Source: Bryobacterales bacterium
GTDB lineage: Bacteria; Acidobacteriota; Terriglobia; Bryobacterales; UBA6623
DNA length: 64,000 nt
Assembly: GCA_028819235.1 (NCBI GenBank)
Contig: JAPPMC010000231.1
Span: 1-64,000 of the forward strand
Reading direction: 5' to 3'
This document shows, piece by piece, positions 1 through 64,000 of the stretch. The position numbers were made by a program, and so were the translations under genes. The notes under the pieces are model-generated. The model ran no database searches, had not been told where the DNA came from, and saw only the letters and a program-made list of their open reading frames with translations. How positions within the stretch are numbered: the first letter of the stretch is position 1; the number at the start of each line of letters is the position of its first letter.

Positions 1-65
1 AGCCGCGTCTCAGCAGGAGCCCCGCTCGTGACTTATGGGGCAAGGGCAGCCTGCGGCGGGCCGGG

Positions 66-359
66 CTATAGCGGAAAGATGTCCGCATCTGCATCCAGCA
101 GGCTGGGGCCCAGCGCGCTAAGCGCATCTCTTCGGACGCGCTCCAAGACCTCGGCCGCTCGGGACGGGGAACTGGAGACGGTGGCGACGACGATCTCGCC
201 GTATCGGCGGCTGTCATGCCCGGCAACCTCCGCCAGACTGGCATTGTGGCGCCGCCTTACGCGGTCCTTGAGCGAGCGGAAGACCTGGCGCTTGTCCTTC
301 AGTGACCGCGAGTGCTCCACTCGGATCCGCAGGTGCAGCGTTCCAAGATGGCATTCCAT
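66..359 (-). CDS. ylxP: DUF503 family protein, YlxP-like
   Basis: The product is 97 residues and matches the small DUF503/YlxP family. Visible family features are an N-terminal strand 'GTLHLRIRVEHSRSLKDKR', a basic helix after it, and a C-terminal helix ending 'LLDADADIFPL'. The biochemical role is not established; the gene habitually sits in the nusA-infB-rbfA operon and is thought to be linked to ribosome maturation. The reading frame is open further upstream, but the start at the ATG beginning MECHLG gives the normal family length and leaves 31 bp after the infB stop codon. The preceding open part of the frame is Ser/Arg-rich and not conserved-looking. The usual next gene, rbfA, would lie beyond the left edge; the 65 bases left of this gene do not show a convincing start. 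Confidence 0.85.
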   Translation of the reverse strand: MECHLGTLHLRIRVEHSRSLKDKRQVFRSLKDRVRRRHNASLAEVAGHDSRRYGEIVVATVSSSPSRAAEVLERVRRDALSALGPSLLDADADIFPL

Positions 360-390
360 TTCGCCGCGCGCCAGCACACCGGCCGACCAC

Positions 391-3300
391 CTAGACGGGG
401 ATGATCTCGTCGATGTCCTGTGCAATCTCGATCGTTCGGAAGACCTCGATCTCGTCGCCCCGCTTGATGTCGTTGTAGCGCTCGAAGTGCATGCCGCACT
501 CCTGGCCGGCGCGCACTTCCTTGACATCGTCCTTGAAGCGCCTCAAGGAGGCCAACTGGCCGGTGTGGACGACGACGTTGTCGCGCAGAAGCCGGGCGGA
601 AGCGCCCGCCTCCACCAAGCCTTCAGCCACTAGGCAGCCCGCAACGGTGCCCACGTTCGTGATGTTGAACACCTCAAGGACAGATGCCCGGCCGAGGCGC
701 TCCTCTTTGCGGATCGGCTCTAGCAGGCCGGCTAGGCTCTTCTTTAGCTCGTCTACGAGCTCGTAGATCACAGTGTGGAGCCGTATGTCGATCCGCTCCC
801 GGTCCGCCAGTGCCGCAGCGGAGCGCTCGGGCCGCACGTTGAAGCCGACAACGACCGCATTGGCCGTGATCGCCAGCAGGATGTCGGACTCCTTGATCGC
901 TCCAACGCCGGAGTGGATCACGCGCACCTTGACCTTCTCGCTGGTCAGTCTGGCGAGCGTGTCCCTCAGGACGGTCGCGGAGCCCTGGAAGTCTGCCTTG
1001 AGGATTATCGGCAGTTCCTTCGTCCGGCCGGCCGCGAGCTGCTCCTGGAACTGCTCGAGCGAGATCCGGGCGCTTTGGGCCATCGACATCTGGCGGGCCT
1101 TCTCTTCGCGGTAGTCGACGATCTTGCGGGCACGGCCGGTGTCGGCGACGACCGAGAGCTGGTCCCCGGGATCAGGCAGCGAGTCCAGCCCGAGCACCAC
1201 AACCGCCGAAGAGGGGCCTGCCTCGCGCACTCTACTGCCACGGTCGTCCATCAACGCCCGCACCCTTCCCAGCACTGCCCCGACCACGAACGTGTCGCCG
1301 ACGCGGAGCGTGCCGTTCTGGGTAAGCACCGTGGCCACGGGGCCCTTGCCCCGGTCCAGCTTGGCCTCCAGGACGACACCGATGGCGGAACGGTTCGGAT
1401 TCGCCCGCAGCTCCGCCAGCTCGGCCACCAGGCTGATCATTTCCAGCAGGTTCTCGATGCCCTCGCCCGTGATCGCCGAGACGTTGCAGCAGATGGTCTC
1501 GCCGCCCCACTCCTCGGACACCAGCCCGCGCTCGGCCAGCTCGCGCTTTGCCCGCTCCGGATCGGCGCCGGGCAGGTCGATCTTGTTGACGGCGACGATG
1601 ATCGGAACCTTTGCCTCCTTGGCGTGGTCGATCGCCTCGAGCGTCTGCGGCATCACGCCGTCGTCGGCCGCGACGACTAGCACAACGACGTCCGTGACCG
1701 CGGCGCCGTGGGCGCGCATCTTGGTGAAGGCCTCGTGCCCCGGCGTGTCGATGAACACGATGCGCTTGCCGTCCTGGACCACGTGGTAGGCCCCGATGGC
1801 CTGAGTGATGCCGCCCGCTTCGCGAGCGGCCACGTTCGTGGACCGGATCTTGTCCAAGAGGGACGTCTTTCCGTGGTCCACATGCCCCATGATCGTGACG
1901 ACCGGCGCCCGCGGCTCCAGATCCTCGGGACTCTCGTCCTGATCGATCGCGATGACGGCCTCTTCCTCGAAGGTGAGCTCTTCGACCGTGGCCCCGAACT
2001 TCGCGGCAAGAGACTTGATCGTCTCCAGCTCCAAGGGCTGGTTGATGGTCGCGAACTGGCCCTCCTCGACCAGCTGCTTGATGATCTGGCTGGCTTTGAG
2101 CCCCAGCTTCTCGGCTAGTTCCTTGACGGACGCTCCTTCGGTGGCGACGATCTCTGTGTTAATGGCCTTCGGGAGTTCGGCCTTCCGCTTGCGCTGCTGG
2201 AGCTTGCTCTCGGCCAAGGCCACGAGATCTCGCCTGCGACGCGGCGGTCGCGGCCGCCTGAACCCGGGCGGCCTGTGCGGCCGTCCCGGTCCGCCCGGCC
2301 GGCGAGGCATGCCCGGCCGCGGGGGCATCCCCGGGCGTGGCGGCATGCCTGGGCGCGGCATGCCCGGACGAGGGCCGCCCGGTCTGCGGTACCCGCCTAC
2401 TGGGGGAGTCGGGATCCCGGGGACGGCCGCTGGCTTGTGCGGGCGCTGGACAATCGGCCGGCCCGGGCTGAGGCCCGGACCGCCACCCGGCCGCTGCCTA
2501 GGCAACCCGCGCGCGGCAGCCCGGCCAGGCTGGCCTGCAACCCTCGGAGGTCGGACCGGGCGGGCGGGGCGGATGGGCGCAGCGGGCCGGCGCGGCGGCT
2601 TGGGAGCGCCAGGAACGGGCGGCTTGGGCGGGCTGGGACGGCGGGTCGGCGGCGCCAAGGGGGGCGCGGGCCCAGCTTTGCGGGGCGGCGCGGGCCTGGG
2701 TACCTGCGGACGGGGCGTACGAGGGGGCGGCTTCGGGCGAGCTGGAGGAATCGGGGGCGGGGCCGAGACCGCCGGGCGCGCCGGTCGGACAGGCGGCCGG
2801 AATTTGGGGGGCAAGGGGCTCGGCGGACGAACGGGCGGCGCAGACGGCTGAGGCATCCGCCTCTCGGGAGCCGCCACTTTGCGGGGCTCGGCTGGGGCGC
2901 GGGGCGGGGCGACCGTGCCGGCCCCGTCGGGCCTTCCCGCTGGCTTGTGGACTCTTGGGAGCAGGCTGGGGGGCACCGGCGGCTGCCGGGATGCTCCGCC
3001 CGGTGGCCGTACGGGTTTCGACCGCACCGGCGGCGGCTGCACCGGCTTTGGCGGCTGCACGCGGGGCGGCTGCAGCGGCTTCGGCTGCACAGGGGGGACG
3101 ACTCCCGCGGAGAGCGGAGGCCGCAAGCCACCCACCAGCGGAGGCTGAAAGGCCGGCGCACCCGTGCCACCGATCCTTATCGTGGGCCGGACTCCCGCCG
3201 CGGACCTTCTCCTAGGAGCCCTCCTCGCCGAAGGCCGGACCCGCGGACGCTTGGTCCGGAGCGGGAGCTCCAACTCGGCGAGAGGCCCTGGGCCTGCCTT

Positions 3301-3448
3301 CTTGGCACTCAGCTTTCGCATCCGCGCGCGAACCTTGCTGGCTTCCGCCTCGCTGAGCGAGCTCGAATGGGACTTCGGACCGTGAATCCCCAAGTCCGGA
3401 AGTATCGAGAGGATCTCCCCCGATTTGACCTCCAGCTCTCTTGCTAGT

Positions 3449-3462
<14 letters not shown>
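391..3462 (-). CDS. infB: Translation initiation factor IF-2
   Basis: IF-2 is the GTPase that places initiator tRNA on the 30S subunit. With the start chosen here it is 1023 residues. Order: an IF2_N helix ('[17 protein letters not shown]', residues 2-18), a Pro/Arg/Gly-rich linker at about 50-410 with 'RPGMP' repeats, a second IF2_N segment near 430-480, then the G domain with G1 'GHVDHGKTS' near 526, G3 'DTPGHEAF' near 571 and G4 'NKID' near 624, followed by domains II-IV. The frame is open for 36 more codons upstream, but that stretch is buried in the end of nusA and looks like random Arg/Trp-rich sequence. No ATG, GTG or TTG lies at the conserved N-terminus. A GGAGGG Shine-Dalgarno at 3471-3476 sits 8 bases before an ATT at 3460-3462, so an AUU start overlapping the nusA stop is proposed. 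An ATG start at 3570 is the fallback. Confidence 0.93.
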
Positions 3463-5089
<1,627 letters not shown>

Positions 5090-5111
5090 TCAGCCTCCTG
5101 GCCTAACCTGC

Positions 5112-5570
5112 CTACCAGTCCACCACCAACCGCGCGTGTTCGATGTCGTCAAGCGGCAGCCGCAGGGATTCCCCTCCCTCGGTCCGCAGGGAAACATCCC
5201 CCCGCGTGAAGCCCTGGATGCGGCCCGTTACGCGCAGCGCTTCGCTTGTGCGCACCGCCACTCGCCGACCCTCAAAGCGCTCGAAGTCCGAGGCGTGCCG
5301 AAGCTTGCGGTCCAATCCCGGAGAGGAGACCTCAAGTGTGTAGTTCCCTGGGACCAGGTCCTCGACGTCTAGCGCCGCCGAGAGCCTGCGGGACACGCGC
5401 GCGCAATGGCCGTGGGTGATTCCATCCGGACCGTCGATGTAGACGCGCAGCACCCCCCCTCGGAGCGACCCCTTCCATTCGGCACCGACAACCTCAAGAC
5501 TCTCGGACTCGGCGATCCGATCGGCGATGCTGCGGGCCCGGTCTACGATCACCCTTCGATGCGACGGCAT
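5112..5570 (-). CDS. rimP: Ribosome maturation factor RimP
   Basis: RimP assists 30S subunit maturation. The 152-residue product carries the family signature 'LEVSSPGLDRKLRHASDFER' after the N-terminal alpha/beta domain ('EVVGAEWKGSLRGGVLRVYI'), and a C-terminal SH3-like domain ('GRRVAVRTSEALRVTGRI'). The frame is open 23 codons further upstream, but that extension would run through an intrinsic terminator. The ATG at 5568-5570, preceded by an AGAGGGGGG Shine-Dalgarno, is the natural start and gives the normal family length. It is the first gene of rimP-nusA-infB-ylxP. Confidence 0.94.
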   Translation of the reverse strand: MPSHRRVIVDRARSIADRIAESESLEVVGAEWKGSLRGGVLRVYIDGPDGITHGHCARVSRRLSAALDVEDLVPGNYTLEVSSPGLDRKLRHASDFERFEGRRVAVRTSEALRVTGRIQGFTRGDVSLRTEGGESLRLPLDDIEHARLVVDW

Positions 5571-5586
5571 GTGCCCCCCTCTGAGC

Positions 5587-5613
5587 AAAAAAAAAGTGGG
5601 ACTCGGCCCACTT
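5587..5613 (-). terminator. Intrinsic terminator/attenuator in the rimP leader
   Basis: Read on the minus strand, a 7-bp stem AAGTGGG / CCCACTT with a 6-base loop (CCGAGT) is followed directly by a run of nine T residues. The run ends 16 bases before the rimP start codon. The hairpin lies downstream of a good extended -10 element, so it is placed as a transcription attenuator of the rimP-nusA-infB operon rather than as the end of another gene. No gene on this strand lies close upstream that would need a terminator here. Confidence 0.8.
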
Positions 5614-5642
5614 CCCATGCTCATCGACTGCGACTGCATTCC

Positions 5643-5651
5643 ACTATATCA
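5643..5651 (-). promoter_or_regulatory. Extended -10 promoter element of the rimP operon
   Basis: The minus strand reads TGATATAGT, that is TG-N-TATAGT, an extended -10 one base from consensus. No convincing -35 is seen 17 bases upstream, as is common for extended -10 promoters. The predicted transcript would begin near 5636, giving a leader of about 65 bases that contains the terminator at 5587-5613. Confidence 0.5.
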
Positions 5652-5877
5652 TGAGCGGATCGCTTGGGGCGAGGTCTCCGGGGCAGCGGCAGGCAAATCC
5701 GACTCTCATTTTGCCCGGCCTGATTCCGACGAGGGCGAGTTTCGCGATCACCAGCGGGCACCGCGTGTAGGCAGAATTGGCGGCCACAGATGGCTATCAT
5801 TGCGGCGGATCTGATTCTTGATGCCCCTTTTCCGTGCGGGTCCGTTGTAGTGCTCCTTGCGGGCGGGAGAGACTGAG

Positions 5878-5988
5878 ATGGCGACAGGTTCGTTCTCTGC
5901 AGCGGCAGCGGTGAGGGGCGCGCGCTGGCTGGGCGCCGTCGCGGCGATTGGCGGGACGTGCTATCTGGCCGGATGGGCCGCACTCTAA
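5878..5988 (+). CDS. 36-residue predicted single-span membrane protein
   Basis: An ATG with a GGGAGA Shine-Dalgarno about 6 bases upstream opens a 36-codon frame ending in TAA. The product begins MATGSFSAAA and has one hydrophobic segment ('WLGAVAAIGGTCYLAGWAAL') long enough to span the membrane. It lies 13 bp upstream of a second small membrane-protein gene on the same strand, which suggests a bicistronic unit. No family is recognised. The support is the ribosome binding site, the membrane-like composition and the close spacing; homologues would be needed to prove it. Confidence 0.45.
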   Translation: MATGSFSAAAAVRGARWLGAVAAIGGTCYLAGWAAL

Positions 5989-6001
5989 GTGGGATCTGGG
6001 A

Positions 6002-6331
6002 ATGCCGAGAAAGCGCCGCCAGGCCAATGTCCTGCCCGTCTTGGGCATCCTCCTGCTGTCCATCCCTGTCTACCTCCTGGCGAGATGGATTCGCATTTCC
6101 ATCGCGGTCGACAGCCACGAGGCCGCCGTGGCCGAGTTCGGCTCGACCCTTCCGCACGTGCTTCAGGATCCCCTCGCGAGCACGTCGTTCGCATTCGGAT
6201 GCGCGGCGGCTGGGGCGGCAGTCGGGGCGCTTGCCCTGGTCCGTCTCTCCGAGTGGGGACGGTGGCTCGGCGTTGCGATACTCGCCGTCGGCGCGCTGCT
6301 GGCTTCGTGGTTCGCTTGGGGGCTGCTATAG
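6002..6331 (+). CDS. Small membrane protein, three predicted TM segments
   Basis: The product is 109 residues starting MPRKRRQAN. Three hydrophobic stretches are visible: 'VLPVLGILLLSIPVYLLARW', a central Ala/Gly-rich span ('FAFGCAAAGAAVGALALVRL') and a C-terminal span ('WLGVAILAVGALLASWFAWG'). The positive N-terminus predicts a cytoplasmic start. The chosen ATG follows a purine-rich GTGGGATCTGGGA; the frame is open 18 codons further but that part overlaps the preceding mini-gene. The family and function are not recognised. Confidence 0.6.
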   Translation: MPRKRRQANVLPVLGILLLSIPVYLLARWIRISIAVDSHEAAVAEFGSTLPHVLQDPLASTSFAFGCAAAGAAVGALALVRLSEWGRWLGVAILAVGALLASWFAWGLL

Positions 6332-6621
6332 GCGAGCGCCGCACCAGACAGCCGATTCTGCGCGCGGGACAGCGCAGGCCCACTCGCCCGTGCTCGTGCT
6401 TGGCCCCCGTCGCCCGTGTACCCTTCGGCCAGCGCGCAGCCGGTCGCCCGGAATGTGGGACGAGGCGCCATCGACGAGGATGACGGGGATCTTGGCGTCC
6501 GCCGGACTAACGATCGGTCGAGCGTCCGTGACGCGTCCATCAATCCGAACGCGTTCGCGTGGCTGGCAGCGCGACTCTCTTGCGCGTCGACCGGCCGAAG
6601 CCCTATCGACCCGGCCGGGCG

Positions 6622-7437
6622 CTACAGCGAGCGATCGGCCACGCGCACGCGCATGGCTTCGAGCTTGTCCACGTAAGATTGTCGGTACGAACGGTGGTCC
6701 AAGCCGAAGGGCGTGTTCCGCGGCTGGAAGCCCGCAAGTACCTCGTCGGGATCGGCCTCCGCGAACCGGCGCATAACCGCGACTTGCTCCTCAAAGACGC
6801 CAGCCAGGTCGTGGTGCTCGGCCAGCAGCCGACGCAGCACGTGGACGCCGAAGGCGATGTGCCGCTGCTCGTCGCGTTGGATCAGGCGGATGCCACGCTC
6901 GAGGCCGGGAAACCTCCCGCTTCGTTCGAATATCGCGTGATACAGGGTATAGCCGGCCTCGGCGCTGACGCCCTCGACGTAGAAGTGATAGAGCATTACC
7001 GCTCGGAAAAGGGCTTCTGGGCTGTCGTCGTGCAGCAACGACCGCATGGCAAGCGGCAGACGGGCAGAGAAGATGTCGCCGTGGAAGTCGGGATAGGGGA
7101 TGTCGACTCCGAACCGGCCGGGCAGTGCCTCGACCAGCCAGCGCTCGAAGAACTGAACGTGCCGCGCCTCTTCATACATTTGCGCGGCCACGAACACCTG
7201 CTCCTCGATCCATCGGGCGTGGCGCAATCGTATCTGCAGGGGAGCCAATTCGTGGGTGACGCCGCGTTCGCCGAGTCGGAAGCCAGCCACGAGCCTCACC
7301 AGCAGACGCCGTTCTTCGTCCGTGAGGGCCAGCCAGTCGGAACGCTCCTGCGAGAAGTCGATGTCGCCGGGGCTCCACGCACGCCCATGCGACGCCGTGA
7401 ACAGCCGCATGGGAAGCGAGTCGTGGTCGAACGGCAT
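6622..7437 (-). CDS. R2-like ligand-binding oxidase (R2lox)
   Basis: This 271-residue protein belongs to the ferritin-like ribonucleotide-reductase R2 superfamily, and specifically looks like R2lox, a Mn/Fe oxidase that binds a long-chain ligand and forms a Tyr-Val ether cross-link. The N-terminal 'WSPGDIDFSQ' is typical. The six metal ligands can be placed: E57, E90 and H93 ('EEARHVQFF'), E155, E190 and H193 ('QRDEQRHIAFG'). The cross-link pair V60 and Y150 is also present. The spacings between these residues (33, 65, 35) equal those I recall for characterised R2lox proteins. There is no large-subunit nrdA nearby, consistent with a non-RNR role. The ATG is preceded by GGGAGG at a rather long distance, so the exact start is less certain. 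Confidence 0.85.
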   Translation of the reverse strand: MPFDHDSLPMRLFTASHGRAWSPGDIDFSQERSDWLALTDEERRLLVRLVAGFRLGERGVTHELAPLQIRLRHARWIEEQVFVAAQMYEEARHVQFFERWLVEALPGRFGVDIPYPDFHGDIFSARLPLAMRSLLHDDSPEALFRAVMLYHFYVEGVSAEAGYTLYHAIFERSGRFPGLERGIRLIQRDEQRHIAFGVHVLRRLLAEHHDLAGVFEEQVAVMRRFAEADPDEVLAGFQPRNTPFGLDHRSYRQSYVDKLEAMRVRVADRSL

Positions 7438-7652
7438 GAGTAGTCGTTCCGCCTCCCTCGACGGTAACGCAGTTCAGCTCGTTCCGCAGGCCGCTGATCA
7501 TCGTGCTGACGATTTCGACCGCGCTCATCGGCCTCGCCATCGGCTCGCTATAGCCCCCGCGCACGGAAACCTCCTCATGCGCCGGGACGCCAATTGCTAC
7601 AATGACCCCCTCCGGGCCTCGGGCGGTGTGTAGCGCCCGGCGATGCTTCAGG

Positions 7653-9887
7653 ATGCCCGCCCGTCCGTTCTCTTCGATGCCCCTCCCGCTGGCGCTAGGA
7701 GTGCTATTCCCGCTTCTGGCGGCGGGGACTGCCGTAGCGGCCGACTCCGACACTTGGAGTTCTTGGCGCGGAATCGCGTCCGACGGCACATCGGCAGACG
7801 AGGGGCTTCCCGAGTCTTGGTCCGCTGACGGCGAGAACCTGCTGTGGCAAGCGCCGTACGGAGGCAGGTCGACGCCGGTCGTGGTGGACGGCCGCGTGTG
7901 CGTGATCCGGCTGGCAGAGCCCAACGACGAGTCGAGATGGCAGGAGCAGGTCGCCTGCCTAGACGCCGACACGGGACGACTGGCGTGGGAGCACCGCTAC
8001 AGCGTCTTCCAGACCGACATTCCCCACCACCGGGTCGGGTGGGCCAGCCTGGTTGCCGACCCCGCCACGGGTAACGTCTTCGCCCACGGAGTCGAGGGGA
8101 TGCTGATCGCCTTCGACCCGAACGGCCGGGTGATCTGGGAACGTTCGACGTCCGAGGAGGTCGGCCGCATCAGCGGCTTCGGCGGGCGCACGGTGACGCC
8201 GGTCCTGGACGGCAACCTCCTGATCGTCAGCTTCCTCTCGGCCGGTTGGGGTTCGACGTTCATTCCCCGCCACCGCTTCTATGCCCTTGACAAGCGCACT
8301 GGCGAGACGGTCTGGCTGTCGACTCCCGGCCAGGCCCCCTACGACACCACATATTCCGTCCCGGTCGTCCGCCAGATCGGCGGCCAGCGGCTGCTGATAG
8401 CGGGCAACGGCGACGGCGGCATCTATGCGATGCAGGCCGCGACGGGCCTCAAGGTCTGGGGCTACCCGCTGTCGAAGCGCGGCATCAACTCGTCCGTGGC
8501 GGTCGAGGGGACCACAGTCTTCGCATCCCACAGCGAGGAGAACGTGGACGGCACGTCGATGGGGCGCTTGGTCGCGCTGGACGGCTCCAGCATCTCCGAA
8601 GGCCGGCCGGCACTGCTGTGGATGGAAGACGGCTTTGCCGCGGGATACGCCTCGCCGGCGGTCGAGAACGGGATCGTCTACCACGTCGACAACTCGGCGA
8701 ACCTGATGGCGTTCGACGGCGCGACCGGGGCCGCGCTATGGAAGCGCAACATCGGCATCGCCCAGCGCGCCTCTCCCGTGGTCGGTGACGGAAAGCTGTT
8801 CGTCTCCGACGTCGACGGCAAGTTCCACATCCTGCGCCTGCGCGGTCGCCAGGAGCCTGTGCCCACGGACGTGGACGAGTTCCACAATCCCGACGGCAGC
8901 CTGACCCAGATCAACGGATCCCCGGCGATTGCGGGCGGGCGGATCTACTTCATCACCAACAACGACCTGTACTGTATCGAGGGCCCGTCGGGACAGGCCC
9001 GATCCAAGGACGCGCCCGTCGGCCCTCCGGCAACCGCGCCGCAGGGTGCCGAGGCCGCTCATGTCCAGGTCGTGCCGGCCGAGGTCAACCTCGTCCCCGG
9101 GGAGAGCGTCAGGTTCACGGCGCGCCTGTTCGACGGGTCCGGCCAGCTGATCGGTGAAGCCGAGGCCGACTGGGCACTGGAGGGGGCACTGGGCGGGACG
9201 CTGGGTGACAACGGGGACCTCACCGCCAGCCGCGCTCACCCGCAGGGAGGCCTAGTACAGGCCACCGTGGGCAGCCTCACCGGGACGGCGCGTGTCGCCG
9301 TGCGGCCGAACGGCGGGTTTTCCGAGGACTTCGAAGGGTACGCCGCCGATTCCGTCCCCGACGGCTGGTCGGCGGCCCGCGGCCGATTCACGATTGCGGA
9401 GATAGACGGCCAAAGGCGGCTCAAAAAGCCCTCCGGCAACCCGCGCTCTTGGCGGACGACGGTCTATGTCGGCACACCTAGCCAGCGCGGCTACGAGATC
9501 CGGGCCGAGATGATGTCGACGGAGCAGCGCAGACGCCTTGGCGACATGGGGCTGGTGTCCCACCGCTACACGCTGGCCATGATGGGCAACGCCCAGTCGC
9601 TCATGATCCGAACGTGGCTGTCCGAACTCGGCCGCTTCTCGAAGGAGGTCCCGCTGGAGTGGGACCCGGACGTGTGGTACGTGGTCAAGCTCCGCGTGGA
9701 GCCGGCAGAGGACGGCAGCACGACTATCCGCGGAAAGGTCTGGCCCAAGTCGTCCGAGGAGCCCGAGGGTTGGACGATCGAGGCGGTCGACCCCCTCGGC
9801 CATGACCACGGGAGCCCGGGGATCTACGGCTACTCCTCGGCGGACCTTTACTACGACAACCTTGAGGTCACCGCCTTCGGCGAGTGA
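7653..9887 (+). CDS. Exported PQQ-like beta-propeller protein
   Basis: The product (744 residues from this ATG) starts with a signal peptide ('PLPLALGVLFPLLAAGTAVA') and is followed by repeated PQQ-enzyme-like blades, for example 'GRLAWEHRYSVF', 'GETVWLSTPGQAPY' and 'GAALWKRNIGIAQRASPVVG'. After about residue 460 come an Ig-like part and a C-terminal beta-rich domain ('EDFEGYAADSVPDGW') resembling a concanavalin-type fold. No heme motif is present, so a dehydrogenase activity cannot be claimed; periplasmic binding or scaffolding is equally likely. The start is uncertain: an upstream ATG at 7602 overlaps a -10-like TACAAT (7598-7603), and a later ATG at 7677 would also keep the signal peptide. 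It begins a plus-strand run with the next three genes. Confidence 0.8.
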   Translation: MPARPFSSMPLPLALGVLFPLLAAGTAVAADSDTWSSWRGIASDGTSADEGLPESWSADGENLLWQAPYGGRSTPVVVDGRVCVIRLAEPNDESRWQEQVACLDADTGRLAWEHRYSVFQTDIPHHRVGWASLVADPATGNVFAHGVEGMLIAFDPNGRVIWERSTSEEVGRISGFGGRTVTPVLDGNLLIVSFLSAGWGSTFIPRHRFYALDKRTGETVWLSTPGQAPYDTTYSVPVVRQIGGQRLLIAGNGDGGIYAMQAATGLKVWGYPLSKRGINSSVAVEGTTVFASHSEENVDGTSMGRLVALDGSSISEGRPALLWMEDGFAAGYASPAVENGIVYHVDNSANLMAFDGATGAALWKRNIGIAQRASPVVGDGKLFVSDVDGKFHILRLRGRQEPVPTDVDEFHNPDGSLTQINGSPAIAGGRIYFITNNDLYCIEGPSGQARSKDAPVGPPATAPQGAEAAHVQVVPAEVNLVPGESVRFTARLFDGSGQLIGEAEADWALEGALGGTLGDNGDLTASRAHPQGGLVQATVGSLTGTARVAVRPNGGFSEDFEGYAADSVPDGWSAARGRFTIAEIDGQRRLKKPSGNPRSWRTTVYVGTPSQRGYEIRAEMMSTEQRRRLGDMGLVSHRYTLAMMGNAQSLMIRTWLSELGRFSKEVPLEWDPDVWYVVKLRVEPAEDGSTTIRGKVWPKSSEEPEGWTIEAVDPLGHDHGSPGIYGYSSADLYYDNLEVTAFGE

Positions 9888-9908
9888 TCGCGGACAGCGG
9901 AGTCTCGC

Positions 9909-11330
9909 ATGCTATCTCGCACGATCCTTAACCGATGGCTGATAGCCGCAGCGGCCTGTGCCGCGACGGCCCCCGGGGCCGACTGGCCGATGTGGGGCGG
10001 CAACCCGTCGCGCAACATGGTGTCCGCCGAGACGGGCATCCCGCGCACATGGGACGTGCGCTCCAGTCAGAACATCAAGTGGGTGGCCGAGATCGGCTCG
10101 CAGTCCTACGGCAATCCGGTCGTGGCGGAAGGCAAGGTGTTCCTGGGCACCAACAACGAGCTGCTGCGGGACGAGGCCTATCCGGACGACCGCGGGGTGG
10201 TGATGGCCTTCGACGAGAAGACCGGCGAATTTCTCTGGCAAATAACGCACGAAAAGCTGGCCGCCGGGCGCGTCAATGACTGGCCCGAGCAGGGCGTGTG
10301 CTCGTCCCCGGCGGTGGCCGACGGGATGGTGTACTACGTGTCGAACCGGGCCGAAGTGCTGGCCGTGGACGCCGAGGGCTTCCGCGACGGCGAGAACGAC
10401 GGCCCATTCAAAGGCGAAGAGCGCCAAGAGCCCACCGACGGCGACATCCTCTGGGTCGTAGACATGTACAACGACCTGGGCGTGTTCCCGCACAACATGG
10501 CGGCCACGTCCCCGCTCGTCGTGGGGGACCTGCTGTTCGTCAACACTTCCAATGGGGTCGACGAGAGCCATATCAACATTCCCTCGCCGCGCAGCCCGAG
10601 CTTCTTGGCGCTGAACCGCAAGACAGGGGAAATCCTGTGGGAGGACCGCTCGCCAGGCCGCAACATCCTCCACGGGCAGTGGTCGTCGCCCGCCTACGGC
10701 GTGGCCGGGGGCCGCGAACAGGTCGTCTTCGCCGGCGGCGACGGGTGGCTGTACAGCTTCGTCCCCGAGAGCGGCGAGCTGATCTGGAAGTTCGACACCA
10801 ACCCCAAGGAATCGGAGTGGAAGCAGGGCCGGGGGGACCGCAACAACCTAATCGCCACGCCGGTGATGCTCGATGGCAAAGTGTACATCGCCGTGGGCCA
10901 AGATCCCGAGCACGGCGAGGGCGTCGGCCACATGTGGGCCGTCGACGCCAGCGGGACGGGCGATGTGACTGAGAGCCACGTGGTCTGGCACCACCCGTTC
11001 CGGCGCACGATTTCAACGGTCGCGATCCACGACGGGATCGTCTACGTGCCCAACTTCTCGGGCTTCTTTCACGCCTTGGACTTGGCGACGGGCGAACTGC
11101 TTTGGGAGCACGACATGCTCGCAGCCGTGTGGGGCTCGCCATACGTGGTGGACGGGAAGGTGATGATCGGGGACGAGGACGGGGATCTCTCGGTCCTCAA
11201 CGCCGGTCGCGAGCTCGAAGTGCTCTCGGAGATCAACTTCGGCAACGTGATCTACTCCACGCCGATCGCGGCCAACGGCACGCTCTTCATCATGACCCGA
11301 TCCCACCTTTACGCAATTGAGGCGGACTGA
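9909..11330 (+). CDS. Exported PQQ-binding-like beta-propeller protein
   Basis: This 473-residue protein has an N-terminal signal peptide ('WLIAAAACAATAPGADWP') and then a full propeller of PQQ-like repeats. Examples are 'WPMWGGNPSRNMVS' at the mature N-terminus, 'AFDEKTGEFLWQITHEK', 'ALNRKTGEILWEDRSPG', 'FVPESGELIWKFDTNP' and 'ALDLATGELLWEHDM'. It is of the BamB/quinoprotein-alcohol-dehydrogenase-like fold but has no cytochrome domain. It follows the first propeller gene by 21 bp with GCGGAG ahead of the ATG. It is translationally close to the ligase-like gene that starts one base after its stop. Confidence 0.88.
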   Translation: MLSRTILNRWLIAAAACAATAPGADWPMWGGNPSRNMVSAETGIPRTWDVRSSQNIKWVAEIGSQSYGNPVVAEGKVFLGTNNELLRDEAYPDDRGVVMAFDEKTGEFLWQITHEKLAAGRVNDWPEQGVCSSPAVADGMVYYVSNRAEVLAVDAEGFRDGENDGPFKGEERQEPTDGDILWVVDMYNDLGVFPHNMAATSPLVVGDLLFVNTSNGVDESHINIPSPRSPSFLALNRKTGEILWEDRSPGRNILHGQWSSPAYGVAGGREQVVFAGGDGWLYSFVPESGELIWKFDTNPKESEWKQGRGDRNNLIATPVMLDGKVYIAVGQDPEHGEGVGHMWAVDASGTGDVTESHVVWHHPFRRTISTVAIHDGIVYVPNFSGFFHALDLATGELLWEHDMLAAVWGSPYVVDGKVMIGDEDGDLSVLNAGRELEVLSEINFGNVIYSTPIAANGTLFIMTRSHLYAIEAD

Positions 11331-11331
11331 G

Positions 11332-12414
11332 ATGGAGACGATCGACGCCAAGGCGAACGCGGCGAGGAGAGCCTTGGACGCTCACGTGCGGGAGATCGTG
11401 GCTTGGCACTTCGACCCGCAGACCGGATGTCCGTTCTGGCTCGAGTTTGCGGCCGACCGCCTAGGCTGGGACCCGCGGGAGCGCATCGGCGGGTTCAGCG
11501 ACCTGCGCCTGCTTCCGCCGTTCGAGGACGAGTGGCTGCGGGGCGGGCCCGTGCGCCGATGGGTGCCCAAGGGGCTTGAGGGCAGGCCGATCTACATCTT
11601 CGAGACGGGGGGCACGACCGGCCTCCCCAAGTCGCGCATCAACATATCCGACTTCCAGACCGACTACGAGGAGTTCTCAAAGACGCTCCCCGACGAGTTC
11701 TTCCCTCCGGGCTCGGACTGGCTGCACCTTGGGCCTTCGGGCCCGCGCCGGCTTCGCCTAGCGGTCGAGCACCTTGCGCAGGTTCGCGGCGGCATCTGCT
11801 TCATGGTCGACCTCGACCCACGCTGGGTGGTGAAGCTGCTCAAGCGGGGCCAGTACGACGAGGCTGAGCGCTACCGTCAGCACTGCCTCGACCAGGCCGT
11901 GACGATCCTCAAGGCACACGCTGGCATCCGCTGCCTGTTCGCCACGCCAAAGCTCCTCGAAGGCCTGTGCGAGCGCGTCTCGCTGCGACGATACGGCATC
12001 ACAGGCGTGTTCTGCGGGGGCACGGAGATGACGCCGGAGTTCCACCGCTTCGCCCGGGACGAGCTGCTGGAAGGGGCCTACTTCGCCGCGACGTACGGCA
12101 ACACCTTGATGGGGCTGGCCTGCCACAAACCGTTCGATCCGGCCGACAACCACGCAATCATCTACTACCCGCCCCAGCCGCGGGCGGTCCTCGAGGTCTG
12201 CGACCCGGACAACCTGGACGAGGTGGTGCCCTACGGGGAGACGGGCCGCGCCGTGCTGACCACCCTCACCAAGGAGTTTTTCGTGCCCCGCTTCCCGGAG
12301 CGGGACATCTGCGAAAGGGAGCGGCCGATCGATCTGTACCCGTGGGACGGCGTGCGCAATGTCCGGCCATATCAGGACAAGAAGACCGGATCGGTGACGG
12401 TCGGGGTGTACTGA
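11332..12414 (+). CDS. Adenylate-forming enzyme, PaaK-like, lacking C-terminal lid
   Basis: The 360-residue product resembles the N-terminal domain of phenylacetate-CoA ligase-type AMP-dependent synthetases. It has the ATP-binding loop '[15 protein letters not shown]', a 'YGNTLMGL' segment at the position of the YGxTE motif and a '[14 protein letters not shown]' hinge-proximal segment. It stops near '[11 protein letters not shown]', where family members normally continue for about 100 residues with the lid domain that holds the catalytic lysine. The stop codon is clean and no continuation is seen in other frames, because the next gene begins 17 bp later. The ATG is one base after the stop of the propeller gene with GAGGCGG upstream. 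Substrate unknown. Confidence 0.75.
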
Positions 12415-12430
12415 CCGAATTGAGTCCCGA

Positions 12431-12886
12431 ATGACTGTGCTAATGCGTATTGGGATCGTCGGCCTTGCTCTGCTGCTGACCCCGGTCGCCGAACTGCTCG
12501 CGGCGGACGCGGCCGACTCTGAGGCGGTCCGGGATCTGGTCGCACGCTACGCCGCGGCGAGGGAGTCGCGGGACGCGTCGGAGATCCGCAAGTTGTTCAC
12601 CGAGGACGCCGACCAGCTGGTCTCCTCCGGCGTTTGGCGGCGGGGCCGCGACGTGCTCGTTGAGGGCATGCTCGGGAGTACGAGCCGGAATCCCGGGCAG
12701 AGGACGCTGACAGTGGAGACTGTCCGCTTCCCGGCGGAAGGCGTCGCGATCGCCGACGCGCGCTATGTAATCAAGGGCAGCGGCGACCGGCCGGACCGCA
12801 ACATGTGGAGCACATTCGTCTGCCTGCGGACTGACGCGGGATGGCGGATCTCGGCGATCCGCAACATGCTTCCCGCGCCCCGCTGA
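12431..12886 (+). CDS. Exported SnoaL-like/DUF4440 protein
   Basis: A 151-residue protein with a signal peptide ('[19 protein letters not shown]') followed by an NTF2-like domain. Typical features are the N-terminal helix '[20 protein letters not shown]', the '[20 protein letters not shown]' segment and the C-terminal strands '[20 protein letters not shown]'. Members often act as small exported binding domains or enzymes; no specific activity can be assigned. It ends the plus-strand run and faces the TonB receptor on the other strand, 59 bp away. Confidence 0.8.
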
Positions 12887-12945
12887 GCGGCCTAGCGCGT
12901 ACGCACGTCGCCCGCTTGCCGCCGAGGCCTGACCCCGGCGTCTCG

Positions 12946-15900
12946 TCAGAACTCGTACCGCAGCATCAGCTCGATCCGCCGAGGCCCGTACAGCGTCTGG
13001 GTTACACGGCCGAACTGGGTCGAACTGATCGCCTGACTCCCCGCGTAGAACGTCGGGTGGTTGAGGATGTTCTCAATCCGCGCACCCACCTTGATCAAGT
13101 GCTTTTCGCCAATGCGCGTCGACTTGCTCACCGAGAAGTCCAGCGCGAGGGCGCTGGGGCCGGAGAACAGCCGACGCTGCAGCGTTCCCAGTTCGCCGGG
13201 ACCCGGGTGGAAGAACTGCTGCCCCAGAAACGGCTCAATGCCGTCCGCGGCGACGCCGCTGTTGTCCCGGGGGTTTATCGCCCCGGCCGCGATTATGAAC
13301 GGGCCATCGTCCGTCATGCGGAACCTGACGATGTGCTCAAGATCCTGCTTCGAGAGTGACGTGCTGGCCGTGTTCTGCCTCGATCGGCCTCCGCGGTTCA
13401 GCGTGCCGCGGCGCGACAGGACGGAGAGCGGCGCCCCGCTCTGCCATGTGACGATGGAGGCCACGGTCCAACCTTGGCGCAGGGGCCCTTTGGATCCGAG
13501 CGGCAAGTCCCACACCAGATTCCCCTTGGCGACGTGGTTCAGGTCGAAGGTGGCCCGGGCGCGCTCCAGCGACGGCTGCGCGTTGTCGAGGAACGGGTCG
13601 AAGCGCACTTGCGTCCCACTCGAGTCCGTCAGCACCTTAGAGAACGAGTAGTTCGACTGGAACTGAAGGCCCCTTGATGCGCGCCGCCGCACTTCGAGCT
13701 GCAGGGCGTGGTAGCTGGAGTTCGAGTAGTTCGTGACCATGTCGGCCACGAAGGTGTTCTGGTTGGGGCGGAAGCGGACCTGATCACCGACAAGGCCGTT
13801 GGTGACGTAGATGCGGGCCAGCGTGCCGACCTCGCCCCGCCTGACGTACTCCTGGATGATGGGAAAGTTCAGGAAGCCGCCGTTGGGCAGCAGGGGAAAG
13901 ACCTGCAGCTCTTGGCTGCCCTCAATGCCGGGGTTGTAGAACGGATTGAACCTGCCCGTGGCATCCAAGGAGAGTAGGCCATTGTTGCGTGCCCGGATTA
14001 CGTCGTCCAAGAAGCCGTTCTCCCGGACGATCACTTGGTTGTAGTCGATCCCGCGCAGGAGCTTGGTGCCCTTGTTGCCCAGATAGCGGGCCTCAACAAC
14101 CGTGTTCCAGCCGACGTCGCGCTGCAAGCTGAGGTTCCACTGCTGGACGTACGGCGAGCGCAGCTTGGGATCAATGCCGAAGACTGCGGTGAAGGGGTTG
14201 CCGAGCTGGTTCTGGCTGACATTCCTTGGAATGCCGTACTCAGGGGGATCGATGGGCACCGGGCCGTCCGCCAGGAAAGCGTCCAAGTTCTGCAGCACCG
14301 TGTTTCCGCTCAGCCCATCGTTCGCAACAGTGGCGTTGTCGGCGGCCAAGATCAGCTCGTCATAGACGTAATTGATGCTGTAGCCGGCCCGCACTGCGGT
14401 CGTGCCGTCGCCGAAAACGTCCCAGGCCAGCCCGACGTTGGGCCCAAAGTTGTTGCGGTCGGGGCTCCACAGCGGCCTGCCGGCCGCCCCTCCCGCGAAA
14501 TCCAACTCCGCATCGGACAGCAGGGTCTCGATGTAAGTAGTGTGTGCCTGCACGGGCTGCAGCATGAGGCCGTCACGCTCGTCCATGCGGCCCTGGTACT
14601 CCCAGCGCAGTCCGAGATTGACGGTGAACCGCGGACTGAGCCGGAAAGTGTCTTGGCCGTAGGCTGCCAAGGTGTCGTAGCGGAACCTGCGTCGTTCCTC
14701 CTGTCCAGCGACTAAGCCCGACGAGCGGTCGCGGACGTTGAAAGTCTGGTCAGCGTTGGCGATGATGCCGGCGAGACTGGCGAGCAAGCGTTGGGCGGTG
14801 CCCAAGTCGGCCGAGGCGATCCCCCCCGGAAAGGCGGAGACCGGCAGCTGGTAGGCGCTCTGAGACCCGATGCCCAATTCCATTTCCGGCACAACGCCGA
14901 AGTAGTTGAAAGAATTGATCCGCACCTGCTGGACCTCAGCACCGAAGCGGAGGCTGTGGCGGCCGATCTGCGCGATCGTGTCGTTGCGGTACGTGTATGT
15001 GTCCGTTGCACGACCCTGATCGGCGAAATTGACGGTCGGGTTGGTGAAGATCGTCTCCGTCAGCCTGTACCCCTGCGGGGGGGAGCTGTTCCGAAAGTCG
15101 CCGGGGGCAAGGTTGAACCCGAATCTGGCCTCGTTGGTCCAGCGGGGCCCCGGCGTGGTCCGCCAGCCTACCGACAGGAAGTTGGACCGGACGGAGTCCC
15201 GCACCGGCGGGGCGTCGAAGTAGCCAACTCCAATGGTTGAGTCTGTCCGGTCATTGCCCTCGGCGGTGTACTTGTAAGTGACGCTTGCTGCGTTGCGCTG
15301 GGACAGGTTCACGTCCCCGCGGGTCGTCACCGCATCCCGGTCGCCGTTTCTTCGGGTCAGGAAACGGTACCCGGCAGTATTGAGCTGGCGCTCCTGCGAG
15401 CTGTCTCCCCTGTCGAAGTTGTTGATCTCGGAGGGCCCAGGGATCTGGGCCAGCACTTGGGCCATCGCGGAGTCGGCCTGAAGCCCGTGGACGTCGAGGA
15501 TATCCACCTGGCGGAGGGCTCCGCCGAGGTCGACATAGCTGAAGATCCCACGGGCAGCGTCCGCCGTCAACACGGTTGTGTTGATCAAGGACTTTCGCCG
15601 GTCCATCAAGGACTCGTAGTTGACGAAGAAGAACGCCCGGTTCCTGACGACCGGGCCACCTACAGAACCGCCGAACTGGTTGATGCTCAGCTCGGGCTTC
15701 TCGAGTCCCTGCCTGTTCGAGAACCAAGGCGCAGCGGCGAGCTTGTCGTTGCGCATGTGCCAGTACGCGTTCCCGTGGAATTCCGGCCCGCCGGCGCGGG
15801 TGGTGAAGTTTACGTGCGACGCCCCGCCTCCGATGGCGGGCGATCCGTTCTGGGAAGTCACGGCAAACTCCTCCACTTGATCGATGAGGGTGCGGCTCGA

Positions 15901-16506
15901 GAGGTAGTCGAGGCCGTTTGAGCGGATGAAATTGTCCTGAACGCTGATGCCGTCAATCGTCACCACCGAGAAGGAGGTGCGCTGGCCGTTGATCGTCGTG
16001 GCGACCGCTCCGTTGTAGTTCACACCCGCTTGGAGGCTTACGAACGCGAGCGGATCCCTGCCGATCAGGGGCAGGTCTGCGATCTGGGAGGACGTGACTA
16101 TCGAGGTCACTTCGGCGTTGGTGGTCTGGACCTGGCTGATTCCGCCCTCCACCACGACGGTCTCGGTGGCCACGCCAATCTCAAGGACGATTGGGGGCAG
16201 AGACGTCTCGCGCGCCACGTCCACCTTCTGGGCTTCCACCGTGTGCGTGCGGAAACCGTCCAAGGCGACCTGAACGGAGTAATAGCCCGGAGCTAGCGCC
16301 CCCGCCACGAACGCTCCGCTCGGGTCGGTCAGCAGGCGCGTCGTGGTCCCGGTCGACTCGCTCCGAACCGTGACCTCGGCTCCCAAAATCGCGGCGCGGC
16401 TCTGGTCGAGCACTGTGCCGGACAGACGCCCGATGGCACTCTGGCCGAAGGCGGTGACCGGCAGCAGCGCCAACGCCACAAGAAGAGTCAAAGGTTTTGT
16501 GCCCAT
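12946..16506 (-). CDS. TonB-dependent receptor with carboxypeptidase-regulatory-like N-terminus
   Basis: The product is a 1186-residue outer-membrane receptor. It begins with a signal peptide ('LTLLVALALLPVTAFGQS'), then a carboxypeptidase-regulatory-like beta-sandwich ('GRLSGTVLDQSRAAILGAEV'), a TonB plug segment ('INGQRTSFSVVTIDGISVQD') and a long beta-barrel. It ends in 'IELMLRYEF', with the terminal Phe expected for barrel insertion. This length and architecture are typical of Acidobacteriota and Bacteroidota Oar-like receptors. The frame is open 82 codons upstream, but the ATG at 16504-16506 is followed at once by the signal peptide and preceded by GGTGGAG. The ligand is unknown; the neighbouring exported propellers and AtuA-type gene suggest a small organic substrate. 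Confidence 0.92.
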   Translation of the reverse strand: MGTKPLTLLVALALLPVTAFGQSAIGRLSGTVLDQSRAAILGAEVTVRSESTGTTTRLLTDPSGAFVAGALAPGYYSVQVALDGFRTHTVEAQKVDVARETSLPPIVLEIGVATETVVVEGGISQVQTTNAEVTSIVTSSQIADLPLIGRDPLAFVSLQAGVNYNGAVATTINGQRTSFSVVTIDGISVQDNFIRSNGLDYLSSRTLIDQVEEFAVTSQNGSPAIGGGASHVNFTTRAGGPEFHGNAYWHMRNDKLAAAPWFSNRQGLEKPELSINQFGGSVGGPVVRNRAFFFVNYESLMDRRKSLINTTVLTADAARGIFSYVDLGGALRQVDILDVHGLQADSAMAQVLAQIPGPSEINNFDRGDSSQERQLNTAGYRFLTRRNGDRDAVTTRGDVNLSQRNAASVTYKYTAEGNDRTDSTIGVGYFDAPPVRDSVRSNFLSVGWRTTPGPRWTNEARFGFNLAPGDFRNSSPPQGYRLTETIFTNPTVNFADQGRATDTYTYRNDTIAQIGRHSLRFGAEVQQVRINSFNYFGVVPEMELGIGSQSAYQLPVSAFPGGIASADLGTAQRLLASLAGIIANADQTFNVRDRSSGLVAGQEERRRFRYDTLAAYGQDTFRLSPRFTVNLGLRWEYQGRMDERDGLMLQPVQAHTTYIETLLSDAELDFAGGAAGRPLWSPDRNNFGPNVGLAWDVFGDGTTAVRAGYSINYVYDELILAADNATVANDGLSGNTVLQNLDAFLADGPVPIDPPEYGIPRNVSQNQLGNPFTAVFGIDPKLRSPYVQQWNLSLQRDVGWNTVVEARYLGNKGTKLLRGIDYNQVIVRENGFLDDVIRARNNGLLSLDATGRFNPFYNPGIEGSQELQVFPLLPNGGFLNFPIIQEYVRRGEVGTLARIYVTNGLVGDQVRFRPNQNTFVADMVTNYSNSSYHALQLEVRRRASRGLQFQSNYSFSKVLTDSSGTQVRFDPFLDNAQPSLERARATFDLNHVAKGNLVWDLPLGSKGPLRQGWTVASIVTWQSGAPLSVLSRRGTLNRGGRSRQNTASTSLSKQDLEHIVRFRMTDDGPFIIAAGAINPRDNSGVAADGIEPFLGQQFFHPGPGELGTLQRRLFSGPSALALDFSVSKSTRIGEKHLIKVGARIENILNHPTFYAGSQAISSTQFGRVTQTLYGPRRIELMLRYEF

Positions 16507-16690
16507 AGGTTTCGCTCCACCAGTGCGCCGTGCTGGGCGCTTGTGCGAGCGCAGGGAACACGACGCTGCGTACTGGCCCCAGTGTATGCCAACCGGCCCC
16601 GACGAGCGGCGCCGGGGATCAAGATTCCGTGTCGATCTCGTGACGGGTACGTTAGCTCGCCAGCTGGCGGCAGCCCTCCCGAGGATCTCT

Positions 16691-18076
16691 TCATTCCGCA
16701 TCGAAGAGTTCGACGCTGGTCGGAACGTCCTCGCGGGGCACCAACAGCGCATGGTGGGCCACGACCTCGCGGACGCGGGGCCTGCCCTCGCCGAATCCGG
16801 TTGCCGTCGGGGGACCGTTGAGCACGAGCGGGATCATCTCCCGCGTGAACCGTTCGACCGGCCGACGAGAGATGGCCCGCACGCCCATCCGCAACTGAAC
16901 CTCCGGAGGGTCCGGGTTCTCCGGGGCGGCCGGTCCGTGGCAGGCGTCCACGCCAAGGACCTCGGCATGAATCTCGTCAAACTTGAGGCCCAGCGCGGCC
17001 AAGCGGCGGCGTACCATCGCTTCGGCCGCCCGGGCCTTGGCGAGCGCGTCAGGCCAGCTGTACACCAGCGTTCCCACAGCCTGGTATCCGGCCGTGTAGC
17101 ACACGGACACCTTCAAGGTCGGCGGGGGAGGGCCACCCCGGACTCCCTCGACCGCGACCCGGTCTTGGCCATCCTGTCGAAGCAACAAGCTGGTGAAATC
17201 GGCCCTGCAATCGGGGGTGAGGTAGCGCGTGGGATCGCCCAGCTCATACAGAAGCTGCTCCTTCACGTCCGGCACTGTGACGCGCCCTCCGGTCCCGGGT
17301 TGCTTCGTCAACACGAAGTCCCCGCTCTGCCGGGCCTCGACCACGGGAAACCCGATGTCGGCCAGATCCGGAATGGACTGCCAGTCGAGGGAGCAGTTTC
17401 CCCCGGTGCATTGGGCCCCGCACTCGATGATGTGCCCTGCCACTGTCCCGGCCGCCAGCCGGTCCCAGTCGTGGTCCCGCCAGCCGAATTCATGGATCAT
17501 GGGCGCCAAGGTCAGCGCCGTGTCGGTCGAGCGCCCCGCAAGGACCACATGCGCGCCCGTGTCCAGCCCCTCGGCGAGCGGGAACGCACCAATGTAGGCG
17601 TTCGCACTGAGGACCCTGTCGCGGATTCCAGCCAGGCCCACCCCCTGGCCGGGTGATTCGAAGTCCGTCCCCCGAGCCGCGATCGCATCCAACCGGCCTC
17701 CCAAGTCGTCCCCAAGCACCACTGCCACCTTGAGCCCTCGCACACCTGCGGACCGGGCCCGCTCCAGGATGGACCGGGCGCACTGGCGCGGATTGACACC
17801 CCCGGCGTTGGTCACCACGCGGACTCCTCCCCGCATGAGGCTTGGCAGGAGTTCGACGATGAGGCCGACGGCGTCCGTTGCATAGCCCTTGCAGGGATCT
17901 CGGCGCCTCTGCTTCTCGAGGATCGCCATCGTCACCTCGGAGAGGTAGTCGAGGACCAGGTAGTCCAGCGGCCCGCCCTGCACCAACCGCCGGGGCGCCT
18001 CAAGCCAGTCCCCCCAGAAGCCCTGCCCGTTGGCGATTCGGATCATGCGCCCGGCACGCGCGACGCCTCGCTTCAT
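16691..18076 (-). CDS. AtuA-family (DUF1446) protein
   Basis: The 461-residue product belongs to the acyclic terpene utilisation AtuA family (DUF1446). Recognisable parts are 'MIRIANGQGFWGDWLEAP', 'LDYLVLDYLSEVTMAILEKQ', 'GVRVVTNAGGVNPRQCA', 'AGRSTDTALTLAPMIHEFGW' and 'GAQCTGGNCSLDW'. Pseudomonas AtuA is needed for citronellol/geranyl degradation, but the wider family is found in other catabolic contexts. The chosen ATG has GCGGAG 8 bases upstream; an ATG at 18046 directly before the conserved N-terminus is also possible. A CATACT element lies just upstream on this strand. It is transcribed divergently from the SDR gene. Confidence 0.85.
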   Translation of the reverse strand: MKRGVARAGRMIRIANGQGFWGDWLEAPRRLVQGGPLDYLVLDYLSEVTMAILEKQRRRDPCKGYATDAVGLIVELLPSLMRGGVRVVTNAGGVNPRQCARSILERARSAGVRGLKVAVVLGDDLGGRLDAIAARGTDFESPGQGVGLAGIRDRVLSANAYIGAFPLAEGLDTGAHVVLAGRSTDTALTLAPMIHEFGWRDHDWDRLAAGTVAGHIIECGAQCTGGNCSLDWQSIPDLADIGFPVVEARQSGDFVLTKQPGTGGRVTVPDVKEQLLYELGDPTRYLTPDCRADFTSLLLRQDGQDRVAVEGVRGGPPPPTLKVSVCYTAGYQAVGTLVYSWPDALAKARAAEAMVRRRLAALGLKFDEIHAEVLGVDACHGPAAPENPDPPEVQLRMGVRAISRRPVERFTREMIPLVLNGPPTATGFGEGRPRVREVVAHHALLVPREDVPTSVELFDAE

Positions 18077-18159
18077 TCCGCGAACTCCGCTGACGCCAAA
18101 GTGCCGCATGGTACAGTATGCGCTCCGGGCTTGCTGATCGCTCTCACAGCGTGGCCGAG

Positions 18160-18942
18160 ATGAGATTCCGAGGCAGGACGGCCCTAGTGACGGGCGCGTC
18201 TTCTGGAATCGGTCGCTCATGCGCTCTCCTGCTGGCACGGGAAGATGCGCAGGTTCTGATCGCCGGTCGCCGTGCCGCGGCGCTTGAGGCTGTCGCCCAA
18301 GCGTGCGCGAACGCGCGCGCGTTGCCTTCGGATCTGGCGGACCCCGCCTCGCTTGCGGAGTTCTGCGACGGTGTGCTGGCGTCGGTTGGCAGCCTCGACA
18401 TCGTCGTACACTGCGCTGGCGTCGGAATCCGGGCACCGGCAGACGGGACCGATCCCGACGAGGCCCGTCGCCTAGTGGCGCTGAACCTTCTGGCGCCCGT
18501 CGAGATCACTCGCAGGCTTAGGCCGGTAATGGCGCCGAACAGCATGATCGTGATGGTCAGTTCCGTGGCGGGCAAGGTCGCCCTGCCCGGAATGGCGGTC
18601 TACTCGGCATCCAAGCACGCGCTCAATGCGTACGCGGACGCCCTGCGGGCGGAGCTTCGGGGCAGCGGTGTCAGCGTTCTGTGCGCCTGCCCGGGGTTCG
18701 TGAGCACACCGTTCGGCAGGAACATGCTGCAAGGTGCCACCAGCGCGCCGCTGCCGGGCTCCGAGAGGCTCGCAATCTCCCCCGACCAGTGCGCCGCCGC
18801 CATCGTGGACGCGGTCTGCAAGGGCAGGCGGACGGTCGTCGTGCCCCGCCACGGCTGGATGCTGGTCGCATTCGAGCGGGCCCTGCCCACAGCCGCGCGG
18901 GCCTGGATGCTCCGGATGGCGCGCCTGGGCAGGACCGCATGA
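18160..18942 (+). CDS. Short-chain dehydrogenase/reductase
   Basis: A 260-residue classical SDR. The NAD(P)-binding motif 'TALVTGASSGIG' is at the N-terminus. 'HCAG' is the NNAG-type motif, and the catalytic Ser-Tyr-Lys set appears as 'MVSSVAG' and 'YSASKHALNAYADALRAEL'. 'PGFVSTPFG' follows. The protein resembles DltE/YqjQ-type SDRs with a C-terminal extension. The frame is open 14 codons upstream, but the start before 'RFRGRTALVTGAS' fits the family. Its stop overlaps the aroK start by 4 bases, indicating translational coupling. Confidence 0.9.
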   Translation: MRFRGRTALVTGASSGIGRSCALLLAREDAQVLIAGRRAAALEAVAQACANARALPSDLADPASLAEFCDGVLASVGSLDIVVHCAGVGIRAPADGTDPDEARRLVALNLLAPVEITRRLRPVMAPNSMIVMVSSVAGKVALPGMAVYSASKHALNAYADALRAELRGSGVSVLCACPGFVSTPFGRNMLQGATSAPLPGSERLAISPDQCAAAIVDAVCKGRRTVVVPRHGWMLVAFERALPTAARAWMLRMARLGRTA

Positions 18943-19481
18943 CAGAGCCAATTTCAGGGTCATGCGCGCCGGCGGGAATCTATTTGGCCGGCTTCATGGG
19001 CTCGGGGAAGTCCACCGTCGGCCGTCTGCTCGCCGACGAACTGTTCTGGCCCTTTGTCGACCTTGACGAGGAGATCGAGAGGCGCGAGGGCACTGCGATC
19101 AGCCAGATCTTCGCCGACAAGGGAGAGTCTGGCTTTCGGCAGGCCGAGCATGAGGCCCTGTTGGAGCAGGCGGCCCTGGTCCGGACCGGCAATCGGCGCG
19201 TGGTCGCCCTTGGCGGAGGGACGTTCGCCTTCGCAAGGAACCGCGAGGCCTTACGGGAAGCAGGCCTAACGCTGTGGCTGGACGCGGGCTCGGAGGTCTT
19301 GTGGGGCCGGGTGTGCGGGGCGACCCACCGCCCGCTGGCGAGAGACCGGGCCGCGTTCGACAGGCTGCACGCCGCGCGTCGGCAGTCCTACGCACGTGCC
19401 GACGAGCGCATCGACGCTGCGGTTGACCCGGTCAGCGTCGTCGCAAGCATCCTCGCGCTAGGATCGATCAAGGGCCGTTAG
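18939..19481 (+). CDS. aroK: Shikimate kinase
   Basis: Shikimate kinase phosphorylates shikimate at the 3-hydroxyl in the chorismate pathway. The 180-residue product contains the Walker A 'GFMGSGKSTVGRLLA', the shikimate-binding Asp of 'FVDLDEEIERREGTAI', 'FRQAEHEAL' with the substrate-binding Arg, the 'VALGGGTF' loop and the lid 'ATHRPLA'. The start ATG overlaps the SDR stop (ATGA). The longer upstream open frame is a shadow of the SDR gene. Confidence 0.93.
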   Translation: MTEPISGSCAPAGIYLAGFMGSGKSTVGRLLADELFWPFVDLDEEIERREGTAISQIFADKGESGFRQAEHEALLEQAALVRTGNRRVVALGGGTFAFARNREALREAGLTLWLDAGSEVLWGRVCGATHRPLARDRAAFDRLHAARRQSYARADERIDAAVDPVSVVASILALGSIKGR

Positions 19482-19484
19482 CCG

Positions 19485-20180
19485 ATGGGGGTTCCCGTGA
19501 TCCGGGCCGAAGGGCTGGGCAAGACGTTCCGTACGGGACAGCAGGACCTCACGATCTTCAGGGACCTGGCCTTCGAGATCCGGCGCGGCGAGAGCGTGGC
19601 GCTTGTCGGCGAGTCGGGAGCCGGCAAGTCGACGCTGCTCCACATCTTGGGAGCCCTCGACCAGCCCACTGCTGGCAGGGTGCTCTTCCGGGGGAGGGCG
19701 CTGGACGGACTCGATGACGTGCAGTTGGCAGCCTACCGCAATCGAGACATTGGCTACGTCTGGCAGAACTGCCACCTGCTGCCCGAGTTCACGGCGGCGG
19801 AGAACGTGGGGCTGCCCCTGCGGATTCGGGGCCGTCCCTCAGACGAGGCGCTGAAGCCCGCCCGGAAGATCCTGAAGCGGGTTGGGCTGGGCTCCCGCCT
19901 GCACCACCAGTCCGGAGAACTTTCCGGCGGCGAGCAGCAGCGCGTGGCCATCGCCCGGGCATTGGTCTCGAAGCCTGCCCTTCTGCTGGCGGACGAGCCG
20001 ACCGGCAACCTCGACGAGAGGACCGGGGCCGGCGTGATGGGAATGCTGCTGGGACTGGTTCGCGAGCGCGGACTGGCCATGCTGCTTGCGACCCACAACT
20101 CCGCCTTCGCAGCGCTGTGCGACCGCACGCTGCGCTTCGAGCGAGGCCGGCTCCGCGAGCTCCGCCGTGGGGCCGCCTGA
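19485..20180 (+). CDS. ABC transporter ATP-binding protein, LolD-like
   Basis: This 231-residue ATPase has Walker A 'GESGAGKSTLLHILGALD', Q-loop 'WQNCHLLPEFTAAEN', the signature 'LSGGEQQRVAIARAL', Walker B 'LLLADEPTGNLD' and the H-loop 'LLATHN'. The sequence around the Q-loop and the length place it in the LolD/MacB group that exports lipoproteins or other envelope substrates. It starts 3 bp after aroK. No permease gene follows, because the next gene (recD2) converges on it, so its membrane partner must be encoded elsewhere. Confidence 0.88.
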   Translation: MGVPVIRAEGLGKTFRTGQQDLTIFRDLAFEIRRGESVALVGESGAGKSTLLHILGALDQPTAGRVLFRGRALDGLDDVQLAAYRNRDIGYVWQNCHLLPEFTAAENVGLPLRIRGRPSDEALKPARKILKRVGLGSRLHHQSGELSGGEQQRVAIARALVSKPALLLADEPTGNLDERTGAGVMGMLLGLVRERGLAMLLATHNSAFAALCDRTLRFERGRLRELRRGAA

Positions 20181-20204
20181 CCGCGGAATCAGGAATTGTT
20201 GGCG

Positions 20205-22394
20205 TCAGCCATTGCGGGTGGCCTGAACGGCCGCGCGAAGCGTGGACCATCGCCGCGACTCCGACGAGTTCCTCACTGCTCGGCTCACAGCGCTGCGTTG
20301 GCCCACCAGCACCACCAGTCGCTTGCCACGGGTGATCGCGGTGTAGATGAGGTTGCGCCGGAGCATCACGTAGTGCTGGTCTAGCAGAGGGATCACGACG
20401 GCCGGGTATTCCGAACCTTGGCTCTTGTGGATGGTGACGGCAAAGGCAGTCACCAAGGAGGCTAGGTCCGGCTTGCGGTAGGGCACGAGGCGACCGTCGA
20501 AGTTGACGTGCAGGCTGGCGCGGTCCTGATCGACCGACGCAACCGTCCCGATGTCTCCGTTGTAGACCTCCCGATCGTAGTCGTTCTCGACTTGCATCAC
20601 CTTGTCGCCGACTGCGTACGTCCGGCCGGAGCGCTCGATGCTGGCCGTGCCCGCCGGAACGAGCGCCCTCTGCAATTCCGCGTTGAGCGCGACCGTGCCG
20701 ACGTTGCCCCGGTTCATGGGGCACAGGACCTGGATCTGGCGGACGGGATCGAAGCCGAACCGCTTCGGTATGCGGGAGCTCACCAGCTCGACCGTGCGCT
20801 GCACCGCCACGCCCGGGGTCGCGGCCGGCACGAAGTAGAAGTCGCTGTCGCCCTCGGGCCTCGCCAGGTCGGGCATTCGGCCTGCGTTGACCTTGTGGGC
20901 ATTGCGCACGATGCGGCTGTCGGCGACCTGCCGAAAGACCTCGACAAGGCGAACGACCCGCGCCGCACCGCCATCAATCAGGTCACCGAGCACCCTGCCC
21001 GGACCGACTGACGGGAGCTGGTCCGCGTCCCCGACGAGGAACAGCGCCCCACCCAGCGGCACGGCCTTCAGCAGGGCGTGCATGAGAGGCACGTCGACCA
21101 TCGAGGTCTCGTCCACGACCAGCAAGTCGCACGCGAGCGGGCAAACGGCGTCGCGGCGGAAGGTGCGCGCCTTCGGATCGAATTCGAGCAGGCGATGGAT
21201 CGTCTTGGCCTCGAATCCGGATGCCTCGGCCATGCGCTTTGCCGCCCGGCCGGTGGGAGCGCAGAGCAGGAATTCAACGCCCTTGGCGCCCAATATCGCG
21301 AGGATCGCCTTCACAAGCGTGGTCTTGCCGACGCCCGGCCCGCCGGTGATGATCAGCACCTTTGACGCCAGCGCCGAGCGCACGGCCTCGCGCTGCTCCG
21401 GCGCGAGCCTGAGGCCGGACTGCCGCTCGAACCATGGGATGGCGAGAGCCGCGTCGAGCGCAGGCCAAGGCAGTGCGCCCTGGCCCAGTCTTGCCAATCT
21501 CCTAGCGATGCCCTGCTCGGCGCGGTGCAGGCGGGCGAGAAACGCGCAGCGCTTCCCGTCAACCTCGTCCTCCACCACCCAGCCCGCCTCCACCTGATGG
21601 GCAATGGCGGACTCGACCAGATCGTGCGGCACTCCGAGCATCCCGCTCGCAACCTGCAGCAGCTGACGGCGGGGCAGTCCGCAATGTCCGTCGCGTCGGG
21701 CTTCGCTCAGCGCATGGTCCACGCCGGCCCGGATGCGGAAAGGCGCCGTGCGCTCAATCCCCAGCTTCATGGCGATCCCGTCGGCGACCGCGAACCCGAT
21801 GCCGCGGATGTCCCTTACCAGGCGGTATGGGTTGGTCGACAGCATCTGGATGGCTTCCGCACCGTACCGCCTGTAGATGTGCGCAGCGCGCGACGGACCG
21901 ACGCCATGACCGCGCAGAAACACCATGATCTCCCGCGTCTCGGCCTGCTTGCCCCAGGCCTCGACGATTCTCCTGGCCCGCTTGCGCCCGATGCCCGGTA
22001 TCTCCATCAGCCGCTCGGGCTGGTTCTCGATGACGTCGAAGACCTCCGGCCCGAACTTCGCCACGAGCCGCTTGGCGTAGATCCGCCCGATGCCGGGGAC
22101 CGCGTCCGAGCCGAGGTATTTCTCGACTCCGATGGCGGAGTCGGGGTTGGCGGCCTTGATGTGCGTCGCCTTGAACTGCCGGCCGTGCGACCGGTCGTTG
22201 ACCCACTCGCCTGTCGCGGTGATCCATTCGCCGGGGCTCACAGTAGGGACCTGCCCGACGACCGCCTGCGGCTCGGGCAGCCCCCGCACCTGGACCCTCA
22301 AGACGCAGAAGCCGGTCTCTTCGTTGTGGAAGACGACCCGGTCGACCGAACCGGACAGGACTTCGCGACCGAGGAGCTGCTGCGACTGGCTCAC
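20205..22394 (-). CDS. recD2: ATP-dependent RecD2-like DNA helicase
   Basis: RecD2 is a 5'-3' superfamily 1B helicase that works without RecBC. The 729-residue product has the N-terminal OB-like domain ('GSVDRVVFHNEETGFCVLRV'), tandem helix-hairpin-helix segments ('IPGIGRKRARRIVEAWG', 'RGHGVGPSRAAHIYRRYG'), Walker A 'ITGGPGVGKTTLVKAILA', Walker B-like 'LLVVDETSMVDVPLM', 'LVGDADQLPSVGPG', and the C-terminal 'VTIHKSQGSEYPAVVIPL'. Length is normal. Its stop lies 24 bp from the stop of the converging ABC gene. Confidence 0.93.
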   Translation of the reverse strand: MSQSQQLLGREVLSGSVDRVVFHNEETGFCVLRVQVRGLPEPQAVVGQVPTVSPGEWITATGEWVNDRSHGRQFKATHIKAANPDSAIGVEKYLGSDAVPGIGRIYAKRLVAKFGPEVFDVIENQPERLMEIPGIGRKRARRIVEAWGKQAETREIMVFLRGHGVGPSRAAHIYRRYGAEAIQMLSTNPYRLVRDIRGIGFAVADGIAMKLGIERTAPFRIRAGVDHALSEARRDGHCGLPRRQLLQVASGMLGVPHDLVESAIAHQVEAGWVVEDEVDGKRCAFLARLHRAEQGIARRLARLGQGALPWPALDAALAIPWFERQSGLRLAPEQREAVRSALASKVLIITGGPGVGKTTLVKAILAILGAKGVEFLLCAPTGRAAKRMAEASGFEAKTIHRLLEFDPKARTFRRDAVCPLACDLLVVDETSMVDVPLMHALLKAVPLGGALFLVGDADQLPSVGPGRVLGDLIDGGAARVVRLVEVFRQVADSRIVRNAHKVNAGRMPDLARPEGDSDFYFVPAATPGVAVQRTVELVSSRIPKRFGFDPVRQIQVLCPMNRGNVGTVALNAELQRALVPAGTASIERSGRTYAVGDKVMQVENDYDREVYNGDIGTVASVDQDRASLHVNFDGRLVPYRKPDLASLVTAFAVTIHKSQGSEYPAVVIPLLDQHYVMLRRNLIYTAITRGKRLVVLVGQRSAVSRAVRNSSESRRWSTLRAAVQATRNG

Positions 22395-22499
22395 AATCCT
22401 TCGTTCCCCGGGCGGGGCGGCCAGCGAAGCCCTACGATACCGCAGCGGCCGGGCCCTTCCTGCCGCCCTTGGGGCCCATGCGGAGGCGCGGGCGTCGGT

Positions 22500-23771
22500 C
22501 TACAGGTTGCGCTCGAGGACCGTACGGGCCGAGTCTACCGCCACGCGCACGGTGGCAAGGTTATCGGTAATCAGCGACGCATCCAGGCCGACTGCCCCGG
22601 GCATCCCGGAGACGGCGATGCCCACGTCCCGCGCGCCAGTCGCGACCACGTTGCGTATGCGGAGCGGCCCCAAGCGCCGCTGCGCTGCCAGGACAACATT
22701 CACCGCCGTGCCGGGGCGGGCATCACCCGAGACCACCAGATTGTCCAGCAGCGCAGTGTCCGGATCGCGCACCTCGATCGCGGCACCGTCGTGAGCCGCC
22801 CCCACCACGGTGACATTCCGCAGCGTGAGATTGCGGACGTTCTCGGTCATCAGCCAAGGCCGGTCCAGCGGGCCGCCGGCAAGGAGCACATTCTCGATCA
22901 CGACGTTGCTCGTGTTGCGCACGTGAAGCGGCGACCACGACCCTCCTGCCCGAAAGTCCGAGCCGGAGACATTGCGGATCGTCAGGCCATCGTGGCCGAA
23001 ATCCCGGTTGGCCGTCCGGATGGCTGTGACGCAGTCGCGGACCTGCACACCGTCGATCAGAACGTGCCGATTGACCATCCCCGGCCGGCTGTGATCTTGA
23101 ACGTCGACGCCGTAGAAGCTGGACTCCGCATAGATGTCGCGGACCGTTATGTGCTCGCTGCCGTCGGAGACCTCCACCGGACCCCGCAGCTTGGATCCGT
23201 AACTGCGTATGTTCTCAACGACCAGATGCCTGACGAACAGGCCCCTGTCACCCCGGCCGCCGATCGAGACGACGTCCCGGATGGTTCCGCGAGCGGTCAG
23301 GTTGCGCACCACACCGTGCTCAATGTCGCCGAAGCGCTCCTCGGGAGTGATCATCACGCCGTCCTTGGCGCTGTTGTCCGTCCGCCCGTTCTCAATGACG
23401 AACCGGCCGCGGCGCACGACGATCAGGGGCGCGCGGTCTGCCTGCTCGACGCTGTCGCCGTTCCCGACCAGCACGAACTCGCGGATCTGCACGTCCTCGG
23501 AGAGCACCTCCAGAATCGGCACCTTCCCCAGCCCGGGACGCAGGCGCATGTTGAGACCGACCAGAGTCAGCGGCTTGTCCACGCGGACCGTCTCGGAGAC
23601 TTCGACCTGCTCGGCGCGATCGGCCACGAGAACGGCGTGCGGCGGGGCGGCGCGGACAGCCCGCGCCAAGTCGTTGGCATCAACGGGGATCACCCGGGCC
23701 GGATGGGAAGGTGCCTCGGCGCGCACCAGCGAGGCCGGCAGCAGCGCTACGAGCAGTGCAATGCGGATCAT
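22500..23771 (-). CDS. Exported right-handed beta-helix protein
   Basis: The 423-residue product begins with a signal peptide ('IRIALLVALLPASLVRAEA') and then shows the repeating short hydrophobic strands of a parallel beta-helix. Examples are 'VVRNLTARGTIRDVV', 'FVRHLVVENIRSYG', 'ITVRDIYAESSFYGVDV', 'LTIRNVSGSDF', 'VVIENVLLAGGP' and 'LTLRNVTVVGAA'. Proteins of this fold are often polysaccharide lyases or hydrolases, but no catalytic set is recognisable. The frame is open 109 codons upstream; the ATG just before the signal peptide is preferred. A TACATT element lies 14 bases upstream of it. It is divergent from folD. Confidence 0.75.
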   Translation of the reverse strand: MIRIALLVALLPASLVRAEAPSHPARVIPVDANDLARAVRAAPPHAVLVADRAEQVEVSETVRVDKPLTLVGLNMRLRPGLGKVPILEVLSEDVQIREFVLVGNGDSVEQADRAPLIVVRRGRFVIENGRTDNSAKDGVMITPEERFGDIEHGVVRNLTARGTIRDVVSIGGRGDRGLFVRHLVVENIRSYGSKLRGPVEVSDGSEHITVRDIYAESSFYGVDVQDHSRPGMVNRHVLIDGVQVRDCVTAIRTANRDFGHDGLTIRNVSGSDFRAGGSWSPLHVRNTSNVVIENVLLAGGPLDRPWLMTENVRNLTLRNVTVVGAAHDGAAIEVRDPDTALLDNLVVSGDARPGTAVNVVLAAQRRLGPLRIRNVVATGARDVGIAVSGMPGAVGLDASLITDNLATVRVAVDSARTVLERNL

Positions 23772-23953
23772 GGCCAGACGTGAAGAATGTAGCAGGAGTG
23801 CGGGGCCGACTTGGCGATGGCGCATGACCACGAGCATCTCGATGCGGGCCTCAGCCTTCTCCACCGACCTCACGGTGCGCGTTGCGGCCTGCCCGCCGGA
23901 CAAAACGTAGCGCCCGGAGCCGCTGCGGGCCCGGGCCTGCAGATCATGGCTGA

Positions 23954-23959
23954 TACGAT
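23954..23959 (+). promoter_or_regulatory. -10-like element upstream of folD
   Basis: TACGAT lies 11 bases before the folD ATG with no Shine-Dalgarno between. If used as a -10, transcription would begin about 5 bases before the start codon, giving a near-leaderless mRNA. No clear -35 is seen. Confidence 0.35.
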
Positions 23960-23970
23960 TCTGGTTCGGG

Positions 23971-24918
23971 ATGGCAGCGAGGATTCTGGACGGGAAGGCC
24001 ATCCGCGACATCCTCCTGCACGAACTGGCGGAAGGCGTCCGGAAGGCCTCCCAGGTGGGCGTGCGGCCCGGACTTGCGGCCGTGCTGGTCGGCGACAATC
24101 CAGCCTCACAGATCTACGTGCGGAACAAGATCCGCGCCTGTCGGCGGATCGGCGCGCATTCCGAGACGCTCAGGCTCTCGGCCGGCACAACCACGGACGA
24201 ACTGCTGCGGACGGTCGAACGGCTCAACGGGCGCGAGGAGATCGACGGGATCCTGGTGCAGCTGCCCCTGCCGACGCACATCAGCGCACAGCGCGTGCTG
24301 GCGGCCATCGCCCCTGAGAAGGATGTCGACGGGTTTCACCCCGTCAATGTCGGCAGGCTGGTCTCGGGCCAGCCCTGCCTGGCGCCCTGCACCCCTAGCG
24401 GCCTGATCGAAATCCTCAAGCGCAGCGGAATCGGGATCCGGGGCCGCCGTGCCGTTGTCGTCGGCCGCAGCAACATCGTCGGCAAGCCCACAGCCATGCT
24501 GCTGCTTGCGGAGCACGCCACGGTGACCGTCTGCCATTCACGAACGTCCGACCTGCCCAGCGTCTGCCGGGAAGGCGACATTCTCGTCGCGGCGGCGGGG
24601 CGCCCCGCGATGCTGACCCGCGAGCACATCCGGCCGGGCGCGGTAGTGCTGGACGTCGGAATCAACCGCATCCGCGACGCGGCACAGGCTGAGCGCTTCC
24701 TCGGCCACGATACGGCGCGCCTAGATCGGTTCCGGAAGACGGGCAGCACACTCGTCGGGGATGTCCATCCTCGCCACGTCGCCGAGGTCGCCGCCGCCTA
24801 CACCCCTGTCCCCGGCGGCGTCGGCCCACTGACGATCGCCATGCTCATGTCAAACACGCTGGCAGCCTCGCAGCGCCGCATCCCCGCTAGCGGCGGGCCT
24901 CCTCCGCATGGCGCTTGA
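23971..24918 (+). CDS. folD: Bifunctional methylene-THF dehydrogenase/cyclohydrolase
   Basis: FolD interconverts 5,10-methylene-, 5,10-methenyl- and 10-formyl-tetrahydrofolate using NADP. The 315-residue product contains 'GDNPASQIYVRNKIRACRRI' with the catalytic Lys, 'GILVQLPLP', 'KDVDGFHPVNVGRL', 'PCTPSG', the dinucleotide-binding 'VVVGRSNIVGKPTAMLLL', 'ATVTVCHSRT' and 'GGVGPLTIAMLM'. It is slightly longer than usual because of a Pro-rich C-terminal tail. Its end overlaps rsgA by 11 bases. Confidence 0.95.
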   Translation: MAARILDGKAIRDILLHELAEGVRKASQVGVRPGLAAVLVGDNPASQIYVRNKIRACRRIGAHSETLRLSAGTTTDELLRTVERLNGREEIDGILVQLPLPTHISAQRVLAAIAPEKDVDGFHPVNVGRLVSGQPCLAPCTPSGLIEILKRSGIGIRGRRAVVVGRSNIVGKPTAMLLLAEHATVTVCHSRTSDLPSVCREGDILVAAAGRPAMLTREHIRPGAVVLDVGINRIRDAAQAERFLGHDTARLDRFRKTGSTLVGDVHPRHVAEVAAAYTPVPGGVGPLTIAMLMSNTLAASQRRIPASGGPPPHGA

Positions 24919-25882
24919 GCGCTACGGTTGGGGGCCGTTCTTCCAGCAGCAGGCCGGCCCCCAGCGGAGGTTGAAGCCTGGCCGGGTGCGCCTTGCCACG
25001 GCGCGACGCGCGCACGTCTTCGCCGCCGACCGGAGGGTATCTGTCAACCTGCCCCGCAACGTGGGTCCTGCGGCGGTGGGCGACTGGCTGCTGTTTGAGC
25101 CGAGGAGGCGGATAGCCCGCCAAGTGCTCTTGAGGCGCAACGCGCTGGCGCGCGCCCGACCGGGGCGTTTGGCCCAACGGCAGGTCCTGGCGGCCAACGT
25201 GGACACGGCGGTCATCCTCGCCGGCCTGGACCGCGAGCTCCGCCTCCGACCGATCGAGCGTTACCTTGCATGTGCGCTGGCCGCGGACGCCGAGCCCGTC
25301 ATCGTGCTGAACAAGGCTGACCTGTGCTCGGACCCGGCAGCGGAGGCCGCGATCGTTCGCCGCGCAGAGCCGCGCTTTCCCGTGGTCGTGACGAGCGCCA
25401 CCGAAGGGCGCGGGATCGCCGAGGTGGAAGCGCTGCTGCGGCCGGGCCGCACCGCGGCGCTGGCCGGACCGTCAGGGGTAGGCAAGTCTTCTCTCGTCAA
25501 CGCCCTCGTCCGGTCGGAACTGCTGGAAGTCGGCGCTGTCCGCGCGCAGGACCGCAGGGGCCGCCACACGACTACGAGACGCGAACTGGTCCTGCATCCC
25601 CGCGGCTACCTGCTGATGGACATTCCCGGGATCCGCGAGCTCCTCCCGTGGAGCAGTCCGGGGACAGTGCGGCGCGTGTTCCCGGAGATAGCCAGGCTGG
25701 GCGCAGACTGCCGGTACCGGAATTGCACACACCGCGCCGAGCCGGAATGCAGCGTTCGGGGCGCGGTGAGGGACGGCGTTGTTGACGCGGACCGCCTAGC
25801 GAGCTTCGTGCAGCTGCTCACCGAGCAGCACGATCTGGAGCGCGCGATCAATGAGCGGAGCCGCGGCCCGCGCCGCCCTTGA
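24908..25882 (+). CDS. rsgA: Small ribosomal subunit biogenesis GTPase RsgA
   Basis: RsgA is a circularly permuted GTPase that checks the late 30S subunit. The 324-residue product shows an N-terminal OB domain, then motifs in permuted order: G4 'VIVLNKADL', G5 'VVTSATEGRG', G1 'LAGPSGVGKSSLVNAL', a switch region 'RGRHTTTRRELVL', G3 'LLMDIPGIREL', and a C-terminal zinc-binding set 'CRYRNCTHRAEPECSVRGAV'. The first residues overlap the end of folD in another frame, so the two are probably translationally coupled. Confidence 0.94.
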   Translation: MALERYGWGPFFQQQAGPQRRLKPGRVRLATARRAHVFAADRRVSVNLPRNVGPAAVGDWLLFEPRRRIARQVLLRRNALARARPGRLAQRQVLAANVDTAVILAGLDRELRLRPIERYLACALAADAEPVIVLNKADLCSDPAAEAAIVRRAEPRFPVVVTSATEGRGIAEVEALLRPGRTAALAGPSGVGKSSLVNALVRSELLEVGAVRAQDRRGRHTTTRRELVLHPRGYLLMDIPGIRELLPWSSPGTVRRVFPEIARLGADCRYRNCTHRAEPECSVRGAVRDGVVDADRLASFVQLLTEQHDLERAINERSRGPRRP

Positions 25883-25906
25883 GGTCCGCGTGGCCAAGCG
25901 CTCAGG

Positions 25907-26530
25907 TCAGAAGCGGCGGATCATGGGCTTGAAGCCCTCCTGCTCCAAGCGCCGCTGGATGGCTGCCGCGCTCTCGGCCTCGTCGAACGGACCGACATAG
26001 ACGCGCAGGAATCCATCGTTCCCGTCGGCATCGACGTGGGCTTGGAAGCCTTGGTTGCGCAGCCACTCGACCAGCCCGTCGGCGTTGGAACGATTCTTCA
26101 GAGCGGCGACCTGGATCTGGATCCGTCCGGCCTCGGACGCGCTCATGGCCGGTGGCTGCGCCGGCGGCAGCTGCCCATCGGCCTGCGGGTCGGGAGCAGG
26201 CTGCCCGCTCTCGGGGGCGGAGACCACCGGTCGTGGCTTCTGGCGATCGATGGCGGCCTGGGCAGCCTTTTCGATGGCTCTGGCCTTGGCGCGTTCCATC
26301 TCCTCCTCTCTGAGGAGTACTTCCGGGATCGGGACCTCACCGGTGTGATCGTCTGCTTTGCGCTCCAAGAACGCGAGTGGGCTGGACTGTCCGCGCTGCG
26401 CCCGCTTGTGGCCGGCCTCGACGCCGACCAGAAAAGTCCCCGCCAGCGTAAAGGCAGCGAGCGAGAATGCCAGGAAGAGCTGCTTGGCTCCGAAGACGAC
26501 CTCCACCGCATCGCCGGTGCGTCTCGCCAT
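25907..26530 (-). CDS. SPOR-domain membrane protein
   Basis: The 207-residue product has a short cytoplasmic N-terminus, one transmembrane helix ('LFLAFSLAAFTLAGTFLVG'), a charged and Pro/Gln-rich linker, and a C-terminal SPOR domain ('IQIQVAALKNRSNADGLVEW' through 'LRVYVGPFDEAESAAAI'). SPOR domains bind denuded peptidoglycan glycans, usually at division sites. The ATG has TAGAAT 7 bases upstream and no Shine-Dalgarno. It lies downstream of nfeD and slipin on the same strand but has its own promoter-like element. Confidence 0.88.
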   Translation of the reverse strand: MARRTGDAVEVVFGAKQLFLAFSLAAFTLAGTFLVGVEAGHKRAQRGQSSPLAFLERKADDHTGEVPIPEVLLREEEMERAKARAIEKAAQAAIDRQKPRPVVSAPESGQPAPDPQADGQLPPAQPPAMSASEAGRIQIQVAALKNRSNADGLVEWLRNQGFQAHVDADGNDGFLRVYVGPFDEAESAAAIQRRLEQEGFKPMIRRF

Positions 26531-26537
26531 CGGAGCG

Positions 26538-26543
26538 ATTCTA
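26538..26543 (-). promoter_or_regulatory. -10-like element directly upstream of the SPOR gene
   Basis: TAGAAT on the minus strand ends 7 bases before the ATG at 26530. This spacing places the likely transcription start at or next to the start codon, the arrangement of a leaderless mRNA. Confidence 0.45.
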
Positions 26544-26638
26544 GCGCAGAATGTCGCGCGATGGGATGGCCGCCCCGCTGGCAGCGGGCCTGGTCGGGAA
26601 GAATCGGGACGGTCGCCGAATCCCAGCCTGGGGCGACG

Positions 26639-27421
26639 TCAGGCGTCGTCGGATGCCGAGGGGTCGCCATGCCGGGCGGCCCACTTCGCAATGCCCTTGA
26701 ACAGGTCCACCGGCAGCGGCAGAACGATCGTGGTGTTCTTCTCGGCGCCAATCTCAGTCAGCGTCTGAAGATAGCGCAGAGTGATCGACGCGGGCTGCCC
26801 GCTCAGCTGGCGCGCAGCCTCCGTGAGCTTGGCCGCGGCCTGCAACTCGCCACCTGCATGGATGACCTTCGCGCGACGTTCGCGCTCGGCCTCCGCCTGC
26901 TTGGCGATCGCGCGGATCATCTGCTCCGGCAGGTCGACATGCTTGACCTCAACGGCCTGCACCTTGATACCCCACACTCCCGTCTGCTCGTCCAGCGTGG
27001 ACTGGAGGCTTGCGTTGAGCCGCTCGCGCTCGCTCAGCAACTCGTCGAGCTCCGCCTCGCCAAGGACGGACCGCAGACGGGTCTGCGCCAGTTGCGAAGT
27101 CGCGTGGATGTAGTGCGCCACTTGCACCACAGCCTTGGAGGGCTCCATGACCCGGAAGAACACCACTGCGCTGACCTTGACCGTTACGTTGTCGCGCGTC
27201 ACCACATCCTGTGACGGCACTTCCATCGTCTCCACGCGCAGCGGGACGCGCACCATCCGGTCGATTGGGCGGAACACGAAGATGAGCCCCGGCCCCTTGG
27301 CACTGGGCAGCAGGCGGCCGAGCCGGAAGATCACGCCCCGCTCGTACTCGGCGAGAATCTTGATGCAGTTGAGAAGGTAGAGGGCCACGATTGCGGCCAG
27401 GATCATGGGGTACAGGTCCAC
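26639..27421 (-). CDS. Slipin (stomatin/SPFH family) membrane protein
   Basis: The 260-residue protein starts with one membrane helix ('[20 protein letters not shown]') followed by a full SPFH/Band 7 domain: '[20 protein letters not shown]', '[20 protein letters not shown]', '[20 protein letters not shown]', '[19 protein letters not shown]' and '[17 protein letters not shown]'. Slipins scaffold membrane microdomains and pair with NfeD proteins. A GTG start at 27419-27421 with AAGGAG 7 bases upstream is chosen; the frame is open for 143 codons upstream but that part is an Arg/Ser-rich shadow of nfeD. It follows nfeD by 100 bp, the classic nfeD-slipin order. Confidence 0.92.
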
Positions 27422-27521
27422 GGGGGTTCTCCTTAGTCTGGGGGCGGGGCGGCGCGAGCGCAGCCGGCCAGTTCTGAGGATACTCCGAGGCCCCGTGCCG
27501 GGCAAACGCCCGGGCCCGCTA

Positions 27522-28835
27522 CTACGTGCCGGGCCCCTTCGAGTCGCGGACCGGCTCAACCTCAAGGCACATGCCATCGACCGCCAGCACGCGGACGGAC
27601 TCGCCAGCGAGAACGGTCGAGCTCGTGCGCGCGTTCCAGAGCTCACCTTGGACGAATACGGTGCCCTCCGGATCGAGGGCCTTGCGCACTCGCGCCATCT
27701 GGCCGACCATCGCCGCCGCCCCGGTAGCGGTCTTGATCCGGAATGAGCGAAGCGCGAGCTGCAGCAGGAACACCGAGATTGCCGCGAAGGGCAGCGTGAT
27801 GGCGGTTGCCGTGACCCACCCGATCTGGAGCTCGGGGACGTCGGAGTCAATCAGGATGACGATCCCAAGCACCATTGCGACCACGCCGCCCGCCGCCAAG
27901 ATCCCGTTGACCGGAGTGAAAGCCTCGGCAACGAACAGGCCCAAGGCCAGCACGATCAGGGCGGCTCCCGCGACGTTGATCGGAAGCAGGGAAATGGCCA
28001 TCAGGCCCACGATGAGCAGGATCCCGCCCGCCACGCCAGGAAAGATCAGCCCGGGGTTAGTGAACTCGACGTAGATCCCCGCGGCCCCGAGTACCAGCAC
28101 AAGCAGCGCAAGGCTAGGGTCCACGAGCGGCAAAAGGACCCGCTGGCGAAGGTTCGGGACGTACGTGCGCACTGTTGCGCCGTCCAGGTCGAGGACCTCC
28201 TCGCGCCCGTCGAAACGCGTGATCGTGCGCCCGTCGACCTGTCGCAGCAGGTCGCTGACATCGGTCGCGATGACCTCGATCAGCTCAGACTCCAACGCGT
28301 CCTCCTCGGTGAAGGAGGAACTCTTCAGCACGGCGTCGGTAGCAAGCTTGCTGTTTCGGCCGCGCTTGTCGGTTACGGCCCGCAGCGACGCAGCCGTATC
28401 GTTCTCGACCTTCGCCTTCATCGCTCCCTCCAGCTCGCCGCCGAGCGCCAAGACCGGATGCGCAGCCCCCGTGTTCGTGCCGGGCGCCATGGCTGCGATG
28501 TCGGCAGAGACGAGGATGATGAACCCCGCAGAAGCGGCGTGGCCGCCGCTGGGGGACACGTAGGCGATCACGGGCACGGGAGAAGCCAGGATCGCCTGGA
28601 CGATCTCATTGGTTGTGCCTAGGAGTCCTCCGGGCGTGTTGATCCGCAGCACGACCGCGCGGTCCCCGACACGGGAGGCCTCCGCCAGGCTGTCACGCAC
28701 GATCTCGCCGGTCAGCGGATGGATGACCGTGTCCACGTCGACCAGCAGGACCTGCGTGCCAGGGGCCTGCGCCACGGCAACTGCAAGGCAGGCCAGAGCG
28801 GCCAGCAGCGCTAGTCTCAAGGCCGTTGGGAGCAT
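27522..28835 (-). CDS. NfeD family protein, ClpP-class membrane serine protease
   Basis: A long-form (1b) NfeD of 437 residues. A signal peptide ('[20 protein letters not shown]') leads into a ClpP/crotonase-like protease domain with '[20 protein letters not shown]', then '[20 protein letters not shown]' carrying the Ser nucleophile region. Next is a membrane domain of about four helices ('[17 protein letters not shown]', '[20 protein letters not shown]') and a C-terminal OB domain ('GATGAAAM..' region to '[20 protein letters not shown]'). It cleaves or assists stomatin-type partners; the partner slipin gene follows. The ATG at 28833-28835 has TACACT 10 bases upstream and no Shine-Dalgarno; a GTG at 28883 is an alternative. 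Confidence 0.92.
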
Positions 28836-28845
28836 ACTCAGAATC

Positions 28846-28851
28846 AGTGTA
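28846..28851 (-). promoter_or_regulatory. -10-like element upstream of nfeD
   Basis: TACACT on the minus strand ends 10 bases before the nfeD ATG. It predicts a very short 5' leader without a ribosome binding site and argues against the longer GTG start at 28883, which would be upstream of it. Confidence 0.4.
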
Positions 28852-28976
28852 GCGAGATTCCGCAGGGATGAGGCCGATTCCACGCCACATATGCCGAAGC
28901 GGGTGGCGGGAAGTTCGGCGCCCCGAGCTGGCGTCTCCGCCTGAGCAATCCTTCCGGCTCAGGACCTTGCCGGCGG

Positions 28977-30950
28977 ATGTGCGCGGCTGCGAGCCGGTCG
29001 CATAGAATTAGGGTGGTCAGGGCGGTGCTCCGGTTGCGACCCGGCAGGCTAGTGGCAGCCCTCGGGCTCGCGGCCGGCACAGCAGCACTTCTCTGGACCG
29101 CTCGTGACCTTGCTCCGGGCTTGGCCGCTGCGGCCTGGCTGGCGCTGGTCACGGCGTCGGCGCTCGGCGCCGTCTTGCTGGCGCGGGTCATCTTCTTCTT
29201 GGGCCGGCAGCTTGCCAAGAGGCTGCTGTGGAGGGTCCGTCACAGGATGGTGGCGGTCTTCTTGCTCGTCGGTTTCCTGCCAGTCTCGCTGGGGGCGCTC
29301 ATCGTGGCATGGGGCCTGCTGCTGCTGTTCGGACCCCTAGCGGCACACACAGTGTCGACGGACTTCCTCAGGCAGGCCGAGCGGGTGGCAGCGGTGGCAA
29401 AGCCGCTGCTGTGGCAGCTCGAAGACCTTCCGCCCGCTGAGCGGCTGGCCTTCGCGAAACGCTTCCACGAACGCGCTAGCCGCTCCCTTCCTGGCCTGCT
29501 GCTGGACGTTCGCCTCGAAGGGCTGGAGGCGTCGATCCCGGCAGAGGCCTGGAGAGGCTTGGAGAGGCCCGCCGATCCGCCCGCCGGGGAAATACTGTTG
29601 CGCAGAGGGGACACGCTATTCTTGGCTGCCACCGCCCGAGAGGCCTCCGGACCGGGGCGTGTGCTGGCCCTGGTGCCTGGCCGGACCGAGGACCTCACAG
29701 CAACGAATCCCAGCCTCAGGCTGCGGGAGGTCGACCCGCGAGCGGACCCGCCGGTCGTGGAAGGATCGGACCTGCCACCCGCGGCAAATGCCCTCGACTG
29801 GCTGATCCGCTGGCCCATCCAAGCGCAGTTCACGGACTGGGCAAGCGGGGACACGGTGAGGGCCACCTACCTGCTGCAGACGCGGCCCTTCGCGCTGTGG
29901 CAGCGAATCTTCGGCCAAGAGACCGATCTGACCATGGGGATATTCACGTTCCTCGGCATCGGCCTGGTCGCGACATTCGCGCTGAACCTGCTGCTGTCGC
30001 TGTTCGTCGCCACGTCGATCACTCGCACGATGACGCGCGCCGTGAACGATCTGTACATAGGCACGCGCCGGGTCCATCGCGGGGACTTCAGCCATCGCAT
30101 TCCGATCGCCGGCTCCGACCAGATCAGCGATCTCTCCCGGTCGTTCAACACGATGACCGCCTCGCTCGAGCGGCTGATCGAGGAGTCCAAGCAGCGCCAG
30201 CAGCTGGAGGCGGAGCTGGAGATCGCGCGCGAAGTCCAGGCCCGCCTGTTCCCCTCCACTGTGCCGGCGGTCGAGGGGATCGAGATGTTGGGCGTGTGCC
30301 GTCCGGCGCGCGTCGTGTCCGGGGACTTCTACGACTATCTTTCACCCCGTCGGGGGCTGCTGGTGGTCACCTTCGGAGACGTGTCGGGCAAGGGGATATC
30401 GGCCGCCTTGGTCATGGCATCGCTGCACTCGGCGATACGCGCCCATCTGGGAGAGCTCGCCAGCGCCGGGGCCGAAGGCCTCGGACCGGCGATCGAGCGG
30501 ATTGTCGGCCGCGTGAACGCCCACATGTTCGAGAGCACGGCGTCCAATAAGTTCTCCACGCTGCTGTTCGCGGCCTACGACGCCGCAGAGGGCCAGCTGG
30601 TGTACTGCAATGCCGGCCACCTGCCGCCGCTGCTTCTGCGGGACGGCGAGGTTACGGCGCTGGAAGTCACTGGCATGGTCCTAGGAGCTCTCGAAGGAGT
30701 CGGATTCGGCGCGGCGCGCGTGGCGCTCGAACCTGGGGACCTGCTGGCGCTCTACACGGACGGGCTGACCGAGCCGGAGGATCCGTCCGGGCAAGAGTTC
30801 GGGGAAACCAGGCTCCAGAAGGCCCTCCTGAACCGCAGCGGCCAGCCGCCGGCTGCGATCGTCAAGGGCGTGATGGACGACGTGCTGCAATGGACCGGGG
30901 CGGCGACCCTGCATGACGACATGACCATGCTGGTCGTGCGCAGAACCTGA
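28977..30950 (+). CDS. HAMP-domain PP2C-type (RsbU/SpoIIE-like) phosphatase
   Basis: The 657-residue protein has hydrophobic segments near the N-terminus ('LVAALGLAAGTAALLW', 'LALVTASALGAVLLARVIFF', 'FLLVGFLPVSLGALIVAWGL'), an extracytoplasmic sensor region, another helix near residue 330, and a HAMP domain ('VNDLYIGTRRVHRGDFSHRI'). A coiled-coil linker leads to a PP2C/SpoIIE phosphatase ('ARVVSGDFYDYLSPRRG', 'FGDVSGKGISAALVM', 'NAGHLPPLLL', 'DGLTEPEDPSG', 'LHDDMTMLVVRR') with the metal-binding aspartates. Such enzymes dephosphorylate anti-sigma-factor antagonists. The start is uncertain: an in-frame GTG at 29013 follows a TAGAAT by 4 bases. The stop overlaps the next gene (TGATG). Confidence 0.9.
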   Translation: MCAAASRSHRIRVVRAVLRLRPGRLVAALGLAAGTAALLWTARDLAPGLAAAAWLALVTASALGAVLLARVIFFLGRQLAKRLLWRVRHRMVAVFLLVGFLPVSLGALIVAWGLLLLFGPLAAHTVSTDFLRQAERVAAVAKPLLWQLEDLPPAERLAFAKRFHERASRSLPGLLLDVRLEGLEASIPAEAWRGLERPADPPAGEILLRRGDTLFLAATAREASGPGRVLALVPGRTEDLTATNPSLRLREVDPRADPPVVEGSDLPPAANALDWLIRWPIQAQFTDWASGDTVRATYLLQTRPFALWQRIFGQETDLTMGIFTFLGIGLVATFALNLLLSLFVATSITRTMTRAVNDLYIGTRRVHRGDFSHRIPIAGSDQISDLSRSFNTMTASLERLIEESKQRQQLEAELEIAREVQARLFPSTVPAVEGIEMLGVCRPARVVSGDFYDYLSPRRGLLVVTFGDVSGKGISAALVMASLHSAIRAHLGELASAGAEGLGPAIERIVGRVNAHMFESTASNKFSTLLFAAYDAAEGQLVYCNAGHLPPLLLRDGEVTALEVTGMVLGALEGVGFGAARVALEPGDLLALYTDGLTEPEDPSGQEFGETRLQKALLNRSGQPPAAIVKGVMDDVLQWTGAATLHDDMTMLVVRRT

Positions 30951-31978
30951 TGCGCTTCTACAGGCGAGTGAGGCCATTCGGCCGACTGACTCTGCTCGTG
31001 GGCGCAACCCTGCTCCCGATCACGCTGGGCACGGTCGGATTTCATCTCATCGAGGGAACAGACCTGTTCGACAGCTTCTACATGACGCTGATCACGCTGA
31101 CCACGATCGGGTACGGGGAAACCATCGAGCTGACCAAGACGGGCCGTTACTTCAATTCCGGCCTGATCATGCTCGGCTTCGTCGTCACATTTGTCGGGGT
31201 CGGCGTGCTAGCCGAGTACCTGATCTCGTACCGGATACTGGAGCGCGTCCGAGAGGGGGCAGAAAAGCGCATGCTGCGAAGGATGTCGGGACACTACATC
31301 ATCTGCGGGCTGGGCCGCGTCGGGCTGGGGGTGCTGGACCAATTGCGGAAGGAGAAGGCCAAGATCGTCGTGATCGACCAGTCGGGCGGGAAAGAGAAGG
31401 CCTCCTTTAGAGAGATCAAGGTGCCCATGCTCGCCGAGGACGCCACTGCGCCGGAGTCCCTGGAACTGGCCGGCGTCCGGTCTGCCAACGGGCTGGTGGC
31501 GGCCCTCTCCAGCGATGCCGACAACGTCTACATAGCGCTCTCCGCGCGGGTGCTGAACCCGGGCATCCGAATTGTCGCGCGCGCATCCACGACGGACGCC
31601 AAGAACCGGCTAGTGCAGGCAGGGGCGAACCGGGTCGTGATGCCGTACACCGCCACAGGGCGGCGGCTGGCGCAAGCGCTGCTGCGGCCGAACTCGTCAG
31701 ACTTCCTGGAGATCGGCGGATCCTCCACCGATGGCGAGCAGCGGCTGGAGATGGGCGAGTGCCACGTCGGCGCTGGAAGCGAGCTGGTCGGCAAGACGCT
31801 GGCGGCGGCAAACCTGCCCGGAGACTTCGGCCTTATCCCCCTTGCGCTGTCCAGAGGGGGCAGTCCGCCGGAGTTTAATCCTCCGCCCGGTTCGCTGCTG
31901 GCAGCGGACGACGTGCTGATCGTGCTCGGCCCAAGGGAGTGCATCGACCGACTGGTCCCGGGGGGGTGGCGTCGGTGA
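30950..31978 (+). CDS. Potassium channel with RCK (TrkA-N/TrkA-C) domain
   Basis: The 342-residue product has two membrane helices around a pore loop with selectivity filter 'TLTTIGYGETIEL', a Rossmann-type TrkA-N domain ('HYIICGLGRVGLGVLDQLRK', 'VVIDQSGG', 'MLAEDATAPESLELAGVRSA') and a TrkA-C domain ('VGAGSELVGKTLAAANLPGD' to 'VLIVLGPRECIDRLV'). This is the architecture of two-helix K+ channels gated by nucleotide or cation binding to RCK. It overlaps the phosphatase stop by one base and the nnr start by four, so it is inside an operon. Confidence 0.92.
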   Translation: MRFYRRVRPFGRLTLLVGATLLPITLGTVGFHLIEGTDLFDSFYMTLITLTTIGYGETIELTKTGRYFNSGLIMLGFVVTFVGVGVLAEYLISYRILERVREGAEKRMLRRMSGHYIICGLGRVGLGVLDQLRKEKAKIVVIDQSGGKEKASFREIKVPMLAEDATAPESLELAGVRSANGLVAALSSDADNVYIALSARVLNPGIRIVARASTTDAKNRLVQAGANRVVMPYTATGRRLAQALLRPNSSDFLEIGGSSTDGEQRLEMGECHVGAGSELVGKTLAAANLPGDFGLIPLALSRGGSPPEFNPPPGSLLAADDVLIVLGPRECIDRLVPGGWRR

Positions 31979-33540
31979 GGCGCGTGCTGAGCGGCGCCGA
32001 AATGCGGGAGGCCGACCGCGCCACAATCGAGGACCGCGGGGTCACCAGCTTGGTGCTCATGGAGAGCGCGGCGACCGCCGTGACCCGCTCCATCGCCACC
32101 ATGGCCCGCCGCTTGTCCGACGAGAAGATCGTGGTGCTGTGCGGAAAGGGCAACAACGGGGGCGACGGCCTCGCAGTCGCCCGCCAGCTGTTGCTGCTGC
32201 ACCCGGCGCTGGACCTGCATGTGGCGCTGCTCGCCACGCCCCAGTCGCTTTCTCCAGACGCGCTGGCGAACTGGCGGATGCTCGAGGCGCAGGACTTTCG
32301 GGCCAGCGCTGCGCCTACGCGCAGAGAGTGGTCGACCCTGCTACCCGCAATCTCGGACGCGACCCTGATCGTCGACGCAATACTCGGAACGGGAATCAAG
32401 GGTTCGCCCAGAGGGCTGGCCGCTCGCGTCATCGACGACGTCAACGCGGGCTTTCGCAACGCCAAGGTCGTCGCGGTGGACATGCCCTCTGGCCTGCCCA
32501 GCGACAGCGGGCTCGCGCCGCTGGGGCCGGTGATGCGGGCGGATCGGACCGTGACATTCACGGCCCCCAAGGTGAGCCAAGTCCTGCCGCCGGCATGTGA
32601 ACTGGCGGGGACGCTCTCGGTGGCTCGCATCGGCACGCCGGACTCTGTTCTGGACGCGCTGCCCGGCCCGCGGCTCTTGCTTGCCGGCCCCGAGGACGCC
32701 CGCCCCTACACTGCCCGGCGCGACCGGTCCACACACAAGGGCACGTTCGGTCACGTGCTGGCGATCGGCGGGTCGCGCTCGAAGCCGGGCGCGATCCTGA
32801 TGGCCGGAATGGCCGCGCTGCGAGCGGGAGCTGGGCTTGCCACGGTTCTCACGGCGGAATCGGCGGCGCAGGCCTTGACGGCGCACACGCCGGAGCTGAT
32901 GCTGGAGCCGGCAAAGACCCTTTCGGACGGCACGCTGGGAGCGGACGCCCTCGAGCCAGGCGCGTTCTCCGGCAAGACTGTCGTGGCCATGGGACCGGGG
33001 CTGGGCACGGGGGGGGCCAATGTGGAACTCGCGGCCAAAGTGATCGAGTCCTGCCCGCTGCCGTTGGTGATTGACGCGGACGGACTGTCGGCAGTGAGGG
33101 AGGCGCGCATTGACGCGCGAACGGCGCCCACCGTCCTGACGCCGCACCCGGGAGAGATGGCCCGACTGGCAGGCATGGACACAGCGGCCGTGCAGCGCGA
33201 CCGGCCAGCCGTCGCGAGGCGGGTGGCACGGGAGTGCGGGGCGCACGTCGTGCTGAAAGGCAACCGGACCCTGATCGCCGATCCCGACGGCGACCTGGTG
33301 GTCAATCCCACGGGTACTCCGGGAATGGCGACCGCCGGCTCGGGGGACATCCTTACGGGGATCCTCGCGGCCCTGCTGGCCCAATTCCCTCGGCGCCCGG
33401 TCCTGGAGACCGTATCGGCAGGGGTCTACCTGCACGGGCTTGCGGGGGAGATGGCGGTGCGCGACTTCGGTGAGCAAGGCATGCTGGCGACAGATCTGGC
33501 ACGCTGCCTGCCTGCCGCGGCGGAGGCGTTGGGACGGTGA
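31975..33540 (+). CDS. nnr: Bifunctional NAD(P)H-hydrate epimerase/dehydratase
   Basis: The 521-residue protein repairs hydrated NAD(P)H. The N-terminal epimerase part has 'VVLCGKGNNGGDGLAVARQL', 'VDAILGTGIKGSPRG' and 'VVAVDMPSGLPSDSG'. The C-terminal ADP/ATP-dependent dehydratase part has 'HVLAIGGSRSKPGAILMAG', 'AMGPGLGTGG', 'LTPHPGEMARLAG', 'VVLKGNRTLIADPDG' and 'GMATAGSGDILTGILAALLA'. A GTG start whose last two bases form the upstream TGA is chosen (GTGA overlap), directly before 'RRVLSGAEMREADR'; the frame runs 12 codons further upstream into the channel gene. Confidence 0.94.
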   Translation: MRRVLSGAEMREADRATIEDRGVTSLVLMESAATAVTRSIATMARRLSDEKIVVLCGKGNNGGDGLAVARQLLLLHPALDLHVALLATPQSLSPDALANWRMLEAQDFRASAAPTRREWSTLLPAISDATLIVDAILGTGIKGSPRGLAARVIDDVNAGFRNAKVVAVDMPSGLPSDSGLAPLGPVMRADRTVTFTAPKVSQVLPPACELAGTLSVARIGTPDSVLDALPGPRLLLAGPEDARPYTARRDRSTHKGTFGHVLAIGGSRSKPGAILMAGMAALRAGAGLATVLTAESAAQALTAHTPELMLEPAKTLSDGTLGADALEPGAFSGKTVVAMGPGLGTGGANVELAAKVIESCPLPLVIDADGLSAVREARIDARTAPTVLTPHPGEMARLAGMDTAAVQRDRPAVARRVARECGAHVVLKGNRTLIADPDGDLVVNPTGTPGMATAGSGDILTGILAALLAQFPRRPVLETVSAGVYLHGLAGEMAVRDFGEQGMLATDLARCLPAAAEALGR

Positions 33541-33962
33541 CGTTCCGGACGCGGTCTGCGGAGGAGACGGTGGCCTTGGGGGCCCGCGTGGCGGAACTCG
33601 TGCGGGCGCCAGCGCAGATCCTCCTGATCGGGGATCTTGGAGCCGGGAAAACGACACTTGCCAAGGGCATCATCGAGGCGCTGGGCGCGGCTCGCGGCGA
33701 GGACGTGCTTAGCCCGACGTTCTCCCTGGTCCGCGAATATCGCGGAGACCCGAAGGTCTATCACTTGGACCTCTACCGCCTCGACACCGTGCCTGAAGTC
33801 GAGACGCTCGGACTGGAGGACCTCTGGGACGAGCGCGCCGTTGTGCTCGTCGAATGGGGCGAGCGGTTCGAACTGGACCTGCCCGGGCAGCGGTTAGAGG
33901 TCCGTCTGGGGTTTGAGGGAGAGGGTGCCAGGCGGATCGAGATCCGGGGAGACTCGGTATAA
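33537..33962 (+). CDS. tsaE: tRNA threonylcarbamoyladenosine biosynthesis ATPase TsaE
   Basis: TsaE is the ATPase of the TsaBDE complex that makes t6A in tRNAs. The 141-residue product contains the Walker A 'LIGDLGAGKTTLAKGIIEAL', 'VLSPTFSLVREY', 'VYHLDLYRLD' and 'VVLVEWGERF'. The GTG start overlaps the nnr stop (GTGA). The nnr-tsaE order is common in bacteria. The stop codon lies inside a TATAAT that may serve ruvA. Confidence 0.94.
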   Translation: MTFRTRSAEETVALGARVAELVRAPAQILLIGDLGAGKTTLAKGIIEALGAARGEDVLSPTFSLVREYRGDPKVYHLDLYRLDTVPEVETLGLEDLWDERAVVLVEWGERFELDLPGQRLEVRLGFEGEGARRIEIRGDSV

Positions 33963-33963
33963 T
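33958..33963 (+). promoter_or_regulatory. Consensus -10 element upstream of ruvA
   Basis: A perfect TATAAT overlaps the tsaE stop codon and ends 18 bases before the ruvA ATG. The -35 region is weak, so this is a possible internal promoter for ruvAB rather than a proven one. Confidence 0.35.
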
Positions 33964-33981
33964 TCCCCCGTCCGGCAACCG

Positions 33982-34572
33982 ATGATCGCAACGCTGCGCG
34001 GTAAAATCGCCGACAAGCAGGCCGGGAAGGTCGTTGTCGACGCGGGAGGCGTGGGCTACGAGGTTTCCGTCCCGGTGGAGACGTACTCGCACTTGGGCGA
34101 GCCAGGCGAGGAGGCTTTCCTGCACGTGCATACGCACATGCGCGACGCCGCGATCTCGCTGTTCGGCTTCCACAACCCACGGGACAAGGGCCTATTCGAG
34201 AAGTTCATCGAAGTCAGCGGCGTCGGGCCCCGGCTGGCGCTGACCCTCCTCTCGGGACTCCCGACGAGCCAGCTGCTGGGCGCGATCCGCACGGGCAACA
34301 CCAAGGCACTCATTCGCATACCGGGGGTCGGCCGGAAGACCGGCGGGCGCATCATCTTGGAACTGAAGGACAAGCTGGATGCTTTCGGGGACGCTGCAGA
34401 GGAGGGTGCCGGAGGCGCCGCGGCAGTGGAGGAAGAGGTGATCAGCGTGCTGGTCGGCCTAGGCTCCAAGGCGGACGCGGCAGCCCGAGCGGTGCGCAGG
34501 GCACGCAGGAAGGGCGCGCCGGCGGAATTCGAGAGGCTCTTCCGCGAGGCGATGCAGCTCATCAAGCGCTAG
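33982..34572 (+). CDS. ruvA: Holliday junction branch migration protein RuvA
   Basis: RuvA binds four-way DNA junctions and loads the RuvB motor. The 196-residue product has the N-terminal OB domain ('MIATLRGKIADKQAGKVVVD'), the acidic-pin region and two HhH motifs ('FIEVSGVGPRLALTLLSGL', 'LIRIPGVGRKTGGRIILELK') and the C-terminal UBA-like domain III that touches RuvB ('EEEVISVLVGLGSKADAAARA'). The ATG at 33982 fits the family; the frame is open 23 codons upstream. ruvB follows after 12 bp; ruvC is not in the window. Confidence 0.95.
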   Translation: MIATLRGKIADKQAGKVVVDAGGVGYEVSVPVETYSHLGEPGEEAFLHVHTHMRDAAISLFGFHNPRDKGLFEKFIEVSGVGPRLALTLLSGLPTSQLLGAIRTGNTKALIRIPGVGRKTGGRIILELKDKLDAFGDAAEEGAGGAAAVEEEVISVLVGLGSKADAAARAVRRARRKGAPAEFERLFREAMQLIKR

Positions 34573-34584
34573 CGGTCCCCACCG

Positions 34585-35622
34585 ATGGCCAAAACCAGGA
34601 TCGTAAGCGCGGCCGCCTCGGACGAGGATCGCTCGGTCGACCTCGCGCTGAGGCCGCGCCGCCTGTCGGAGTTCATCGGGCAGACGGCGGTTAAGGAAAA
34701 CCTCTCGATCGCCATCGAGGCCGCACGAAAGCGCGGCGAGGCGTTGGACCACGTCCTGCTGTACGGACCGCCGGGCCTCGGAAAGACGACGCTCGCGACG
34801 ATCATCGCCAACGAGATGGAGGTTCGAGCAGACTTCACCTCAGGGCCAGTGCTGCAGAAGAAGCTCGACCTGACAGGAATGCTGACCAGCATGCAGGAGC
34901 GGCAGGTGTTCTTCGTCGACGAGGTGCACCGCCTGCTGGCGGATGTGGAAGAGATGTTGTACGCGGCCTTAGAGGACTTCCGCGTGGATCTGATTGTGGG
35001 AACCGGGCCCGGCGCGCGCATGCACTCGATTCCCGTGGCTCGCTTCACGGCGGTCGGCGCAACGACGCGCCAAGGCCTGATCAGCGGGCCGCTGCGTTCG
35101 CGCTTCGGAATCACCCTGCGCATCAACCCCTACGACGCAGTCGACCTGACGCGCATCGTGTTCCGGTCGGCGGAACTTCTCAGGGTGCAGATCGACGAGG
35201 AGGCGGCGACCGAGATCGCGCAGAGGTCGCGCGGAACGCCGCGCATCGCGAACCGCCTCCTGCGCCGGGTCCGGGACTACGCCCAGGTGCGCGCCGACGG
35301 ACGGGTGGACCATGACGTTGCCTGCACGGCGCTGGACATGCTCGAGGTCGACCCTCTCGGCCTGGACGAGATCGACCGCCGCATCATGCAAACGATACTC
35401 TCAAAGTATGCCGGAGGGCCGGTCGGGCTAAACACACTGTCCGCGTCGGTCGGCGAGGACCGCTCCACCATCGAAGAGGTCTACGAGCCCTACCTGATGC
35501 AACTCGGTTTTCTGGACCGCACCAGCCGCGGGCGTGTTGGCACGGAGAACGCCTTCGAGTACTTCAACCTGCCGTCGCCGCGAGGCTCCCAGCCCCTGCT
35601 CGACTTCGGGAGAGGGACGTGA
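34585..35622 (+). CDS. ruvB: Holliday junction branch migration ATPase RuvB
   Basis: A 345-residue AAA+ motor. Seen: 'LRPRRLSEFIGQTAVKENL', Walker A 'LLYGPPGLGKTTLATIIANE', Walker B 'VFFVDEVHRLLADVEEML', sensor 1 'FTAVGATTRQGLISGPLRSR', the arginine finger region and the C-terminal winged helix ('GLDEIDRRIMQTILSKYAGG', 'EDRSTIEEVYEPYLMQLGFL'). Length is normal. Its stop overlaps the start of the kinase gene by 4 bases. Confidence 0.97.
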   Translation: MAKTRIVSAAASDEDRSVDLALRPRRLSEFIGQTAVKENLSIAIEAARKRGEALDHVLLYGPPGLGKTTLATIIANEMEVRADFTSGPVLQKKLDLTGMLTSMQERQVFFVDEVHRLLADVEEMLYAALEDFRVDLIVGTGPGARMHSIPVARFTAVGATTRQGLISGPLRSRFGITLRINPYDAVDLTRIVFRSAELLRVQIDEEAATEIAQRSRGTPRIANRLLRRVRDYAQVRADGRVDHDVACTALDMLEVDPLGLDEIDRRIMQTILSKYAGGPVGLNTLSASVGEDRSTIEEVYEPYLMQLGFLDRTSRGRVGTENAFEYFNLPSPRGSQPLLDFGRGT

Positions 35623-36239
35623 CGAAGATCGGCCACTACGTTGTGATCGAGGGTCCCCTGCGCGTCGGCAAGACGACTCTGGCTACGGCGCTCGCCGACC
35701 GGGCGCACGGAAGGCTGCTGCTCGACGAGACGGCGAACCCTCACTTGGCGGGCTTCTACATGGGCCGGCCGGGAGCCGCCTTCCGGGCGCAGATGCACTT
35801 CCTGATGAGGCGCTACACCCTCTGCTCGGAGGCGCACATCGAGACATCGAAGCTTCCCGTCGTATCCGATTACCTGTTCGAGCGCGACAAGCTCTTCGCC
35901 TACCTCAACCTGGACGACGACGAAGTTGAGATCTACGACTCGTACTACGAGCACCTGCGCCCGCAGATTCCCACGCCCGGAATGGTCGTTTACATCCGGG
36001 CGACGCCCCAACTGCTGCGCGAGCGGCTGGCGTCCGGGCCCGAAGCGCGAGTGTCGGACGCCTACCTGGAGGCGACGGTCCGAGCCTACGACCACTTCTT
36101 CGACCGCTACCCGGCCACTGACCTGCGCGTGGTGGAGGTCTCCGAGGCTGACCTGCTGAACAATCCTGCGGACCTGCACAGCTTGGTGGACGAACTGGCG
36201 GAACTCCCGATCGGCGGCCAAGCGCTGCTGCCGCTCTGA
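35619..36239 (+). CDS. Deoxynucleoside kinase (dNK/dGK-dCK type)
   Basis: The 206-residue product matches the deoxyadenosine/deoxyguanosine/deoxycytidine kinase family that salvages deoxynucleosides. It has the P-loop 'VVIEGPLRVGKTTLATALAD', the 'FYMGRPGAAFRAQMHFLMRR' helix region, 'VSDYLFERDKLFAYLNLDDD' containing the ERS/DRY-equivalent segment, and 'MVVYIRATPQLLRERL' before the lid. The GTG start overlaps the ruvB stop (GTGA). The precise nucleoside preference cannot be told. Confidence 0.9.
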   Translation: MTKIGHYVVIEGPLRVGKTTLATALADRAHGRLLLDETANPHLAGFYMGRPGAAFRAQMHFLMRRYTLCSEAHIETSKLPVVSDYLFERDKLFAYLNLDDDEVEIYDSYYEHLRPQIPTPGMVVYIRATPQLLRERLASGPEARVSDAYLEATVRAYDHFFDRYPATDLRVVEVSEADLLNNPADLHSLVDELAELPIGGQALLPL

Positions 36240-36271
36240 GAGGCCGGCGGCGAGGCGTGGGATAAGGAACC

Positions 36272-37141
36272 ATGGATCTGGACTGGACCTATCTGGCCGC
36301 TGCATTCGGCGGCGGCATTTTCGCGGCGGCGATCGGCACGCTTCCGTCGTTCGTGTTCACGGGGCTGCTGGTGCTTGTGGGGTGCGCCGCGGCGGCTGCG
36401 GGGGGCGGGAGCGGGATGCTGGCCGACGTGGCCTTCGGCCCGGTGTTCGGACCCCACATCGCTTTCGCGGGCGCTGCCGCGGCGACCGCCTATGCCTATC
36501 GGCGTGGCTTCGTGCCAGACGGCCGGGACATCACGGTACCGCTGATGGGCCTGGGGCGTCCGGACGTCCTGCTTGTGGGAGGGGCCTTCGGTGCGCTCGG
36601 GTATGCGCTCGAGGCGCTTTGGCGCTTTGGCGGGCTGGGGCCCCGAACGGACACGATCGCGTTGACGGTGGTCATCTCCGCGATGGTCGCTCGCCTTGCC
36701 TTTGGACGCACTGGCCTCGCATCCGCGCGATTCCGCCCGAGCCCCGAGGCCTGCTGGGTGCGGCACCAAGAGCGGCCTGGGCAGTTTGTAACCATCGGGC
36801 TGGGCGTTGGAGTGCTGGCGGGGTTTGCCGCCCTGACGTTCGGCCCCTCGCACGGCGGGACCGTGCTGGGATTCGGAATCGCGGCCTCGTCGCTGGGTTT
36901 CGCCCAATTCGGCCTCAAGGTGCCCGTCACGCACCACATGGCGCTGCCGGCGGCCGCGGCGGCGGTGGCGTCCGGCGACCTTCTGGTGGGAACGGCATTC
37001 GGCGTGGTCGGCGCCGCCGCGGGGGAGGGCTTCTCGCGGGTGTTCCACCAGCACGGTGACACGCATGTGGATCCGCCCGCCGCGGGAATTGCGATCGCCG
37101 TCGCGATCGTCCGGGTGCTGTGGCCGACCAGCGGCATGTAA
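36272..37141 (+). CDS. Polytopic membrane protein of unknown function
   Basis: The 289-residue product is almost entirely hydrophobic with about seven or eight predicted membrane segments, for example 'FVFTGLLVLVGCAAAAAGGG', 'VLLVGGAFGALGYALEAL', 'FVTIGLGVGVLAGFAALTFG' and 'AAGIAIAVAIVRVLWPTSG'. Conserved-looking loops include 'HGGTVLGFGIAASSLGFAQF' and 'VTHHMALP'. The family was not recognised. It sits in the run after the deoxynucleoside kinase, 32 bp downstream. Confidence 0.75.
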   Translation: MDLDWTYLAAAFGGGIFAAAIGTLPSFVFTGLLVLVGCAAAAAGGGSGMLADVAFGPVFGPHIAFAGAAAATAYAYRRGFVPDGRDITVPLMGLGRPDVLLVGGAFGALGYALEALWRFGGLGPRTDTIALTVVISAMVARLAFGRTGLASARFRPSPEACWVRHQERPGQFVTIGLGVGVLAGFAALTFGPSHGGTVLGFGIAASSLGFAQFGLKVPVTHHMALPAAAAAVASGDLLVGTAFGVVGAAAGEGFSRVFHQHGDTHVDPPAAGIAIAVAIVRVLWPTSGM

Positions 37142-37172
37142 CGGGCCCGCAGTGCCGCGCGGCCCGGGGCTG

Positions 37173-37178
37173 TATCAT
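37173..37178 (+). promoter_or_regulatory. -10-like element upstream of the S41 peptidase gene
   Basis: TATCAT, preceded by TG, ends 10 bases before the ATG of the peptidase gene. There is no Shine-Dalgarno between, so a near-leaderless transcript is predicted if it is used. Confidence 0.4.
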
Positions 37179-37188
37179 CAAGACTGCG

Positions 37189-38415
37189 ATGGCTGCACGG
37201 CTCAGGGTCAGCCTCATCTGCTCGGCGCTGCTGATCACCATTCTGTTGGTGGTCGGCGCGGTCCTCGGCAAGAGCGAGCAACAGGAAGGCGCCTACAGGC
37301 CACTTGCTGTTTACACGGAGGTGCTCGCCCGGATCAAGAGCGACTACGTTGAGGAGCCCGACATCGCCAGGGTCACGCAAGGCGCGTTGCAGGGCTTGGT
37401 GGAGTATGTCGACTCGGCGTCAAGCTATCTGACGAGGGAACAGTTCGGGGAATACGAGGTCGCTCTCGCCAACCCGGACGGCGGCACCGGGCTCGCGACC
37501 GGAATGGTTGTGCGCAAGCAGGGGGCCTACACGAGCATCCTGGCGGTGCTCCCGGGCTCCCCGGCGGACAATGTCGGCATACGGGCGGACAGCCTGCTGG
37601 ACGCGATCGACGACGTGAGCACGAGGGTGATGCCGCCCGCGTACCTGCGGGCCACTCTCAGCGGGGAGCCCGGGAGCAGCGTGAAGGTCATGGTTCGGTC
37701 TCCGGCCGACTACGAGTCGGCCCTTGAGCACACGCTGGTCCGGGCCGAGACCCCGCTTCCCGAGGTCCGGTCGAAGATGCTGGAGGACGGGGTTGCGTAC
37801 GTGGACGCCGACGCGCTCGGCGAGGATCACGTCAAGGCGATCGCCGACGCCATCGAGCAGCTGCAGGCGGAGGGGGCGGTCAAGTTGATTCTGGACTTGC
37901 GGGGCAATGCGCTGGGAGCCCACGAGAATGGGGTTGCCCTAGCGGACCTGTTCTTGCACACAGGCACGATCGCGCGCCTGAGCGGGAAGAATTACGCCGA
38001 GAAGGCCTTCGAGGCCAGTCCTGAGGCGATGGCAGACGGCTTGAGCATGGCGGTGATCGTTGATCGGCCGACCTCAGGGGCCGCCGAGGTCGCGGCCGCC
38101 GCGCTGCAGGCGTCCGGGCGGGTCACGGTCGTTGGGGAGAAGACCTCTGGCCTGGCAGCGGTCCAAGAGACCCTGCGCATGGACGACGGGGCTGCGCTGA
38201 TCCTGTCCGTCGCGAATTTCCATTCCCCGAGCGGGGACGTGATCCACGGGGAGGGCGTGACCCCGGACCGTGAAGTTTCCCAGCGCGACCTGCGGCGCTA
38301 TCGCGACGTCGTGCACCGCGAGTTCGAGAACTCTGAGGCCCGCAGCAAGGCCGAGGACGACGTGGGCGACCCGTTCATGGACGCCGCCGTGGCAGCGTTG
38401 GCGGAAGACGGCTAG
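37189..38415 (+). CDS. S41 (C-terminal processing) peptidase
   Basis: The 408-residue protein has a signal/anchor helix ('SLICSALLITILLVVGAVLG'), an N-terminal helical region, a PDZ domain ('ILAVLPGSPADNVGIRADSL') and the S41 catalytic core. The nucleophile Ser lies in 'IVDRPTSGAAEVAAAALQ' and the general-base Lys in 'VVGEKTSGLAAVQ', matching the Ser-Lys dyad of CtpA. 'LILDLRGNALG' is the conserved core strand. It processes C-termini of periplasmic proteins. The ATG is preferred over an upstream in-frame start at 37120 because the latter lies within the previous gene. Confidence 0.92.
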   Translation: MAARLRVSLICSALLITILLVVGAVLGKSEQQEGAYRPLAVYTEVLARIKSDYVEEPDIARVTQGALQGLVEYVDSASSYLTREQFGEYEVALANPDGGTGLATGMVVRKQGAYTSILAVLPGSPADNVGIRADSLLDAIDDVSTRVMPPAYLRATLSGEPGSSVKVMVRSPADYESALEHTLVRAETPLPEVRSKMLEDGVAYVDADALGEDHVKAIADAIEQLQAEGAVKLILDLRGNALGAHENGVALADLFLHTGTIARLSGKNYAEKAFEASPEAMADGLSMAVIVDRPTSGAAEVAAAALQASGRVTVVGEKTSGLAAVQETLRMDDGAALILSVANFHSPSGDVIHGEGVTPDREVSQRDLRRYRDVVHREFENSEARSKAEDDVGDPFMDAAVAALAEDG

Positions 38416-38636
38416 GGCCTGAGATCAAGGCGAGGCCACACCCCAGGAGGGGGCGGGGGATTGACTCCTGATCCCTCCGGGCATGTCTGGAGGCTGATCG
38501 CGATGCCCGCGGTTGGCCTGATGGGCCCTGCATCGGCGATCTGCGCCGACCAGTCGCGGAGGCGTACCGCGATTCCGATGGGTGGCGAGGGAGTGGGCAG
38601 TCTGGAATGACAGGCGGGTCTGTCAGCCAAACAGGT

Positions 38637-38655
38637 GCGGGGCGGGTCGCCCCGC
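38637..38655. terminator. GC-rich hairpin between convergent genes
   Basis: A perfect 8-bp stem GCGGGGCG / CGCCCCGC with a 3-base loop lies in the 279-bp gap (38416-38694) between the S41 peptidase gene and the oppositely oriented DUF3467 gene. There is no T-tract on either side, so it may act only as a weak or Rho-assisted bidirectional terminator or RNA-stabilising hairpin. Nothing else is seen in the gap. Confidence 0.4.
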
Positions 38656-38694
38656 GCGGCCCTGTGAGCCTCCCGTCGGAGCGCGTGCCGTGCT

Positions 38695-39027
38695 CTACTG
38701 CACGGGCCCGATAGGCCCGACGGGTCCTGGATTGTCGATGCGTATTGTTCCGAACGCCGACTCGTACTGCGCGATGTTCTGAGCAAGCACGACCTGCAAG
38801 GCCTTGGCCTGCTGGGGGCTTAGGTACACCCCAGTGAAGGACGAGAAGGTGACGCGGCCCTGATCCTGGATGCCCAACCGTCCGAACTGCAGGAAGAAGT
38901 CCCACACAGAGACGTTGACCTGAACGCTGTTTGCGTAGTCCTCGCGGTAGTCGTCGCGCCTGACAACGGTGACTTCAGGCGCCTGGGCCTGACCTCCAGA
39001 GCCGGGGTCCTTGCGCTTTCCATCCAT
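38695..39027 (-). CDS. DUF3467 family protein
   Basis: The 110-residue product matches DUF3467: 'DYANSVQVNVSVWDFFLQFG', then 'VYLSPQQAKALQVVLAQNIA' and 'YESAFGTIRI'. Family function is unknown. The last residues 'NPGPVGPIGPVQ' read as short collagen-like Gly-Pro-X triplets, an odd tail. The start at 39025-39027 is fixed by the family N-terminus; the frame is open far upstream but that part is the shadow of the sugar transferase gene. A CATAAT lies 6 bases upstream of the ATG. Confidence 0.85.
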   Translation of the reverse strand: MDGKRKDPGSGGQAQAPEVTVVRRDDYREDYANSVQVNVSVWDFFLQFGRLGIQDQGRVTFSSFTGVYLSPQQAKALQVVLAQNIAQYESAFGTIRIDNPGPVGPIGPVQ

Positions 39028-39033
39028 GTCTGT

Positions 39034-39039
39034 ATTATG
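39034..39039 (-). promoter_or_regulatory. -10-like element for DUF3467 (leaderless arrangement)
   Basis: CATAAT on the minus strand ends 6 bases before the DUF3467 ATG, so the predicted transcript begins at the start codon. The same bases contain TATTAT on the plus strand (39033-39038), which could serve the divergent sugar transferase gene 41 bases further. Confidence 0.45.
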
Positions 39040-39078
39040 CCGGGGCGGGCGCCGCCCCGGCAGTGGCAGGATAGTGGC

Positions 39079-40467
39079 GTGTTCGAACGGCGCCAGCGGC
39101 GGGCCGTGCTGCTTTTGTCGACCGGCGACGCGCTGCTGGCGTTGGCATCCTTCGAGGCGGCCCGCGCGGTGCGCGGCGCGCTGCCGTTGCGGGAGTTTAC
39201 GCTCGACGGGCCCGAGGCCGTACTGGTGCGCGCCTTTGCGCTGGCTGCCGTGCTTGGGGCCGGCCGCATCAGCGGCGCATACGCGCGGCTGAGCGCCGAC
39301 GAGCGGCCCCGCCTCCTTCAGGCCACTGTCCAGCAACTGCTGTGGGCTTCGCTGGCCCTGCTCACGTGCCTGTACCTGCTCCACTTGGAGCCTCCGGTCA
39401 GCCGGCTGTTCCTAGCGCTGATGCTGGGGTTCTTGGGGGCCCTGCAACTGATATTTCGGGGGCTGGCCGACCGCTTCCACGGGAGGCTCGGGACCGTGCT
39501 CGACGCCCGGGCATCGGTGGTGATCGTCGCCAGCCGAGGGCACGCGCGCCGACTCACAGAGGAACTGGAAGGGTCACCGCGGCGGCGTGCCAAGCTGCTG
39601 GCTGTGGTGGACTGCGATGCCGCTGGCCCGGCGGGCGCGCGGCGCGAACTGGAGCCGCTGCTGTTGCGGGACGTCGTGGACGAGGTGCTGGTCAGCGTCC
39701 CCAGCGAGCGCCTCCGAGACTTGGGCGACGTGCTGTCGCTGTGCGAGGAGCACGGCGTGACGACCCGCGTGGCGGCAGACTTCTTTCGGCAACGGCCCGG
39801 GCAACTGTATCTGGACCGCCTCGGGGGAATCCCGTTGCTGACGTTCTCGACGGCCCCCGCTGACGAGGCGCAACTTCTGGTGAAGCGCACGTTCGACATC
39901 GTGGTCGCCGCTGTTTGTCTGGTGGTCTTCTGCATTCCGCTGGCAGTGGTGGCGCTGCTCGTGAAGGCTACCTCCAAGGGCCCCGTGCTTTTCCGCCAGC
40001 GCCGCTGCGGCCTGAACGGCCGAGTATTCACGTGCTACAAGTTCCGCTCGATGGTTGCGGACGCCGAGGCCCGCCGGGCGGATGTCGAGCACCTCAACCA
40101 GAAGGACGGTCCCGCCTTCAAGGTTTCCGACGACCCGAGGCTTACTTCGATAGGCGGCTTCCTGCGCAAGTACTCGATCGACGAGTGGCCGCAGTTCTGG
40201 AATGTGCTGCGGGGCGAGATGGCCATCGTGGGCCCCCGGCCGGCCGTCCCTTCAGAGGTGCAGCGGTACCGGACCTGGCAGCGGCGGAGGTTGCGAATGC
40301 GCCCGGGGCTGACTTGCCTGTGGGCCATCCGCGGCCGGGACCGGCTGGACTTCGAGAGCTGGATGCAGATGGATCTCGAGTACATCGACCGGTGGTCGCT
40401 GCTACTCGATTTGAAGATTTTGGCGCTGACGGTGCCGGTCGTGCTGAGCGGGCGGAACGCCAGCTGA
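39079..40467 (+). CDS. Polyprenyl-phosphate sugar-phosphotransferase (EPS initiation)
   Basis: The 462-residue protein has four N-terminal membrane helices, a Rossmann-like CoA-binding-type central domain ('SVVIVASRGHARRLTEEL'), a fifth helix ('IVVAAVCLVVFCIPLAVVAL') and a C-terminal bacterial sugar-transferase domain. The latter shows 'GPVLFRQRRCGLNGRVFTCY', 'KFRSMVADAE', 'FLRKYSIDEWPQFWNVLRGE', 'MAIVGPRPAVPSEV' and 'RPGLTCLWAIRGR'. It is of the WbaP/EpsE type that loads the first sugar-phosphate onto undecaprenyl phosphate. A GTG start with AGGATAGTGGC ahead is chosen; an in-frame ATG at 39037 overlaps the promoter-like TATTAT. No other EPS genes adjoin. Confidence 0.9.
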   Translation: MFERRQRRAVLLLSTGDALLALASFEAARAVRGALPLREFTLDGPEAVLVRAFALAAVLGAGRISGAYARLSADERPRLLQATVQQLLWASLALLTCLYLLHLEPPVSRLFLALMLGFLGALQLIFRGLADRFHGRLGTVLDARASVVIVASRGHARRLTEELEGSPRRRAKLLAVVDCDAAGPAGARRELEPLLLRDVVDEVLVSVPSERLRDLGDVLSLCEEHGVTTRVAADFFRQRPGQLYLDRLGGIPLLTFSTAPADEAQLLVKRTFDIVVAAVCLVVFCIPLAVVALLVKATSKGPVLFRQRRCGLNGRVFTCYKFRSMVADAEARRADVEHLNQKDGPAFKVSDDPRLTSIGGFLRKYSIDEWPQFWNVLRGEMAIVGPRPAVPSEVQRYRTWQRRRLRMRPGLTCLWAIRGRDRLDFESWMQMDLEYIDRWSLLLDLKILALTVPVVLSGRNAS

Positions 40468-40741
40468 GGAGGTCGAAGGACCTGGCCAAGGAGTTAGCGA
40501 GAGGGTCGCAATTTTGGAACTCGGCATCGCCTGGGCCCCGGCTGCCTCGACTTCGCGGCGGCCAGACTGGACGGCTTCGTCTCCACGGCAAAGGGGCAGG
40601 CGGCCCAGCATCGGCTCCGCCATGATTGCCACCGCCTTGTTGGAAGTTCTTCCCTACCGCTTGAGTAACGGAAGGCGGCCCAGCGGGAAGGACGTAATTC
40701 ACAGTGGTCTCAGACTCAGTGCCTCTGCGTACAGACCTTAG

Positions 40742-41908
40742 CTACCCGAAGCGTATGCAGAAGTCGCAGGCGCGTCCGAAGCGCACTTTCTTGCCCGCCT
40801 TCTTGCAATGCCCGCAACCGTGCTTCCCGAAGAACCACAGCGCTGGATCAAGGGCGGCGCACGTGCCCGAGATCCCCGATGGTCCTCCAATGTCAGCCTC
40901 TGCTACGGCACTCATCCAAGTTTCGTGAATAACAGGTTTGGCCCTCCTAAGCGGCAAGTCGCGCGTCGCGGTGACTCCAAGATTCTCAGTGGCCCGACGC
41001 ACCTGAACATCCACCGCCACCGGTACGGCCTCGATCCGATCGATCCGCGCCCGACCCGGATTCACCATCATGCGGATCCACATCGGCCCGATCTTCGGGC
41101 CTCGCAACAGCGGAAAACGATGGCGACCGCCGTTATCGCGGGACTTCTTGAGGTCCCCAAGTAGATCTTGCGCGTCACCCCGGCCAGCGTCAATCACCCG
41201 CCTCACTGGAGACTCGAGCGGGGCTCCGACGGACAAGCTCTTCGCGATCTGGTGCCACGCAATCGAGTCTGGACCATGCCTCCGGCTGACGCGCGCGGTC
41301 TTCAGCACACTGCGGAGCTCTTCGAACTCAAGCCCCGCCACATGGTGTGGATCGAAGGCCTGAGGGCGTTCTCCGTAAAGACGCATCCCTGCGTCCCAGA
41401 GTTGTGTGGCATTCCGTGCCCGGTTCATCGCCGAGATGAACGTGAGGAAGAGGCGTGCATCCCGGTCGTTCCCGCCGAGTGCCCGGACCTGCTTCGCGCA
41501 ACGAACGCTATGTAGGCGAGACGAATCCTGGCCAGTTTCGATCTCCGCCCCAAAGGAGCGCAGGCAGTGAACCGCCTCGACCTCGGGCGTGTTGAGCGAA
41601 GATTGGCCCTCCACTCGCGGCAGACTCGTCGCCGAATTCATGCCCTCAGTTGCTTCCGCCGCCTCTCTAGCCATGTTGCGCGAAGCTAAGTCGAGGCCGT
41701 CTCCGTAGAAGTCCTCCGCAATCAGCAGGGCGATGCGGCTGGCGCGGGAGCGGTCAGATGAATATCGGTCATGCACCTTACCGATCACGAGCAACTCTTG
41801 CCCCAATCTGTTCTCGATACCAAGCTTGCTGGCGTCCAACCCCTGAAATCCGTGCGAGTGGTCGATATACGGTTGCCCTCGCAACGCAGAGCCCTTCTTC
41901 GAGGCCAT
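40742..41908 (-). CDS. HhH-GPD-like (endonuclease III fold) protein with C-terminal Cys cluster
   Basis: No firm family is recognised, but the 388-residue product has the layout of an HhH-GPD DNA glycosylase. A helical region from about residue 150 ('ARLFLTFISAMNRARNATQL') leads to a hairpin-like 'PLLRGPKIGPMW' at about 267-278, then 'AVPVAVDVQVRR' at about 294-305, where D300 matches the catalytic Asp of the 'VDTH' motif. The C-terminus has C350 and then C365-x2-C368-x12-C381-x2-C384, resembling a metal or Fe-S cluster but not the classic endonuclease III spacing. It is encoded downstream of and overlapping the DUF6884 gene by 131 bases if this ATG is used; a GTG at 41776, just after the DUF6884 stop, is the alternative. 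The 274 bp between its stop and the sugar transferase hold nothing recognisable. Confidence 0.6.
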   Translation of the reverse strand: MASKKGSALRGQPYIDHSHGFQGLDASKLGIENRLGQELLVIGKVHDRYSSDRSRASRIALLIAEDFYGDGLDLASRNMAREAAEATEGMNSATSLPRVEGQSSLNTPEVEAVHCLRSFGAEIETGQDSSRLHSVRCAKQVRALGGNDRDARLFLTFISAMNRARNATQLWDAGMRLYGERPQAFDPHHVAGLEFEELRSVLKTARVSRRHGPDSIAWHQIAKSLSVGAPLESPVRRVIDAGRGDAQDLLGDLKKSRDNGGRHRFPLLRGPKIGPMWIRMMVNPGRARIDRIEAVPVAVDVQVRRATENLGVTATRDLPLRRAKPVIHETWMSAVAEADIGGPSGISGTCAALDPALWFFGKHGCGHCKKAGKKVRFGRACDFCIRFG

Positions 41909-42275
41909 ACCTAACGTAGGTTGCGCCAGCGTGGATCTCAATTAGACTGCCTCCCAGCGACGGAACGCAACTCTTCAACTCGTCTAGTACGCAAGCGGAC
42001 CAAGCCCTGCGGGCCGCAGGCCGAAGATCCCTGAGCGCGAGATCGTAGGGATCGATGCGTTCGTCAGGGGACAGCAAGCCGTGTTTCGCGCTGAGGATGA
42101 ACCACGGACAGACCAAGCTCTCGGCATAGGCCCGCCGGCAGCGCCAAAGTGGTGATCTGTACAGATCTTTCGCCGCGCTCCTCACCGCATGCTTGGTCTT
42201 CACACACCCAACTAGCACAAGGTCGGGCCGCTGCCACGACAGAATGGGAGGCTCCACTCCGTCAGGGCGGTTCAT
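41778..42275 (-). CDS. DUF6884 domain protein
   Basis: The 165-residue product matches DUF6884: 'PDLVLVGCVKTKHAVRSA' (residues 18-35), 'AKDLYRSPLWRCRRAYAES' (35-53), 'WFILSAKHGLLSPDERIDPY' (58-77) and the C-terminal 'YRPLARISGVGRQQAWY'. The biochemical function is not established; the domain is found in phage, mobile and accessory regions. It is immediately upstream of the HhH-GPD-like gene on the same strand. The ATG at 42273-42275 is preferred; the frame is open 18 codons upstream. No clear Shine-Dalgarno is visible. Confidence 0.75.
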   Translation of the reverse strand: MNRPDGVEPPILSWQRPDLVLVGCVKTKHAVRSAAKDLYRSPLWRCRRAYAESLVCPWFILSAKHGLLSPDERIDPYDLALRDLRPAARRAWSACVLDELKSCVPSLGGSLIEIHAGATYVRYGLEEGLCVARATVYRPLARISGVGRQQAWYREQIGARVARDR

Positions 42276-42910
42276 ACTGCACCAAATACGCTCAAGACTC
42301 CGGTCGCAATGCACCTCGCGGCGAGGCAAGCCGTCTGCCGACCGGCGAACGGGTGAGGGTAGTGGCTTTCTTGCGTAGTGCCGCCCTAGCGCAGGTCCGT
42401 TCTCGCCTCGGCAGTGTCAACCGCCACGCCATCTCGAGAGTATCTCAACAAGCCTAATTTGACCCGGACTTGCAAGGCCAGCTCACGCCATCATTCGGTG
42501 GCGGCGTCTTGCGTGGGCATGGCTCCGGGCGTGCTTGGCTCGTGCTTGCCTTCGCCCCTGCAGGGCGGATTCCAGCCACTCCCCTGCATTGGGAAGCGTC
42601 TGCCGATGGGGCACGCTAGAAGGGCGGGGGACGAGAACTCAAGACGGCGGCCGGCACGTCCAGCGAGAGCGGCCGAGGCCCTCCTGGTGGCGGGCGAGCG
42701 CCCGATGGCCCCAGCGTTGGACGATGCTCGCGACCCGTCGCTTTCCCGCCGCCTATGGAGCCTCAATGCTGTCAGGCTCCGGCTCCCGTCGTTGCCATTC
42801 AGGCATGGAATGGCAGTTGACCGACGATCTCCACGCGGTCTGGATGCCCGGCTGTGGCGCTGTCAGGAGGGCCCCTTGGTATGCTCGTAGGCGATCAGGA
42901 TGGGCGCTGA
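42276..42910. other. 635-bp stretch without a recognised gene
   Basis: Several open frames of 60-160 codons cross this stretch on both strands, but all have Arg/Pro/Ser-rich, non-conserved composition and no ribosome binding site. I see no RNA gene, repeat or terminator. It holds the presumed promoters of the DUF6884 gene (leftward) and of the DUF3604 gene (rightward; a TATGCT lies about 17 bases before its ATG). Confidence 0.5.
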
Positions 42911-45859
42911 ATGTCTCTAACTTGTCTGCGAATTTCCACTGTCGTCTTGGCACTGGCGGCCCTCGCGTGGGCGCAGTCGTCGACGCAGACGACTCTTCGC
43001 AATCCCCCCCGCAACGCCACGCACGCGCTTCTGGTGACTTTCGGGCCCGGCGACACCTCCGTGACCCGGTGGGACGGGAACCTGAACGTGTCGGCTGGCG
43101 AATTGGTCGAGCTGATCGGCTACGAGATGGGGATCGAAGATATCATCCACCCACCGAGGCGCTGGGAGCTGTCCACGCGGCCGGCATTCCCGTTCAGCCG
43201 GCGCAACCACGACGAGGACATCCTGGTGGACCTCCCGCCGGAGACATACCTCACACCTCGGTTTTTTGTCTATTTGCGCGGCTCGGCCGCGACTGAGGTC
43301 GCCTTCGAGACCGACCAAGGCGACTTCGCGCTGAGGGTCGGAGACCTTGGCGAGGCCGGCACCGCGACATTCCTAGACGGCAGGGCGGCCGTCGCGAGGG
43401 TGCCGATCGCGGTCCTCATGGGGCGCGAAGACGCCGGGCCAGCCCACGAGCGCCTCACGGACAATGACTTCCCGTCGCTGGAAGTGGCCAGCGACGACGC
43501 GGTATGGGTGGCCTACACCGGGTTCTCCGGCGACTCCGATCGCGTGTTTGCGGATCGCATCCTACCCGGACATTCGGGACCCACGTCCCGCAGCCGGCAT
43601 GCCGTCAGCGCCGCGGGCGGAGACGTCTACCGAACGGCGGTGTCGCAGGACGGCGAGGGCAAGATCTGGGTGGTCTGGTCGGAGCAGGTCGCCGGCAACT
43701 GGGACCTCTACGCCCGGGCCTTCGACGGCAACAACTGGAGCAGCATCGAGCGCCTGACGCGGGCCGCCCAGCCAGACATCCACCACAAGCTCGCCCGCGG
43801 CAGCGATGGCACCATGCACCTGGTCTGGCAGGGTGCCCGCGGCAACCGCTTCGGCATCTTCCACCGCAGCTACGAGGCGTCCGCCGGCTGGGGTGCGGCC
43901 GTCCGGGTCAGCAGCGCCTCGGCTGGAAACTGCTGGGAGCCCTCCATAGCGGTAGACAGTGACGGGACAGCCTATGTGGCCTGGGACCAGTACAGCGAGG
44001 CCACCGGGTACGACATCTACCTGGCCCACAAGGAAGGGCCGACGTGGGCTCCGCCGCAGGCCGTGGCCGAGACGGGGCGCTTTGAGGCCTACGCAACCCT
44101 GGCCGCGGATCACCAAGACCGCATCTGGATGGCCTGGCACGAGTCCGGCATCAATTGGGGCAAGGACTGGGGCTACCCGTTCGATATCCAGGCCAACGCG
44201 ACTGGCCTGTACAACTCGCGCGAGGTTCGCGTCGCGGTCTATGAAGGGGGACAGCTCCTCGCACCGGCAGCGGCCCTAGCGACTTCCCTGCCCGACCCCG
44301 GGCCGGGCAACAATTTCTTCGAATACCCGCAGCTGGCGGTGGACGGCTCGAACCGCGTCTGGGCGTTCCTGCGCCACCGCCGCCCGATGCAGCACAACGT
44401 CTACTGGCGCACGCCCTCGCACCACGCGCTATGGGAGATCTACGCCACTCACTACGACGGGGAGTCCTGGTCGTCGCTGATTCTGATGCCGCACTCCACA
44501 GGCCGGACCGACATGCGTGTCGAGGCTCAAGCGGACTCCTCTGGCCGCCTTGTGGCGGCGTATCCCACAGACCGCAGGAGCTTCCGCGACTTTGTCAACA
44601 TCATGCTGGACGTGTTCGTGACGAGGCTTCCGGCACTGGCCGGGGAAGCAAGGCAGCCCAGCCTGGTCCCGCTCGCCTTGCCCCCCGTCGCGGCGGCCCG
44701 CCAGCCGCCGAACCGCCCCGCCCGGGACATGCCCGCCGACGAGCCGGTGCACCCCAACGGGGAGCGGGACGTAGAGCGCATCCGGTCGTACGTCTACGAC
44801 GTCAACGGCCGCCAGTACCGAATCTACCGGGGAGACATGCACCGCCACACGGAGATCTCGTGGGACGGGTACAACGACGGCTCGACCGAGGACACCTACC
44901 GCTACGCCATCGACCCCGGTGCGCTTGACTTCTTGGCGATCACGGAGCATAACTTCGGCGTGGCGGACGAGTACGACTGGTTCCGCAGTCAGAAATACGC
45001 CGATATATTCCGTATCGGCCAGGCGTTTGTGCCGCTGTTTGCCTACGAGCGCTCGATCAAGTACCCCGGCGGCCACCGCAACGTCGTGTTCCCCTACCGC
45101 GGGGCCCCAATCCTGGACTACCAGCACTACGAGTGGGAGGTGCCCAGCAACTATACCCGGCAAGGACCGGAACGCTTCTTCGCTTACCTGCGCAAGTACA
45201 AGGGCATCGCGATGGCCCACACGTCGGCCACCGACATGGGAACGGATTGGGCGGACTACGACCCGGAGGTGGAGCCCATCGTGGAGATCTACCAGAGCGA
45301 CCGCAACAGCTACGAGTGCGAGGGCTGTTGGCGCTCAGCGCCGCCGGACGAACTGAAGAAGCAGTTCGGTGGCTACAAGCCGGACGGCATGGTCTCCAAT
45401 GCGTGGGCCAAGGGCTATCGCCTAGGCGTGCAGGCGAGCTCGGACCATCTCGCTGTGCACACGTCTTATTCGATGCTGCTGGCGGAGGAGAACTCTCGCG
45501 AAGGGCTCGTCGACGCAATTCGAGCCCGCCACACCTACGGAGCGACGGACAACATCATCGTGGATTTCCGCCTTGTCGAGGGAGGGCGCGAGTACCTCAT
45601 GGGAGAAGAGGTGGCGATCTCAGGGCCGCCGACATTCCAGGTACATGTCGAGGGCACCGACAAACTCGGCGAAGTTGAGATCGTGAAGAACAACAGCCGC
45701 GTGTACCGGCAGACTCCGGGCGCACAGACGACCGACTTCGAGTACACCGACAGCGCCGCCCCGGGAGAGGAGGCCGACTTCTACTACCTCCGGGTGCGTC
45801 AGTCGGACCGTGACAGACAGGTCGCCTGGAGCTCCCCGATCTGGGTCACATCTCCCTGA
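42911..45859 (+). CDS. Exported DUF3604 protein with N-terminal beta-propeller
   Basis: The 982-residue protein begins with a signal peptide ('RISTVVLALAALAWAQ'), continues with a beta-sandwich and then propeller-like repeats ('DGEGKIWVVWSEQVAGNWDL', 'SDGTMHLVWQGARGNRFGIF', 'DSDGTAYVAWDQYSEATGYD', 'DHQDRIWMAWHESG'). The C-terminal half is a DUF3604 domain of the PHP-like metallohydrolase type: 'YRGDMHRHTEISWDG' with His/Asp ligands, 'LDFLAITEHNFGVADEYDW', 'FVPLFAYERSIKYPGGHRNV', 'AMAHTSATDMGTDWA' and 'LGVQASSDHL'. A metal-dependent phosphoesterase-like role outside the cytoplasm is likely, substrate unknown. It directly precedes a TonB receptor gene. Confidence 0.85.
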   Translation: MSLTCLRISTVVLALAALAWAQSSTQTTLRNPPRNATHALLVTFGPGDTSVTRWDGNLNVSAGELVELIGYEMGIEDIIHPPRRWELSTRPAFPFSRRNHDEDILVDLPPETYLTPRFFVYLRGSAATEVAFETDQGDFALRVGDLGEAGTATFLDGRAAVARVPIAVLMGREDAGPAHERLTDNDFPSLEVASDDAVWVAYTGFSGDSDRVFADRILPGHSGPTSRSRHAVSAAGGDVYRTAVSQDGEGKIWVVWSEQVAGNWDLYARAFDGNNWSSIERLTRAAQPDIHHKLARGSDGTMHLVWQGARGNRFGIFHRSYEASAGWGAAVRVSSASAGNCWEPSIAVDSDGTAYVAWDQYSEATGYDIYLAHKEGPTWAPPQAVAETGRFEAYATLAADHQDRIWMAWHESGINWGKDWGYPFDIQANATGLYNSREVRVAVYEGGQLLAPAAALATSLPDPGPGNNFFEYPQLAVDGSNRVWAFLRHRRPMQHNVYWRTPSHHALWEIYATHYDGESWSSLILMPHSTGRTDMRVEAQADSSGRLVAAYPTDRRSFRDFVNIMLDVFVTRLPALAGEARQPSLVPLALPPVAAARQPPNRPARDMPADEPVHPNGERDVERIRSYVYDVNGRQYRIYRGDMHRHTEISWDGYNDGSTEDTYRYAIDPGALDFLAITEHNFGVADEYDWFRSQKYADIFRIGQAFVPLFAYERSIKYPGGHRNVVFPYRGAPILDYQHYEWEVPSNYTRQGPERFFAYLRKYKGIAMAHTSATDMGTDWADYDPEVEPIVEIYQSDRNSYECEGCWRSAPPDELKKQFGGYKPDGMVSNAWAKGYRLGVQASSDHLAVHTSYSMLLAEENSREGLVDAIRARHTYGATDNIIVDFRLVEGGREYLMGEEVAISGPPTFQVHVEGTDKLGEVEIVKNNSRVYRQTPGAQTTDFEYTDSAAPGEEADFYYLRVRQSDRDRQVAWSSPIWVTSP

Positions 45860-45863
45860 CCGA

Positions 45864-48800
45864 ATGGCCTTGTCTCGACCTGAGGCACCGACCGGTGCGG
45901 CATTGGGCCCTGCAGCGGGCGGACTTGTGCAAGGCCAGCGACGAATAGTGATCGCGGGGCGACTTGTTTTGGCTGCGCTTGGCCTGCTGTTGGCCAGCCT
46001 GATGCTTGTGGCCGGCATCGGGGCGCAGTCGTTCCAGGGCGGGATCCGCGGAACTGTTCAGGACGCGGGCGGAGGGGTAATACCGGGGGTGACCCTGACC
46101 CTTGAGGACGCCAACACGGGGACCGTGCGCCGCACGTCCTCCAACGAGACCGGCGAGTACTCGTTCGCCAACGTCAGCCCGGGCACCTATTCGATCCTCG
46201 CGGAACTGGAGGGCTTCGCAAGCTCACGCCACGAAGGGCTGGCCGTCGGCATTTCCGCCTCGCTGGTCGAGGACATCACCTTGGAACTCGGCGGTCTGGA
46301 CCAGACGCTTACGGTCAGCTCTGCGGCCCCAATGATCGAGAACGGCTCGGCGTCTGTCGCCTCCATGATCGACCGCAAGCAGATCGAGAGCCTTCCATCA
46401 CCCGGCCGGAACGTGTTCATCCTAGCGGTGACCACGCCGAACGTGGTCCACACCGGGAACCCAGTCTGGGTCAAGCAATCGGACCAGACCAACTCCTCGC
46501 TCCTGTCGCTGGGCGGAGGTCCCCTGCGGGGGAACAACTACACAATCGACGGCGTATCGATGACCGACTTGCGAAACCGCTCGGTCATCATCCCGATCTT
46601 CGAGGCGGTCGAGGAACTGAAGGTCCAAACCAATACCTACGACGCCGAGATGGGCCGGACCGGCGGGGGCGTGTTCAACACGATCCACCGCCGCGGCACA
46701 AACGAGTGGGCAGGTAGCGCGCACTACCAGTTCCGACCCGGCCAGCTGGACACGGTGTGGCGAAGGCTGGCGTACTTCCAGCAGCGGGACCTCGACAGGG
46801 GACTCATCGACCGCGATGATCTGGGCAGCGCACCCTACAACCTGGCCGGCGGCGCCTTCGGCGGCCCGATCCGGCGCGGCCGGACCTTCTTCTGGGTGGC
46901 GTCAGAGGGGTACTCGGACGATGCGATCGGCAACACCACGATCACTCTGCCGACGCCTGCCGAAGCGGCAGGAGACTTCTCCGAGACCGGCGCAACCATC
47001 TATGATCCGGCCAGTCTCGATTCCGGCGGCGCCAGATCGCCGCTGCCCAACAATCGCCTGCCGCGCGAACGCCTGGATCCCACCGGCACGGCCCTTGCGG
47101 GCCTGCTCTCGAGCCTTGGCCCGGGCGGACGCATCTCGACGTCCGGCATTCAGACCGTCCGAGCGATCCAGAGCACGGGCAACCTGAGCCACTCGGCTGG
47201 CGAGAAGTGGACCTTCTCCGGCACCTTCCTGCACTACCAGTCGCAGGAACCGCTGTTCGGCCACTACCAAGACCTGCTGAACTCCGACACTCGGCCAGCC
47301 TTCAGCATCGGGGCCTCGACGCTCGGCAGACGGGTCGAGGCACTCGCGCTGAACGCCAGCACGGTCCTGACGGCGTCGTCAGTGCTGACCATCCGCTTTG
47401 GGCAGACCTACTTCGACGACTCTTGGTCGAGCCCGGAGGTTGGCGAGCAGGACCTGAGGCAGCAGATCGGGATACAGGGCAGCTTCCTTGACAAGATCTA
47501 TGCGCAAGAGGGCTACGTGGGCCAGTTCCCCGCCATCAGCGTGACCGACTACGGAAACGGCGGCAGGACACACGGGGGGCGCACGAACGACGATGTCAAA
47601 TGGACGTCACGCGAAGCGAGCGGATCCTACTCTGTCCTCGTCGGCAACCACACGCTGAAGCTGGGCGCCCAGTGGAGGCGGCTGGGTCTCCGCAGCGCGA
47701 GCTTCGGCAACGGCTTCTCGATGGATTTTGCCAAGCGCTTTACGCAGGGCCCGGATCCGCTGCGGCCGGTCACAGGCTCGGGCAACGCCTTGGCGGAGCT
47801 TCTGCTCGGGATTCCAAACGGCGGGACTGCCACGCTGGCGACACCTGCCGATTTCTTCGTGGACTATTTCGGGGGATTCGTTCAGGACGACTGGCGGGTC
47901 TCTCCGGGCTTGGTTCTCAACCTCGGCCTGCGAGTCGAGCACGAGTCCGGCCTGCGGGAACACGGCAGCGACTTTGCGGTCGGCTGGGAACGGGGCAAGG
48001 CTTTCCCCGCTCAAATCGGCACGTCTGGGGACCTTGAGCAGTCCCTGCCTGGATTCCCGCTCAAGGGTGGCCTGATGTACGCCGGCGTAGACGGCAACCC
48101 GGACCATCAGTGGAATCCTCCGGCTGTCAAGCTCGGCCCGCGAGTGGGCTTCGCTTACTCGCTGGACTCGGCGACCGTCGTCCGCGGAGGGCTTGCGGTC
48201 TTCTGGGCCCCGTACGCGATCCCGCGCGACACCGGCGCCTCCTACACGGGGACCTACGGTTTCACGGCCGTCACGAACCTGCCCGCGAGCGTGGATGGCA
48301 TCGTGCCACCCGCGGCCACGGCCTCGAATCCGTTCCCGCACGGAATCCTCGATCCGACGGGCAACGCGAGCGGACGCTTCCAGAACATAGGTGGAGACGT
48401 GTACTTCAACGACCAGCACCGCGATTCGCCGTACATCACGAAATGGTCACTGGACGTTCAGCGCGAGATCAAGAACGACCTGGCCGTGAAGGTCGGATAT
48501 GTCGGCAGCCGGGGAACGGACCTGCCAATCGGCGGAACGCTCGACTCGGTCATCAACATCAACCAGCTGGCAGATCCGTACCTTGAGCTCGGAGACAGGC
48601 TGAACGACAGGCGAGAGAACCCCTTCCGCGGCGACGCCAGGTTCGGCGAATTCGCCGGCGAACCCCTGCTTCCGCTGGGACAGCTGCTGCGACCATTCCC
48701 GCATTTCCGGAACGTTTATGCGCGCCACGTCACGGCGGGCAAGTCGGCGTATCACAGTCTTCGCGCTGAACTCGAACGCCGCTTCGGCCGGTCGTGGGGA

Positions 48801-49473
48801 GCCCGGGTGAATTACACGCGTACCATCCATCACGACAACGTGTACGAGGACAACACCCTCGGGGAGAGCCTGACAGCGCAGATCTACAACACGCCGGATG
48901 CATGCGCGGCGGGGAAATGCCCGGTGCTCGAGTCCGACTACTCGCCTTCCCGGCTGCACGTGCCGCACCAAGCGAACATCAACCTCAACTACCAGACCAG
49001 GGCGAAAGGGCGGATCTTGGGCGGATGGGGGGTTTTCTGTGTCGGGGACGCTCAGAAGCGGCTTTCCGCTGGTGATCACCCAAAACGAGAATCCGCTGCA
49101 GGCGTACGGGTTCGGCCACCAGCGGCCGCAGACCGTGAGCGTCTCCGCGGCGGACGACCCCGGCATGGATCCGGAACGCTACCTGAGGGCGGACTCCATC
49201 GTCCCGACCGATGGATTGAGGATCAGCGGGGGGCCGCACACAACGGATGAGGCACGCACTCCCGCCCTGTTCAATTGGGACGCTTCGGCGGAGAAGAACA
49301 TTCGGCTGTCAGAGGACACCAGCATCACGCTGCGGTTCGAATTCATCAACGTCCTGAACAACGTCAACTGGCGCGGGCCCCGGACCGTATTCGGGTCCGA
49401 TGACTTCGGCAGCATTCCCGGCACGCGTGGGTTCCCCCGAACCTTCCAACTGATGGCCAAGATTGCTTTCTAG
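45864..49473 (+). pseudogene. TonB-dependent receptor interrupted by a one-base frameshift
   Basis: A carboxypeptidase-regulatory-like TonB receptor. A signal/anchor segment ('LVLAALGLLLASLMLVAGIG') is followed by 'GGIRGTVQDAGGGVIPGV', a plug ('GNNYTIDGVSMTDLRNRSVI') and a long barrel. The frame runs to a stop at 49250, but the last 70 codons of that frame lose similarity after 'RAKGRILGGWG'. The expected barrel end continues in the next frame up to 49473, finishing 'FQLMAKIAF' with the terminal Phe needed for insertion. Removing one G from the run of six G at 49027-49032 restores a continuous 1202-codon frame. It may be a pseudogene, a sequencing error or a slippage site. The start is uncertain (ATG 45864 or GTG 45948, the latter closer to the signal peptide). 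Confidence 0.85.
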
Positions 49474-49534
49474 CTCCGGCGCAGCGGTCGAGAGCAAGCT
49501 CTGTATCAGATCGAATCCGTAGCCAGTGACTCGA

Positions 49535-50518
49535 CTACGGTTGCGGTCGCTTGGTAAACCGGCGACCTCGCTCTGCCGCCTCCCGGCTGCGCGTCGCTCC
49601 GATCCGTGTGCCTTCGCCCAAGCGTTCCTCAACGTTCTCAACAGTCACAACGTCGAGGAATGCAATCCCGGCCGCCTGCGTCGCGTCCAGGACCGTTTGG
49701 CGCGCCTGCTCGACAACCTGCGGATACGGCGGATCGTGGATCTCCGGATATCCGAGAGAGAGACCCATGTCGCCAGGACCCCATTCCGCGTATCCGACAC
49801 CCGGCACGCTCGCTGAATCCTCGGCAACGGCCAATGCGTACCTGTCCTCGATCTTCAGCCCGATCAGGATCTCTCCTTCCGGATTCAAAGGCCAGACATC
49901 CGCCCGGCGCATGTATTCCTGTGGGGACAGCCCCCATATTTGGGCCGCGTTCGCTTGACCTCCGTTACCGCGCAGCCCCTCCTCGAGCGGCCCTCCGTCC
50001 ACACCTTGACGGTGATGGGGAAAACGGGCCGCCCGAACAAACTCTCGAACGGCCGCCGGATCGCGCGCATGACAGAGCGTAACCCCGTGCACCCCAGCAG
50101 CGAGAATCTGCTGCACGACCCAGTGATTCGCACGCACCGTCGCGGCATCGTACCCGCTAAACGGAACGACCACTTGGACGGCCGGCGTGCGGTGTCCGCT
50201 GGGCGTCGGCCCGCCTTGTACCAGCCCGGCCATGAACTCGCGAAGCTCGGCCACATCGTAGGGGCCGAACTCCATCTCGTAGATGATCAGATCCGCCCAG
50301 GTCTGCGCTAAACGAAGACCCTCTTTGAACCCGCCCTGGCTGCCGCCGCGGCCTTCGGTGAAGTAGTAGATCGGCTGATCTTGAGCGAGCAGTTCGATCG
50401 CCTTGTTGATGCGGGTCGGCTTGGGAAGAGGGTTTTCGTCTGCGGCGAACAAGAATGCCGCTCCGGCGACAACTGGCAGTGCCCAACCACCCCGAAAGAC
50501 CAACGTCCGTTTTCTCAT
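49535..50518 (-). CDS. Exported HpcH/HpaI aldolase family protein
   Basis: The 327-residue product resembles 2-keto-3-deoxy/HpaI-type class II aldolases. It has 'VQVVVPFSGYDAATVRANHW', 'VHGVTLCHARDPAAV', 'ILIGLKIEDRYAL' with the metal-binding Glu, and 'VGYAEWGPGDMGLSLGYP' with the metal-binding Asp. Unlike the cytoplasmic enzymes it has an N-terminal signal or anchor segment ('WALPVVAGAAFLFAADE'). The ATG chosen has GGAG 9 bases upstream; the ATG five codons earlier has none. It is convergent with the frameshifted TonB receptor and divergent from the Gfo/Idh/MocA gene. Confidence 0.85.
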   Translation of the reverse strand: MRKRTLVFRGGWALPVVAGAAFLFAADENPLPKPTRINKAIELLAQDQPIYYFTEGRGGSQGGFKEGLRLAQTWADLIIYEMEFGPYDVAELREFMAGLVQGGPTPSGHRTPAVQVVVPFSGYDAATVRANHWVVQQILAAGVHGVTLCHARDPAAVREFVRAARFPHHRQGVDGGPLEEGLRGNGGQANAAQIWGLSPQEYMRRADVWPLNPEGEILIGLKIEDRYALAVAEDSASVPGVGYAEWGPGDMGLSLGYPEIHDPPYPQVVEQARQTVLDATQAAGIAFLDVVTVENVEERLGEGTRIGATRSREAAERGRRFTKRPQP

Positions 50519-50825
50519 CGTCTTTGGCTCCATGAATTCGCGAGTGACTCAACTGTACCCGCTCACACCCTTGGTCTCGATCAGCCGTAGCGGTCCATCA
50601 TCGAGGTTGGAACAGCGGAAGACCGCGACTGCTCCCACGATGATTGCGCCGGCGGTGACGCTTCTCACGGCGAAGTAGCCGACACTCGACGCGCTGGTGA
50701 CAAGATGTGCCAAGCCAATCTCTTGGTCGGGTGCCCATCGAACGATTCGATCCGAACCGCTCTGGACGCTGTACGATGTAGCCGGATTCGGCTCGGCCCC
50801 GACCAAGCCACCATAGAGGACCGTC
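50519..50825. other. 307-bp divergent intergenic region
   Basis: This stretch separates the HpcH/HpaI gene (leftward) from the Gfo/Idh/MocA gene (rightward) and should carry both promoters. A leftward frame of 92 codons (50549-50827) contains one hydrophobic segment, but its start coincides with the opposite gene's start and it has no ribosome binding site, so I do not call it. GAGG lies 7 bases before the rightward ATG at 50826. Confidence 0.4.
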
Positions 50826-52151
50826 ATGGACAGAATCGACCGACGAACGTTTGTGGGCATCGCCGCCGCTCTTGCCGCCGCTGAGACGCGGGCCGCCGAG
50901 ATGCCTGTCCGCGTGGGGATCATCGGCGCGGGCAGCCGCGGTTCATCCCTGCTGCGCCCGTTGCTTGATCTGCCAGGAATTGAAGTCTCGGCGATATGCG
51001 ATCTCGACGACAACGCGGCAGCGAAGGCGCGCAAGGCCTGCGTGGATGCCGGGAAACCACAGCCCACGATCTACGCGCGCGGCCCCGAGGACTACCGTCG
51101 CCTTCTAGACGTCGAAGACTTGGACGGCGTGATTGTCGCGACGCCGTGGGAATGGCACGCAACGATGGGTGTCGCGGCCCTCGAAGCAGGAAAAGCCGCT
51201 GCCATCGAGGTCCCGGCGGCGATCACGGTCGACGAGTGCTGGCAGCTTGTCGAAACGGCTGAGCGGACGGGCGTGTCCGCAACGATGCTCGAGAACTGGG
51301 TATATCGCCGTGAGCCACTGGCTGTACTAAACATCGCGCGTGCCGGGCTGCTGGGAGACATCGTGTATTGCGAATCCGGGTACGGTCACGATGTCCGGGG
51401 CGTAATGTTCGACTCACGGTTCGCCGACAAGGGTGACCTGAGGTGGCGCGGAGAGCACTCGATCACCCGTAACGGGAACCTGTATCCCACCCACCAGTTC
51501 GCCCCTGTCGCGATGCTGATGGACATCAACCATGGGACTCGCATTGAGTCCGTGATCGCGATGGGCGGCGTCTCCCGAGGCATGAACCAATACGCCGAGG
51601 ACCGGTGGGGTGCCGATCACCCGAACGCGAAGCGCGATTACGTCAACTCCGATCGCACGAACGTCCTAGTGCAACTGGAGGACGGGCGCACGGCGCTGAA
51701 CTTCCACGACATCCAAAGCTGGCATCCCCGTGACGACGGACACAAGTATCAGGGGACAAAGGGCATGGTCCGCTGGCCGTTCCCGGGGGAGGGCTCGATC
51801 TGGGTGCAGGAACGGCACTGGGACGGCAAGGCGATAGACGCCCGGCAGTGGCATTCGCTGAACCCGTTCCTGGACGAGTTCGACCATCCCATCTGGAAGA
51901 TGTACAGCGAGCGAGCTCTGCGGTTCGGACACAGCGGCGCGGATTGGATGGAACTGCGCGGTTGGACGGAGAGCTTGCGACACGGGACGCCGCCACCGGT
52001 GTCGATCGTTGACGCGGTGACGTGGAGCGCGATCGGCCCCCTGAGCGAGCGATCGATCGCCGCCAAGTCTAAGGCGGTGGAGATGCCGGATTTCTCGAAG
52101 GGCAAGTGGAGTACGAATCCGAAGTTCGAACTGCGCTGGCAGTGGGTATAG
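50826..52151 (+). CDS. Exported Gfo/Idh/MocA oxidoreductase, GH109-like
   Basis: The 441-residue protein starts with a Tat-type signal ('DRRTFVGIAAALAAAETRA'), then the Rossmann motif 'VRVGIIGAGSRGSSLL', 'AICDLDDNAAAKARKA', 'DLDGVIVATPWEWHATMGVA' and 'KAAAIEVPAAITVDECWQL'. The C-terminal half has 'NGNLYPTHQFAPVAMLMDIN', characteristic of the GH109 branch that removes terminal N-acetylgalactosamine by an NAD-dependent mechanism. The activity is inferred only from family resemblance. The sulfatase gene follows after 12 bp, suggesting degradation of a sulfated glycan. Confidence 0.88.
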   Translation: MDRIDRRTFVGIAAALAAAETRAAEMPVRVGIIGAGSRGSSLLRPLLDLPGIEVSAICDLDDNAAAKARKACVDAGKPQPTIYARGPEDYRRLLDVEDLDGVIVATPWEWHATMGVAALEAGKAAAIEVPAAITVDECWQLVETAERTGVSATMLENWVYRREPLAVLNIARAGLLGDIVYCESGYGHDVRGVMFDSRFADKGDLRWRGEHSITRNGNLYPTHQFAPVAMLMDINHGTRIESVIAMGGVSRGMNQYAEDRWGADHPNAKRDYVNSDRTNVLVQLEDGRTALNFHDIQSWHPRDDGHKYQGTKGMVRWPFPGEGSIWVQERHWDGKAIDARQWHSLNPFLDEFDHPIWKMYSERALRFGHSGADWMELRGWTESLRHGTPPPVSIVDAVTWSAIGPLSERSIAAKSKAVEMPDFSKGKWSTNPKFELRWQWV

Positions 52152-52163
52152 CGGGAGAAAGTC

Positions 52164-53570
52164 ATGCCTCAATCGGTCAATCGACGCTCGTTTCTCGGCG
52201 CATCCGGAGGGCTGGGACTGCTGGGGAGCGCCTCGGCGGCCCGGCAGGCCTTGGCCCAAGCCGGATCCGGTTCCGATCCGTCGGGCAGCCAAGACCCTCC
52301 GAACTTTCTGTTCATCCTGCTTGACAAGTGCCGCCGCGACGCCATCGGCGCGTATGGTCGCTCGGATGTCCACACGCCAAACATCGATCGACTGGCCGCG
52401 GACGGAATCCGATTTGACAACTGCTACGCTCCGCAGCCACTTTGCGGCCCATGCCGGGCCTCGATCCTCACAGGAAAGTACCCCCACGAGCACGGAATGC
52501 GGAAGAACACGTATCCCTACGTGCCGAGCGGATCGAACAATGTCTACCAAGAACCGATACCCGATCCATTCGGCGATCCGCGATTCGACCTATGGGATAA
52601 CTTTCCGCACTTCCTCAATAACGCCGGCTACCGCACCGCACACATTGGCAAGTGGCACTTGGGAGAAAGAAACCCGGGGTTCTTCGATGTCTGGAAGAGC
52701 TTCAACTCGCAAATCCACCATTGGCTGGGCGAGCCGCACAAGTCCCGCTACAGGCCAACCGTTCAGACCGACAGTGCCGTCGAGTTCATAGAGGAGAACG
52801 CTGACCGGCCGTTTTTCCTGTACCAGTCCTACTACTCTCCACACGAGCCGAACAACCCCCCGAAGAGGTTCCACAAACCGTACGAGGGCAAGGACGTTGA
52901 GCACGAGGAGTACTACGCTTCGGTCACAGCGCTCGATGAGGAGATCGGACGAATGATTGATGCGCTGCGAAGCAGCGATGTACTCGACAACACATTCATC
53001 ATCCTCACCACCGAGCACGGACGGACGTGGATCGACCGCCCTGGAACACTGGCGGGGATGAGCATTGCGTACGACGAGGCCGCCCGTCTGCCGCTGATCA
53101 TGCACTACCCCAGAGTCCTCCCTGCTGGCGTCGTCTGGCAGTCGGGCGTGAGTTCCGTGGACCTCATGCCAACGATCATGGACGCCGCAGGTCTCTATGG
53201 CCGGCTTGACGAGGACTATTCGGACCGCAGCCTGATTGCCGACTTGGTTAGCGGACAAGACGAATGGAATCGGGAGATCGTCATCCAGAACATCTCGCAA
53301 AAGGGCATTGACGGGGTCTTGTTCGAAGAGCGCGCCATTCGCACTGAGCGCTGGAAACTGATCTTGCGCGACTTTCAGGCTTGGCCTCGTATGCGGGTTG
53401 ACGAGCTGTACGACATGGAGGATGATCCCGGCGAGACGAAGAACTTGGTCTCAGCCCGGCCGGACGTTGTGAAGCAACTGGCGGGGAGGCTCGCCAAGTG
53501 GGGCGACGAGCATGAGGATGCGTTGGCCGTCAAGCTAGGTCGCAGGACTATAGGCGAACGGCCGGACTAA
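52164..53570 (+). CDS. Exported Cys-type sulfatase
   Basis: The 468-residue arylsulfatase-family protein has a Tat-type signal ('NRRSFLGASGGLGLLGSASA'), metal ligands in 'FLFILLDKCRRDAIGAYG' (less typical than the usual DD), the formylglycine motif 'LCGPCRASILTGKYPHEHG' (C-x-P-x-R), 'HIGKWHLG', and 'IILTTEHGRTW'. The replacement of the usual paired Asp by 'DK' near the N-terminus is noted; activity depends on maturation of the Cys. GGGAGAAA precedes the ATG. It forms a unit with the upstream Gfo/Idh/MocA gene. Confidence 0.9.
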   Translation: MPQSVNRRSFLGASGGLGLLGSASAARQALAQAGSGSDPSGSQDPPNFLFILLDKCRRDAIGAYGRSDVHTPNIDRLAADGIRFDNCYAPQPLCGPCRASILTGKYPHEHGMRKNTYPYVPSGSNNVYQEPIPDPFGDPRFDLWDNFPHFLNNAGYRTAHIGKWHLGERNPGFFDVWKSFNSQIHHWLGEPHKSRYRPTVQTDSAVEFIEENADRPFFLYQSYYSPHEPNNPPKRFHKPYEGKDVEHEEYYASVTALDEEIGRMIDALRSSDVLDNTFIILTTEHGRTWIDRPGTLAGMSIAYDEAARLPLIMHYPRVLPAGVVWQSGVSSVDLMPTIMDAAGLYGRLDEDYSDRSLIADLVSGQDEWNREIVIQNISQKGIDGVLFEERAIRTERWKLILRDFQAWPRMRVDELYDMEDDPGETKNLVSARPDVVKQLAGRLAKWGDEHEDALAVKLGRRTIGERPD

Positions 53571-54079
53571 TCCTTCCGGGTTGGATCGCTCGCCTGGGTC
53601 TGGCAGGACTTGGTCGTGCCACCGCGCCGATGGGCGCAACAACGTGAGCCCAACCTCACTGAGTTCGGCCGAACACGTAACGCCCATCCCACGCCGGAAT
53701 CCGCGATCAACGCTACGGGAGTGGTCTGGACTACGGGAATTGCCGCCCTGTTGAGGTCGTCGATGCCTTGGCTGCAACGCTTTGGGGCAGCGTCGCTTTG
53801 CAGGGCTTACCGGACCAAGGAAGACGGTCCGTTGCTAATCAGCCCAAGACTGGGACTGGCAGTACCGGGTGAGGCGCCTCGGCGGTTGAGTCCTCGATCG
53901 GGTGCGCTTGCTCGGTTCCTCAGGGAAATGTGCCGCGATAGGGCCATCTCCCGCCACATCCTTGACCGTCAACGAAGGTGTGCGATGTCGCTGCTCTCAA
54001 CTCTGGGGCACGGGAGGCCGAACTGAGGCCCACGACCGAACGCGACGTGCCGCTGCCTTCCTGTGACAATGCTTGAACG
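53571..54079. other. 509-bp stretch without a recognised gene
   Basis: One plus-strand frame of 138 codons (53610-54026) crosses it, but its composition is not protein-like, it has no ribosome binding site and I recognise no motif. No repeat or RNA gene is seen. A GACAAT at 54065-54070 lies 9 bases before the GIY-YIG gene and may be its -10. Confidence 0.45.
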
Positions 54080-54787
54080 ATGATCTCGCGGCTTGACCAT
54101 CTGAAGCAGTTCTATGGATTGCTGGGTGAGCTTGAGCACCGCCTGAGGGGAACGCGGAGGCTGTCGGATTGCAGCGCCAGAGCGGGGTGGCCGAAGCGCG
54201 GGGTCTACTTCTTCACCGAGCCTGGCGAGATCCGGTCGGACTCCGGCAAGGGTCCCCGCGTCGTCCGTGTTGGGACTCACGCCCTCAAGCCGGGGGCCAA
54301 GAGCACGCTCTGGAGCCGTCTCCGGCAACACAAGGGGTCGGCGAAGTCCGGATCGGGAAACCACAGGGGATCGATCTTCAGGCTGATCGTGGGAGCAGCG
54401 CTGATCAAGCGGGATTCGGTCCATTGTCCGACATGGGAGAAGTTCAGAAGCCACGCGCCACCCGAGGTTCGGAAGTCGGAGCGGCCGGCGGAGCAAGAAG
54501 TGAGCACGGCGATCGGAGCGATGCCCTTTCTTTGGCTATCGGTTGACGACGAGCCGGGGCCCGACAGCCGACGCGGATTCATCGAACGGAATTCGATCGC
54601 ACTTCTGAGCAACTACGGCAAGCGGCCGCTCGATCCGCCATCCCGTGTCTGGCTTGGTCAGGATTGCAACCGCAAGAGGGTGCGATGCTCGGGTCTGTGG
54701 AATTCCAATCACGTGGATGAAGACTACGATCCGGAGTTTCTTGAGGTACTGAAGAGGCTAGTCGCCGCGACGGAGAAGCCGTCGTGA
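54080..54787 (+). CDS. GIY-YIG nuclease-like protein
   Basis: The 235-residue product has a divergent GIY-YIG fold. 'RGVYFFTEPGE' (residues 40-50) is the GIY strand, 'RVVRVGTHALK' (60-70) the YIG strand, then 'STLWSRLRQHKG' with R80 and H84, and 'FIERNSIALLSNYG' with E169 as the likely catalytic metal-binding Glu and N178 near the end. Members cleave DNA; the specificity of this branch is unknown. It overlaps the next gene by 4 bases (GTGA), so the two are made together. No Shine-Dalgarno; GACAAT lies 9 bases upstream of the ATG. Confidence 0.75.
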   Translation: MISRLDHLKQFYGLLGELEHRLRGTRRLSDCSARAGWPKRGVYFFTEPGEIRSDSGKGPRVVRVGTHALKPGAKSTLWSRLRQHKGSAKSGSGNHRGSIFRLIVGAALIKRDSVHCPTWEKFRSHAPPEVRKSERPAEQEVSTAIGAMPFLWLSVDDEPGPDSRRGFIERNSIALLSNYGKRPLDPPSRVWLGQDCNRKRVRCSGLWNSNHVDEDYDPEFLEVLKRLVAATEKPS

Positions 54788-55455
54788 TCGTAGTGATCCA
54801 ATGCGCGGCGAGAAAGCGCCACGATGCGGGCCATCTCAGAACGCCCGATGGCCGACCGATCATGTTCGTCGCGAATCCGGCCGCCGCGCCCGTCGGCGAC
54901 GGGTTCAAGTACGCCCGGCCGGACGACCCGTCCCATGCCGACGGCAGGTCCTGGCGCGACGTCCTCGAGGCGTACAACAGCCACTCAGGCAAAAACCCGC
55001 TTGGGCTCCTGCCGGCGTGGCAGCACTATGCCAACAGGACATACGGATTCTTGGCGAAGCACGAGTTCCTTGGTCTCGATCGGCTCTTCATCCTCTCCGC
55101 CGGATGGGGGCTGATTCCTGCGAGCTTTCTGACTCCCAACTACGACATTACGTTCAGCAAGGCCAAGAACGTGCAGCCGTTCAAGCGGAGGCGTCAACAG
55201 GATTCCTATCGGGACTTCTGCATGTTGCCGTCCAGCGTCCTCGATCCGATCGTGTTCCTTGGGGGAAAAGACTATATCCGCTTGGTCTGTGATCTGACCG
55301 CGGATTCGGGGAGAGACCGAACGGTCTTCTATGCGGGGCGAGAGCCTGCGGCTCCCGGCTGCACTCTCTGCAGCTTCGGAAAGCCGTACACGAATTGGCA
55401 TTATCAGTGCGCGAAGGCTCTGCTGGAAGGAAGATCTCCACTTGGCAAGGTCTGA
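54784..55455 (+). CDS. Protein with DUF6884-like signature, partner of GIY-YIG protein
   Basis: The 223-residue product begins 'MIVVIQCAARKRHDAGHLRT', has 'NPLGLLPAWQHYANRTYGFL' and 'RLFILSAGWGLIPASFLTPN' followed by 'YDITFSKAKNVQPFKRRR', then 'PIVFLGGKDYIRLVCDL' and 'GKPYTNWHYQCAKALLEG'. The ILSA-x2-GL ... P-x-YD arrangement parallels the DUF6884 protein at 41778-42275 (ILSAKHGLL ... DPYDL), so both may share a fold. No function is established. The GTG start overlaps the GIY-YIG stop. Reading frame and composition support a real gene. Confidence 0.7.
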   Translation: MIVVIQCAARKRHDAGHLRTPDGRPIMFVANPAAAPVGDGFKYARPDDPSHADGRSWRDVLEAYNSHSGKNPLGLLPAWQHYANRTYGFLAKHEFLGLDRLFILSAGWGLIPASFLTPNYDITFSKAKNVQPFKRRRQQDSYRDFCMLPSSVLDPIVFLGGKDYIRLVCDLTADSGRDRTVFYAGREPAAPGCTLCSFGKPYTNWHYQCAKALLEGRSPLGKV

Positions 55456-55669
55456 CCGATTGCTGGTCGGCCCCAGGCGGCGCGACGGAATCGCAGACAT
55501 CGATCAAGTGGTGGCCGGAGGCGGACCTGCCGTGCGCGTTGGCCGTTCTGCCGAGGTCTCTGGTGCCTGTGTCGCTAGCGAGCGCCGCCTGTCGAGCGGA
55601 CACCGTGCTCGGCCCTCTCTCGATGGCGTCTCGTGGTTCCCTCCGGCGCTGGCAGATTCGACGGTGGCC

Positions 55670-56014
55670 CTAGAGACAGATCTCGCGCTGACCGACTCTG
55701 CCCGCTCCGAAAGCCAGCCGCGTCACCGGACAGGCGGCGGGCCAGTCCCTGTGCGGCTCGACCGCCATCCCATCGAACACCTGGTTGAGGGTGTCCACGA
55801 AGAGGTTCTTGCCGCACTGCCAAGGTCGACACGGGGAGCAGCGTTTGGCTTCCTTGACCGACCGGAAGGCAAAGCCGATCTCGTCGATGCGATAGCCGCA
55901 GTCCCCACGGGCGTGCTTGGAAAGTCTGGACGCCTGTCGGCAATCGCCGCAGTCTAGACTTGTCCTGTCGACTTCGCGACTGCTCTTGGACCGTACACGG
56001 ATCTCCCAATTGTT
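55670..56014 (-). pseudogene. Cysteine-rich open frame without a start codon, possible gene relic
   Basis: A 115-codon leftward frame between stops contains a dense Cys pattern: 'LDCGDCRQASRLSKHARGDC', then 'GYRIDEIGFAFRSVKEAKRC', 'SPCRPWQCGKNLFVDTLNQV' and 'RDWPAACPVTRLAFGAG'. This looks like a zinc-ribbon protein and unlike random sequence. No ATG, GTG or TTG lies before the Cys part, so it is either a decayed gene or begins with an unusual codon. The family is not recognised. It occupies most of the 594-bp gap (55456-56049) between the GIY-YIG pair and the DUF1501 gene. Confidence 0.35.
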
Positions 56015-56049
56015 CTAAGCTGGACTTGGCCGAGTCCCGGAGGCCCGCT

Positions 56050-57471
56050 TTGGTATCGCGACGCAAGCTTCTGCAGTTGAGCCCACTAGGATTCGGGAGC
56101 ATCGCTCTCGCCCATCTGCTGGCCGAAGAATCCGGGGCGAAGCGTGTCGTCACGCACAACGACCTCGTAGCCCGAGGAGGGCACTTCCCTGCCCGAGCAA
56201 AGGCCGTGATCCAGCTTGTTCAGAACGGCGGTCCGAGCCAGATGGACCTGTTCGACCCGAAGCCGATGCTGGCGAAGTATGCGGGCCAGCCTCACCCGGA
56301 CGGCGTCGAGATCCACCAGCCGGGCAACTACAACACGCTCTTGCCGACCCCGTTTGAGTTCAGCAAGCACGGCGAATCCGGCATGGATGTCTCGGAAGTC
56401 CTGCCCCATCACGCGGGAATTGTCGACAGGCTGTGCTTCATCCGGTCCATGCACACCGAGCACAACAACCACCTCGAAGGGTTGAACATGCTGCTCACGT
56501 GCAAGATCTTTCCCGGTCGGCCGGTCTTGGGCTCGTGGATCACCTATGCGCTCGGGACCGAGAACCAGAGCCTTCCGGCATACGTTGTGCTCCGGGATCC
56601 GAAGGGCTACACGATCGGTGGCAAGCAACTGTGGGCAAACGGCTACCTGCCCGCGCTGTACCAAGGCGTCGAATTCGCGACCACCGGCGCTCCGGTTCAC
56701 CATCTGAAGCCGGCCAAGCCACTGCCTCCCGGAGTCCAGCGCGAGAGTCTCGACTACTTGGCGCGAATCAATCAACTGCATCTCGACGAGCGGCCCGGCG
56801 AGAGCGAACTCGAGGCTCGGATCAAGAATTTCGAGCTGGCTGCCCGCATGCAGGTCGAGGCCTTGGACGTCGTTGACATCAACAGCGAGTCCGAAGCCAC
56901 CAAGAAGCTCTATGGAATCGACGACCCTGTCAGGGGACCGTACGGCACCCGTTGCCTGATGGCCCGCCGGCTCGTGGAGGCAGGCGTGCGCTTCGTGCAG
57001 GTGACCACGAAGCCCGGCCAACCATGGGACCACCACAACGAACTCGGCAAGAACATGCCCGTCATCGCGACGGAAACGGACCAAGGGGCGGCGGCCCTAG
57101 TGACCGACCTCGAAGCGAGAGGCCTGCTGGACGAGACCATCGTAATGTGGGCGGGCGAATTCGGCCGACTCCCGACAACCCAACGAAGCGACGGACGCGA
57201 CCACAACCGCAACGCGTTCACCCTCTGGTTCGCGGGCGGAGGTTTCAAGCCCGGCTTCGCATACGGTGAGACTGACGACTTCGGGTACAAGGCAGTGATT
57301 GACCGCGTCAGCGTGCCGGACATGACAGCCACAGTGCTGCACCAACTCGGACTGGACCACAGCAAGACTGTTTATCCGCATGCGGGCCGGCTGGAGACGC
57401 CATCCGATGTCACAGTCACCGGAGCGCGCGTTGTGGGAGACCTCCTCACGAACGAGGTCCGAACCGTATGA
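56050..57471 (+). CDS. DUF1501 exported protein
   Basis: The 473-residue protein has a Tat-like N-terminus ('VSRRKLLQLSPLGFGSIALA') and the DUF1501 (sulfatase-like fold) core: 'AKAVIQLVQNGGPSQMDLFD', 'SMHTEHNNHLEGLNMLLTCK', 'RRLVEAGVRFVQVTTKPGQP', 'WDHHNELGKNM' and 'TIVMWAGEFGRLPTTQ'. Such genes nearly always adjoin a PSCyt1/DUF1549/DUF1553 gene, as here. The start is taken as a TTG with GGAGG 6 bases upstream; the longer frame beginning at 55960 has no ribosome binding site and lacks the Tat motif at its end. Its stop overlaps the next start (ATGA). Confidence 0.9.
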   Translation: MVSRRKLLQLSPLGFGSIALAHLLAEESGAKRVVTHNDLVARGGHFPARAKAVIQLVQNGGPSQMDLFDPKPMLAKYAGQPHPDGVEIHQPGNYNTLLPTPFEFSKHGESGMDVSEVLPHHAGIVDRLCFIRSMHTEHNNHLEGLNMLLTCKIFPGRPVLGSWITYALGTENQSLPAYVVLRDPKGYTIGGKQLWANGYLPALYQGVEFATTGAPVHHLKPAKPLPPGVQRESLDYLARINQLHLDERPGESELEARIKNFELAARMQVEALDVVDINSESEATKKLYGIDDPVRGPYGTRCLMARRLVEAGVRFVQVTTKPGQPWDHHNELGKNMPVIATETDQGAAALVTDLEARGLLDETIVMWAGEFGRLPTTQRSDGRDHNRNAFTLWFAGGGFKPGFAYGETDDFGYKAVIDRVSVPDMTATVLHQLGLDHSKTVYPHAGRLETPSDVTVTGARVVGDLLTNEVRTV

Positions 57472-60410
57472 AGCTGCTGCTGTTCGGCGGCGTGCTCGCC
57501 TCCACTGCCGCAGTCGCCGCCGTCCCGGCCGATGGCGTTCCGGTATTCGAGAAGGACGTGCTGCCAATCTTCTCGACCTACTGCTTCACCTGCCACGGAA
57601 AGAGCTCTCCGGAACTCGGCGTAGACCTTCGCACGGCCAGGTCGGTCTTGCGAGGCGGCTTCAACGGCCCGGTTATCCGCAAGGGCTCTGCCGAGGAGAG
57701 CCGGCTGTTCCAAAAGGTCTCGGAGGCGGAGATGCCGCCGCCGGCATTCAACAGCAAGGTTCCCGAGGCGCAGGTCGAGACGATCCGGCGGTGGATCGAA
57801 GGGGGAGCGCCTTCCGAAGCCAAGGATGAAATCCCGGAAGCGGCTCGGCAGCAGATCGCACGGTTCGAGAACGATATCCAGCCCCTTCTCAACGAACGGT
57901 GCGTTGTCTGCCATGGCGGTGACCGCCCCCAGTCCGGCTTGGACCTGTCAACACTGGCCTCGGTCCTGCGGGGCGGCGTGCACGGTCCGGTCGTGATCGA
58001 AGGCTTTTCGGACAAGAGCGTTCTCATTCGCCAGCTGGTGAGCGGAGTGATGCCGCCTGAGGGGGCGGCTCAGGCACTGAGCACCGATGAAGTTGAAGTC
58101 ATCCGATCATGGATTGACGAAGGCTCATTCGCCGACTACGTCGATCTGGGGAATCCCCTGGACAGGGCTCTGACCGAAGCCGAGGCCCCGCCGATTACTA
58201 GGGAGGACCGCGGGCACTGGGCGTTCCGGAAGCCAATCGCCGGGCCAGTGCCAGATGTGGACTCGCTAGAGCGCGTACAAGGTCCGATCGACTCCTTCGT
58301 GCTCCACAAGCTGGAGGGCGAAGGGCTCTCGATGTCAGCACCAGCGTCCAAGCGAACGCTGATGCGCCGTGCATTCCTAGACTTGTGGGGTCTCCCACCG
58401 ACCCCTGAAGAAGCTGCCGCTTTCTTGGACGATGGGGCTCCCGGCGCCTTCGACCGCTTGCTCGACCGTTTGCTGGAATCACCCAAGTACGGTCAGCGCT
58501 GGGGTCGCTTCTGGCTGGACGCAGCCGGGTATGTCGACACCACCGGGAAGGACTTCAGGGCCGAGAATCCAATCCTCGCTCCCGGCATGTGGCGTTACCG
58601 CGACTACGTGATCGACTCGTTCAACCGGGACAAGCCTTGGGACCAGTTCCTCACTGAGCAACTCGCGGGCGACGAACTTCATGACTGGCGGAACGCGGCC
58701 AGCTACTCGCCGGAAATGCTGGAGGGACTGATCGCTACGGGATACCTGCGGACCGTCTTGGATGCAACGGACGAAGACATCTCCGACCGGCCCGCGGATC
58801 GCTACGATACCCTCTTCGCTCTGATCGACAAGGTCGCGCGCAGTTCTATCGGCCTGACTGTTACATGCGCGCGTTGCCATAGTCACAAGTTCGATCCGAT
58901 TCCGCAGCGTGACTACTACCGCTTCCTAGCTCTCCTATCTCCGGCCTACAACCCGTCGAGATGGATCCAGCCGAAAAACCGCGTCCTCTATACGGTGTCG
59001 GCGACCGAGAAGGAGAAGATCGATCGGCACAACGAGGAGGTTGATGCCGAGCTCGAGAAACTGGCTGCGCGCATGGAAGCGATCCGAGAGCCGTACGGCG
59101 AGCAGCTGGTCGAGGAGAAACTCGAAAGAGTCCCGGAAGTGCTCCGCGGGGACCTGCGGGCCGCTCTCGCAACGGACGCCACAGACAGAACGGAGGTCCA
59201 GAAGTACCTGATCAGCAAGTTCGAGCCATCCGTAAAGGTCACTGACAAGGAAATCGACTCCCGCGTCTCGGCTGCGGACGGCGATGAGCTGTCTCGACTC
59301 GGGCAGGATCTCGAGACTTGGCGGGGCTACCGTCACGAACTGCACAAGCTGCGAGCGCTTTGGGATGGCGACGAGCTACCCGTGATCCGCCTGCTCCAGC
59401 GAGGCAGCGTCGAAAACCCCGGCCCGGCCGTGAAGCCGGGTTTCCTGGAGATCCTCTGCAAGGAAGGAGACGACTGCCTAGCCTCTCCCTCGCCAAACCG
59501 AGTCGGCAAGACCATGGGATACCGGCTGGCCCTAGCGGAATGGATGACCGACCCGGAGCACCCATTGACCGCTCGGGTGGTCGTGAATCGCATCTGGCAG
59601 CACCACTTCGGGACGGGGATCGTCTCGACGCCGGACAACTTCGGAAGATATGGCGCATTGCCTTCTCACCCCGAACTGCTCGATTGGTTGGCGGTCGATT
59701 TCGTCAACCACGGCTGGAGGGTCAAGCGTCTGCACAAGTTGATCATGCTTTCGTCGATCTACCAGCAGTCGTCTCGGCGGACTGACAACCCATCGGCCGA
59801 GCTTGCCCATGTCAAGGACCCCGAGAATCGACTGCTCTGGCGAAGGCCGCTGCGACGGCTGGAGGCTGAGGCTCTCAGGGACTCGATCCTCTCGGTCGCA
59901 GAGCGTCTTGACCTCACCGCGAACGGCCCGCCGGTGATGCTGGATCCCCGTTCGGACGGCCTCCAACTTCCGGTGGTGGAGGGTGCCAACAGGAGAAGTG
60001 TGTACCTCCTAGCCCGCCGGACGTGGTCTTCAACCTTCCTGACAACGTTTGATTTCCCGAACATCGACACCAGCTGCACGAACAGGGTCCCGTCGGCTAG
60101 TCCGCTCCAGTCCCTGACGATGATGAACAGTGACTTCGTCACCGAGAATGCCGCGGCCGTGGCTCGCCGTGCGATGGAGCGTGCACAAGGGAGTGCGAAC
60201 GGCACGGAGTCGATCATTCGCGCCGGCTATGGGATCGTCTTATCGCGGGAGCCGGCGCCGGAAGAAATCAAACTTGCAGCCGGTCACCTAGAGAGGGAGC
60301 AAGCTTTGTTCGCCCGCGCGAACAGCTCGAACGACGAGGCGCTGGAGCGGTCCGTTGAGAGCTTCGCGCAAATGCTGCTGAGTTCGAACGAGTTCCTGTA
60401 CGTGGACTGA
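57468..60410 (+). CDS. Planctomycete-type cytochrome c / DUF1549 / DUF1553 protein
   Basis: The 980-residue exported protein has a signal peptide ('LLLFGGVLASTAAVAAVPAD'), two tandem PSCyt1 cytochrome domains each with a heme motif ('YCFTCHGKSSPELGVDL' and 'RCVVCHGGDRPQSGLDL'), then DUF1549 ('LWGLPPTPEEAAAF', 'GRFWLDAAGYVDTTG', a third CxxCH in 'TCARCHSHKFDPIPQRDYY') and DUF1553 ('LTARVVVNRIWQHHFGTGIV', 'WLAVDFVNHGWRVKRLHKLI'). The pair with DUF1501 is common in Planctomycetes and Acidobacteria and is linked to polymer degradation, mechanism unknown. The two heme domains in tandem are notable. Confidence 0.92.
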   Translation: MKLLLFGGVLASTAAVAAVPADGVPVFEKDVLPIFSTYCFTCHGKSSPELGVDLRTARSVLRGGFNGPVIRKGSAEESRLFQKVSEAEMPPPAFNSKVPEAQVETIRRWIEGGAPSEAKDEIPEAARQQIARFENDIQPLLNERCVVCHGGDRPQSGLDLSTLASVLRGGVHGPVVIEGFSDKSVLIRQLVSGVMPPEGAAQALSTDEVEVIRSWIDEGSFADYVDLGNPLDRALTEAEAPPITREDRGHWAFRKPIAGPVPDVDSLERVQGPIDSFVLHKLEGEGLSMSAPASKRTLMRRAFLDLWGLPPTPEEAAAFLDDGAPGAFDRLLDRLLESPKYGQRWGRFWLDAAGYVDTTGKDFRAENPILAPGMWRYRDYVIDSFNRDKPWDQFLTEQLAGDELHDWRNAASYSPEMLEGLIATGYLRTVLDATDEDISDRPADRYDTLFALIDKVARSSIGLTVTCARCHSHKFDPIPQRDYYRFLALLSPAYNPSRWIQPKNRVLYTVSATEKEKIDRHNEEVDAELEKLAARMEAIREPYGEQLVEEKLERVPEVLRGDLRAALATDATDRTEVQKYLISKFEPSVKVTDKEIDSRVSAADGDELSRLGQDLETWRGYRHELHKLRALWDGDELPVIRLLQRGSVENPGPAVKPGFLEILCKEGDDCLASPSPNRVGKTMGYRLALAEWMTDPEHPLTARVVVNRIWQHHFGTGIVSTPDNFGRYGALPSHPELLDWLAVDFVNHGWRVKRLHKLIMLSSIYQQSSRRTDNPSAELAHVKDPENRLLWRRPLRRLEAEALRDSILSVAERLDLTANGPPVMLDPRSDGLQLPVVEGANRRSVYLLARRTWSSTFLTTFDFPNIDTSCTNRVPSASPLQSLTMMNSDFVTENAAAVARRAMERAQGSANGTESIIRAGYGIVLSREPAPEEIKLAAGHLEREQALFARANSSNDEALERSVESFAQMLLSSNEFLYVD

Positions 60411-60497
60411 GGTCCAGTCGCGTGGCCATCTTGCAGACCGGACAGGTGCAAGTCGCTGGAGCTGCTGGAATCCCGGCGGACCCGGTTCGCGGATAGT

Positions 60498-61721
60498 TCA
60501 GCCGGAGCGATCGAAGCTCGGAACGGCGAGTTGCTCGCCGTTCTTCAATGACGATTCGTGAGCGACGATTCCCGGCACTGTCATCGCCAGAGATTCGTAC
60601 ACGTCGATCACGGGCTCCCGGTCGTCGATAAGGGCGTTGACGAATTCCGCCGCGAGGAACACGTGGCTGCCGTCGTGCCCGCTCCCGTGCCGCATCGGAG
60701 CCGGCAGCATGTCGCTCTTCCAGTAATCCGGAATCTCGATCTCCCTGACACCTTCTCGACGGTCGAGGGCCGTCGAACGCGGCAGCCAAGCATCCCCGTG
60801 CAGCCCTCCCACGGACATGAACAGGGATCCTCGTTCTCCGAACCAGCGGGCCCGTTCTCCGTGGCCTCCCACCAGCCAGAAGACATTGCAGCGAGCCATG
60901 TTGCCGCGGTTGGTCCGCATCAGCGCCGACTGGTTCCAGTACGGATTCTCGTAGCGATTCTCCTGAAGCCAGACATGCTGGCCTCCCCAGCCAAGACACG
61001 AGACGCGGTCGATGCGTTCCCGTGTCACGCCCACCAAGTGCCCCAGACAGTGGGTGGGGTAGTGCATGGGCGGGAATCCCCAGCGCCAAGAACGAGACCC
61101 ATCCGGTTCATAGAAGCGGGACGACTTGTCGGCTAGGAGCGCATCAAGGTCGCCGCGGTCGTGGTAGTACTCGAGTTCCGAATAGAAGAGTTCCCCGAAA
61201 CCGCTCTCTGCATGCAGGTTCCGCGCGTAGATGGTGGGCTGCCTGTAGTAGCTGGTCTCGGCCATCATGTATCGCAGACCGGTCCGTTCTTTGAGGTCCC
61301 GAAGACGATCGGCTTCTTCAACGGTCATCACCGCGGGGACTGCGGAGATTACGTGGAGCCCGCGCTCCATGCACATCGAGACGTGGCGGAAATGGTCTGG
61401 GGCGCCGCTGAAGACTGCAATAGCGTCAAATGCGTCCGAGTGCCGGAGCATCTCTTCCAGAGAGTTGTATACGGTCTCACAACGGTACGTCGTCTGTAGC
61501 CTGTCACGCCGGTCAGCCCTCAAATCGGTGACCCCTGCGACCGTACAGTTCGGATGCTCATGCCAGTAGAACTGCGATCCGAAGCCCCCTCCCACCACTC
61601 CGATGCGAATCGCTTGAGATGACTCGGTTTGGGCTGGCAGCCCGACCGGCAAGCCCGCCGCGGCAGCGATGGCGGCGGCGTCAAGCAGGCGGTGGCCCAA
61701 GAATTCCCGTCTAGATTCCAA
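60498..61721 (-). CDS. Exported Gfo/Idh/MocA oxidoreductase
   Basis: The 407-residue protein has a Tat-type signal ('ESRREFLGHRLLDAAAIAAA'), the Rossmann motif 'IRIGVVGGGFGSQFYWHEHP', 'DAIAVFSGAPDHFRHVSM' and 'GLHVISAVPAVMTVEEADRL'. The C-terminal half has 'MHYPTHCLGHLVGVTRERID', again GH109-like, and 'HGSGHDGSHVFLAAEFVNAL'. A TTG start with GGAGG 7 bases upstream is preferred over an ATG six codons earlier that has no clear ribosome binding site. It converges on the cytochrome gene with an 87-bp gap. Confidence 0.87.
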   Translation of the reverse strand: MESRREFLGHRLLDAAAIAAAAGLPVGLPAQTESSQAIRIGVVGGGFGSQFYWHEHPNCTVAGVTDLRADRRDRLQTTYRCETVYNSLEEMLRHSDAFDAIAVFSGAPDHFRHVSMCMERGLHVISAVPAVMTVEEADRLRDLKERTGLRYMMAETSYYRQPTIYARNLHAESGFGELFYSELEYYHDRGDLDALLADKSSRFYEPDGSRSWRWGFPPMHYPTHCLGHLVGVTRERIDRVSCLGWGGQHVWLQENRYENPYWNQSALMRTNRGNMARCNVFWLVGGHGERARWFGERGSLFMSVGGLHGDAWLPRSTALDRREGVREIEIPDYWKSDMLPAPMRHGSGHDGSHVFLAAEFVNALIDDREPVIDVYESLAMTVPGIVAHESSLKNGEQLAVPSFDRSG

Positions 61722-61841
61722 GCTCGAACCTCCGATCATCGGCCTGCGGAGAAGGCAGGTCCGGCAACAGGATAGCCCACGCCCAGCCCACCGAAGAGTT
61801 GCAGCCTCTCGACGGATGCCCGTGCCTACGCTCCAAGCCGT

Positions 61842-61990
61842 TTGCAATCCGAAGGTGTCAAGAGGAACATGAGCAAGTACGCGGTCCGGCATCGTGGGCC
61901 ACTATCTCGCCCAACGCAGCTGTGGAGGCCAGCTGTGGCCAACGCACCAAATTGGGTGAACTGTAGTGGGGCTAACCGTTGGCAGGTAGC
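61842..61990 (+). mobile_element. Relic A: 3' end of an IS4-like transposase
   Basis: A plus-strand frame reads 'GVKRNMSKYAVRHRGPLSRP' followed by 'TQLWRPAVANAP', matching the basic tail ('VKRKMSK...') seen at the C-terminus of IS4-type transposases. Only the 3' end is present; the upstream body is missing. It shares about 80% identity over 87 bases with relic B. The rest of the 324-bp gap (61722-62045) holds nothing else. Confidence 0.55.
61857..61943 (+). repeat. Direct repeat copy 1
   Basis: This stretch aligns without gaps to 63219-63305: by my hand count about 70 of 87 bases match, including the identical CATCGTGGGCCAC and AGGCCAGCTGT. The copies are in the same orientation, 1362 bases apart, and flank the toxin-antitoxin locus. 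Both encode the tail of an IS4-like transposase. Confidence 0.75.
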
Positions 61991-62045
61991 GCTCATGGCC
62001 CACCTGCAACGAACTGCAGGCCCGTTGGGCTGCCTTGGAGCTTCG

Positions 62046-62315
62046 TCAGAGTCTTGCGATGAGTCGGTCGTAGTCGGCGTGCGCTCCGATCGAAAACTAC
62101 ATGGTGTCATCACCTTCGAGCAGACCGACCGCACGGTATCCGCGGGCAACGCGGGCTGAGTAGATCGGCTCGTGGCCGTGCACCTTCTTGAATCGGAGGC
62201 TTTGGTGCTGGGGATTGCTTGCGAACAAACGGTACGCTTTTCTTGCGAGGCCCTGAATATCAGTCGGCAATGTGCGGTAGGCGGACCAAAAGCGGGGCGT
62301 TGCCCTCGATCTCAC
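62046..62315 (-). pseudogene. RelE/ParE-type toxin broken by a nonsense codon
   Basis: The frame begins with a GTG that overlaps the antitoxin stop (GTGA) and reads 'ATPRFWSAYRTLPTDIQGLA', 'RKAYRLFASNPQHQSLRFKK', 'VHGHEPIYSARVARGYRAVG'. It reaches TAG at 62097-62099 after 'LLEGDDTM'. In the same frame directly after the stop the sequence continues 'FSIGAHADYDRLIARL' to TGA at 62046-62048, which is the expected C-terminal strand and 'HADYDRL' motif of this toxin family. The TAG stands where family members usually have Trp, so a TGG-to-TAG change is likely. The truncated 72-residue product lacks the C-terminal strand and is probably inactive. Confidence 0.8.
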
Positions 62316-62542
62316 AGTTTGTCGGGATCGAGTTGGGTCGCTATGCCAACCCTAATGTCCGTCCGGGCCTCATCGGCGAGCATACTCAAGGCTGCTTGGG
62401 AATTCGAGAGCGCTTGAGTCCAACATTCCTCGTCCTCCATCTCGCCGAGAATCCAACGCGCAATTCGGTCCTGTTCCTCGGGCGGGAGCGCCGACACTCT
62501 CTCAATCACTGTGTCAAAGGCTCGACTCACGATACGAATCAT
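62312..62542 (-). CDS. Antitoxin of the type II toxin-antitoxin pair
   Basis: A 76-residue protein: 'MIRIVSRAFDTVIERVSALP', 'PEEQDRIARWILGEMEDEEC', ending 'LADEARTDIRVGIATQLDPD'. The C-terminal 'LADEA...G.....LDPD' pattern is common in small antitoxins encoded directly upstream of RelE/ParE toxins. AGAGG lies 7 bases before the ATG. The stop overlaps the toxin start. It normally binds the toxin and the shared promoter. Confidence 0.75.
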   Translation of the reverse strand: MIRIVSRAFDTVIERVSALPPEEQDRIARWILGEMEDEECWTQALSNSQAALSMLADEARTDIRVGIATQLDPDKL

Positions 62543-62819
62543 ACCGAGGCCTCTGGCAAGATTCCAGCGGTTTCCCGACGAATGGGCGGAAGCTGTGGGC
62601 GACTGGGCGTCCGAAGTCGTGATGTCGTGGTGAGTGCTTGTGCCCGGCCTTGTACTCGAAGTAGTGATGATTGCAATTCTCGTGTGGGGTCGAAGTGATT
62701 GGTTGTCCAGTTGAGCAGGTACCGATTCTGTTTGCTTGATCGGTTCCGTGGTGTGTTGGCATCCGCTGCCGCGGCGCAGGTCATGGCATGTCCCGATGGC
62801 GAGCCGCGTTGCAGGTGGA

Positions 62820-63330
62820 GCAGGTGATGGAGGATGGCTTGTTCAGTAAGGCGTATGTCGACTATTCCCGTGCCGATCTCCGAATCGAGGAATCTGCCGG
62901 ATCGGCTGGTCACGACGCAGCACGACCCGCGGCACTCGTCGGCTATCGAGCTGGCCGCGCTGTATTACGAGCGCCGGAAAGTCGACACACGGCCGGCGGT
63001 GTGATCAAGACACACATCCTTGACCGCAACACCGTCTCCTGAACGCCAAGACGCGAACGGTGGAGCGGAAGGAGATCGAAGGACTGTCGCCGGTCCGCTA
63101 GACCGTCCGCAGCCTTCTCCCCCAGATTGCGCCGACGGCTAATGAAGACGCTGACCGTCTCTCGTTCACTTGCGCGGTATGGCTCGTGCGGCGCTTGGGT
63201 CAAGTCAAGCTGCGGGGCGTCAAGAGGAAGATGAGCAAGTTCACGGACCGACATCGTGGGCCACAGTGTCGCCCGCAGCACTGGTGAAGGCCAGCTGTCG
63301 TCAACCCAAGGAATCGAGTTAGCAGTATTG
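62820..63330 (+). mobile_element. Relic B: C-terminal half of an IS4-like transposase, frameshifted
   Basis: Pieces of one transposase are spread over three frames. The frame from 62855 to a stop at 63002-63004 reads 'NLPDRLVTTQHDPRHSSAIE' then 'LAALYYERRKVDT', matching the IS4 'LVTTLLDP..YPAEELAALYRERWEIE' region with the catalytic Glu replaced by Asp. 'VIKTHILDRNTVS' follows in another frame, then 'RKEIEGL', 'ANEDADRLSFTCAVWLVRRL' and the tail 'GVKRKMSKFTDRHRGP'. Stops and frame changes show it is dead. No intact terminal inverted repeats were identified. Confidence 0.7.
63219..63305 (+). repeat. Direct repeat copy 2
   Basis: This is the partner of 61857-61943 (about 80% identity over 87 ungapped bases). 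It is the 3' end of relic B, which explains the repeat as two decayed copies of the same transposase end rather than a functional site. Confidence 0.75.
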
Positions 63331-63381
63331 CCTCTAACCTCGATTACCACGCTCATGAGGGATTTGCAGGTTTGGGCCAGT

Positions 63382-64000
63382 TCAAGAGAATCGGTAGGTT
63401 AGTGTTCGGTTCTCGAGCCATAGCGTGGGTGCCGCAGCTCGCCGTAGTCGGCTTCCACCAGGAGGGGGTGGTTGGCGCGTCGGCGGAAGCGCGCGGTGAC
63501 AAGTTTGTCGTAGATTGTCAATCGTGGCAGAGGTGCGCACGAGCCTGCAGAAGATGGTGGCGCACTTCGCGGATTCGAAGCCTTGGGCGACGCGCTGTCC
63601 CAGCAGGCTGGACAGCGAGCAGGCGATGACGGTCAGCTGCGGGTCGAGGGTGAGCCGCAACGGCACAGCCGAGGAAAGCGCGTCCACGTGAGAGAAGTCG
63701 ATGGTATCCGCGATCGTGTTCCCGATCACCACGAGTCGGGCGTAGCCGTTCACCAAGCGCGTGGGCGTTTCTGCGGTTTGGTTGGTCGGCAGCAGGATGG
63801 GATTCTCGTGGCTGAGGTCGGCCACGGTGAGCTGGCGCAGGCTGCCGGGGTAGCCGCGCAGGCCCACCCCGGACTTGAGCACGCAGAGGGTGCGGCAGAG
63901 ATGCGACCGATGCTGGCAGCGCAGCGCGACGGTGAGCCGTTCTCGGCGGGGGCCAGACGCGGCCTTGTTGCGGCCGCGTTGGGGTCGCGCGCTCCGGACA
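63382..64000 (-). mobile_element. Degraded DDE transposase, 5' part beyond the window
   Basis: The leftward frame is open to the right edge and resembles the C-terminal region of a DDE transposase: 'LRQLTVADLSHENPILLPTN', 'YARLVVIGNTIADTIDFSHV', 'DALSSAVPLRLTLDPQLTVI' and 'GFESAKCATIFCRLVRTSAT'. Where relatives have 'IEN' with the third catalytic acid it has 'IGN'. After 'TSATID' the expected 'IYDKLVTARFRRRANHPLLV' and 'EADYGELRHP' lie one frame over. The original frame returns to a normal ending 'TLWLENRTLTYRFS', so two compensating indels have occurred. The IS family is not assigned. The window ends inside this element. Confidence 0.7.

Follow-up and report, generated by a model that had tools for sequence, protein, structure and literature searches.

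A probable rimP-leader-type attenuator, most likely responding to NusA, before the rimP-nusA-infB operon of a Bryobacterales bacterium

What is the role of a predicted intrinsic terminator that stands directly before the rimP-nusA-infB operon, where any transcript of the operon has to pass it? This question is raised by a stretch of 64,000 nucleotides from a Bryobacterales bacterium of the Acidobacteriota (contig JAPPMC010000231.1), called here the window. A preliminary description had proposed an extended -10 element, a 7-bp hairpin and a nine-T tract ending 16 bases before the rimP ATG, and this anatomy is correct to the base (Table 1). In our opinion the element is likely to be a transcription attenuator of the rimP-leader class, through which NusA most probably limits its own synthesis.

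Table 1. Leader elements and operon genes in the window
Feature	Positions	Strand	Basis
Extended -10 TGATATAGT	5643..5651	-	sequence; TGATATATT stands at the matching place in sister genome G002
Predicted transcription start	about 5635-5637	-	estimated from the -10 TGATATAGT
Outer stem 5' arm TGAGCA, upstream of terminator	5618..5623	-	leader fold; complementarity test in relatives
Terminator hairpin 5' arm AAGTGGG	5607..5613	-	sequence, fold, strict scan; conserved in relatives
Terminator hairpin 3' arm CCCACTT	5594..5600	-	sequence, fold, strict scan; conserved in relatives
Nine-base U-tract of predicted intrinsic terminator	5587..5595	-	sequence
Outer stem 3' arm TGCTCA, read-through RNA only	5582..5587	-	leader fold; complementarity test
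Shine-Dalgarno-like GAGGGGGG	5574..5581	-	sequence; directly after outer stem
rimP, first gene of the operon	5112..5570	-	NCBIfam RimP families, best E 3.6e-37, below curated cut-off
nusA	3449..5089	-	TIGR01953, 382.5 bits (cut-off 253.4)
infB (IF-2)	391..3570	-	TIGR00487, 770.9 bits (cut-off 424.4)

The two arms of the 7-bp stem are separated by the loop CCGAGT, and two of the nine T's double as stem bases; the tract ends at 5587, leaving exactly 16 bases (5586-5571) before the ATG. RNA terminated here is predicted to be about 47-51 nt long, and the predicted leader from start to ATG about 66 nt; its fold departs modestly from shuffled sequences (z = -2.07). The true start of infB is probably further in, since the listed ORF overlaps nusA. 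Upstream of the operon, on the minus strand (6622-7437), lies a gene for an R2-like ligand-binding oxidase (NCBIfam NF006200, 198 bits, cut-off 194).

Under a strict definition of a terminator (at least 7 bp, at least 4 G-C pairs and at least 7 T in 9), the hairpin is the only match on both strands of the 64 kb, and 20 dinucleotide shuffles contain none. A loose terminator scan of the window gave no excess (5 found vs 10.1 expected from shuffles), and therefore the loose promoter/terminator scan was not taken as evidence. The 7.19-Mb genome to which the window belongs contains a single match to the pattern GTGGGN{3,8}CCCACTTTTTT, namely in this leader. Among 100 related genomes, the exact form GTGGGCN{3,7}GCCCACTTTTTT was found in 85, once in each (reversed control, 0), and the relaxed form at 89 places in 88 genomes (reversed control, 1 place). 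Leaders containing the motif explain 87 of the 89; of the other two, the place in genome G080 has a RimP-like reading frame after it, and that in G032, antisense inside another reading frame, is the sole stray. In its own genome and in the 100 relatives, the motif is specific to the rimP-nusA-infB operon.

RimP was detected in 98 of the 100 relatives and all 98 loci were inspected. GTGGG-loop-CCCAC lies close upstream of rimP at 88 of them, its commonest form consisting of AGTGGGC, a loop of the GNAA type and GCCCACTTTTTT, and an altered, mostly still paired stem could be discerned by eye at seven more (L010, L011, L016, L031, L048, L072 and L075). Two of the 98 loci, L088 and L089, have no such hairpin, which must therefore be dispensable there; one more, L098, was rejected as a false RimP match. 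Within the genus the terminator is present in 11 of 11 genomes, twice with a G-U variant, so that the conservation expected by the preliminary description was found and the absence that would count against attenuation was not. The inner C-G pair has been lost in the window and in G002 and is retained in most relatives. Flanking sequences were analyzed for 92 of the 98 loci (L016, L031, L075, L088, L089 and L098 did not fit the extraction). A good -10 box is found in 80 of these 92 leaders vs 14 in shuffles, and the end of the best -10 lies at a median distance of 25 nt from the hairpin (31 in the window), a distance so short that the leader cannot accommodate a metabolite aptamer. This conservation, of the hairpin throughout the genus and of the promoter position, strongly supports attenuation in the leader of the nusA operon. 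By eye, nine of the 11 same-genus leaders (L003-L011) also display an extra hairpin immediately before the terminator, TTTCGG-N6-CCGAAA, the loop of which varies (L011 has CCGGAA in place of CCGAAA). The AAA of this hairpin is a potential competitor for the A-U pairing that extends the terminator stem; the window and G002 do not have the hairpin.

The motif extends far beyond the Acidobacteriota. In an unanchored scan with one genome per species, RimP lies within 900 nt downstream in 58 of the 84 matches listed (these occurrences sit in 80 loci listed). Among the matches listed, the RimP-followed motif occurs in loci labelled Acidobacteria, alpha-, beta- and deltaproteobacteria, Nitrospira, Rokubacteria, Latescibacterota and Marinimicrobia, and two matches, both labelled Chloroflexi (L156 and L164), have NusA first downstream; RimP_N (PF02576) was found nowhere in the genomes of these two. 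In Seonamhaeicola (Flavobacteriia; L140 at 3355-4330, L102 and L127), two GTGGGC-GCCCACTTTTTT terminators lie less than 1 kb apart with neither RimP nor NusA downstream, and hence the motif is not strictly operon-specific in those Flavobacteriia. We also collected loci anchored on NusA, each sample bearing the phylum label of its central locus. GTGGG-CCCAC was found before the operon in 12 of 30 Bacillota loci (Clostridia-type; 30 of 61 genomes, around an Oscillospiraceae genome), in 15 of 28 Actinomycetota loci (from 41 genomes, with the contig-start loci L330 and L331 omitted) and in 7 of 30 Cyanobacteriota loci (30 of 39 genomes). Under this pattern the majority of Bacillota loci are thus without the hairpin, although the pattern may miss some. 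For the Cyanobacteriota we used the strict count alone, because the 15 of 30 loci obtained with a looser GGG..CCC pattern cannot be clearly separated from a background of 10 of 30 on the reverse strand. Several cyanobacterial loci (L347-L358) carry a different, palindromic AACGGG-CCCGTT hairpin with a T-tract before rimP, which has the form of a terminator on either strand. In E. coli K-12, a hairpin of the GGGC-GCCC type with a T-tract precedes rimP.

Which gene the hairpin accompanies can be judged in the Chloroflexota, the phylum of L156. In a sample of 61 genomes around G100, NusA_N was found in 53 and RimP_N in 6, leaving 55 with no RimP hit. The absence of RimP from a single genome is weak evidence, as many of these are metagenome assemblies, but 55 of 61 taken jointly are not, which suggests that RimP is missing from much of the phylum. 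A strict GTGGG-loop-CCCAC with a T-rich tail was found within 330 nt before NusA at at least 33 of 50 nusA loci (50 of the 53 NusA_N genomes; G120, G133 and G142 were left out) and, with slightly looser limits, at 40 of 50; L225, scored as a miss through wrong placement by the script, also carries the hairpin. In 123,415 bases the only other place with the motif is in L231, where the palindrome of its own leader is read on the opposite strand. The exact pattern was found in 2 of 301 Chloroflexota genomes: here the inner C-G pair has not been retained, and the relaxed core has. In the six Chloroflexota that possess RimP the GTGGG hairpin was not found; one of them (L256) has a hairpin of the GGGCC type. 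In the Chloroflexota sample the hairpin goes with nusA, not with rimP. Its presence before nusA where RimP is absent speaks for NusA, more than for RimP, as the product that is sensed and, together with the literature on other bacteria, lends support to the NusA autoregulation proposed in the preliminary description.

An alternative antiterminator stem before rimP, suggested at the same time, fared differently: neither the fold nor the relatives revealed any antiterminator that would exclude the terminator, and the sole extra pairing encloses it. A UGGGA/UCCCA antiterminator drawn by eye in the window was rejected, as the sister genome G002 does not keep it. The enclosing pairing joins TGAGCA to TGCTCA and is present in the leader fold; since it surrounds the terminator and forms only after read-through, it cannot prevent termination. 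Among genus representatives of the Acidobacteriota, the complementarity of the two flanks was -8.51, vs -6.92 for partners exchanged between genera (sd 0.40), and in a letter-shuffle test the genus-mean difference was -2.13 (se 0.40), with 30 of 36 genera below zero; the window's own genus adds little to the latter signal (-0.93), and three control windows were flat in both of these free-register tests. Contiguous helices of at least 5 pairs occur in 81 of 92 matched flanks (0.880) vs 0.675 for mismatched partners, a modest excess. The signal recurs in 14 named Acidobacteria, some species of which may repeat the first set (3 of 1000 permutations as low), and is absent from 44 leaders of other phyla (405 of 1000). 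With columns fixed in either of two registers (49 of the 92 sequences, no more than two per genus), the outer stem did not rise above shuffles: the paired percentage was attained in 111 and 152 of 500 shuffles, and the covariation score in 126 and 90; RNAalifold predicted no outer stem on the leader alignment. As fixed-column covariation lends the outer stem no support, either its register varies or the signal stems in part from something else. On this comparative evidence, an outer stem of variable register is probable in the Acidobacteriota.

The Rfam covariance model of the gammaproteobacterial rimP_leader, which we take to be RF01770, gave no match in the window at the gathering threshold, nor at E 10 in 5450-5750. 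Matches to raiA-hairpin and sR40 in the same segment at E 10 were below their cut-offs and taken as chance. The primary paper on attenuation in the B. subtilis nusA leader is reportedly that of Mondal 2016. The idea of attenuation for this leader is not ours: it was already published in 2010, in a study in which the rimP-leader is described as the most ubiquitous transcription attenuator, and in which NusA is called the foremost candidate for the sensor and RimP is named as possible (Naville & Gautheret 2010, PMC2965389). As described there, the rimP-leader shares with the window a short, sequence-conserved G-rich/C-rich hairpin with a T-tract before rimP-nusA-infB, an operon-specific motif and the lack of an antiterminator. 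Of the published stem GGGc(...)gCCC, the window and G002 keep GGG/CCC without the inner c-g pair, and the 16 nt to rimP fit the published range of 4-130 nt from terminator to gene start. The outer stem of the Acidobacteriota and the hairpin before nusA without RimP differ from that description, the main text of which makes no mention of Chloroflexi (PMC2965389), and in the literature consulted we found no account of a Chloroflexota or Acidobacteria form. New here are the Acidobacteriota member, the linkage to nusA without rimP, and the probable lineage-specific outer stem.

Among individual systems, that of B. subtilis is likewise an intrinsic terminator in the 5' leader at the entry to the nusA operon, where, according to a 2025 review, NusA is autoregulated via NusA-stimulated termination (PMC12288461); its dependence on NusA is reported as shown, whereas for the window it is inferred, and its leader is 180 nt long (PMC2965389) compared to the predicted 66 or so. 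In the S. agalactiae gbs0413-0418 leader, transcription also terminates upstream of rimP-nusA-infB, 31 nt after the start according to RNA-seq, by which the short and long RNAs start together (PMC4448216), whereas termination in the window is predicted from sequence. Terminators before rimP are also found in the gammaproteobacterial tandem rimP-leader and in E. coli metY-nusA-infB (PMC2965389, PMC6511841); unlike these, the window has a single hairpin, no metY tRNA and no antiterminator.

Several other explanations have to be weighed against attenuation by NusA. Two of them deny that the element is an attenuator. The ORF listing shows the rimP frame to be open also from the ATG at 5639, and a longer ORF starting there would enclose the hairpin; however, relatives keep the hairpin and not the upstream protein, their own start codons follow directly after the hairpin, and a start at 5639 leaves almost no leader, so that we give practically no credence to a hairpin inside the rimP coding region. 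In view of the Shine-Dalgarno-like sequence, the start sites in relatives and the lack of a conserved protein upstream, we took the rimP start as 5570. The hairpin would also stop transcripts coming from upstream, yet it is extremely improbable that it is simply the 3' terminator of such a transcript, given that most relatives have a promoter some 25 nt ahead of it and that the next same-strand gene is about 1 kb away.

The remaining two concern the signal. An operon attenuator that senses RimP, IF-2 or some other input could be imagined, since rimP is the first gene here and RimP feedback has been considered in print (PMC2965389). We regard this as unlikely, because the hairpin stays before nusA in the Chloroflexota sample, most of which (55 of 61 genomes) gave no RimP hit, and because feedback by NusA has been documented for both B. 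subtilis and E. coli (PMC12288461, PMC2965389, PMC4448216). Sensing of IF-2 would still be compatible with our data. Somewhat less likely still is a constitutive, leaky terminator that holds the operon at a fixed low level with no feedback. It would agree with our failure to find an alternative antiterminator fold, but a plain terminator does not need what is observed here, a stem whose sequence, beyond its pairing, is kept across phyla, and feedback has been reported elsewhere (PMC12288461).

Under attenuation by NusA, RNA polymerase would start about 25 bases before the hairpin and meet the intrinsic terminator within its first 50 bases or so, whereupon a short RNA would be released or transcription would read through into rimP-nusA-infB. 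By analogy to other bacteria, NusA would most likely raise termination at the hairpin, so that high NusA would lower its own synthesis; both termination at this leader and its modulation by NusA are what we infer for the window. As the stem sequence is conserved across phyla and the leader offers too little length for an aptamer, the signal is probably the recognition of this hairpin by NusA on the polymerase and not an alternative RNA fold. In the Acidobacteriota, the outer stem would close round the hairpin and the U-tract in the read-through RNA and end beside the ribosome-binding site. Any effect of this stem would come after the decision on termination, perhaps on mRNA stability, processing or ribosome access. 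We tentatively suggest, as a view we hold at somewhat less than even confidence, that the "rimP-leader" is in fact an ancient nusA-leader, a hairpin of fixed stem sequence that is read by NusA-bound polymerase and persists before nusA even after the loss of rimP. In this view the enclosing helix of the Acidobacteriota would turn the read-through leader into a single long hairpin beside the ribosome-binding site and add a layer of control.

The near-invariant sequence of the stem suggests a specific contact of the NusA-bound polymerase with the terminator hairpin. The 2010 study left open which product of the operon is sensed; the genomes in which the hairpin precedes nusA without rimP point to NusA, and they constitute natural material in which sensing of NusA may be tested.

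Follow-up and report, generated by a model that had tools for sequence, protein, structure and literature searches.

What do a DUF6884 protein and a presumed relative of DNA glycosylases do together when their genes lie side by side? The question is raised by two reverse-strand genes in a 64,000-nucleotide stretch of a Bryobacterales bacterium genome (contig JAPPMC010000231.1; hereafter the window). The preliminary description of this locus had considered the pair a possible base-modifying or base-excising system against foreign DNA, and had read the two genes as overlapping by up to 131 bases with both frames coding.

Gene boundaries at the locus

The first gene encodes a DUF6884 protein, as had been proposed, which scores 126.9 bits on Pfam PF21818, where the cut-off is 30 (E 7.7e-37; Table 1). 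Comparison of the window with its relative in L004 gave dN 0.21 and dS 0.91 for this gene and dN 0.25 and dS 1.2 for the glycosylase gene, values indicating that both are under purifying selection. The long overlap, in contrast, did not withstand comparison with relatives. The open reading frame originally taken for the glycosylase began at ATG 41908, and over its first 31-36 residues the similarity to relatives is confined to places where the DUF6884 frame is conserved. Third-position substitutions in the DUF6884 frame reached 0.40-0.43 per codon within the overlap stretch versus 0.38-0.39 outside it (window versus relatives), so that they were not suppressed, and substitutions in this stretch track the DUF6884 frame while the glycosylase frame contains stops in L003 and L004. 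Dual coding over 131 bases was therefore rejected as a start-site artefact. Because the two genes overlap by 4 bases in L004 and by a few bases in L118, and form a single open reading frame in L002, L003, L016 and L017, the glycosylase likely starts at GTG 41776, right after the DUF6884 stop, or at GTG 41788, which gives an overlap of 11 bases.

Table 1. Positions of the genes, motifs and insertion in the window
Feature	Position	Strand	Remarks
DUF6884 (YaaA-like fold) gene, 165 aa	41778..42275	-	Pfam PF21818 E 7.7e-37; PADLOC PDC-M57A 1.1e-26
DUF6884 CxxxK motif (C24...K28; GCVKTK)	42192..42206	-	invariant in A4
DUF6884 LSAxxG motif (LSAKHG)	42078..42095	-	motif definition PMC11701544
HhH-GPD-like DNA glycosylase gene, about 344 aa	40742..41776	-	start GTG 41776 or 41788; conserved catalytic Lys and Asp
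N-terminal extension of the glycosylase in the preliminary description	41789..41908	-	overprinted frame, probably untranslated; stops in L003, L004
Catalytic-Lys codon K228 in LRGPKIGP	41093..41095	-	invariant, 8/8 rows of A8; aligned to L102
Catalytic-Asp codon D256 in PVAVDVQVRR	41009..41011	-	invariant, 8/8 rows of A8; aligned to L102
Cys cluster C-x2-C-x12-C-x2-C	40757..40816	-	at the place of the MutY/EndoIII [4Fe-4S] loop; putative zinc or iron-sulfur site
Insertion with the pair, about 2112 bp	40541..42652	.	absent from congener G957, flanks 86-87% identical

Relationship of the second protein to HhH-GPD glycosylases

The motifs LLRGPKIGP and VAVDVQVRR and the C-x2-C-x12-C-x2-C cluster, from which HhH-GPD features had been proposed, are present in the second protein. 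Taken alone, this protein matches the Pfam HhH-GPD family weakly (E 0.041; 14.6 bits versus a cut-off of 26.2) and no UDG or AAG family in Pfam, and it is through intermediates that the proposal gained support. A relative in L020, 27% identical and carrying the same LRGPKIGPxWIRM motif, matches AGOG at 4.8e-5. A profile of the glycosylase family finds L102 at E 1.5e-5 and nothing up to E 10 among reversed sequences. L102 is a DUF6884 domain fused to a canonical EndoIII-like domain (FQGVGPKIATMAANIL...SADVHVRRVFGRLGL, then Cx6Cx2Cx5C) that itself matches PF00730 at 1.4e-5, and its alignment to the family places GPKI over GPKI and PVAVDVQVRR over VSADVHVRR. Comparison of the family with EndoIII in hhalign yielded E 0.002 when L102 was excluded and E 6.4e-5 when it was included (score 38.4, where 50 column shuffles reached no more than 26.7), the latter value partly mirroring the EndoIII likeness of L102 itself.

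At the level of residues, K228 corresponds in the alignment to the GVGPKIA/GVxRKTA Lys of EndoIII-like proteins and D256 to the VDTHVxR Asp, the arrangement of bifunctional-type HhH-GPD enzymes, with a Lys in the hairpin and an Asp after it. The Cys cluster is placed weakly by hhalign on that of MutY, and its spacing differs from the loop of EndoIII and MutY proper (C-x6-C-x2-C-x5-C). AlphaFold2 models of the window glycosylase and of the L003 fusion were of low confidence because relatives are too few (mean pLDDT 38 and 57, respectively). When the low-confidence L003 model was compared by VIA-align, the best rows for its glycosylase part were mostly HhH-GPD proteins with Z values of 6-8, including EndoIII (7.7), MutY (7.6), OGG1, MagIII and TAG together with the DUF2419 queuosine hydrolase (8.0), and those for its DUF6884 part included AF0587 (7.9) and YaaA (6.4), all middling values that may reflect a common arrangement. 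Plain Foldseek on the same low-confidence model returned nothing with E <0.3. No relative was found among PDB sequences by phmmer and profile searches with DUF6884 or the glycosylase, nor in IMG/VR by the glycosylase profile and motif pattern, and there was no match in NCBIfam or, for the glycosylase, in the phage and plasmid collections searched. The sequence comparisons made through intermediates support the view that the second protein is a divergent relative of the HhH-GPD glycosylases.

Recurrence and mobility of the pair

Recurrence in other genomes had been set beforehand as the point on which the proposal could fail, and the pair does recur, often fused. DUF6884 and the glycosylase occur together in at least seven loci. 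The genes lie next to each other in the window, L004 and L118 and are fused in L002, L003, L016 and L017 (to 484 aa in both L003 and L016); L008 has a triple fusion that adds DUF7662, and in the distant L020 they stand side by side in reversed order. L102 is a separate fusion of DUF6884 to an EndoIII-like domain. Both genes of L020 (1154-2302) are frameshifted, through decay or assembly error. Since no more than about 5-8% of sampled genomes contain DUF6884, the association is not due to chance. Relatives of the glycosylase are themselves rare (2 of 396 Acidobacteriota genomes, 6 of the 298 in the Gemmatimonadota set, 2/198 and 1/64 elsewhere), and the homologue set is small and consists mostly of metagenome-assembled genomes. 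DUF6884 and this divergent HhH-GPD glycosylase are a real pair, previously unnamed in the literature that we found.

L005 and L019 carry no DUF6884, and a gene for an Mrr_cat endonuclease instead overlaps the 3' end of the glycosylase gene, a swap suggesting that a nuclease, too, can serve as partner. These loci (L005 7983-9864; L019 1507-3431, with HARE-HTH plus Mrr) are a possible sister two-gene restriction cassette.

The DNA next to the pair had been described as lacking recognisable genes. Short non-coding flanks do exist, but they lie within a 2.1-kb insertion between ordinary genes, none of them defence genes. In the congener G957 the flanks join directly without positions 40541-42652, and the GC content of the insertion region dips to 0.59-0.64 versus about 0.63-0.70 in the flanks. 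Examination of the insertion ends gave no target-site duplication and no clear terminal repeats. Another congener, G961, has a diverged pair (L118; about 50% identical) at a different site. Genes close to relatives include HmaC and ZacC in L004, Gabija GajB together with an HNH type IV-like nuclease in L040, CAP12-TIR, an AccI-type restriction enzyme and Mrr in L005, and NACHT and DUF3800 in L008 and L038. In L006, next to a type I RM locus, a transposase-like remnant cuts the relative short. The insertion missing from the congener and the defence-island company of the relatives identify the pair as a mobile, defence-associated cassette. In two Gemmatimonadota genomes, a UDG-superfamily gene (PF03167, 9e-8; L003 4670-5308 and L040 5289-5927), possibly Brig-like, stands about 2-3 kb from the DUF6884-glycosylase fusion.

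Other settings of DUF6884

According to the authors of Pfam, the fold of DUF6884 is a YaaA-like cantaloupe and its motifs are CxxxK and LSAxxG (PMC11701544), and a preprint reports that the domain is contained in DpdC (PMC11888242), the enzyme converting dPreQ0 to dADG (PMC12839542). The DUF6884 proteins of the window clade have weak matches to DpdC. Elsewhere the domain is fused to DpdA in G010 (1.3e-88), to DpdB in the phage Mx4 (5e-123) and to PDC-M57B in G517 (8e-69); it sits between TGT and a queuosine-precursor transporter in the phage phiFN37 and adjoins DpdA in HRTV-29 (PMC8651126). The G010 fusion, from Acidobacteriota, is one 584-aa frame (L103 4373-6124) in a genome that also has QueC, and in Myxococcus phage Mx4 (L035 4791-6599) the annotated start of the fusion to the DpdB/DndB-like part removes part of DUF6884. 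The three genes of Fusobacterium phage phiFN37 (L022 5188-7015; TGT/DpdA-like, DUF6884 and transporter) are probably a 7-deazaguanine DNA modification operon. What the partners of DUF6884 share is that they are enzymes whose substrate is a flipped base, and several take part in 7-deazaguanine chemistry. The link to 7-deazaguanine is not universal, however, because Caulobacter, Microbacterium and ChaoS9 phages carry DUF6884 without an adjacent DpdA and B. subtilis carries it too.

In the DUF6884 tree the window clade alone is well supported (98/94) and the deep forks are open; the glycosylase-linked rows require at least two label changes, which suggests that fusions of DUF6884 and glycosylase may have arisen independently. 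A well-supported group of stand-alone DUF6884 proteins from Gemmatimonadota (L106-L109 and L105), with no glycosylase next door, falls in a weakly resolved part of the tree shared with the window clade.

Proposed function and alternatives

We tentatively propose, at somewhat less than an even chance, that the pair is a small mobile cassette for defence, which excises bases from foreign DNA and so damages it, and whose likeliest target is DNA modified with 7-deazaguanine. DUF6884 would be the base-flipping partner that recognises or chemically alters the modified base, probably enabling its removal by the glycosylase. The latter, as a bifunctional-type HhH-GPD enzyme with Lys and Asp, would excise the unusual base to leave an abasic site or nick, the Lys perhaps serving to nick the abasic site, and the damaged foreign DNA would be unable to replicate. 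Excision as such, its substrate, the sequence of the steps and the action against phages are inferences; a role against foreign DNA, as first envisaged, fits the mobile insertion and the defence islands near relatives. The most likely class of target would be phage or plasmid DNA carrying 7-deazaguanine because DUF6884 domains elsewhere form part of DpdC, occur in fusions with DpdA or DpdB, or adjoin TGT or DpdA. More specific, and doubtful in our estimation, is a type IV-like base-excision restriction in which the HhH-GPD glycosylase and the DpdC-type DUF6884 remove 7-deazaguanines from phage DNA, DUF6884 being interchangeable between the makers (DpdA/B/C) and the destroyers of the mark. Such bases shield many phage genomes from restriction (PMC6884629), and in the published literature we found no system attacking them by base excision. 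If this reading is correct, the pair would be a dedicated counter to the phages' widespread 7-deazaguanine anti-restriction modification, the Brig principle of a glycosylase as antiviral effector would reach the HhH-GPD superfamily, and DUF6884, of unknown function in Pfam, would gain a testable role as a substrate-handling module.

The host genome bears on two alternatives. One is modification of the host's own DNA, with the HhH protein replacing DpdA to swap a base and DUF6884 finishing the product as DpdC does, a possibility raised by the presence of DUF6884 in DpdC (PMC11888242) and its fusions to DpdA and DpdB elsewhere. Neither QueC nor DpdA was found in the window's genome, DpdA is absent from 12 of the 12 genomes checked among carriers of the glycosylase family or the L102 fusion, and several of these have no true QueC. 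HhH-GPD enzymes are known for excising bases and are not known to insert them. Self-marking with 7-deazaguanine is therefore unlikely, and the target, if it is 7-deazaguanine, would be foreign; we rejected host self-modification on the lack of QueC and DpdA and regard such an exchange as scarcely probable, so that of the two activities first suggested base modification is the less likely. The same genome already has EndoIII- and MutY-type genes, which tells against a base-excision repair pair, in which the HhH glycosylase would, in the manner of AGOG, clear host DNA of a damaged base such as an oxidised purine and DUF6884 would handle the resulting abasic or ribo-base lesion. The AGOG link of L020 favours repair, as do the B. 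subtilis DUF6884 protein YfjM, reported to interact with abasic and RNA-base lesions, and the role of YaaA in the oxidative stress response (PMC11701544). Yet the pair is rare and mobile, with its insertion missing in a congener, and its relatives neighbour defence islands, and we consider repair, jointly with the part given to DUF6884, unlikely.

Two further readings start from the small mobile cassette. Restriction by base excision exists (PMC10273834), and a restriction glycosylase that is sequence-specific and attacks ordinary, unmodified bases, on the principle of R.PabI with an HhH fold, would suit the defence islands; but no methyltransferase or protecting enzyme stands beside the window pair, none is common to the relatives, and DUF6884 is not a methylase family, making this explanation very improbable. 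A toxin-antidote module, in which a genotoxic glycosylase is restrained by the DUF6884 protein until infection, would accord with a two-gene mobile cassette whose partner gene gives way to Mrr in two loci (L005, L019). That the two proteins are repeatedly fused in one chain nevertheless sits badly with a separable antidote, DUF6884 has conserved active-site-like residues as well, and we attach hardly any probability to it.

Comparison with known systems

Among described systems, the PADLOC candidate PDC-M57 combines DUF6884 with a GIY-YIG-like protein, M57B being GIY-YIG-like by our own reading of its sequence. The window DUF6884 matches PDC-M57A (1.1e-26), but its partner is an HhH-GPD glycosylase relative with no match in PADLOC, so that the window has M57A without M57B, unlike L088, a true M57A-M57B fusion. 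The Dpd system for 7-deazaguanine DNA modification (DpdA/B/C) shares DUF6884 through DpdC (PMC11888242) and differs in its DpdA, which was found in none of the carriers tested, the host moreover lacking QueC. With the repair glycosylases AGOG, EndoIII and MutY the second protein has in common the catalytic Lys and Asp, the HhH motif and a C-terminal Cys cluster, whereas it falls below the family cut-off (14.6 versus 26.2 bits), spaces its cysteines otherwise, is coupled to DUF6884 and is mobile. DUF2419 (Qng1) ranked first, level with EndoIII, in the fold comparison of the glycosylase part (Z 8.0, low-confidence model), and as a DNA-glycosylase-like hydrolase of 7-deazaguanine nucleosides offers a precedent for cleavage of the glycosidic bond (PMC9406330), although it acts on the free nucleoside or nucleotide and has no sequence match to the window protein. 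Brig1 and Brig3-BapA are anti-phage DNA glycosylases that, like relatives of the window protein, occur in defence islands (PMC11078745, PMC13160076), and Brig3-BapA, in whose overlapping two-gene operon the partner gene broadens the substrate range, is a precedent for a glycosylase and a base-processing partner in one operon (PMC13160076); Brig1, however, is a member of the UDG superfamily and the fold of Brig3 is AAG-like, whereas the window protein is HhH-GPD-like and has DUF6884 as its partner.
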